Positions 1-34,591 of a DNA stretch of 34,591 bases are shown here, piece after piece (position 1 is the first letter of the stretch; every line of letters starts with the position of its first letter). This stretch comes from Pilibacter termitis (GTDB taxonomy: Bacteria; Bacillota; Bacilli; Lactobacillales; Streptococcaceae). The stretch lies in the NCBI RefSeq assembly GCF_900167335.1, contig NZ_FUXI01000028.1:1-34591 (forward strand), in the 5' to 3' direction. The notes below the pieces were generated by a model. It did no database searches. It had not been told where the DNA came from and saw nothing but the letters and a program-made list of their open reading frames with translations. The position numbers and the translations under genes are program-made.

Positions 1-2507
1 CCTGAATTGCTTACACTTGTGCTGATTGATGCACTGTTGCTTGTACTCATGCTAATACTTTCGCTCAGCGATACACTTGTCGACTCACTCTGACTGACAG
101 AAATAGAAGCTGAGAGACTTTCACTCGTACTTACTGACTGAGATTGTGTATCTATCGCATAGGTAACTGTCGAATTTAAGGTTTGTGTTGCCGTGGCATT
201 CGCAAAATTAATTGTACTATTATTTGTGACAGTTTTAACGTACCCAAAAACATCTGGAGCAGCTGGCGTTGGGAAGGCGATGTCGCCATTCGCATTTACT
301 GAAACCGCTGGGTTTCCTGTACTATAACTCAAGGCAACAGGGTGTTGAGACATATTCCCTGAAACTGGATATGCGTTAAAATTACTTGTAATCTCAGCAC
401 CTGTAACCTTATCAATATAGTATAATTTATCGATTACAGTTGTTTCGCTATAGTTACTTGGCATAGAAGGTGCACCTGTGTAGGTGACATTATGCGTGAT
501 TGTTTTACTCTCAGTTACCAACTGACTATCATGGACTAGGCGAACTGTATAGTTCTGATCGACTGCGGGGTCATTATCAAACATTGTCGAACCATCTGTG
601 AAATCACTTGATTTCAAAACGTAGCCAGCTGATTGATAGGCATTAATCTTCGTTGCACTTGTATGGTTGATCGCTGAATTACTATTCCCTATCACGTCAA
701 CGGTATCTAAAGTAGCACCTGTTGTATCATCAATATAGGTAATTCTTGCTTTTTGATCACCCGGTGCATAGGTAACGTATGTTTTTTGAACATTGCTATC
801 TGTTGATAGATTTCCGTTATCCGTTGAATCTGTCGCAAGAGTTGGAACAATATTCGTTGGACTTGCTACACCGTTTACCATGAGATTATAACCCGAAACC
901 CCTAAAGTAGTTACTTCTGGAAAGTCTGTCCCTGTGGTTGATGTTTGAGTGATCGTCTGCGTGCTACCATCAGGCTTGGTCACGATAATCTGACGTTCTT
1001 GGTAAGAAGGCAATACATAGAGCTTAAAGTCTTGTGGATTGCTATCTGTTGTTGACGTTCCATTATTCGTATCATCCACCTTGGTGTCCCAAGTTACTTG
1101 TTTTCCATCTGCACTCGTTATAGAATTGGATATCCCTTGTCCGACAACGGCATTATTCGCAACGAAATAATACCCTTGCATCGTTTGCTCTAAGGTGTTC
1201 ATGGATTCGTTGGTTAACTTAGTGAAGCTACTTTGGTCAAGAACTGTATTGTTCGACTGGTTGATTACTTCCCTTCTGAGTAGTTGAGAATCACGTTGGT
1301 AAACGACATCTTTACTTTGCCCAGCAAACATTACTTTTGACGGATTTAAGCTTGCATCATAATGGTAACCGTTAACAAGCCCTAATCCTACCAAGTCAGG
1401 TGCACCGTACTGGGCAGTGGCTGTCGTATCATTATTCCCAATCCCTAATTTAGAACCTACTGGAATAATAAGCGTTGAAGATTTTGCTAGCGTATTGCCT
1501 GCATCATCTTTAAAATTAATTTGATGGGTACTTGAACGGTACTTACCAGTTAAAGTCTTTAGCTCTGCGTTCGCACTTCGACCAGTATTGTTCATGTTCC
1601 CCGTGATACCAATATAAATCGCTTGACCAACAGGAATACTAACTGTTAAATTTTGTGTTGAAGATGTCCCATTTGCAGTTTTCGATGTTATGGCTAATTG
1701 ATGATTCGAAGCTGTATAGTTAAACGTCACATCAATCAACGTAGTAGCACTACTTACGTTGTTGTAATGGTTATCTTGATAGTTTCCTGCAGATGAAGCA
1801 CCACCACTTTGCAAAATTGCATTATAACCGCCACTATTATGGAAACCTGCATAATACATGTATTTACCAGACTCAGTCGCATTATTTAAACTTCCCGAAG
1901 AGCCGGGTGCATTTGCACTACCTGTTCCCAATTTACTAGCTAAGTCTCCTGGTTCAACATTGGTAACATAAAAACCAGCTGCCGCAATATAGGGGGAAGT
2001 TGCTGTTACTCGCCCAGTAAATGAGAAATCACTGGCATCACTTATTCCTTGGTTAAAACCTGCTACATTACTTGTTGCAACTGCACCAGGCATTTGAAAC
2101 ACATTCCCACTCCAATAACCTTTCGCACCACTCCCTGAAAAAGCCAGTGTGGAGTTATTCGAAAAATTCGTGGCAACTTGTGGAGAAATATTCAGATCTC
2201 CGTTAACAGTAGTGTCTGGCAGAATTACATCTGTGAATGCTCGTGGAGCCATAGCTATGAGAGGTGAGCTCCCAGTGGCAGGATTCACTGCAGGAATCGT
2301 TGCACTTGTGCTTGTTCCCAATACTTTTTTACTTACTTCCTGTGCCGATGCGACACTAGAGTCGCTTGTCGCATTCAATGTTGCACCACCAAGTACCCCT
2401 GTTGTAGTGGTAATCATTGTGAACAACCAATTTTTCCCACTCTTGTGCATTTTATAATGCTCTTTTTGCGTGGAAAAACTCTTGCGTTTCCAATTTTTTT
2501 TACCCAA
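1..2507 (-). CDS. Serine-rich repeat surface adhesin, N-terminal part (runs off the window)
   Basis: The frame is open for 835 codons from a TTG start at 2507 to the window edge, so the C-terminus and any anchor motif lie outside. TTG is chosen because AAGGAGGG lies 7 nt upstream and the N-terminus reads as a secretion signal. Residues 19-27 (KMHKSGKNW) match the KxYKxGKxW signal motif with His for Tyr. A hydrophobic stretch follows, with a likely cleavage after ASA near residue 55. Residues ~90-330 are a Gly/Ser/Asn-rich region that may be a lectin-like binding domain (tentative). Residues ~330-760 hold beta-type repeats, one of which (about 578-660, with ITYIDDTTGATL) looks like a MucBP domain. 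From about residue 786 the sequence becomes Ser-x-Ser repeats. Such proteins are normally glycosylated, exported by the accessory SecA2/SecY2 route and bind host or matrix ligands; that part is family knowledge. No export or glycosylation genes are visible here. Confidence 0.85.
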   Translation of the reverse strand, partial: MGKKNWKRKSFSTQKEHYKMHKSGKNWLFTMITTTTGVLGGATLNATSDSSVASAQEVSKKVLGTSTSATIPAVNPATGSSPLIAMAPRAFTDVILPDTTVNGDLNISPQVATNFSNNSTLAFSGSGAKGYWSGNVFQMPGAVATSNVAGFNQGISDASDFSFTGRVTATSPYIAAAGFYVTNVEPGDLASKLGTGSANAPGSSGSLNNATESGKYMYYAGFHNSGGYNAILQSGGASSAGNYQDNHYNNVSSATTLIDVTFNYTASNHQLAITSKTANGTSSTQNLTVSIPVGQAIYIGITGNMNNTGRSANAELKTLTGKYRSSTHQINFKDDAGNTLAKSSTLIIPVGSKLGIGNNDTTATAQYGAPDLVGLGLVNGYHYDASLNPSKVMFAGQSKDVVYQRDSQLLRREVINQSNNTVLDQSSFTKLTNESMNTLEQTMQGYYFVANNAVVGQGISNSITSADGKQVTWDTKVDDTNNGTSTTDSNPQDFKLYVLPSYQERQIIVTKPDGSTQTITQTSTTGTDFPEVTTLGVSGYNLMVNGVASPTNIVPTLATDSTDNGNLSTDSNVQKTYVTYAPGDQKARITYIDDTTGATLDTVDVIGNSNSAINHTSATKINAYQSAGYVLKSSDFTDGSTMFDNDPAVDQNYTVRLVHDSQLVTESKTITHNVTYTGAPSMPSNYSETTVIDKLYYIDKVTGAEITSNFNAYPVSGNMSQHPVALSYSTGNPAVSVNANGDIAFPTPAAPDVFGYVKTVTNNSTINFANATATQTLNSTVTYAIDTQSQSVSTSESLSASISVSQSESTSVSLSESISMSTSNSASISTSVSNS

Positions 2508-3284
2508 AATAAAACCCTCCTTATTTTTCATCTTGCATTTATTAACGAAAATTTTCGCTTTCCTACAAGAAATGTTCAAACATTGCTATACCTTAAAACC
2601 TGTATTTTAGGAAAAGAAAAGTAGGGAAATAAACTCAAAATCCTTCTAAAAAAATAGAAATTGCAAAAAGATTTAAAATTTCCTTATTTGACACAAACAC
2701 CTCAATTATTGTTTATTTTGTTTGCAAGTAAAGAGACCCCCACAAAAACTATTGCAACCCATTTTAAAAGACTCCACTCCACTTGAGTTTTCCCAAATGT
2801 TTTATATTTATACTACATTTTTCATTTAATTATTCAAGATTTTTTTCGCTTTCAAACTTTTCAATGAGAACGTTCGTTTCTAACTCATCTTTTTTTAACC
2901 AAAACTAACCTCATAAAAATAGGTTATTTTTTGCAACTCTTATTGTTTGTCTTTTTTTCAACAATTCTCTGTTATTTAAAGTGAAAAATAGAGTGTTTTT
3001 TCCACTTTTTTATTCCTAATTTTCAATAAACTTACCACCTCTAATTTTTCATTTTTTTCCATTTTATAGAAATTTTTGAGAAAATGACTCGTTGTTCAAA
3101 AATCACATTCGTTCTTTCCATAGATTTTCTTGTGTTTTTGGCATTATAAAGACTCAAAACAAAATAACTTCACCTTTCAAATCTTTCCTATATATAGAAA
3201 AAAAAAGAAAAAAACCAATCGAAAAAAGAATAATACTTGACAAAACGAAACCCATACTTTTTAGAAATTTTTTAACCAAGGCTA
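2508..3284. other. AT-rich intergenic region without a supported gene
   Basis: This spacer separates the divergent surface-protein gene and threonine operon. It is very AT-rich with long T and A runs on both strands. The only notable items are the AAGGAGGG ribosome site for the surface gene (2515-2522, minus strand) and a perfect 12-bp palindrome CGAAAATTTTCG at 2546-2557, just upstream of that site, which could be an operator. No convincing promoter for the surface gene was found. A 69-codon frame at 3092-3301 is low-complexity and lacks a ribosome site, so it is not called. Confidence 0.5.
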
Positions 3285-3313
3285 TTGGCATTTTCTCTTA
3301 AGAATGTTATACT
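3285..3313 (+). promoter_or_regulatory. Promoter P1 of the threonine operon
   Basis: TTGGCA at 3285-3290 and TATACT at 3308-3313 are separated by 17 nt, and TG one base before the -10 gives an extended -10 element. Transcription from here would leave a leader of about 150 nt before hom. Confidence 0.65.
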
Positions 3314-3362
3314 ATCAAAAATAAAGGGAGTTATATCCAACCAGAATCTCTATAACCGAATA

Positions 3363-3377
3363 TTTTTTCAGAAAATA
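3363..3377 (+). promoter_or_regulatory. CodY-like box in the hom leader
   Basis: The 15-mer TTTTTTCAGAAAATA matches the CodY consensus AATTTTCWGAAAATT at 12 of 15 positions, including the whole TTTTCAGAAAAT core. It lies between P1 and P2. CodY represses amino-acid synthesis genes in many low-GC Gram-positives when GTP and branched-chain amino acids are plentiful. Binding is an inference. Confidence 0.5.
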
Positions 3378-3398
3378 TCGAAAAGTAATTCTTAATAG

Positions 3399-3427
3399 TT
3401 GACATATTCTCCTAAATAATATAAAGA
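3399..3427 (+). promoter_or_regulatory. Possible second promoter P2 of the threonine operon
   Basis: A perfect TTGACA at 3399-3404 is followed by TAAAGA at 3422-3427 (17-nt spacer) or by the better TATAAA at 3420-3425 (15-nt spacer). Neither combination is ideal, so P2 is less certain than P1. It lies 45-70 nt before the hom start. Confidence 0.4.
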
Positions 3428-3471
3428 ATTTTATTTGTTACTAATTTTTTAATTGAGGAGATGATTTACAC

Positions 3472-4764
3472 ATGGTAAAAAAACTAAAAATCGGCTTACT
3501 TGGCTTAGGAACCGTTGGTTCTGGTGTTCCTTTAATTCTCACTAGCCACAAGGAAAAAATTGCACAAGTAACAGGAGCGGATATTGAGATTGGGAAAGTG
3601 CTTGTTTACAATGAGGAAGAAAAAAAACGTCAAGCAGAAATTTATCCTCACCTTGAGTTGACAACCGATTTTCAAGAAATCCTTGATGACAAAGAAATCG
3701 AAGTAGTTGTTGAGCTTATCGGGAAAATCGAGCCTGCAAAAACATATATTTCTCAAGCACTGAAATCTGGCAAACACGTGGTAACAGCGAATAAAGATTT
3801 GCTTGCAACACACGGACGTGAGCTTTCTACAATTGCTCAAGAGCAACAAGTGGACTTGTACTTTGAGGCTTCTGTTGCAGGGGGAATCCCGATTCTTCGC
3901 ACACTTGCCAACTCACTTGCTGCGGATAATATCGAAAAAGTGCTAGGAATTGTCAATGGAACGACCAATTATATGCTAACCAAAATGTTGGAAGACGGCA
4001 TTAGTTATGAGGTGGCATTGAAAAATGCTCAAGAACTTGGTTTTGCCGAAAGCGATCCGACAAATGATGTGGACGGCATTGATGCAGCATACAAAATGAT
4101 TATTTTAACGAATTTTGCATTTGGAATGTTTATCGACTTTGATGACGTGAGCATTCGTGGGATTCGCTCCATTACAATGGAAGATGTAGAAATTGCGACA
4201 CGTCTCGGTTATGAAATCAAACTAATTGGTACGTCAGAAAAAGTTAACGACAGCGTAACTGTTGAAGTTGCTCCAATGCTTGTATCGACACAACACCCTA
4301 TCCATGCGGTGAAAAATGAGATGAATGCTGTCTTTATTAATAGCTCTGGATTGGGAGAGTCTATGTATTACGGTCCCGGTGCGGGAGCAAAACCTACGGC
4401 GACTGCAGTCGTTTCAGACATTATCACGATTGCAAAAAACATACGCTTAGGCATTACAGGCTCTCGTTTTAATTCTTATAAACTTGAGAAAAAATTGGCT
4501 GAGGACAACCTTTTGTTCAATAAATATTATTTCGCTTTAGAATCTGTTGACCGTTCTGGACAACTTCTTCTTCTGAGCAAAATATTTGCAGAAGAACACG
4601 GAAGTGTAGACCAACTCATTCAGCAAAAAACAAACGGCGAAATGGCACGCATTGTCGTAATAACACACGAAATCTCAAAACAACAACTGAAAAAAATCAC
4701 AGAAAAAATCTCACAACAAGACAGCTTTAAATTATTAAACACATTCAAAGTATTGGAAGCTTAA
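3472..4764 (+). CDS. hom: Homoserine dehydrogenase
   Basis: NAD(P)H-dependent reduction of aspartate semialdehyde to homoserine, the branch-point for threonine and methionine, in the cytosol. The 430-residue protein has the normal length of the ACT-containing type. It shows a Rossmann loop GLGTVG (11-16), TANKDLLA (105-112), NGTTNY (162-167) and the substrate/catalytic segment DVDGIDAAYK with Lys208. The C-terminal ~80 residues look like an ACT domain, which in this family usually carries threonine feedback control. The ATG at 3472 follows GAGGAG with normal spacing. It is first gene of hom-thrC-thrB, but 244 bp of hairpin repeats separate it from thrC, unlike the usual tight spacing. A CodY-like box in the leader suggests nutritional repression. 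Confidence 0.95.
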   Translation: MVKKLKIGLLGLGTVGSGVPLILTSHKEKIAQVTGADIEIGKVLVYNEEEKKRQAEIYPHLELTTDFQEILDDKEIEVVVELIGKIEPAKTYISQALKSGKHVVTANKDLLATHGRELSTIAQEQQVDLYFEASVAGGIPILRTLANSLAADNIEKVLGIVNGTTNYMLTKMLEDGISYEVALKNAQELGFAESDPTNDVDGIDAAYKMIILTNFAFGMFIDFDDVSIRGIRSITMEDVEIATRLGYEIKLIGTSEKVNDSVTVEVAPMLVSTQHPIHAVKNEMNAVFINSSGLGESMYYGPGAGAKPTATAVVSDIITIAKNIRLGITGSRFNSYKLEKKLAEDNLLFNKYYFALESVDRSGQLLLLSKIFAEEHGSVDQLIQQKTNGEMARIVVITHEISKQQLKKITEKISQQDSFKLLNTFKVLEA

Positions 4765-4985
4765 AAGCGGAGAGGGGCGGTTTGAGGGCTGTCGCAGTGA
4801 GCCACGTCGTTTATTTACTCGCAACACAAGTTGCGAGCGACGTTGCGAACAGCGACCAGACCTCTGCCCCTCGGAGCTAGACAATTAAAAGCAGAGAAGG
4901 GCGGTTAGAAGTCTGTGGCAGTGAGCCACCTCGTTTCGATCGACATTATGAACAATCGCCAAACTCTTAAACCTCACATCCAAAC
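4765..4985 (+). repeat. Hairpin repeat cluster A (two units) between hom and thrC
   Basis: Unit A1 (4765-4884) has the family layout: GAGGGGCG head, GTCGCAGTGAGCCA, a variable arm, a tip hairpin (CTCGCAAC, loop ACAA, GTTGCGAG), a returning arm ending GCGAC, then CCCCTC and the tail GAGCTAGACAA. A2 (4885-4985) is a decayed copy that keeps the head and GTGAGCCAC but has lost the tip hairpin. Both run head-to-tail in the direction of transcription. The cluster sits inside the operon and would be transcribed; it might tune hom versus thrC expression (inference). Confidence 0.8.
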
Positions 4986-5008
4986 AAAAGAAAGGTAGGA
5001 ATTTTAAA

Positions 5009-6067
5009 ATGTACGAAGGTTTATTAAAAAAATACGCTGAGTATTTGCCAGTAACAGAAAACACACCAATGATTTCACTTTGCGAGGGGAATACACCGCT
5101 AATTCCTTTGAAAAATTTATCCAAAGAACTAGGTATCACGCTTTACGGAAAATACGAGGGACTAAATCCTACTGGGTCATTTAAGGATCGCGGGATGTTC
5201 TTCGCCGTAGCAAAAGCAGTTGAATCAGGTGCAAAAGCAATTGTTTGTGCCTCAACAGGAAACACTTCTGCTGCTGCTGCTGCTTATGCAACACGTGCGG
5301 GAGTAAAAGCCTACGTTGTCATTCCCGACGGAAAAATCGCCCTTGGAAAATTGGCACAAGCCATTATGTACGGTGCTGAAATTATCGCAATCCCCGGAAA
5401 TTTTGACGAGGCACTTAAAGCCGTTCGTGAAATCGCAGAAACGGAAGACGTTGCCTTAGTAAATTCTGTCAATCCTTATCGCTTGGAAGGGCAAAAAACA
5501 GCTGCTTTTGAAATTTGTGAAGACTTAGGAAACGCTCCTGATGTGTTAGCAATTCCCGTTGGGAATGCTGGAAATATTTCTGCTTACTGGAAAGGTTTCA
5601 AGGAATTTCATGAGAAAAAAGGCACAAGTTTGCCACGTATGCACGGTTTTGAGGCGGAAGGTGCTGCTGCGATTGTCAAAGGCGAAGTAATCGAACAACC
5701 AGAAACCATTGCCACTGCCATTCGTATCGGAAACCCTGCCAGCTGGAAACTTGCCGAGGCTGCTCGTGACGAAAGTGGCGGTCATATTGACAGCGTGACA
5801 GACGAAGAAATTTTGAACGCTTATCGCAAAGTTGCTGCTCAAGACGGTGTCTTTGTTGAACCGGGTTCTGCTGCAAGCCTTGCAGGTGTCATTCAGCACG
5901 TGAAAAACGGAAAAATCAAAGCAGGCGAGACTGTTGTTACTATTTTCACAGGAAATGGTCTAAAAGATCCTGATACTGCCATGAATGAAAGTAACATTAC
6001 CATTCACAAAATGAGCGACCTTGAAGAAATGAGACAATATCTTCGCAATGGAGTGGCAAGCCTATGA
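5009..6067 (+). CDS. thrC: Threonine synthase
   Basis: PLP-dependent conversion of O-phosphohomoserine to threonine and phosphate, the last step of the threonine pathway. The 352-residue protein is of the short, Bacillus-like class. The PLP lysine is Lys59 in TGSFKDRGM, and the phosphate-binding/cofactor loop is seen as [11 protein letters not shown] around residues 85-95. [13 protein letters not shown] segment and a C-terminal TGNGLKDPD are typical. The ATG at 5009 follows AAAGGTAGG. thrC overlaps thrB by 4 nt (ATGA), so the two are translationally coupled, whereas hom is separated by repeat cluster A. Confidence 0.95.
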
Positions 6068-6939
6068 AAATAACCGTTCCAGCAACAAGTGCAAATCTCG
6101 GCTGTGGTTTTGACTCTATCGGTATTGCGGTAAATCGCTATTTGACCATTGAAGTGCTTGAGAAGGCTGACGTTTGGCAAGTGGAGCATACGCTTGGTGA
6201 AGAGATTCCAAGCAATGCAGACAATTTACTAATCGAAACTGCTTTGCAAGTCAAAAGCGACCTTGTGCCACATCGTATAAAAATGACGAGCGATATTCCT
6301 TTGACAAGGGGCTTAGGCTCTAGCTCTAGCGTGATTGTTGCAGGAATTGAATTAGCCAATCAACTCGGAAAACTTGAGTTGACACAAGACGAAAAATTGA
6401 ACATTGCTTGTAAAATCGAAGGACATCCTGATAATGTTGCTCCTGCTCTATTGGGAAACCTTGTTGTAGCAAGTTTTATCGACGGTGAGGCATATGCGAT
6501 TCCGCTCCATTTTCCGTACTGTGCTTTGCTCGCCTATATTCCAAATACGGAACTTTCTACCAAACGAAGTCGTGAAGTATTGCCAAGTTCTCTCTCTTTT
6601 GAGGACGCTGTAAAAGCAAGTGCCATTTCAAATGTCATGATTGCCGCACTTAGCAAACATCACCTACATTTAGCAGGGAAAATGATTGAGCAAGATTTAT
6701 TTCATGAAAAATATCGCACTCCTCTTGTACCAGAAATCACAACTATTCGTGAAATCGCCAAAAAACACAATGCCTATGCTACCTATCTATCAGGTGCAGG
6801 TCCAACCGTTATGATGTTTGTCGCCAGCAATCTGAGAAAAAATCTCGCTCTTGAGCTTGAAAAACTTGAGTTAGACGGCGAAGTGGTCTATTTAGAAATT
6901 GATCGAATTGGCGTAAACATCTCTGGTTTTGAGGATTGA
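6064..6939 (+). CDS. thrB: Homoserine kinase
   Basis: ATP-dependent phosphorylation of homoserine, giving the ThrC substrate. The protein is 291 residues, normal for the GHMP kinase family. It has an N-terminal [15 protein letters not shown] segment (6-20), the GHMP ATP loop GLGSSSSV (83-90) and a C-terminal [10 protein letters not shown] glycine motif. Its ATG overlaps the thrC stop by 4 nt with GGAGTGG upstream inside thrC. An intrinsic terminator follows the stop within 45 nt, so this is the last gene of the operon. Confidence 0.95.
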
Positions 6940-6944
6940 AAATC

Positions 6945-6982
6945 AAAACGAATGGACATTTTAGTGTTCATTCGTTTTTTTT
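6945..6982 (+). terminator. Intrinsic terminator after thrB
   Basis: An AAACGAATG arm pairs with CATTCGTTT around a short loop and is followed by a run of eight T. It closes the hom-thrC-thrB operon. Confidence 0.85.
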
Positions 6983-7041
6983 GCGATAATTATATTCTAT
7001 CATAAACATTAAAAATAACTCACCTCATTTCATTGTTTTCT

Positions 7042-7070
7042 TTCGCACGAATTGTTAAACTGAATATACT
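7042..7070 (+). promoter_or_regulatory. Candidate promoter of the metA operon
   Basis: TTCGCA at 7042-7047, a 17-nt spacer and TATACT at 7065-7070. The -10 is good and the -35 matches at four of six. A start near 7077 leaves a leader of about 60 nt. A partial CodY-like sequence (11/15) lies downstream at 7092-7106. Confidence 0.45.
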
Positions 7071-7139
7071 TAGTAATTTTATGTTTAGATGCGTAATCTG
7101 AAAATTAAGACTAAAAATATGATTGTATGAGGTGAGGAA

Positions 7140-8066
7140 ATGCCTGTTATTATTTCAAAAGAATTGCCCGCAGTGGAAACATTACAGAAAGAAAATATTT
7201 TTGCACTTGTGAAAGAACGTGCGAGTACACAAGATATTCGTCCATTGAAAATTGTCATTGTCAATTTAATGCCACAAAAAGAGGCGACAGAATTGCAACT
7301 TTTACGTTTACTCTCACAAAGTCCTATTCAATTAGACATCCGATTGCTGAAAATGCGAACGCACCGAGCAAAAACAGCATCCAATCACCACTTAGACAAA
7401 TTCTATCAAGATTTTCTAAAACTTCAGCATGAAAATTTTGATGCTCTGATTGTCACTGGTGCTCCTGTTGAGACGATGCCGTTTGAAAAAGTCGACTATT
7501 GGGCGGAGCTTTGTGAGATTTTGAAATGGAGCCAAAAACACTGTTTCTCTTGCCTACATATTTGCTGGGGGGCTCAAGCAGGATTATTTTTCCATTATGG
7601 AATTGAAAAATATTTATACTCTCAAAAACTTTTTGGCATTTATACGCAACGTGTTTTAACCCCTCACCCTTTGCTTAGAGGATTTAACGACACCTTTGAT
7701 TGTCCGCAATCAAGATATACAGGCATTCGACTAGAGGCAGGGGAATGTCCTGAATTGCAACATTTAGATGAAAATGCCGAAATCGGTTCGACTATTTTTG
7801 TTTCAAAAGACCAAAAAAATATTTTTGTCCTTGGTCATTTAGAATACGAAACAGAAACGCTCAAAGAGGAATTTCTTCGAGATTTGAAGAAAAATTTGCC
7901 GACAAGTATGCCACTCAACTATTTTGAGCAAAACAATCCTCACGGACGAATTGAAAACACGTGGAGATGTTCAGCTAGTCTTTTCTTCCATAACTGGATA
8001 AACGAAATTTATCAGCAAACACCTTACGATTTGGCGGAACTTGGGCAATATGTGGAGGAAAATTAA
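7140..8066 (+). CDS. metA: Homoserine O-acetyltransferase (MetA family)
   Basis: Activates homoserine for methionine synthesis. The 308-residue length and residue numbering follow the MetA family: nucleophile Cys142 in HICWGAQAG, and His233/Glu235 in GHLEYE. The residue that separates succinyl- from acetyl-CoA users is Glu111 in TGAPVE; family knowledge places Gly there in E. coli succinyltransferase and Glu in Bacillus acetyltransferases. Acetyl-CoA is therefore the predicted donor even though databases often label MetA proteins as succinyltransferases. The ATG at 7140 follows GAGGTGAGG. The stop overlaps the next gene by 1 nt (TAATG). Confidence 0.92.
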   Translation: MPVIISKELPAVETLQKENIFALVKERASTQDIRPLKIVIVNLMPQKEATELQLLRLLSQSPIQLDIRLLKMRTHRAKTASNHHLDKFYQDFLKLQHENFDALIVTGAPVETMPFEKVDYWAELCEILKWSQKHCFSCLHICWGAQAGLFFHYGIEKYLYSQKLFGIYTQRVLTPHPLLRGFNDTFDCPQSRYTGIRLEAGECPELQHLDENAEIGSTIFVSKDQKNIFVLGHLEYETETLKEEFLRDLKKNLPTSMPLNYFEQNNPHGRIENTWRCSASLFFHNWINEIYQQTPYDLAELGQYVEEN

Positions 8067-9244
8067 TGGAAAAATTTATTGAAACTTACAAAAGAGAACG
8101 GAAAAACACCAATTCATTAAAATGGGATTTATTAGAAGAACGTTATGGAGACGCAAATCTTCTACCTTTGTGGGTGGCGGATATGGATTTTGCAACTCCG
8201 ATTGGTGTTCAAGAGGCGTTACGGAAAAAGGTAGACGAAGGCATTTTTGGCTATGCGATTGTTCCGAAAGACTATTTTTCAGCCTTTGATGCGTGGCAAA
8301 AACGACATAGCGGAGCAAAATTTGAAGAAAACTGGCTTTATTTTTCAACTGGTGTGGTTCAAGCACTCTATCATTTGATTGATTGTTTTACAAAATCAGG
8401 AGATAAAATATTGATTCAACCACCCGTTTATTATCCGTTTTTCCAAGCAATCGAAAGACAAAATCGCACGCTCCTCTCTTCTCCTTTGAAAAATAATAAT
8501 GGAAATTATGAAATGGATTTTAAAGATTTGGAGCAACAATTTCAAACAGAAGATATTAAAATGATGATTTTCTGTTCTCCTCACAATCCCGTAGGCAGAG
8601 TTTGGCGAGAGGACGAATTGAAACGATTGATTGATTTATGCGAAAAATATCAAGTTCTCCTTCTTTCTGATGAAATTCACGGAGATTTGATTCAACCAGA
8701 ATACTCGTTTACTTCTATGATTTCAGTTGCTGAAAAAAGGCAACATGATTGGTTGATTGTACTAAATGCACCAAGCAAAACATTTAATTTGGCAAGTCTG
8801 CTCAATGCACATCTGTTCATTCCAAGCGAAAAAAGGCGAAACGTCTTTGAAAAATGGAAGTTGGCTCATTGGGAAACGGAATACTCTTCACTCGGGCAAA
8901 TTGCTGCAATGAGTGCCTATCAAACGGGAGATGAATGGCTAGAAAATATCCTAAAAATCGTCCGTTATAATTACGAATTGCTGAAAAATCAACTTTCCGA
9001 GGCAATTCCTGCAATAAAAATCGCTGAATTGCAAGGAACTTACCTCGCATGGCTTGATTGTCGAAATTGGATTGATGAACAGGAGATAAAAAATTATGTG
9101 CAAAATTTAGCAGGTCTTGCAATTGACTACGGCGAATGGTTTTCAAGCGACACAAAAGGATTTATCCGTATCAACCTCGCAACCACACCAGAGATAATCC
9201 AAAAAGCAATCAACCAACTTATCATGGTGGAAAACGAAAAGTAA
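8066..9244 (+). CDS. patB: PatB/MalY-type cystathionine beta-lyase (PLP C-S lyase)
   Basis: Fold-type I PLP enzyme of 392 residues, close in layout to PatB/MalY. PLP lysine is Lys238 in NAPSKTFNL; the pyridine-binding Asp is Asp202 in SDEIHGD; PLWVADMDF near the N-terminus and SPHNPVGRVW (171-180) are hallmarks. These enzymes split cystathionine to homocysteine, pyruvate and ammonia, and can aminotransfer or degrade other C-S compounds. Position directly after metA (1-nt overlap) supports the methionine role. The loop after Lys238 reads NLASLLNAH where relatives usually have NIAGL. The ATG follows GGAGG inside metA. Confidence 0.85.
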   Translation: MEKFIETYKRERKNTNSLKWDLLEERYGDANLLPLWVADMDFATPIGVQEALRKKVDEGIFGYAIVPKDYFSAFDAWQKRHSGAKFEENWLYFSTGVVQALYHLIDCFTKSGDKILIQPPVYYPFFQAIERQNRTLLSSPLKNNNGNYEMDFKDLEQQFQTEDIKMMIFCSPHNPVGRVWREDELKRLIDLCEKYQVLLLSDEIHGDLIQPEYSFTSMISVAEKRQHDWLIVLNAPSKTFNLASLLNAHLFIPSEKRRNVFEKWKLAHWETEYSSLGQIAAMSAYQTGDEWLENILKIVRYNYELLKNQLSEAIPAIKIAELQGTYLAWLDCRNWIDEQEIKNYVQNLAGLAIDYGEWFSSDTKGFIRINLATTPEIIQKAINQLIMVENEK

Positions 9245-9849
9245 AGAGGGGCGTTCAGGAGCTTGTCGTAGTGAGCCACAGCATTTACTTGCTGGAAACG
9301 AAGTTTCCAGTGCTGTTGCGAACAGCGACCAAACTCCTGCCACTCGGAGCTAGACAAAGAAAAGCAGAGAGGGGCGGTTAGGAGTTTGTCGCAGTGAGCC
9401 ATGCCATTTACTTGCCTGAAACAGAGTTTCAGGTGGCATTGCGAACAGCGACCAAACTCCTGACACTCGGAGCTAGACAAAGAAAAGCGTAGAGGGGCGG
9501 TTAGGAGCTTGTCGTAGTGAGCCACAGCATTTACTTGCTGGAAACGAAGTTTCCAGTGCTGTTGCGAACAGCGACCAAGATCCTGCCACTCGGTGCTAGA
9601 CAAAGAAAAGCTACGAGGGGCGTTCAGGAGCTTGTCGTAGTGAGCCACAGCATTTACTTGCTGGAAACGAAGTTTCCAGTGCTGTTGCGAACAGCGACCA
9701 AGCTCCTGCCCCTCATAGCTAGACAAAGAAAAGCAAAGAGGGGCGGTTAGGAGTTTGTCGTAGTGAGCCATGCCATTTACTTGCCTGAAACAAAGTTTCA
9801 GGTGGCATTGCGAACAGCGACCAAACTCCTGACACTCATAGCTAGACAA
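9245..9849 (+). repeat. Hairpin repeat cluster B: five tandem units
   Basis: Five head-to-tail units of 113-123 bp: B1 9245-9357, B2 9358-9480, B3 9481-9603, B4 9604-9726, B5 9727-9849. Each has a GAGGGGCG head, a GTCG/CGAC arm pair, a variable arm, a tip hairpin and the tail TAGACAA. Two sequence types occur in the order 1-2-1-1-2. Type 1 pairs ACAGCA with TGCTGT and CTGGAAAC with GTTTCCAG. Type 2 pairs TGCCA with TGGCA and CCTGAAAC with GTTTCAGG. Both arms change together, so pairing is kept. B5 ends exactly where the ribosome site of the next gene begins. Frames through the array are repeat translations and are not called as genes. Confidence 0.9.
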
Positions 9850-9861
9850 GGAGAAAACAAA

Positions 9862-10959
9862 ATGACCAACTACAAACCAGAAACAAAATTAGCACAATTG
9901 GGCAATCGCTCTGACAAAGTAACAGGTGCTATCGCTACCCCGATTCACCTTTCTACAACATTTTCACACCCTGCTTTCAAAGAAAGTACAGGATATGACT
10001 ACACGAGGACGGCAAGTCCGACAAGAGATATTTTAGAGCAAGGCTTGGCAGAATTGGAAGAAGGCAAAAGAGCGGTGGTGACAAGCTCTGGCATGGCTGC
10101 CATTCAGTTAGTCCTTAACCATTTTCCAAATAACTCCAAGTTTTTAGCAAGTCGTGATTTATATGGTGGCTCTTTTCGCTATTTTGACTACCTAGAAACA
10201 CAAGGAATTGCTACATTTTCCTATTTTTCAGACGAAGAAAGTTTCCTTGAGCTGATAAATGATGAAATTGATGCGATTTTTTTGGAAACGCCAACGAATC
10301 CATTGATGAATGTAATGGATATTGAGTGGGTGACAGATAAAGCGAAAAAACATGGTGCTTTACTCATTGTTGACAATACTTTTTTAACTCCTCTACGTCA
10401 GAAACCATTGACTTTAGGAGCTGATATTGTCATTCATTCTGGAACGAAATATTTAAGTGGTCATAACGACATTTTAGCAGGTGTGGTGGTGACAAATGAT
10501 GAAGAATTAGGCGAAAAATTGTACTGGATTTCCAATACGACAGGGCCGACTTTGTCCTCTTTTGACTGTTGGCTTTTTATTCGTAGTTTAAAAACACTTC
10601 CTCTCAGATTTGCACAACAGGAAAAAAATGCTAAAAAAATCGTTGAAGTATTGAAAAAAAGTGAGAAAATCAAAGATGTTCTCTATGTCGGTGTCGGTGC
10701 GATGATTTCTTTTCGAGTGCAAGACGAAAAAAAAATCGGAGATTTTTTATCCAAACTAAAACTCGTCACATTTGCAGAAAGTCTGGGAGGGATCGAAACG
10801 CTTGTGACATATCCTACTACTCAAACACACGCAGATATTCCAGAAAAAGTGCGGGAGTCTTATGGTTTAACCCCTGATTTACTTAGACTTTCGGTTGGAA
10901 TTGAAAATGTGGATGACATTGCTTGCGATCTACTTCAAGCGTTGGAGGAGAGCGTATAG
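9862..10959 (+). CDS. metI: Cystathionine gamma-synthase / O-acetylhomoserine thiolyase-like enzyme
   Basis: Cys/Met-metabolism PLP family. Starting at the ATG at 9862 (after AAGGAG at 9848-9853) gives 365 residues, the length of the Bacillus MetI group; an upstream in-frame ATG at 9763 lies inside repeat B5 and is rejected. PLP lysine is Lys196 in IHSGTKYLSGHND; the cofactor loop is SSGMAA (75-80); DNTFLTPL precedes it. It should join O-acetylhomoserine with cysteine to form cystathionine, possibly with sulfide as alternative acceptor. The substrate cannot be fixed from sequence, but metA upstream and a beta-lyase two genes before fit the synthase role. The following metF ATG touches its stop. 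Confidence 0.82.
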   Translation: MTNYKPETKLAQLGNRSDKVTGAIATPIHLSTTFSHPAFKESTGYDYTRTASPTRDILEQGLAELEEGKRAVVTSSGMAAIQLVLNHFPNNSKFLASRDLYGGSFRYFDYLETQGIATFSYFSDEESFLELINDEIDAIFLETPTNPLMNVMDIEWVTDKAKKHGALLIVDNTFLTPLRQKPLTLGADIVIHSGTKYLSGHNDILAGVVVTNDEELGEKLYWISNTTGPTLSSFDCWLFIRSLKTLPLRFAQQEKNAKKIVEVLKKSEKIKDVLYVGVGAMISFRVQDEKKIGDFLSKLKLVTFAESLGGIETLVTYPTTQTHADIPEKVRESYGLTPDLLRLSVGIENVDDIACDLLQALEESV

Positions 10960-11832
10960 ATGAAAATTGAAGAGATTTATCAACAACGGAAAAATGAGAA
11001 AAAACCAGTCATTTCACTTGAAATTTTCCCACCGAAAAAGGATAGCGGAATTGAAACACTTTACCAAATGATGGACGATTTAAAAGAGGTGAAACCTGAT
11101 TTTATCTCAGTAACGTATGGTGCAGGTGGGTCTTCTCTTGTCGAAAATAAAACGCTTGAACTTGCAAGTTTTATCAAGGAAAATTATAACATCGAAACGC
11201 TTCATCATCTGACGTGTGTCAATAAAACAAAAGAGGAAATTGACCAAATCGTAAAAGAAATTCAGAAAAAAGGAATTGAGAATATTTTAGCTTTACGTGG
11301 GGATATTTCAGGAGAACTAACTGTTTCTGATTTTCCTTTTGCCAAAAATCTTATCCGAGAAATTCATCAGTTGGGCGATTTTTCAGTGGGTGCTGCTTGC
11401 TATCCAGAAGGACATATTGATGAGCTTTGTTCGCAGGAAAATACGGCACATCTGTTAGCAAAAGAGCAGGCAGGAGTAAATTTTTTCATCTCACAACTGT
11501 TTTTTGAAAACGAACGTTTCTACCGTTTGCTAGAAAATGCACGTGCGGCAAGAATTTATACACCGATTTCCGCAGGCATTATGCCAATTATGAGCCGAAA
11601 ACAAGTCGAGAGAATGATTTTTCTATGCGGGGCAAGTTTGCCTACGGAGCTAATCAAGATTATTCATAAATACGAAAATGATTTGGACAGTCTGAGAAAA
11701 GCAGGTCTTGAATATGCTTTAAACCAAGCAGACGACCTAATTCAACAAGGCGTTGAGGGGATTCATTTTTACTCAATGAATCAAAGCTATGTAGCAACTT
11801 CTGTTTTGCAGAGGTATGGTGGGGAGCATTAG
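10960..11832 (+). CDS. metF: Methylenetetrahydrofolate reductase
   Basis: Flavin-dependent reduction of 5,10-methylene-THF to 5-methyl-THF, the methyl donor for homocysteine methylation. The 290 residues cover only the reductase barrel, unlike the long bifunctional YitJ type. It opens with SLEIFPPK, then VTYGAGGSS (48-56), HHLTCVN, LALRGD and GAACYPEGH, all typical of MetF. Translation starts directly after the preceding TAG, with TTGGAGGAG inside the upstream gene. No MetE, MetH or other homocysteine methyltransferase is in the window, so the acceptor enzyme is encoded elsewhere. A terminator hairpin follows. Confidence 0.93.
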   Translation: MKIEEIYQQRKNEKKPVISLEIFPPKKDSGIETLYQMMDDLKEVKPDFISVTYGAGGSSLVENKTLELASFIKENYNIETLHHLTCVNKTKEEIDQIVKEIQKKGIENILALRGDISGELTVSDFPFAKNLIREIHQLGDFSVGAACYPEGHIDELCSQENTAHLLAKEQAGVNFFISQLFFENERFYRLLENARAARIYTPISAGIMPIMSRKQVERMIFLCGASLPTELIKIIHKYENDLDSLRKAGLEYALNQADDLIQQGVEGIHFYSMNQSYVATSVLQRYGGEH

Positions 11833-11835
11833 ATA

Positions 11836-11877
11836 GCAAACAGCATGAAATCATTTTCGACTTCATGCTGTTTTTTT
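11836..11877 (+). terminator. Terminator after metF, between convergent operons
   Basis: AACAGCATGAA pairs with TTCATGCTGTT around a 12-nt loop and is followed by T7 on the plus strand. The trp operon ends at 11884 on the opposite strand; on that strand only a short T run follows, so termination there would be weaker. Confidence 0.85.
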
Positions 11878-11883
11878 AACCTC

Positions 11884-12666
11884 TTATTTTTTCAATGAAA
11901 CCAACAATTTACGAACGAAATCACTGATTTCTGTTTTCTTTCCTTTGTTCAACCCGTCAACAATATAGCTCCCAACAATCACGCCGTCACAATGTTTGCG
12001 GAATGCTTGTGCTTGTTCTATGCTTGAAATACCAAAACCTGCGAGAACAGGAAGAGTGCTATTTTCCGTCAAAAAACTTAGGTTTTCAAAAATCTTATCG
12101 GAATAGTCGCTTTTCGTACCTGTCACACCGTTGATTGCTACCGTATAAACAAAGCCCTCACCGTGATTGACAAGCATTTTCATTCGCTCTTTGTCCGTGG
12201 TTAGTGAAACGAGCGGGATAAGTGAAAGATCGCTGTCTTTCGTAAAACGTGTAATCATCTCACTATGCTCAAACGGAACATCTGGTACAATCAAGCCTTT
12301 TACGGCAGTATGTTCCAAATCCGCTACAAATTTTTCCACACCATATACAAAAACTGGGTTAAAATAAGTCATCAAAATAAGTGGGGTTTTTACTTTGATT
12401 GTTTGCAATTGAGCAATGATTGCTTTTAGACTTGTTTCGTTCTCCAACGCACGAATGGCTGCCTCTTGGATAACAGGACCGTCTGCTACGGGGTCTGAAA
12501 ACGGAATGCCCACTTCAATTGCACTCGCCCCTAATTCTTCTAAGTAGAGCAATGTTTCTTCCAATCCGTCTAATCCTAACGCATGGTCGCCTGCCATGAT
12601 GTACGGCACAAAAATTCCTGCGTTTTCTTCTTTTAGTGTATTCAAGTGTTTCGTTAAAGTTTTCAT
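11884..12666 (-). CDS. trpA: Tryptophan synthase alpha chain
   Basis: Cleaves indole-3-glycerol phosphate to indole and glyceraldehyde 3-phosphate within the alpha2beta2 complex. The 260-residue TIM barrel has the catalytic glutamate in SAIEVGIPFSDPVADGP (about 49-65), and GFGISSIEQ near residue 212 for phosphate binding. The usual ITAGDP of the family reads IMAGDHALG here. The start overlaps the trpB stop by 1 nt (TAATG), with GGGGGG upstream. It is the last gene of the trp operon. Confidence 0.95.
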   Translation of the reverse strand: MKTLTKHLNTLKEENAGIFVPYIMAGDHALGLDGLEETLLYLEELGASAIEVGIPFSDPVADGPVIQEAAIRALENETSLKAIIAQLQTIKVKTPLILMTYFNPVFVYGVEKFVADLEHTAVKGLIVPDVPFEHSEMITRFTKDSDLSLIPLVSLTTDKERMKMLVNHGEGFVYTVAINGVTGTKSDYSDKIFENLSFLTENSTLPVLAGFGISSIEQAQAFRKHCDGVIVGSYIVDGLNKGKKTEISDFVRKLLVSLKK

Positions 12667-13865
12667 TAACTAATCCCCCCTTTTTCAAATCTATCTTTAA
12701 GCTGAGCGACATCCTTGTCTCCTCGACCAGAAAGACAAAGAATGATGATTTTATCTTTTCCATATTGCTTAGCGATCTCTGGTAATTTGCTGATAGCGTG
12801 AGAGCTTTCAAGTGCTGGGATAATTCCTTCTGTTTGGCAAAGAAGTTTAAATCCTTCTAGTGCCTCGTCATCTGTTGCGGCAATGTACTTCACTCGTCCC
12901 GTCTCATCCCAATGACAATGCTCAGGTCCAAGTCCCGGATAATCAAGCCCTGCCGAAATTGAGTATGCTTCTTGAATTTGCCCGTTTTCATCTTGTAAAA
13001 TTTTCATCAAATTTCCATGCAGAACACCGTCTTTTCCACGATTAATACTTGCAGCTGTCTCCGTTGTATCTAGCCCACGACCAGCAGCTTCTACCCCAAT
13101 CATTGCCACTTCGCTATCGTTGACAAATGGATAGAAAAGTCCTGCTGCATTTGAGCCACCGCCACAACAAGCGATTAACACATCTGGCAAACGACCTTCT
13201 TTTTCCAAAATCTGTTCTCTTGCCTCTTTACCTATTACGCTTTGAAAGTCTCTCACCATTTCTGGAAATGGTGCAGGGCCTGCTGCTGTGCCTAAAACAT
13301 AGTGCGTATCCTCTACTTCTGCTACCCATGCTCGTAATGCCTCGTTTACAGCATCTTTTAGCACTCGTGAGCCTGTGGTAACTGCGTGAACTTTCGTCCC
13401 CAACAATTCCATACGAAATACGTTGAGTGCTTGGCGTTTCACGTCCTCCTCGCCCATATACACTTTACATTCCATGCCAAAAAGTGCTGCTGCTGTGGCT
13501 GTGGCAACTCCGTGCTGCCCTGCCCCAGTTTCTGCGATGATTTTGGTTTTCCCCATTCTTTTTGCCAACATTACTTGAGCAAGAGCGTTATTGATTTTAT
13601 GGGCTCCCGTGTGGTTCAAATCCTCACGTTTTAAATAAATTCTTGCTCCTCCTAATTTTTCTGACAAATTCTTCGCATAATAAAGCGGATTTTCTCGACC
13701 AACATAGTCTTTCAGAAGATAATTCAATTCCTTTTGAAATTCTTCATCCTCTTTGATTTCATCATATGCTTGTTTTAACTCTTTGACTGCACTCATCAAG
13801 GTTTCTGGAACAAATTGCCCGCCGTAAGTGCCGAAAAATCCTTTGTTGTCTGGTTTTTGATACAT
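12666..13865 (-). CDS. trpB: Tryptophan synthase beta chain
   Basis: PLP-dependent condensation of indole with serine to tryptophan. The 399-residue length is standard. PLP lysine is Lys90 in [11 protein letters not shown]; the catalytic AETGAGQHG and the PLP-phosphate loop [10 protein letters not shown] are both present. The ATG at 13865 follows AGGAGG. The gene pairs with trpA by overlapping stop and start, as expected for a fixed-ratio complex. Confidence 0.96.
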
Positions 13866-13875
13866 AATAAACCTC

Positions 13876-14493
13876 CTAATTTTTTAGCTGATTATTTTTC
13901 ACCGTTTGTATAAAATCTTTTATTTTCCTTATGTTTTTTTCACCGTTCACCTCAACACCGCTTGAGACATCTACACCTGTCGGGTGAAAATATTGGATTG
14001 CTTGTACGACATTTTCACTTGTTAAACCACCTGCAATAAAAAATTGGTAGTTAGAAAGTTGTGAAACGTCTACTTTTTCCCATTCAAAACGCTCGCCATT
14101 GCCTCCTGCAAATTTTCCTGACGGAGCATCAAGCAAAATAGTATGCTCATGAAATTCTTTTATCCCCTCTGGAAGTTTGCCCTCTTCAACACTAAACGCT
14201 TTTAAAATTGGTACGTTTATTTCATTTGCATAGTCAATACTCTCACTTCCGTGCAATTGAACCATGTCAAGCGGCACTTCTTCGATAAGTTCTTTCACTT
14301 TCGTCAAATCTTCGTCGACAAAAAGACCGACTTTCACAATCCCGTCTGGTATGAGCTTTGCTAGAGATCGAGCTTGCTGTTTCGTGATTTTTCGCTTGCT
14401 TTTAGCAAAGACAAAACCGATGTGTGTTGCTCCATTTTCTACCGCCGCTTGAACTGCCTCTTGTGTTTTTAACCCACATATTTTAATCAACAT
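13876..14493 (-). CDS. trpF: Phosphoribosylanthranilate isomerase
   Basis: Amadori rearrangement of phosphoribosylanthranilate in tryptophan synthesis. The 205-residue TIM barrel starts with [10 protein letters not shown], carrying the conserved catalytic Cys, and has [17 protein letters not shown] with the catalytic Asp, and a phosphate site [11 protein letters not shown]. It overlaps the end of trpC by 11 nt, so the two steps acting on the same intermediate are translated together but not fused. Confidence 0.95.
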
Positions 14494-15250
14494 TTCGTCT
14501 CACCTGAAGGCGACTTGCCGCCGTTTTCGCATCTTTTTCTTTCATCAATGCCTCGCCCACTAAGACTGCACGATAATTTTCCGCCACTTTTTTCGCCTCT
14601 ACCGCTGATTTTATCCCAGATTCTGAAATATAGAAAACGCCTGATTTTTGAAGTTTCGCAAGGTGCAAACTCGTTTCTATCGACACTTCAAATGTTTTCA
14701 AATTTCGATTGTTCACACCGATTAAATTGCCACCAATGGAATGGGCAACCGCAAGTTCCTCCTCGTTATGCACTTCTACCAAAACTTCTAAGCCAATCGA
14801 AGTAGCATATTCATAAAGTACTTGTAATCTTTCTTTCGATAACGCTGCAACAATCAATAAAATCATCGTCGCTCCAGCATTTACCGCTCGATTCACTTGT
14901 TTTTCGTCAATAATGAAGTCTTTATTTAAAACGGGCAACTCTACATTTTTTGCGACCAATCGCAAGTCTTCAATATTTCCTTTGAAAAACACAGGGTCAG
15001 TTAAAACGGAAATCGCTGAAACATTCGCTTGCTCGTATTGTTTGGCTTGATTTAGCACGTCCACTTCCATATTGATCGCACCAAGAGAGGGTGAGGCACG
15101 CTTTACTTCGGCAATGATTTGTAAATTTTGTTCATTTTTCCTCAATCTTTCGATAAAAGAAGTCGTTTTTCTTACTTTCCCTACTTTCTCTAAAGGCATT
15201 TTGGCAACTTCTTTTTCCTTTTCCAATAATATTTTTTCTAAAAAATCCAT
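14483..15250 (-). CDS. trpC: Indole-3-glycerol phosphate synthase
   Basis: Closes the indole ring from CdRP. The 255-residue barrel shows IAEVKRASPSLG (46-57), the catalytic LNKDFIID and GATMILLIVAAL, GVNNRNLKTFEV and ISESGIKS phosphate-binding segments. Length is typical of the single-domain enzyme. The start lies 4 nt after the trpD stop region. Confidence 0.95.
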   Translation of the reverse strand: MDFLEKILLEKEKEVAKMPLEKVGKVRKTTSFIERLRKNEQNLQIIAEVKRASPSLGAINMEVDVLNQAKQYEQANVSAISVLTDPVFFKGNIEDLRLVAKNVELPVLNKDFIIDEKQVNRAVNAGATMILLIVAALSKERLQVLYEYATSIGLEVLVEVHNEEELAVAHSIGGNLIGVNNRNLKTFEVSIETSLHLAKLQKSGVFYISESGIKSAVEAKKVAENYRAVLVGEALMKEKDAKTAASRLQVRRNVD

Positions 15251-15253
15251 TGT

Positions 15254-16261
15254 TTACCCCCTTTGCACACGTTGCATTTCTTCTAATTTTTGATAGGCAA
15301 CTCCATTATCTAACAACTCTCTTGCAAGTTCAATCCCCTCTTTTACAGTAGTCGCTTTGTCCGCCGCATAAAAGCCTAATCCTGCGTTTAATAAAGTTGT
15401 TTCTTTGTAAGGAGAATTTTCACCTTTTAGTACGCTTTTCAAGATTTCAGCATTTTCATGTGGCTCGCCCCCACGAATCTCCTTGACCGAAATTTCCTTT
15501 AAACCAACGCTTGCTGCATCAAATTCATGAAGTGTGATTTCGCCATTTTCAAGAAGAGCATATTGATTTACACCAGACAAACTTGCCTCGTCCATGTTCT
15601 CAGGACCGCTAATGACCACTGCTCGCTTACGTCCTAGCTCTTTTAGCGTTTCCGCCGTTTGAGCGATTAAATCTCTCCTTGACGTTCCCATTAATTGATA
15701 TTCTAGCGGAACTGGATTGGTCAGCGGGCCAATCAAATTCATAATCGTTGGAATTTCTAACTCTCTGCGTACCCCTGTAATAAAACGCATATTCGGGTGC
15801 AAATGTTGAGCGAATAAAAAGACAAGACCTGTTTCATCTAAAATTTCCCCTAAACGCTCAGCTGGCAAGTAAAGATTAATGCCTAGAGTTTCCAAAACAT
15901 CTGCACTGCCAGATTTTGAGCTAATGGAACGATTCCCATGTTTTGCCATGTTCACCCCGCCAGATGCTAAAACAAAGGCTGAAGTAGTCGAAACATTAAA
16001 ACTGAAACTTCTATCTCCTCCTGTTCCGCAATTATCCATAATTCCTACTCTTTTTGTAGGGATTTTCGTCGCATTTCGTTGGATAACTTCAGCAAGACCT
16101 GCCATTTCAACAGCACTTTCACCTTTCATTTTCAAAGCGATTAAGAAAGAAGAAACTTGTGCGTCCGTTAATTCTCCTTGAAAAATAGATGTTCCCACTT
16201 GCAAAATTTCATTGCGGTTCAAATTTTCACGATCAATAATTTTTTCTAATAGTCCTTTCAT
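15254..16261 (-). CDS. trpD: Anthranilate phosphoribosyltransferase
   Basis: Transfers phosphoribosyl from PRPP to anthranilate. The 335-residue protein has the PRPP/phosphate motif CGTGGDRSFSFNVST near residue 78-92 and KHGNRSISSKSGSADVLE for anthranilate and PRPP binding, both intact. The start overlaps trpG by 4 nt and follows GAGGAGG. It is a stand-alone TrpD; the glutamine amidotransferase is a separate gene here. Confidence 0.95.
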   Translation of the reverse strand: MKGLLEKIIDRENLNRNEILQVGTSIFQGELTDAQVSSFLIALKMKGESAVEMAGLAEVIQRNATKIPTKRVGIMDNCGTGGDRSFSFNVSTTSAFVLASGGVNMAKHGNRSISSKSGSADVLETLGINLYLPAERLGEILDETGLVFLFAQHLHPNMRFITGVRRELEIPTIMNLIGPLTNPVPLEYQLMGTSRRDLIAQTAETLKELGRKRAVVISGPENMDEASLSGVNQYALLENGEITLHEFDAASVGLKEISVKEIRGGEPHENAEILKSVLKGENSPYKETTLLNAGLGFYAADKATTVKEGIELARELLDNGVAYQKLEEMQRVQRG

Positions 16262-16845
16262 TTTCTTGCCTCCTCATTATTAGTGATTTTCACAAAGTTC
16301 TCAATCATTTTTAGTCCCTCTGGTGTCGAGATAGACTCTGGGTGAAATTGTAGTCCAAAAAGATTCAATTTTTCATGCTCAAACGACATAATTTCCGCAT
16401 CTCCCTCACTTCGTGAAGTAATTCTTAATTCACTAGGAAAACTCGCCTCCTCAACTACAATCGAGTGATAACGCATTGCTGTAAATTCTCTTGGAATTTC
16501 TTGGAAAATTTCACTTTCACCCGTATGTGTCACTTGACTTTCCTTGCCGTGCATGGTTTCCTTTGCCAAAATCAATTTCCCACCTAACACTTCGACAATC
16601 GCCTGATGTCCTAAACAAATTCCAAGCATTGCTTTTTTTCGATAGAAATGTTCAATCACTTTTTCAAGATTTCCCGCCTCACTCGGCCAACCGGGTCCCG
16701 GCGAAAGCACGATACCACTCGCTTTTTCTAACTCTTCAAACAGATTTTTTGCGTCATTTCGGATGACTTTCACCTCGGTAAAAGTGCCAAGATATTGAGC
16801 TAAATTGTGCGTAAAGGAATCGTAATTATCGACTAAAACAATCAT
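16258..16845 (-). CDS. trpG: Anthranilate synthase glutamine amidotransferase subunit
   Basis: Releases ammonia from glutamine for TrpE. The 195-residue class I glutaminase has the nucleophile Cys77 in GICLGHQ and the His168/Glu170 pair in QFHPES; the oxyanion segment SPGPGWP is at 48-54. In some Firmicutes this subunit also serves folate (PabA); none of the pab genes is nearby. The ATG overlaps the trpE stop (ATGA) with GGGGTGA upstream. Confidence 0.93.
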   Translation of the reverse strand: MIVLVDNYDSFTHNLAQYLGTFTEVKVIRNDAKNLFEELEKASGIVLSPGPGWPSEAGNLEKVIEHFYRKKAMLGICLGHQAIVEVLGGKLILAKETMHGKESQVTHTGESEIFQEIPREFTAMRYHSIVVEEASFPSELRITSRSEGDAEIMSFEHEKLNLFGLQFHPESISTPEGLKMIENFVKITNNEEARK

Positions 16846-18242
16846 GAAATCACCCCGTTTTCTATTTTGTTATACTCATGCTCTTCAACTTCTAGCAATG
16901 CTTTTGCTTTGTGCAAAGTTTCCTCATATTCTTTTTCAGGTTCAGAGTCAAAGACAATTCCAGCTCCCGCTTGCACATAAGCTTTTTTATCCTTGACAAC
17001 CATTGTCCGAATGGCAATAGCAAAATCGCAAGAATCATTTTGCGAAAGATAGCCGACAGCACCGGCATATACACCACGCTTAACTTTTTCAAATTCATAA
17101 ATTCTTTGCATTGCACGAATTTTTGGTGCTCCTGACACAGTCCCTGCTGGAAGTAAAGATTTTAGTGCGTCCATTGAGGTGTAACTTTGCTTTAATTGTC
17201 CTGTAACAACGGACACTAAGTGCATTACATAGCGATATTTCTCTACGGTCAAGTAAAGTGGCACTTTGACGGAGCCGATTTCGGATATTTTTCCTATATC
17301 ATTTCTGCCCAAGTCTACAAGCATTTTGTGTTCTGCTAACTCTTTTTCGTCATTTTCTAACTCTTGCTCTAGTGCGAAATCTTCTTGCGGTGTCACACCA
17401 CGCTTTCTAGTCCCTGCGATTGGATTGGTGGACACCACCCCGTCTTTGACCGAAACCAAACTCTCAGGAGACGAACCGATAATTTGCGTATCGCCAAAAT
17501 CAATGAAATACAAATAACTTGACGGGTTACTTTGTCGTAATTTTCGGTAGTAGGCAAACGGGTCGTAGGGAAAATCTGCTGACAAACGCTGACTTGGCAC
17601 CATTTGGAAAATATCCCCTTGCCGAATGTACTCTTTTGCGTTCTTGACAATTTCCATAAATTCTTGCTTTGTATAATTACTCTTGTAATCCAATTTGGGA
17701 ATGGTAATCTGCTGGTATTCCGTCTCTTGCACGTTTAACACTTCCTGCATTTTTTCTTCGATTGCCAAATCCAACTCCGCCTCACTCCTCTTCGAGTAAG
17801 TATCTTCCTCGACAAAATAAATCCTCTCTTTTTGGTGGTCAATGAGTACATAAGAGTCAAAGAGGAAAAAACGCATATCGTCTAGTCCAATTTCATCTGG
17901 CGGAATTTCACCAATATCCTCATAACAAGCGAATACATCATAACCAACATACCCAATTGCCCCACTTTGAAACGGTAAGTCTTCGACTAATTTTTCTTTT
18001 TTCACCACGTATTTTTCTAACTCTTTTAACGGGTCAAGGCAAGGGAAACTTTCCTTGTCTAGCTGAAAAATTCCAGCATGGTAACGACACTCATGCACTG
18101 GGTCAAGTGCGATAATGGTATATCTCGCCTTTTCCTTTTCTCGTGGAATACTTTCTAACATCGTCTTATTTTTTCCTTTTAACCGCAAATAAACAGCTAC
18201 TGGAGTTAAAAAATCTGCGTTCATCACTTTTATTTTTCTCAT
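16842..18242 (-). CDS. trpE: Anthranilate synthase component I
   Basis: Converts chorismate and ammonia to anthranilate, the first and regulated step. The start at 18242 is preferred because GGAGG lies 5 nt upstream; an ATG at 18254 overlaps that site. This gives 466 residues. The N-terminal MLESIPREKEKARY carries the LES-type motif linked to tryptophan feedback in the family. The C-terminal chorismate-binding domain has SPESLVS, NPIAGTRKRG, LVDLGRNDIG and GTVSGAPKIRAM. It heads the trp operon directly below the T-box leader. Confidence 0.95.
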   Translation of the reverse strand: MRKIKVMNADFLTPVAVYLRLKGKNKTMLESIPREKEKARYTIIALDPVHECRYHAGIFQLDKESFPCLDPLKELEKYVVKKEKLVEDLPFQSGAIGYVGYDVFACYEDIGEIPPDEIGLDDMRFFLFDSYVLIDHQKERIYFVEEDTYSKRSEAELDLAIEEKMQEVLNVQETEYQQITIPKLDYKSNYTKQEFMEIVKNAKEYIRQGDIFQMVPSQRLSADFPYDPFAYYRKLRQSNPSSYLYFIDFGDTQIIGSSPESLVSVKDGVVSTNPIAGTRKRGVTPQEDFALEQELENDEKELAEHKMLVDLGRNDIGKISEIGSVKVPLYLTVEKYRYVMHLVSVVTGQLKQSYTSMDALKSLLPAGTVSGAPKIRAMQRIYEFEKVKRGVYAGAVGYLSQNDSCDFAIAIRTMVVKDKKAYVQAGAGIVFDSEPEKEYEETLHKAKALLEVEEHEYNKIENGVIS

Positions 18243-18261
18243 AACAACCTCCATTTTCTAT

Positions 18262-18593
18262 AAAAAAACACCCCAGACTAATAGCTAGTCTGAGGGTGCA
18301 ATTGCACGGTACCACCTCTTGATAACTTTCCAAAGTACACGAACACCCTCACACCAAATAAATGGTATGAGGGTGTTTCACACGGTGCCACCTCGCAAAA
18401 AGTTTCGCTCATCACTGTCTAACAACAGCATACTCTATATTGGGAGCACCCAGTATTCCTTAATAAGCTAAGCCGTTCGGAATACAATTTGAAAGTCCAT
18501 TCACCTCTCACCTACTACTAACTCCCACCAAACGTCAGCTCTCTAAAAATAAGTTGAAAGGATACTACTCTTTCTTCAATCTGTTTTTATATT
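18262..18593 (-). ncRNA. Trp-specific T-box leader with duplicated antiterminator/terminator half
   Basis: Read on the minus strand, the leader contains Stem I features (AGAGAG, then GGTGGGA in the distal loop) and a specifier loop GAATGGAC, with TGG (Trp) at 18499-18497. A first T-box core GAGGTGGCACCGTG lies at 18381-18395 and is followed by a hairpin (18342-18377) with no T run. Only about 24 nt later comes a second core GAGGTGGTACCGTG (18305-18318) and a hairpin (18269-18298) followed by T7. There is no second Stem I between them, so one specifier serves two antiterminator modules. The first bulge TGGC fits discriminator G73 of tRNA-Trp exactly; the second TGGT would need a wobble. Uncharged tRNA-Trp should allow read-through into trpE. 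Confidence 0.9.
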
Positions 18594-18599
18594 ACATTT

Positions 18600-18627
18600 A
18601 TTATACCTAAATTTTTTTGAATGTCAA
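18600..18627 (-). promoter_or_regulatory. Promoter of the trp operon
   Basis: On the minus strand TTGACA (18627-18622) and TATAAT (18605-18600) are both perfect, with a 16-nt spacer. Transcription would start near 18593 and enter the T-box leader. A copy of the 155-bp element's terminal sequence lies only a few bases upstream. Confidence 0.88.
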
Positions 18628-18633
18628 AGGAAA

Positions 18634-18647
18634 TTTTTAGAGGTGCC
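18634..18647. repeat. Solitary copy of the inverted-repeat element end
   Basis: TTTTTAGAGGTGCC equals the terminal sequence of the 155-bp element at 21826-21980. No partner end is visible, so this looks like a remnant, 6 bp upstream of the trp -35 box. Confidence 0.5.
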
Positions 18648-18771
18648 ATAACTGTCTGAATATTACACAGCACACCAAAAGTCTGCACTCATCGCAATTT
18701 CATTCAATATTTTTATTTTCTATCCCACTATTTCTTCCGTTAAATGTTATAAAAAATATGCAATATTTAGG

Positions 18772-19224
18772 CTAAGAATTATTCTCTCTTCCCTCTCCAA
18801 CAAATCCATGCTCCTCCATCCACTCTATCTCATGACCTCTAAATTTCACAAGTCCTGTATTCAAAGGTCTAAAACCAAGTTTGACGTACCAATCCATTGA
18901 CCACGGAGCTGTATAAAGTGTGATAATTTGTCCATGAGCAAGTTTTACGAGAGTTTCCATGATTTTTCTACCGATTCCTTGTTTGTGATATTTTTCCTTT
19001 AGAGCGATATTGTAAATTTCTGCGTGAGAAACACCGTCAGATATAGCTCTACCACAACCGATAACTTTATTCTCCTCATCCAACACAAACACTTTATACA
19101 AGCTATTTTGAAATGCAAGCTCAATTTTTTCGGTTGGCAAATCTGTTAAACCATAGTAATGTAACAAATCTTTAATCTGTTCGTACTCGATATTTTCATC
19201 TGTTGTGACAATTTTATATGACAT
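18772..19224 (-). CDS. GNAT-family N-acetyltransferase
   Basis: A 150-residue single-domain acetyl-CoA-dependent transferase. The acetyl-CoA loop is in KEKYHKQGIGRKIMETLV (about 96-113), preceded by the beta strand AEIYNIAL and followed by LYTAPWSMDWYVKLGF, the usual C-terminal part. The start at 19224 follows AAAGGAGGA. The substrate cannot be told. Its neighbours are a sulfur locus containing an M20 deacylase, and in Bacillus N-acetyltransferases and deacetylases act together on sulfur amino acids, but a 320-bp repeat region separates the two here, so that link is speculative. Confidence 0.85.
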   Translation of the reverse strand: MSYKIVTTDENIEYEQIKDLLHYYGLTDLPTEKIELAFQNSLYKVFVLDEENKVIGCGRAISDGVSHAEIYNIALKEKYHKQGIGRKIMETLVKLAHGQIITLYTAPWSMDWYVKLGFRPLNTGLVKFRGHEIEWMEEHGFVGEGRENNS

Positions 19225-19254
19225 GAAATCCTCCTTTTTTTGAATAGATGCAAT

Positions 19255-19548
19255 GAGCTGAAGTCTGGCAACTGTTCACAATGTCGCTCGCAACTAACGT
19301 TTTGATACTAGTCTTTCAAGAATCTTTGATCCTTAGAAAGACTGTATGCGAAACGAAGTGTAGCAGTGAATAAACGACAGTGTTCACTGTTGCAGACTTC
19401 AAAACGCCCCTCTTAGCTTTTCTAGGTCTAGCTGTGAGGGGCAGGAGTTGGCTCGCTGTTCGCAACAGCACTGGAAACTAAGTTTCCAGCAAGTAAATGC
19501 TGTGGCTCACTGCGACAAACTCCTAAACGCCCCTCTTAGCTTTTCTAG
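19255..19548 (-). repeat. Hairpin repeat cluster C (two units, one long variant)
   Basis: On the minus strand, C2 (19548-19427) is a type 1 unit and C1 (19426-19255) is a long variant. In C1 the outer arms read GAAGTCTG and CAGACTTC instead of CAGGAG and CTCCTG, a compensatory replacement. An extra tip hairpin is inserted in which AGTCTTTC pairs with GAAAGACT and AGAATC with its partner (one mismatch). The cluster fills the 320-bp space between two minus-strand genes; its first unit begins at the stop codon of the gene at 19545. Orientation is again head-to-tail along transcription. Confidence 0.85.
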
Positions 19549-20558
19549 GCGAACTGTGTTGCTCGGTTGTGAGGTGTTTTCCAAATGGATAAGTCTGGGC
19601 CTTTTGGTAGAATTTTTGGTTTACTTTCTTTTTCCAGAATGTGTAGGCTCAAGAAATAATGTTTTTTAATTCCGTCAAAATCTGTCGTGTTGCCAAATCC
19701 GTCAGTCTGGTATAAATCTCTCGCATAGCCCCAAAGATTTGGATAGTCAATCAATCGTTTTTTATTAACATTAAATGCAGCGTAATAAGCTGTATCAAAT
19801 CTAGCGAGCGTGACATACAAACGAACATCGCTATCTGTTATTTTATCGCCATGAAGAAATCGTTGCTTAGACAATCTTTCTTCCAACCAATCCAAGCGAT
19901 TGAATACCAACTCATACGCTGCCTCATACGCCTCTTGACTTTGAGCAAAACCAGCCTTATACACACCGTTATTGATTTCATGAAAAATAATTTCATTTAG
20001 CTCTCTAATTTCTTTTTCTTTTTCTACTGGAAATAAATCGGGAGCGTCTTTTTTATGAAATTTCTTCCACTCTCTTTCCCAATAATAAGTGAGATTGTGG
20101 TAATCATTTTGTACTACTTTTTTCGTCTGCAAATCAATTACCGCTGGCACAGTTGGACGACCGCTATACTCTGGGTCTGCATTTTTATATAGTTCACTCA
20201 AATATTGTACCTTTAATACAGGGTCGATATTTCCTTCATCCAATGTAAATGCCCAATCAATTTTGCCAATATCAGTAGGTCTAAGCGGGTCAAGCGTCCC
20301 TAAGCTAATCACCTCTTCAAGTCCTAGAATTTTCCGCACAATCACCTGTCTATGTGCCCACGGACAAACTGGAGCCCAAATTAAACGATAACGATTTTTT
20401 TCAATTGGGAGACTTCCTTCTTCTTCTCCAAAAGGGGTGGTAAATTGATTCGTTTGACGCACGAACCGACCGTCTTTGGCTATTTCTTTGCTTACTGGGC
20501 TTGTTTCATTTTTTTGATTTGTTGGTAAAACGCAACATACTTCATTTTCTTTTGACAT
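19545..20558 (-). CDS. Glutathionyl-hydroquinone-reductase-like protein (Xi-class GST), copy 1
   Basis: 337 residues from the ATG at 20558, chosen because AAGGAGAG precedes it; an upstream frame extension to 20639 has no ribosome site. The thioredoxin-like N-terminal domain carries the Xi-class catalytic motif CPWAHR with Cys65, and the all-alpha C-terminal domain includes a SDVRLYVTLARFD segment typical of the YqjG/ECM4 group. Known members use glutathione to reduce glutathionyl-hydroquinones. The real substrate here is unknown. A paralogue lies at 27592-28554. It follows an M20 amidohydrolase gene by 85 nt and is probably last in the sulfur operon. The stop codon sits at the edge of a hairpin repeat. 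Confidence 0.85.
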   Translation of the reverse strand: MSKENEVCCVLPTNQKNETSPVSKEIAKDGRFVRQTNQFTTPFGEEEGSLPIEKNRYRLIWAPVCPWAHRQVIVRKILGLEEVISLGTLDPLRPTDIGKIDWAFTLDEGNIDPVLKVQYLSELYKNADPEYSGRPTVPAVIDLQTKKVVQNDYHNLTYYWEREWKKFHKKDAPDLFPVEKEKEIRELNEIIFHEINNGVYKAGFAQSQEAYEAAYELVFNRLDWLEERLSKQRFLHGDKITDSDVRLYVTLARFDTAYYAAFNVNKKRLIDYPNLWGYARDLYQTDGFGNTTDFDGIKKHYFLSLHILEKESKPKILPKGPDLSIWKTPHNRATQFA

Positions 20559-20643
20559 TTTTTTACTCTCCTTAAAATATTTTTTATACCTGCATTTGTT
20601 GAATAACAAGGGAAATTTCCCTTTTTTTCTCAAAAACAATTCG

Positions 20644-21798
20644 CTACACTAAAAAATTATCCAACACATGAAACGCATTTTCCACGTAATAATTTACAGC
20701 TATTGGCAGTGCTTCGTCTTTGACTAGGAAGTTGCTATGGTGCCAACCATTTGCTCCTTCTTCTCCATTTGTGCCGATGAATGCAAAAACTCCTGAGATT
20801 TTTTCTTGGTAATGTGAAAAATCTTCTCCTGCATTTGACGGTGTCGCTTGAATAACATTAGCAACTTTCTTACTTCCCTCTACAACAATTTTCGTTAATT
20901 TTGGGCAATTATAAGTAACTGGAGCTGAACTTCCCCAAATAATTTCAACACTTGCTCCTAAACTTTCTGCTGTATTTTCAATAATTTTGACAAAACGCTG
21001 TTTCGTTTCTTTTCGCAAATCCTGATTAAAACTGCGAATTGTTCCCTCAAAAAAACCGTCATCTGGCAAAACATTCCACGCCTGACCCGTTTCGATATGC
21101 GTAACACTTAGCACAATCGCCTCTCGTGCGGGGATATTTCTTGCAACAATCGTTTGAAGTTGTGTTAAAATTGTTGAAATCACAATCGGCACATCTACAC
21201 CAAGCTGTGGCTCGGCTGCATGCGTGCCAATTCCATGTACTTTGATAAAAAATTGATCAACAGATGCCATAATTCCTTCCTCAATCAAGGCAATTTCTCC
21301 TACTTTTAATTTAGGATGGTTGTGAAAACCAAGAATTGCTTGCACATCTTCTAAATGCCCTGCTTGAATGACTTCTACTGCTCCTCCTTGCACTTCTTCG
21401 GCTGGCTGAAAAATTAAGCGAACCAGACCATTTAGTTTGTCTTCATTCTCCTTTAAAATTTTTGCCGCACCAAGCAAACTTGTTTGGTGAAAATCGTGTC
21501 CGCAAGCGTGCATTATCCCCTCGTTTACTGAAGAATACGGCAACCCTGTTTTTTCGTTAATTGGCAAAGCATCAATATCTGCTCTAAGTGCAATGACTTT
21601 CCCATTACTCTTGTCGCCAATTTCAGCAATCACCCCTGTTTTCATACTTGTCGGAACAATTGCAATCCCCCATTCTTCCAATTTCCTCTTTAAAAATTTT
21701 GTCGTCTCAAATTCTTCATTCGAAAGCTCAGGATGTTGATGTAAATAGTGCCTTATTTCAACTAATTCTTCATAAAATTCTTTTGTCAACTCTGTCAT
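20644..21798 (-). CDS. M20 family amidohydrolase (N-acyl amino acid deacylase)
   Basis: 384 residues from the ATG at 21798 (AAGGTG upstream). A longer frame to 21831 would begin inside a mobile element and is rejected. The metal-binding motif HACGHDFHQ includes Cys99, His101 and His104 of the M20D type; an acidic pair appears in QPAEEVQGG and a further His in GIGTHAAEPQ. Such enzymes hydrolyse N-acetyl or other N-acyl amino acids or indole conjugates. In Bacillus, relatives in the ytmI and yxe clusters deacylate sulfur amino-acid derivatives brought in by ABC importers. The importer and cysteine genes just upstream support that role here (inference). Confidence 0.82.
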   Translation of the reverse strand: MTELTKEFYEELVEIRHYLHQHPELSNEEFETTKFLKRKLEEWGIAIVPTSMKTGVIAEIGDKSNGKVIALRADIDALPINEKTGLPYSSVNEGIMHACGHDFHQTSLLGAAKILKENEDKLNGLVRLIFQPAEEVQGGAVEVIQAGHLEDVQAILGFHNHPKLKVGEIALIEEGIMASVDQFFIKVHGIGTHAAEPQLGVDVPIVISTILTQLQTIVARNIPAREAIVLSVTHIETGQAWNVLPDDGFFEGTIRSFNQDLRKETKQRFVKIIENTAESLGASVEIIWGSSAPVTYNCPKLTKIVVEGSKKVANVIQATPSNAGEDFSHYQEKISGVFAFIGTNGEEGANGWHHSNFLVKDEALPIAVNYYVENAFHVLDNFLV

Positions 21799-21825
21799 GT
21801 TCTTCACCTTGTAATTATTTTTTAT

Positions 21826-21980
21826 GGGCACCTCTAAAAACTCCGCTTAAGACTAAATTAGCTAGTTTTTCGATTATCGAGGAAATCGACGAAAGCTATG
21901 TGGTTCATAGGTTGAGGAGATTGACGAAGAAAATCGGAAAACTAGCAATTTAGGATAAGTGCGAGTTTTTAGAGGTGCCC
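21826..21980. mobile_element. 155-bp MITE-like inverted-repeat element with TTAT target duplication
   Basis: The element starts GGGCACCTCTAAAAACTC and ends with its inverse GAGTTTTTAGAGGTGCCC. The two halves remain partly complementary for about 50 bp (GCTAGTTTT and AAAACTAGC inside). It is flanked by TTAT on both sides (21822-21825 and 21981-21984), the mark of insertion. It has no transposase and only short frames. It sits between the binding-protein gene and the M20 gene of the same operon. Two isolated ends with the same sequence occur at 18634-18647 and 23000-23014. Confidence 0.8.
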
Positions 21981-21985
21981 TTATA

Positions 21986-22011
21986 CCATTTAGTTTTGTT
22001 CTGCCTAAATG
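21986..22011. repeat. Short hairpin next to the MITE
   Basis: CATTTAG and CTAAATG form a 7-bp stem around a loop of about 11 nt, between the MITE and the cloverleaf-like element. Confidence 0.4.
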
Positions 22012-22022
22012 ATTTGCTTATC

Positions 22023-22086
22023 GGGGAAACTTTTAGCTTTGCTAAAAGCAAGTCTTGCGACTTGGTTTACTTCGTAAACATTCCCC
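22023..22086 (-). other. Cloverleaf-like three-hairpin element
   Basis: GGGGAA (22023-22028) pairs with TTCCCC (22081-22086) and encloses three adjoining hairpins: 22030-22048 (CTTTTAGC/GCTAAAAG), 22049-22064 (CAAGTC/GACTTG) and 22065-22079 (GTTTAC/GTAAAC). Only one base on each side is left unpaired. As minus-strand RNA the middle loop is GCAA, a GNRA tetraloop, and another is a GAA triloop. A further hairpin (22114-22130, GAAATAC/GTATTTC, loop GAA on the minus strand) leads into the stop of the binding-protein gene. It is not a tRNA: arm sizes and invariant bases do not fit. Confidence 0.65.
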
Positions 22087-22134
22087 CTCAGCTCAAAAGC
22101 ATTTCGCTACGCTGAAATACTTCGTATTTCGACT

Positions 22135-22971
22135 TCACTCAATGATTTTGGGTACAAAATCTCCTTTAAAAAATTGGTTGGATAATTTTTTTAATGTCCC
22201 GTCTTTTTCTAATTCTGCTAGGATTTTATTGACCTTCTCTTGCAATTTTTTTCCTTGTTCATCTTTTGTAAAAATAAGATACTCATATCCGTCATGTTCA
22301 TCTTCACTTTCAGAAGTAATTGGATAGACATTTAGTTTCAAATCCTGTTCTTTTATAATCGTTGTCAACGAGATTGCATCATACAAAATAAAATCAATTT
22401 TTCCATTTTCCACATCAAGCAAACGACTGGCAATCGGATAATTTCCGTCCACATAGTTCAACTGAATGGATTGATTGGGGTTTTCTTCATTGTATTTGGT
22501 CAAAATCGTTGTAAAATTAGCACTCGGCAGGACTTCTGTCGATTGTTTTGCAAGATTTCCCAAAGTTTTCACTTCTTTTTCAGACTTCGTTGCAATAGCA
22601 TTGCTTGATTTCGACAAGGGAGATGAATAATAATATTTTTCTTCCCTTTCCTCGTTCCACCCTATGTCATTGGCTGCAATTTGGTAACGACCGCTCGACA
22701 CGCCTGAGATTACCGAGTCAAAATCTGTCACTTCGATTTTCAATTCGTATTCGGGTAATTTCTCAAACACTTTTTTGACAACTTCTACGTCATATCCTGT
22801 CGGCACTTCATCTTTGGCAAAGGTAAACGGATTGGTATCCGCATCTGTTGCTACTGTAATCACCGTTTTTTCCGCCGTTTCTTTGCTTTTTTCTTCCTTT
22901 GATTGACAACTTGACAATACGAAAACAGTTAAAAAAACGGAGAAAATAAATAATAATTTTCTTTTCTTCAT
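22135..22971 (-). CDS. Amino-acid ABC transporter substrate-binding lipoprotein (cystine-type)
   Basis: 278 residues, bacterial extracellular solute-binding family 3. The N-terminus is a lipoprotein signal with lipobox LSSC (Cys at about 22), so it is anchored to the outer face of the membrane. The ligand-domain hallmark GYDVEVVKKVFEKL and a GRYQIAANDIGWNEEREEKY segment follow. Sequence of the family and the neighbouring cysteine genes point to cystine or related sulfur amino acids. It lies downstream of its ATPase with 36 nt between. The final codons run into hairpin-forming DNA. A second family-3 lipoprotein is at 26732-27589. Confidence 0.88.
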   Translation of the reverse strand: MKKRKLLFIFSVFLTVFVLSSCQSKEEKSKETAEKTVITVATDADTNPFTFAKDEVPTGYDVEVVKKVFEKLPEYELKIEVTDFDSVISGVSSGRYQIAANDIGWNEEREEKYYYSSPLSKSSNAIATKSEKEVKTLGNLAKQSTEVLPSANFTTILTKYNEENPNQSIQLNYVDGNYPIASRLLDVENGKIDFILYDAISLTTIIKEQDLKLNVYPITSESEDEHDGYEYLIFTKDEQGKKLQEKVNKILAELEKDGTLKKLSNQFFKGDFVPKIIE

Positions 22972-22999
22972 TATTTCGCTATTCCTCTCACTTGTTTTA

Positions 23000-23014
23000 G
23001 GGCACCTCTAAATA
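23000..23014. repeat. Remnant of the inverted-repeat element end at the ATPase stop
   Basis: GGGCACCTCTAAATA matches the terminus of the 155-bp element. On the minus strand its TAG (23010-23008) forms the stop codon of the ABC ATPase, so an old insertion may have reset the end of that gene. Confidence 0.5.
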
Positions 23015-23766
23015 ATAAATTCTGGCTCATAATTTTGTTCTTTCATTGATAAAAATTCACGTGTTCTCGGGTTCAGTGGGCGATTAAAGACGTCATCTGT
23101 CGAGCCACTTTCAATCAGTTTTCCTTTTTCTAAAAACAAAACTTTCGTTGCTACTCTGCGGACAAAATTCATCTCATGAGAAACGAGTAACATCGTTTGC
23201 CCCTCTCTTGTCGCCTGCTGAATGGTCGCTTGCACTTCACCTACTAATTCTGGATCCAACGCACTTGTCGGCTCATCTAAAAGAAGTAATTTCGGCTTAA
23301 CAGCCAACGCTCTAGCAATCCCTACACGTTGTTTTTGCCCGCCAGACAAATGTTTTGGATAATAATTGACTCTATCAGTAAGCCCTACTTTTTCAATCTC
23401 ATGCAAAGCAATTTCTGTTGCCTCTTTATCTGAAATTTTCTGCACAATTTTCAAAGCCTCTTTAACATTTTCTAAAACCGTCTTTCGCTCAAACAAATTA
23501 AAATGCTGAAATACCATAGCAGTTTGCTTGCGTAACTCTAAAATTTCCTGCTTGCTAATCGTTTCAAAATTGAACAATTGATTCTCCAAAGAAAGTGTCC
23601 CGCTATCTGCTTTTTCTAAGTAATTCAAACTTCTTAGAAACGTTGATTTTCCTGCACCACTGGCACCAATCAAGGCAATCACTTCCCCTTTTTGAAATTC
23701 AACGCTGATGTTATTTAGCACAATATGCTGATGAAATTTTTTAGAGAGATGCTCTATTTTAAACAT
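23008..23766 (-). CDS. Amino-acid ABC transporter ATP-binding protein
   Basis: 252 residues from the ATG at 23766; a GTG one codon earlier is possible. Walker A is GASGAGKST (34-42), the signature is LSGGQKQRVGIARAL, Walker B is LLLLDEPTSALD, followed by the switch histidine in VSHEMNF. It is the polar amino-acid uptake type that energises import by the permease at 23759-24520. Its start overlaps the permease end by 8 nt. The stop codon lies in a mobile-element remnant. Confidence 0.93.
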   Translation of the reverse strand: MFKIEHLSKKFHQHIVLNNISVEFQKGEVIALIGASGAGKSTFLRSLNYLEKADSGTLSLENQLFNFETISKQEILELRKQTAMVFQHFNLFERKTVLENVKEALKIVQKISDKEATEIALHEIEKVGLTDRVNYYPKHLSGGQKQRVGIARALAVKPKLLLLDEPTSALDPELVGEVQATIQQATREGQTMLLVSHEMNFVRRVATKVLFLEKGKLIESGSTDDVFNRPLNPRTREFLSMKEQNYEPEFII

Positions 23767-24520
23767 CACTTCTCACCTCTTTTCTCCCAAATAATCCCGT
23801 TCCACGTCCACGAGGGTCTTTTATTTCCAACTTGTTTTCCAACAAATAAACGAGAAATTCAATCAAAATATTCATCGCCCAATACAAAATTGCCACGGCT
23901 AAATAGGTCTCAAAGTAACGAAAATTGCTCCCTGCAATGATTTTCACCTGTGCGGTCATCTCGACTACTCCTGCAACAAATGCAACAGAAGTTCCTTTTA
24001 ATAGTCCCATTAATGCATTGGCAAGAGGGAGAGTAGCGACTACACTTGCTTCTGGCAAAATAATTCTCCGAAACACTTGCGGATAAGTCATCCCTAGACT
24101 TTCTGCCGCCTCGATTTGCCCTTTATCTACCGATTGCAAGGCACTGCGGATTGTTTCCGATTGGTACGCTGCCTCGTTAAAAGAGTATGTAACCAAAACG
24201 AAAAGCATTGCTGGCACGCTATTCACGTTCCAATTGGTATCATACGTTGCATTCAAATATTTCAAAAATAGAGGGATTCCTGTATAAGTGATATAAAGTT
24301 GCACGATAATCGGAGTTCCTCGAATAAAACTAACAAACACAAGGAGCATTTGATACAATACGGGGATTTTTTTCATTTTTATCACTGCAAAAAGCAGTCC
24401 TAAAACTAAACCGATAATCATCGAAACTAGCGTTATTTCTACTGTCGTAGGAATCATTTTGAAAAGTTTTGGAATTGCTTGCCAAACAGCATCTATATCA
24501 AAAATTTTTCCTTTATTCAT
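23759..24520 (-). CDS. Amino-acid ABC transporter permease
   Basis: 253 residues from the ATG at 24520, which follows GAGGAGG; an upstream frame to 24580 lies inside cysK and has no ribosome site. Several membrane segments are visible (for example around TVEITLVSMIIGLVLGLLFA). The EAA loop that contacts the ATPase is QIEAAESLGMTYPQVFRRII. This is the HisM/TcyL type, which often works as a homodimer. The gene overlaps the cysK end by 8 nt, tying cysteine synthesis to uptake in one operon. Confidence 0.92.
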   Translation of the reverse strand: MNKGKIFDIDAVWQAIPKLFKMIPTTVEITLVSMIIGLVLGLLFAVIKMKKIPVLYQMLLVFVSFIRGTPIIVQLYITYTGIPLFLKYLNATYDTNWNVNSVPAMLFVLVTYSFNEAAYQSETIRSALQSVDKGQIEAAESLGMTYPQVFRRIILPEASVVATLPLANALMGLLKGTSVAFVAGVVEMTAQVKIIAGSNFRYFETYLAVAILYWAMNILIEFLVYLLENKLEIKDPRGRGTGLFGRKEVRSDV

Positions 24521-25454
24521 TCTTCGCCTCCTCATAATTTTTTTGAGCAAAAATATCCGTTGATAAATAGCGTTCTCCATTGTCAGCAGCTACAACAACT
24601 ACGTGTTTGTTTGCTCCGATTTTTCTTGCTACGTCAAACGCTGCATGAATTGCCGCACCACTTGATATACCAAGCAATAGTCCTTTTTCTGCTAATTTTC
24701 TCGTTTGAGTAATAGCCTCCTCCTCAGTAACACGCAATACCTCATCATAAAGCGTGGTATCTAGCACTTCAGGGATAATGCCTGCTCCGATTCCTTGGAT
24801 TTTGTGTGGCGAGGCGATTCCTCCACTTAGTACGGGTGATTTTTCTGGTTCTACGGCAAAGATTTTCACCTCTTTTTTCAACTCTCGAAAATGACTGCCT
24901 ACTCCTGTTAACGTACCACCTGTTCCCACGCCTGCAACGAATGCCTCAGGCACTGCTCCTAATGCACGAATAATTTCTGGTGCAGTTGTTTGAAAATGAA
25001 TTTGCGGATTCGCTCTATTTTCAAATTGTCTTAGCGAAAGATAGTTTTGATTTTCTCGCAATAATTCCTCCATTTTTTCAAAACTTGCTGCAATGCCACC
25101 ACTAGCGGAAGTTTCAATTACCGTTGCTCCATAAGCACGAATAAGTTGTTTTCTCTCACAACTTACCACTTCTGGCAATATCACAATTAAGGGGATTTTT
25201 TTGACTGCACAAACAATCGCTAACCCAATGCCAGTGTTTCCACTGCTCGCCTCCACAAGTGTTGTCCTAGCAGTAATTTTCCCCTCACGAATCGCTGTTT
25301 CCACCATATTTAAAGCAATTCTGTCTTTTACACTTTTCCCTATATTAAAATACTCCAGTTTTACAAAAACATCTGCAAATTCTCTTTCATTGGGATTTTC
25401 CAATTTGACAAGAGGCGTTTTGCCAATTAGTTCGCTAACATTTTGATAAATCAT
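24513..25454 (-). CDS. cysK: Cysteine synthase (O-acetylserine sulfhydrylase type)
   Basis: PLP enzyme making cysteine from O-acetylserine and sulfide. 313 residues, normal length. PLP lysine is Lys43 in KSVKDRIAL, the substrate loop is EASSGNTGIGLA (68-79) and the phosphate loop is GTGGTLTG. The segment before the lysine reads FNIGK where most CysK have NPGGS or NPGSS. Related enzymes of the MccA type act as cystathionine beta-synthases, which cannot be excluded because the gene overlaps a cystathionine lyase/synthase gene by 4 nt (ATGA). The same pairing is known from Lactococcus (metB2-cysK) and Bacillus (mccAB). Confidence 0.87.
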   Translation of the reverse strand: MIYQNVSELIGKTPLVKLENPNEREFADVFVKLEYFNIGKSVKDRIALNMVETAIREGKITARTTLVEASSGNTGIGLAIVCAVKKIPLIVILPEVVSCERKQLIRAYGATVIETSASGGIAASFEKMEELLRENQNYLSLRQFENRANPQIHFQTTAPEIIRALGAVPEAFVAGVGTGGTLTGVGSHFRELKKEVKIFAVEPEKSPVLSGGIASPHKIQGIGAGIIPEVLDTTLYDEVLRVTEEEAITQTRKLAEKGLLLGISSGAAIHAAFDVARKIGANKHVVVVAADNGERYLSTDIFAQKNYEEAKNE

Positions 25455-26596
25455 GACAACCTCGCTTTTTCTAGTGCTTGTGCTAAATCTTCTATCAAAT
25501 CTTCTTTATTTTCAATACCAATCGCAAGGCGAAGATGACGATTGCTAATGCCAAGAATTTTCAATTCTTCTTCACTAAACGATTGATGACTCATTTTGCC
25601 AATATGCTCAATCAAACTCTCCACTCCGCCCAAACTTGCTGCCAAATCAAAACGCTGCAACGCTTTTAAAAACACGTCAAGATCGATCGTTTCTTTGAGT
25701 GAAAATGAAATCAATGCACCAATTCCACTTGCTTGTCTTTCTTGAATTTCACGCTCTGCTTTATTTGCACTTCCTGCAAAATAGACGTTTTCAACATCTT
25801 TATGGTGTTGTAGAAATGCCACTATCGCTTTCGTATTTTCCGTTTGTCTATCTAATCTCACGCTCAATGTTTTTATCCCACGAATAAAAGAATAGCACTC
25901 AAAAGGACTTAAAATTGCTCCTTGATTGATTTGGAAAAAACGAAGTTTTTCATGTAGTGTCTCGTTATTTGTCGTAATCAACCCTCCAATCGCATCGGCA
26001 TGCCCTCCGAAATATTTCGTTGCTGAATAAACGACTACGTCTGCTCCTAACGCTAAAGGTTTCTGATAATACGGGGTTAAAAATGTATTATCCACTGCCA
26101 CGACAATTCCTTTTTGATGTGCTAAATCGCTGATTTTTTGAATATCGCTCACTCGCAAAAGAGGATTACTCGGCGTTTCAATGAAAATTCCTTTTACATT
26201 TTCATCAAAATCTTCTAGTGAATATTCATTCAAATTTTCCACCAATTCATATTCAATGCCATATTGCTGAAAATACTTTTGCACAAACGCATACGTTCCA
26301 CCATAAATTTCGCTATTAAACAACACCTTGTCCTTTGGCTGAAAAAGACTGAAAAATGCACTGCTTGCTGCCATACCTGAAGAATACGCAAGAGCAAAAC
26401 GAGCATTTTCACACCCTGCAACCAATTTCTCCAAATGTGTCCTCGTTGGATTGCTTGCTCGTGAATATTGATATTCACCAAATTCGTCCAATCCTTCTTG
26501 TTCATACGTTGAAGTTAAATAAATTGGAGGAGTGACAGCGTTGTGTGGTGTCTCCTTAGATGAAATTCCTGTTACTACAAATGTGTCTAGTTTCAT
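25451..26596 (-). CDS. Cystathionine gamma-lyase / gamma-synthase family enzyme
   Basis: 381-residue Cys/Met-metabolism PLP protein. PLP lysine is Lys194 in YSATKYFGGHAD, with SSGMAA (72-77) and DNTFLTPYYQKPL. It is a second member of the family beside the gene at 9862; the two differ in the post-lysine segment. Its operon with cysK and a cystine-type importer favours lyase activity (cystathionine or cystine breakdown, reverse transsulfuration), but synthase activity is possible. ATG at 26596 follows AAGAGG, which directly touches the tail of a hairpin repeat. Confidence 0.82.
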   Translation of the reverse strand: MKLDTFVVTGISSKETPHNAVTPPIYLTSTYEQEGLDEFGEYQYSRASNPTRTHLEKLVAGCENARFALAYSSGMAASSAFFSLFQPKDKVLFNSEIYGGTYAFVQKYFQQYGIEYELVENLNEYSLEDFDENVKGIFIETPSNPLLRVSDIQKISDLAHQKGIVVAVDNTFLTPYYQKPLALGADVVVYSATKYFGGHADAIGGLITTNNETLHEKLRFFQINQGAILSPFECYSFIRGIKTLSVRLDRQTENTKAIVAFLQHHKDVENVYFAGSANKAEREIQERQASGIGALISFSLKETIDLDVFLKALQRFDLAASLGGVESLIEHIGKMSHQSFSEEELKILGISNRHLRLAIGIENKEDLIEDLAQALEKARLS

Positions 26597-26606
26597 GGGA
26601 TACCTC

Positions 26607-26730
26607 TTGTCTAGCTATGAGGGGCAGGAGTTGGGTCGCTGTTCGCAACAGCACTGGAAACTGCGTTTCCAGTAAATAAATGCTGTGGCTCACTGCGACA
26701 AACTCCTGAACGCCCCGCTCGCTTTTCGTT
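26607..26730 (-). repeat. Hairpin repeat cluster E (single unit)
   Basis: One type 1-like unit on the minus strand with a CAGGAG/CTCCTG outer stem and a CTGGAAAC/GTTTCCAG tip hairpin. On the minus strand the tail GCTAGACAA is followed at once by GAGG, the ribosome site of the gene at 25451-26596. It separates the four-gene upstream set from the cysteine operon. No separate promoter was seen, so transcription may run through it. Confidence 0.85.
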
Positions 26731-26731
26731 T

Positions 26732-27589
26732 TCATTTGCTTTCAAATTGTTCTTCGTTTGGTACGTAGTCTCCTGAAAAATATTTTTCACTTAATTTTTT
26801 CAGACGACCGTCTTTGCGGACTGTTTCTAGTTGTTCGTTTACATATTTGACTAATGTTTCCCCTTCCTCATTTTTCGGGAAAATGTAGTAGCTATATGCT
26901 GAGCGTGTCGTAACTGCCTCTTCTGGCAATTCAATGACTTCTAAGCCTTCAATATTGTGATCTTTTATTACAAAAGAGGCAATAATAGCACTTTCTAGCT
27001 TGAAATCTATTTTTCCAGAGGCAACATCTTCAAATTGTTGACTTAAATCTTTGTCGGTAAATTCAATTGCCACTGGATTTTCTTTATGTTCCTCGTTAAA
27101 CCCGTTTAAAATCGCTGTATAACTAACCGCTGCCTCACCTTGTGTTTTCTTGCCTGCAATGTCCTCGATAGACGAAATCTTTGAACCTTTTTTCACAACA
27201 AGTGCTAAAGGATTACGATAAACTGGTTTGGAAAAAACATATTTTTCTTCACGTTCTTTTGTCTTGGCAAATGAGTTGGCACCAATTTGAAAACGTCCTG
27301 TGTCCACTCCTGCTAAAACCGCCTCAAAATCGACCGCTTGAAATTCAACCGAATATTCTTTGCTATCTTTGAATATTTCACGCAAAGCATCTAAGTCAAA
27401 GCCTTTTAATTCACCATTTTCCTCTTGATAAGCATAAGGTTTCGGATAAGCTCCTGTTCCGACGAGAACTTCTTGTGTTTTCGTTTCTTTCGTATCCGCC
27501 TCCTCTTTACTGCCACAAGCCGTAATTAAACTCAATACTGCTACAATTCCGCTTAAAAAAATGATTGTTTTCCATTTATTGTTTTTCAT
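26732..27589 (-). CDS. Amino-acid binding lipoprotein, second copy without its own permease
   Basis: 285 residues from the second ATG (27589), which has AAAGAGG at proper distance; the first ATG at 27595 is 1 nt from that site. Lipobox LITAC anchors it to the membrane. Family-3 features are GFDLDALREIF and FQIGANSFAKTKEREEKYVFS. It overlaps or touches the upstream GST-like gene. No permease or ATPase accompanies it, so it probably delivers its ligand to the transporter at 23008-24520; the Bacillus TcyJKLMN importer also has two binding proteins. The two lipoproteins are clearly different in sequence, so they may bind different ligands. Confidence 0.87.
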   Translation of the reverse strand: MKNNKWKTIIFLSGIVAVLSLITACGSKEEADTKETKTQEVLVGTGAYPKPYAYQEENGELKGFDLDALREIFKDSKEYSVEFQAVDFEAVLAGVDTGRFQIGANSFAKTKEREEKYVFSKPVYRNPLALVVKKGSKISSIEDIAGKKTQGEAAVSYTAILNGFNEEHKENPVAIEFTDKDLSQQFEDVASGKIDFKLESAIIASFVIKDHNIEGLEVIELPEEAVTTRSAYSYYIFPKNEEGETLVKYVNEQLETVRKDGRLKKLSEKYFSGDYVPNEEQFESK

Positions 27590-27591
27590 AT

Positions 27592-28554
27592 TCATACCTC
27601 TTTCGTTAATTTTTCTCGATTATGTGGTTCTAGCCAGTTTTCTACTCTTGGACCTTTTGCTAAAATATTGAATGGATTGGACGAAACATTCCCAAGTTGA
27701 TACCCTTTTTTAATCGCATCAAAATTTGTCGTGTTGCCAAACCCTTTTGTTTGATACAAATCCTTTGCATAGTTCCAAAGGTTTGGAAAATCAATCAAAC
27801 GGTTGCGATTGACACGAAAAACCGAATAATATGCTGCATCAAACCGTACCAGCGTAACGTAAAGCCGAATATCGCTGTCAGTGATTTCATCGCCAAACAA
27901 ATACCGAGAACTTCCGAGCCTTTCTTCTAATTCATCCAATCGTTCAAACAACGTATCATAAGCTTTTTCATACGCCTCTTGACTTCTCGCAAAACCTGCC
28001 TTATATACACCATTGTTCACATCGTGGAAAAGAATTTCATTGAACGCATCAATTTCTTTTCGCAAATGTCTCGGATATAAATCAGGAGCATTTTTCTTAT
28101 GAAATTTCTGAAATGCCACTTCTAAATAATTGGTCAAACGAAAATAATCATTGTTGACAACTTTTTTTGTTTGAACGTCTACAACCGTTGGCACCGTTGC
28201 TCGCCCTGTGTACTCTTCATCGGTTTGAGCGTAGATTTCGGGTAAATAGCGGATATTTAGCACTGGGTCTACTCCGTTTTCATCTAACGAAAATTCCCAG
28301 CCATGCTCCGTTCGAACAGGGCTTGCAGTGCCTAAACTAATCACGTCCTTTAACCCGAGCAATTCTCGCACAATCACCGCTCTGTGAGCCCAAGGGCAAA
28401 TTTCCGCCCAAAGCAAACGATAACGTCCACTCTCTACTGGCAATTCTCCAGCGTTTTCGCCAAATGGTGTGTCAAATCTATTTTTCTGTCTTTGAAACTC
28501 ACCTTTTGCGTTGATTTCTCGCTGTTCCTCATGTATTGAAATTTTATTTGTCAT
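27592..28554 (-). CDS. Glutathionyl-hydroquinone-reductase-like protein (Xi-class GST), copy 2
   Basis: 320 residues; catalytic CPWAHR motif with Cys53, and the same C-terminal SDIRLYVTLVRFDAAYY segment as copy 1 at 19545-20558. The two share long identical stretches in the helical domain, so they are paralogues. The ribosome site GGAGG is in the last codons of the upstream aminotransferase gene, 1 nt between stop and start. Placement between an aminotransferase and a binding lipoprotein suggests a role on an imported thiol or a glutathione adduct rather than general quinone repair (inference). Confidence 0.85.
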   Translation of the reverse strand: MTNKISIHEEQREINAKGEFQRQKNRFDTPFGENAGELPVESGRYRLLWAEICPWAHRAVIVRELLGLKDVISLGTASPVRTEHGWEFSLDENGVDPVLNIRYLPEIYAQTDEEYTGRATVPTVVDVQTKKVVNNDYFRLTNYLEVAFQKFHKKNAPDLYPRHLRKEIDAFNEILFHDVNNGVYKAGFARSQEAYEKAYDTLFERLDELEERLGSSRYLFGDEITDSDIRLYVTLVRFDAAYYSVFRVNRNRLIDFPNLWNYAKDLYQTKGFGNTTNFDAIKKGYQLGNVSSNPFNILAKGPRVENWLEPHNREKLTKEV

Positions 28555-28555
28555 G

Positions 28556-29641
28556 CTATTCCTCCAAAGAAATTTTATCTAATACTTCAAAAAATAATTT
28601 ATTTTCTTGATGTTTCCCGATTGTTACACGTATAAAATGGTCATAGCCAAACTCACTTCCCCCTCGAAGTAAAATCCCTTCTTTCGCAAATTGTCTCACG
28701 ATTTCGTCCGTCTTTTTGCCAAAATCAATAAGCAAAAAATTCGTATAAGACGGAATGAAATAAAACCCACGTTTTGTCAATTCTTCCTCATAGAAACGTT
28801 TTTCGCTCGCCACTTTCTCCTTTACTATTCCGTAATGCTCTACATCTTGCAAACTCGCAGCTGCCGCCATTACGCTCAAACGATTAGTATTTGGTGGAAT
28901 TTTAAACTGAAACAAACTATGAATAATGCTAGGATTGGCAATCGCATATCCTACACGCAGAGATGCTAGACCATAAATTTTAGAAAACGTCCGTAAAAAC
29001 AAGAGATTTTCATACTTTTCTAGCAACGAAAGATTATCCTCCAAAACTTCGTCAGGCACAAAATCAATATATGCCTCATCAACTACCACGAGCTTTGAAG
29101 ACGGAATTTTCTCCAAAAACTCTACTAAATCTTTTTTGGTGAAAAATGTCCCTGTGGGATTGTTCGGATTGCATAGCCAAATAATTTCCACATCATCTGT
29201 TACATTCCTTGCGATTTCCTCCAACGGATAATGGTGATTTTCTAGCGGTATATCAATCATCTCACCATGATTGAGAATAGTTGCTATCCTATACCAATCA
29301 AATGTCGGCACCCCTTGTATCGCTTTTTTTCCTTTATTTTGGAAAACTTGTGCGATGAGACCAATCAATTCAAAACTTCCATTTCCGATTAAAATATTTT
29401 CTACGCTCACCTTGTGAAATTCAGCAAGTTTGCTCCGCAATGGTTCACCGTCAACATTTGTATAGACATAAGAACTGGATATGTTTTCCGCAATCGCTTG
29501 GGGAACTTTTGGAGAAAAGCCAAAATTATTCTCGTTTCTATCGAGCTGCACCATTGGAATTTCCTCTGTATCTTTTATCTCACGCTTGACATATTTTTTC
29601 TCAAACGCTTGTAAATTTCTTTTCACGGATAAATTAGACAT
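28556..29641 (-). CDS. HisC-like aminotransferase (class I/II)
   Basis: 361-residue PLP aminotransferase of the histidinol-phosphate aminotransferase family. PLP lysine is Lys221 in TFSKIYGLASLRVGY; CNPNNPTGT (157-165) and VVVDEAYIDF (186-195) are intact. No other histidine gene is in the window, and its partners are a 2-hydroxyacid-type dehydrogenase and sulfur genes. HisC relatives also transaminate aromatic amino acids and, in several bacteria, methionine. The start overlaps the dehydrogenase end by 8 nt (GGAGAGG ribosome site), so the two are co-translated. Confidence 0.82.
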   Translation of the reverse strand: MSNLSVKRNLQAFEKKYVKREIKDTEEIPMVQLDRNENNFGFSPKVPQAIAENISSSYVYTNVDGEPLRSKLAEFHKVSVENILIGNGSFELIGLIAQVFQNKGKKAIQGVPTFDWYRIATILNHGEMIDIPLENHHYPLEEIARNVTDDVEIIWLCNPNNPTGTFFTKKDLVEFLEKIPSSKLVVVDEAYIDFVPDEVLEDNLSLLEKYENLLFLRTFSKIYGLASLRVGYAIANPSIIHSLFQFKIPPNTNRLSVMAAAASLQDVEHYGIVKEKVASEKRFYEEELTKRGFYFIPSYTNFLLIDFGKKTDEIVRQFAKEGILLRGGSEFGYDHFIRVTIGKHQENKLFFEVLDKISLEE

Positions 29642-30725
29642 TTCTTCCTCTCCATTCTTTTATTTTTTCATTCGTTTGAAAAATTCCTTGCTCAATTTCT
29701 TCGGCACTTTGGGCTAGTTGCAAATTTAACACTTGTTCCCGCCTGTTTTCCCAAATAAAATGTGAAATTGATCGAACATCTTTTTCGTTTAAATATAAAT
29801 CCTCTAATGTGAATACATTGTCAAATAACTGAAACAACTTCAACGTTTCTTCCCACTCTTTTGCCGTCACTTTTTGTAGCACTTTTTGAACGAGCAAACC
29901 AAAACCAACACGTTCGCCGTGCAATAATTGATTACTTTTTTTCACAAATGTGGACGCATCATAGAACGGATGTCCTAGCCCTTGGTACAATTTCCCACTC
30001 TCTAAACTTCCAGTTAAACCTGCTTGCAAAATAATCGCATCAATCACCGCTTTTGCAGACTCTTCAAACTTCCCTTCTTCTGCTTGCTGAATCGCCTTAT
30101 TTCCATGATGTTTTAAAATTTCCACTCCTTCTTTTGCGATCGCTACAACACTTTGTAAAATAGTATCCACTTTCGTTTTCTCCAAATAAGGTGCGATTTC
30201 TATATATTTTGCAATCGTATCAATAATTCCTGCGTATAAAAATCTTGGTGGGGCAGATAAGATAACTTCAGGGTCAACAAGTGTAACTTCAGGCGATTTT
30301 TCATTGAAATAAGGTTGCACAAATTCACCTTTTTGGTTGTAAACGATTGAAACAGATGCCCACGATGCACAAGTTGCCGCAATCGTTGGTACGACAATCA
30401 GTGGCAGTTTGCTGTCGTTGCTTGCAACTTTCACCACATCTATTACTCGTCCGCCACCAAGAGCGACCAATGACGTAACACGTTCCTTTTGAGCCAATTC
30501 GGCAATTTCTTTTGCTGTTTGAAGAGTAGGATAGCCTTGAAACACAAACGAAACAGTCTCTAATTGATTTTGACGAAAACTTTCTTCAATTTTCGCACCA
30601 AATCGCTCAACCCCTTTCTGAGTTGCAACAATTAAGACTTTTTCTCCGTATTCTTTTGCATACTCTCCGATTTTTTGAATGATTTTATTTTCGACAATGT
30701 ACTTTTGTGGTGTTTTAATATACAT
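29634..30725 (-). CDS. Iron-alcohol-dehydrogenase family protein, YbdH/HcxA-like
   Basis: 363 residues. NAD-binding GGGRVIDVVK (90-99), VPTIAATCASW (112-122), metal ligands Asp169 in AGIIDTIAKY and His in GHPFYD and LLHGERVGFG. It would often be labelled glycerol dehydrogenase, but the VPTIAATCASW and AGIIDT segments resemble E. coli YbdH (HcxA), which reduces 2-oxoacids to 2-hydroxyacids (from memory). In E. coli that gene is next to ybdL, a methionine aminotransferase, and here too an aminotransferase follows. First gene of the set; AAAGGAG precedes the ATG. Confidence 0.78.
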   Translation of the reverse strand: MYIKTPQKYIVENKIIQKIGEYAKEYGEKVLIVATQKGVERFGAKIEESFRQNQLETVSFVFQGYPTLQTAKEIAELAQKERVTSLVALGGGRVIDVVKVASNDSKLPLIVVPTIAATCASWASVSIVYNQKGEFVQPYFNEKSPEVTLVDPEVILSAPPRFLYAGIIDTIAKYIEIAPYLEKTKVDTILQSVVAIAKEGVEILKHHGNKAIQQAEEGKFEESAKAVIDAIILQAGLTGSLESGKLYQGLGHPFYDASTFVKKSNQLLHGERVGFGLLVQKVLQKVTAKEWEETLKLFQLFDNVFTLEDLYLNEKDVRSISHFIWENRREQVLNLQLAQSAEEIEQGIFQTNEKIKEWRGRNV

Positions 30726-30768
30726 AGTTTTCTTCCTTTCTCCTTTGATAGAAAATTACTAAGTCAAT

Positions 30769-30804
30769 GAAATGCTAAAACTATCAAGATTTTCTAGCAT
30801 TTCA
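30769..30804. promoter_or_regulatory. Inverted repeat upstream of the dehydrogenase operon, possible operator
   Basis: TGAAATGCTA and TAGCATTTCA, a perfect 10-bp inverted repeat with 17-nt spacing, about 45 nt upstream of the ATG at 30725. On the minus strand TTGCTG-17-GATAGT overlaps it as a weak promoter candidate. It may bind a regulator of the sulfur operon. Confidence 0.4.
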
Positions 30805-30928
30805 GCAAATCTTTCGCTTTTTTAAAAATAGAACTTTAATAGAGTGTACGTGATATTCCTTTAAAATTCAAATAGTCTTTTTCGCTCATGTGATAGCATT
30901 CTTCTATATCTATTTTTTCTCTAATCGC

Positions 30929-30966
30929 AAAAAAAGCCAACTCTCAATGAAAGTTGACTTTTTTTA
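30929..30966 (-). terminator. Terminator after leuD
   Basis: On the minus strand AAAAAAGTCAACT pairs with AGTTGGCTTTTTT (one wobble), followed by T7. It ends the leuBCD transcript and insulates it from the dehydrogenase gene. Confidence 0.8.
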
Positions 30967-30984
30967 AAGGTACCCTAAATACTA

Positions 30985-31572
30985 TTACCGCCAATAAACA
31001 GGACGATTTTCTTCGTATTCACGAATTAAATCTTCATATTCCAATGTAATTCCAATATCATCTAAACCGTTGACTAATTTATGTTTCCATGTTTCATCTA
31101 TTTCAAATTCGTAAACTCCTAGACTTGTAGTAATCGTCTGCTCAATTAAATTGATTTCGATTTCTTCATTTGACGGAAGAGTGGCGAGTTTTTCTCGCTC
31201 GTCTAGTGGCAAAATGATTGGCAACAAACCATTTTTCAGTGCGTTATTGTAGAAAATATCCGAATAACTTCCTGCAATAATCGCTCGAAATCCATAATCT
31301 ACAATCGCCCAAGCTGCGTGTTCACGTGAAGAACCTGAGCCAAAATTGTCTCCTGTAATCAAAATTTGAGCATTGCGATGTTGCTCGAAATTTAAAGGAA
31401 ATTCAGGGTTTTCTGTGCCATCATCTAAATATCGCCATTCAAAAAACATATGTTGACCAAAACCTGTCTTTTCTGTGCTTTTCAAAAATTGCTTTGGAAT
31501 GATTTGGTCTGTGTCAATGTTATCGTTCATCAAAGGAACGGTTGTACTCATGCAAACAGTAAATTTCTCCAT
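30985..31572 (-). CDS. leuD: 3-Isopropylmalate dehydratase small subunit
   Basis: 195-residue swivel subunit that works with LeuC to convert 2- to 3-isopropylmalate. [14 protein letters not shown] (18-31), [17 protein letters not shown] and [11 protein letters not shown] are the family landmarks. The ATG overlaps the leuC stop by 1 nt (TAATG) and follows AAAGGAGG. Last gene of the leu operon before the terminator. Confidence 0.95.
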
Positions 31573-32957
31573 TATACTGCTACCTCCTTTATTACTTTTC
31601 TCACATCAATGAATTTCCCCTCAATCGCGGCGACTGCTGCCATTGCAGGAGAACAAAGATGCGTTCTTGCTCCTTTTCCTTGTCGTCCCTCAAAATTACG
31701 ATTGCTCGTAGATGCACAATGCACGCCCTCTGGCACTTGATCTGGGTTCATTCCGAGACACATAGAGCACCCCGGTTCTCGCCATTCAAAACCAGCCTCA
31801 AGGAAAATTTTATCCAACCCAAGTTTTTCCGCCTCACGTTTCACTGGTCTACTTCCCGGCACTACAATGGCGGTAATATGTTCAGCAACTTTTTTCCCTT
31901 CAACAAGTGAGGCAGCAAGCTGTAAATCTGAAAGTCTAGCATTGGTGCATGAACCAATAAAGACATACCCGAGTTTGATTTCTTCCGGCTTTTGCCCCGG
32001 TTTCAAATCCATATATTGATAGGCACGCTCATCATTGAAATCTTGAATTTCAGGTAATGTTTGAGTCACTTCGATACTCATTTCTGGATTCGTTCCCCAA
32101 GAAACCATTGGTGCAAGATTCGATACGTCAAGTGTCAATACTTTGTCATAACTTGCCTCTTCGTCGCTAACGAGCGTTTTCCAATCTGCAACAGCTTCAT
32201 CAAAATCTTCTGGTGCAAATTCACGTCCTTTCACATAGGCAAATGTTTTCTCATCAGGATTCATCAAACCGATTTTCGCTCCAAATTCAATAGACATATT
32301 GGCAATGGTCATTCTCTCTTCCATTTCAAGTGCAGCAATCGCCTCTCCTGTAAATTCAACGGCATACCCACTTCCAGCATCCACTCCATATTTTGCAATT
32401 AACGCAAGAATATAATCTTTTGCATAAACTCCCGCTTGAGCTTTTCCTGTAAATTCAATTTTCATGGTTTTTGGTTTTCTTTGCCAAATCGTTTGGGTAG
32501 CAAATACGTGTTCTACTTCACTTGTTCCAATACCAAACGCAATCGCACCAAATGCTCCATGCGTTGCAGTATGCGAATCGCCACAAACAATGACTTTTCC
32601 GGGCTGACTAAGTCCTCGCTCAGGACCTACCATATGCACAATTCCTTGTTTTTCACTGCCATTTTCAGCAACTGTAACGCCAAATTCTTTGGCATTTTTT
32701 GCTAATGTTTCAATTTGATTTTTAGAAACCAAGTCTTGAATATTAAAAATATCGACCGTTGGCGTGTTGTGATCCATTGTCCCATAAGTCAAATCTGTTC
32801 TACGTACTTTTCGATTGGCACTACGCAATCCAGAAAATGCTTGTGGACTTGTTACTTCGTGAATTAAATGCAAATCCACATACAAAAGTTGTGGGTCGCC
32901 CACTTTTCCTGTAATCACGTGTCTTTCCCAAAGTTTGTCAAAAATTGATTGTTTCAT
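31572..32957 (-). CDS. leuC: 3-Isopropylmalate dehydratase large subunit
   Basis: 461-residue aconitase-family subunit. The three 4Fe-4S cysteines are present in GSCTNAR (about 339) and CSMCLGMN (about 397-400). [12 protein letters not shown] and [11 protein letters not shown] are other landmarks. Ribosome site GGAGG lies just upstream of the ATG, 18 nt after leuB. All residues expected for an active enzyme are visible. Confidence 0.96.
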
Positions 32958-32975
32958 AATAATCCTCCGTTTATA

Positions 32976-34019
32976 TTAAAGATGTTTGATGAGTGCATCA
33001 ACAAATTCACTCGTACTTGCGTCTCCGCCTAAATCTCTTGTTAAAATTCCCTCGTTCATGACCGTATCACACGCTTGTTCAATCATGCTTGCTCCAACTT
33101 CATTGTCAAAACTCTCTCTCAAAAGCATCGCAACAGAGAGGAGCATAGAAACAGGATTGGCGATGTTTTGCCCTGCAATATCTGGAGCAGATCCGTGAAT
33201 TGGCTCATACAATGACGGCCCTGTCTCAGAATGACTCGCACTCGGCATTACACCTAGACTTCCCGGCAAAACACTTGCCTCATCTGACAAAATATCGCCA
33301 AATAAATTTTCAGTTACAATCACGTCAAATTTTTTAGGATTGGTAATCATCAGCATTGCACAAGAGTCTACTAACTGATGTTCTAGCGTAACATCTGGAT
33401 ATTCCGTTGCCACCTCATCTGCAATTTTCCGCCATAATTTACTCGTTGCCAAAACATTTTGCTTGTCAACGGAAGTCACTTTTTTCTTTCGTTTTCGAGC
33501 AATTTCAAATGCTTTTCTGATAATCCTACGAATTTCTTCCGCAGAATAATCATTGACATCACGAGCGGAAGTTTCTTCTAGCGTATGCTCGCCAAAATAA
33601 ATGCCTCCTGTTAACTCACGAACAACCACGAAATCACTTCCCACGACAACCTCACGTTTCAATGGCGAAAGATGAGCAAGTGCAGGATGAACAGTAATTG
33701 GACGAATATTTGCGTACAATCCTAAGGCTTTTCGCAATGCAAGCAAACCTTGTTCTGCTCGGACGGGAGCATTGTCGTATTTTGGAGCTCCAATTGCTGC
33801 TAAGAGAATGGCATCACTATTTTGGCAAGCCAGCAATGTTTCTTCTGGCAAAGGATGACCAAACTGGTCAATTCCTGCACCGCCAAACGCTTTTTCAACC
33901 ACTTCATAATCAAATTCAATTTTCTCCGCTACTACTTTTAACACTCTCAATGCCTGAGCCATGATTTCTGGCCCAATACCGTCTCCTGAAAGTGCAACAA
34001 TTGTTTTCTTCTCTGTCAT
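32976..34019 (-). CDS. leuB: 3-Isopropylmalate dehydrogenase
   Basis: NAD-dependent oxidative decarboxylation of 3-isopropylmalate. The ATG at 34019 with CGGAG upstream gives 347 residues, the family length; the upstream extension to 34121 reaches repeat DNA and is rejected. SGDGIGPE at the N-terminus, VVRELTGGIYFG, substrate residues in VDKQNVLATS, and GSAPDIAGQNIANP are typical. leuA would be expected upstream but the window holds only repeats there, so leuA is either beyond the edge or elsewhere. Confidence 0.94.
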   Translation of the reverse strand: MTEKKTIVALSGDGIGPEIMAQALRVLKVVAEKIEFDYEVVEKAFGGAGIDQFGHPLPEETLLACQNSDAILLAAIGAPKYDNAPVRAEQGLLALRKALGLYANIRPITVHPALAHLSPLKREVVVGSDFVVVRELTGGIYFGEHTLEETSARDVNDYSAEEIRRIIRKAFEIARKRKKKVTSVDKQNVLATSKLWRKIADEVATEYPDVTLEHQLVDSCAMLMITNPKKFDVIVTENLFGDILSDEASVLPGSLGVMPSASHSETGPSLYEPIHGSAPDIAGQNIANPVSMLLSVAMLLRESFDNEVGASMIEQACDTVMNEGILTRDLGGDASTSEFVDALIKHL

Positions 34020-34071
34020 TTTTTTCTCCGTTTCTTTTTTAGGTGATTTAATAGTTTGTTTGATTTTTTGC

Positions 34072-34591
34072 TTAGCTAGGAAATGCAGGAGTTTGGCGAC
34101 TGCTCTCAATGTCGCTCGCAACTAGCGTTGCGAGTAAATAAACGACATGGTTCGCTGTCGCAAACTCCTGAACGCCCCGCTCGCTTTTCTTTGTCTAGCT
34201 GCGAGGGGCAGGGTTTGGGTCGCTGTTCGCAATGCCACTTGAAACTTCGTTTCAAGCAAGTAAATGTCATGGCTCACTGCGACAAAACCCTGAACGCCCC
34301 GCTTGCTTTTCTTTGTCTAGCTACGTGGGGCAGGAGTTTGGCGTCTGCTCTCAATGTCGCTCGCAACTAGCGTTGCGAGTAAATAAACGACATGGTTCGC
34401 TGTCGCAAACTCCTGAACGCCCCTCTACGCTTTTCTTATTGTCTAGCTACGTGGGGCTGAAGTCTGGTGGCTGTTCGCAGTGCCGCTCAAAACTTACGTT
34501 TCGATGCTAGTCTTTCAAGAATCTTTGATTCTTAGAAAGACTGTATGCGAAACGAAGTGTAGTAGCAAGTAAACGGCACGGCTCACTGCCA
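34072..34591 (-). repeat. Hairpin repeat cluster F: four units upstream of leuB (last one cut by window)
   Basis: On the minus strand: F4 34591-34438 (long variant, truncated), F3 34437-34313, F2 34312-34191, F1 34190-34072. F1 and F3 are near-identical with tip CTCGCAAC/GTTGCGAG. F2 has tip CTTGAAAC/GTTTCAAG and outer arms CAGGGTTT/AAACCCTG where neighbours have CAGGAGTTT/AAACTCCTG, again compensatory. F4 carries the same inserted AGTCTTTC/GAAAGACT hairpin as C1. No promoter for leuB was recognised in or near the cluster. Confidence 0.88.

Follow-up and report, generated by a model that had tools for sequence, protein, structure and literature searches.

The stretch of DNA analysed here, called the window in the following (34,591 nucleotides), carries a genuine partially tandem Trp T-box upstream of a complete trpEGDCFBA operon, and its anatomy had been described correctly from the letters. 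The layout is already known; the odd point is that the first of the two modules seems to have lost its stop signal. We consider it probable that the leader responds to tRNA-Trp, with module 2 acting as the working terminator and module 1 being a former terminator that is now poor or dependent on factors.

Anatomy of the leader

Promoter, T-box leader and operon follow one another on the minus strand, promoter and leader together occupying 18627 to 18262 (Table 1). NCBIfam matches over the cut-off were obtained for all seven trp genes. Near the operon, at 9236–9861 of the window, a 123-base unit is also repeated in tandem, with 5.1 copies and 85% matches; a 240-aa minus-strand open reading frame runs through the repeats.

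Table 1. Positions of the promoter, leader elements and trp genes in the window.
Feature	Position	Strand	Basis
Predicted sigma-70-like promoter, TTGACA-16-TATAAT	18600..18627	-	consensus match 12/12; predicted by position
T-box Stem I (approximate limits)	18486..18582	-	Rfam RF00230 alignment
Specifier TGG (Trp) within GAATGGAC	18497..18499	-	sequence reading at the site set by the RF00230 alignment
Stem II (GTATTCC/GGAATAC)	18453..18485	-	RF00230 alignment and fold
Stem IIA/B region, GGGTGCTCCC then GAGTA (approximate)	18430..18452	-	sequence reading and RF00230 alignment
Hairpin CTGTTGTTAGACAG, between IIA/B and the antiterminators	18415..18428	-	fold; similar hairpins in relatives by eye
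Module 1 antiterminator, T-box bulge TGGCACC	18369..18394	-	fold GAGG[TGGCACC]GTGT-GAA-ACAC-CCTC
Module 1 competing hairpin, 15 pairs, poor U-tract	18342..18377	-	loose terminator scan, hairpin scoring
Module 2 antiterminator, T-box bulge TGGTACC	18292..18318	-	fold GAGG[TGGTACC]GTGC-AATT-GCAC-CCTC
Module 2 intrinsic terminator with T7	18262..18299	-	loose terminator scan and terminator score
trpE	16842..18242	-	TIGR00564 above cut-off; ATG at 18242, GGAGG just upstream; start picked by ribosome-binding site
trp genes other than trpE	11884..16845	-	NCBIfam matches above cut-off and open reading frames

The Rfam covariance model RF00230, which the sequence-only reading had proposed for a check of the fold, matches the leader on the minus strand at 18588–18289 (88 bits, E 1.1e-19, model positions 1–219). 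Since 88 bits lie under the gathering score of 93, a default Rfam scan of the leader reports nothing, and leaders of this kind can thus be missed by such scans. The alignment threads module 2, and module 1 falls in an insertion. Over 18255–18560 the folding energy is 5.5 standard deviations below that of shuffled sequences (z −5.5), with 0 of 100 shuffles as good.

Alignment and sequence reading agree with the layout given by the sequence-only reading: one Stem I with a TGG (Trp) specifier and trpE downstream, then two T-box cores, AGGTGGCACCGTG and AGGTGGTACCGTG, 76 nt apart and with antiterminators, as in a partially tandem T-box. A second Stem I between the cores is excluded because only 76 nt separate them, and a fully tandem T-box, for which two Stem I elements are required, was rejected. 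The region between Stem II and the small hairpin is called Stem IIA/B here.

In both modules the 3' strand of the antiterminator is part of the module's own competing hairpin, so that the two folds are mutually exclusive. With −6.8 kcal/mol, antiterminator 2 is the best fold of its own stretch; antiterminator 1 reaches −3.8 kcal/mol, and its own 26 nt fold better at −5.2 kcal/mol. Module 2 thereby has an antiterminator whose UGGN bulge can pair with the NCCA end of the tRNA and that is exclusive with a terminator, and the run of seven T noted earlier after its hairpin lies at 18268–18262. Module 1 has an antiterminator and a competing hairpin, followed by the tail CGTGTACTTT.

Relatives of the leader

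A TrpE-guided scan of named bacterial genomes yielded six loci. Two close cores were present in four of them (L014–L017, with spacings of 96, 100, 169 and 100), and one core each in the other two (L018, L019). By eye, L014–L017 have one Stem I, a count that for L016 refers to the leader outside its 169-nt spacer. Nearest by TrpE among these loci are L014 (Enterococcus sp. MMGLQ5-1) and L015 (Streptococcaceae MAG).

When 58 relatives were searched with the DNA, ten matched, the own genome counted. Three of the ten matches are trp leaders resembling that of the window, from genomes of the neighbouring genus g6; of these, L021 and L023 agree with L014 and L015 over the stretch compared, and L022 has a single module. 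Six other matches were weak (E 5e-6 to 8e-4). No match came from the other Pilibacter genome (59% complete), and the form seen in the window was found in one genome only.

Pattern scans for two close cores covered part of the possible spacings, so that their counts are lower bounds, and the order and class samples overlap. At order level at least 10 of 395 genomes matched, six of them being T-boxes on reading (the own genome, G241, G260, G387, G339 and G383); the matches in G058, G112, G353 and G088 were read as other sequence, mostly coding repeats, and discarded. At class level there were matches in at least 8 of 398 genomes, the own one included, all T-box-like on reading. The reversed pattern, used as a control, matched two genomes in each sample. 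Within the Enterococcaceae-like family of G036, a short-gap pattern, whose reach ends below spacings near 100, matched none of 105 genomes; a longer-gap pattern matched six of the 105.

Partially tandem T-boxes were also seen upstream of other genes, namely DAHP synthase- or chorismate mutase-like genes, named by eye (L076, L077, L078, L079 and L080), and a gene apparently encoding an amino acid ABC transporter permease (L032–L036). L032 also shows complementarity between the spacer that follows terminator 1 and a stretch lying upstream of core 1.

The poor U-tract of module 1

Both modules of 23 loci were scored by T-weight (nT) and d score after d'Aubenton-Carafa, with the hairpin chosen for stability plus T-weight. 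L021 and L023 were omitted as copies of L014 and L015, and L089 has the same values throughout as L017, which leaves 22 distinct leaders and 44 modules. Module 1 of the window (nT 2.24, d −5.9) scores lowest of the 44 and is the sole one below zero, the remaining 43 having nT 2.88–5.68 and d 9.4–52.2. These values support the earlier impression that hairpin 1, lacking a T run, may not terminate by itself. The other 21 first modules, those of the two nearest relatives by TrpE included, show nT of at least 3.63 and d of at least 9.6; in L014 and L015 hairpin 1 is followed by TTTTTTT (nT 5.33 each). Module 2 of the window has a d of 23.7. The highest number of T in any eight-base stretch from the loop to the following core is five in the window, a tie with L080 (five) among 17 leaders.

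Because module 1 has a U-tract in the relatives compared, the loss in the window looks derived, and within the set of leaders examined the poor tract is a trait of this lineage and not of the class. In an alignment of the window with L014 and L015 the U-tract columns are not deleted and stand opposite GTGTTCG. The same alignment has a 23-nt gap in the window against both relatives, starting 9 bases past hairpin 1. The tract may have been lost by substitutions, by a deletion or by both.

From these data the following course of events can be proposed. Uncharged tRNA-Trp would anchor on the single Stem I, and its 3' GCCA end would meet the T-box bulge, upon which the antiterminator would form and RNA polymerase would pass; with charged tRNA-Trp no antiterminator would be made. 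Module 2, with its strong hairpin and T7, would be the deciding terminator, since it has the only good one by score. Module 1, like its counterparts in the relatives, was probably a full terminator in the past and would have lost its U-tract in this lineage. It may now stop the polymerase rarely, or only with the help of factors, antiterminator 1 and hairpin 1 being still able to form. Since Stem I is common to both modules, they should read one tRNA species, and the suggestion that they respond to different charging states found no support.

Ten pairs of hairpin 1 were compared between the window and L014: two carry changes in both strands and one in a single strand, and pairing is preserved. 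Together with the intact antiterminator 1 this suggests past, perhaps present, selection on module 1. It also bears on a narrower form of our reading, with overlapping odds, in which module 1 is a recently broken and functionless remnant with the rest undecayed. The 23-nt gap fits such a break, and so do the core spacing of 76, the shortest of 22 (others 80–169), and the single module of L022 in the neighbouring genus. However, with GTGTTCG opposite the U-tract columns one clean deletion is not shown, and for this reason we regard a functionless remnant as rather unlikely. Antiterminator 1 retains its stems and core, the hairpin still has 15 pairs, and the kept pairing speaks against decay, although the timing of these changes relative to the loss of the U-tract is not fixed. 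A decayed first module had been named beforehand as the finding that would refute two modules acting in series. The relatives keep the U-tract and the loss looks derived; a module that is nothing but a remnant is possible but unproven, antiterminator and hairpin pairing being intact.

Slightly less probable still is that both modules terminate. Hairpin 1 would then be stable enough, perhaps with NusA, to need little U-tract, and the two serial checkpoints would sharpen the response. Hairpin 1 is indeed strong (−23.3 to −25.9 kcal/mol), still competes with a formable antiterminator 1, and is listed as terminator-like, along with hairpin 2, by the loose terminator scan. A study in B. subtilis reports that Nus factors (NusA, NusG) aid many suboptimal terminators, NusA acting at suboptimal hairpins and interrupted U-tracts (PMC8060035), and hairpin 1 might therefore still terminate. 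A sharper or pseudo-cooperative response has been proposed for double T-boxes, which might act cooperatively according to a 2022 paper (PMC9413887), and for tandem riboswitches (PMC12452182). On the other hand, the U-tract interruptions described in PMC8060035 are distal, whereas the proximal tract of hairpin 1, TTCGTGTAC, is itself poor; the TTNTTT motif was not seen on reading this tract, and the module scores lowest of all 44.

Core pairing and the bridge helix

Module 1 could also be a folding relay, controlled by tRNA and non-terminating, in which one tRNA-reading step gates another without a first stop. Once hairpin 1 had formed, core 1 would pair with core 2, which would block antiterminator 2 and favour terminator 2; uncharged tRNA holding antiterminator 1 would free core 2. 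With hairpin 1 formed, the predicted core1:core2 pairing has a probability of 0.98–1.0 in the window versus 0–0.02 in L014 and L015, and in the transcript that still lacks terminator 2, forcing antiterminator 2 to form costs the ensemble about 3 kcal/mol. A consensus fold of the window, L014 and L015 (three sequences only) also pairs core with core. However, shuffling the flanks leaves a mean pairing probability of 0.63, with values of at least 0.9 in 40% of 300 shuffles. The pairing is also 1.0 in L034 and L035, both of which have U-tracts, and 0.4–0.95 in seven other leaders; it owes largely to the self-complementarity of T-box cores. Furthermore, enforcing antiterminator 1 in the same stretch costs about 14 kcal/mol. 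The helix is thus predicted yet unspecific, we rejected it as a specific feature of the window, and such a relay appears improbable.

A bridge helix enclosing module 1, formed by the sequences 5' of core 1 and 5' of core 2, is not claimed for the window. In a gapped duplex test the window gave no signal (P 0.37), and weak signals were obtained in 3 of 17 leaders (P 0.02–0.03). When contiguous helices were tested, the window reached P 0.113 through a different helix, and seven of 17 leaders fell below P 0.05 (L015, L033, L076, L078, L079, L080 and L081). In a register picked after seeing L015, the paired positions out of ten number nine in the window, seven in L014, ten in L015, three in L016 and two in L017.

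T-box bulges and tRNA-Trp

The difference between the two bulges of the window, TGGC in module 1 and TGGT in module 2, had been noted as a contrast between a fitting and a wobble partner for G73. The difference itself is real, but nothing about it is unusual. Among ten distinct trp-type leaders the pair TGGC/TGGT occurs in seven (the window, L016 and L084–L088), TGGT/TGGT in two (L014, L015) and TGGC/TGGC in one (L017). Assignment as trp-type relies on a downstream TrpE-like open reading frame in nine of the ten, with a profile check for the TrpE of the window; for L088 no open reading frame was found, and it was placed by its TGG specifier and its likeness to the others. In the TBDB paper, 46% of Trp T-boxes are reported to have U facing G73 (PMC7778990), and wobble at this position is therefore ordinary. 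The repeated order, C and then U, may nevertheless merit a look. A fully tandem leader, L026, shows the same order, TGGC first and TGGT second.

Of five tRNA-Trp genes called by ARAGORN in relatives, four were read by eye and all four have G73, one of them (L090) having an irregular acceptor stem. In the own assembly (98.7% complete) a tRNA-Trp gene was not found, so that G73 was read in relatives only. A tRNA family search of the own genome gave 34 matches, with 150 of 166 candidates scored, and ARAGORN called no tRNA-Trp on 30 loci. One tRNA-Trp sequence pattern had 0 matches there; two looser patterns had 4 and 2, none of which looked like a tRNA by eye. Perhaps the absence of the gene reflects an assembly gap.

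Comparison with known systems

Vitreschak et al. reportedly described, in RNA in 2008, a class of T-boxes with duplicated terminator–antiterminator elements. Another source names partially tandem T-boxes and states that their mode of action is unknown (PMC7583486); the layout of the window belongs to this known class, and the sequence-only reading had already mentioned partly duplicated T-boxes for trp genes. A 2025 survey of Bacillota found that, of all pathways, tryptophan biosynthesis shows the strongest enrichment for tandem T-boxes (PMC12452182). Among literature titles and abstracts, a weak search with subscription papers mostly outside its scope, we found no partially tandem T-box with a non-terminating module 1.

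With partially tandem T-boxes in general the leader shares one specifier and two modules in series, and it differs from the 21 other leaders compared in the poor U-tract of module 1 (d −5.9 versus at least 9.6). Its closest counterparts, L014 and L015, have the same gene, specifier and two modules, with TrpE 71 and 70% identical; they differ in their spacing (96 and 100), in having U-tracts on both terminators and in carrying TGGT in both bulges. A natural leader with one apparently terminating module and relatives with two such modules form a ready pair for isolating the contribution of module 1. Fully tandem trp T-boxes likewise have two cores upstream of trp genes, but there every core is preceded by a separate Stem I and specifier, as seen by eye in L026.
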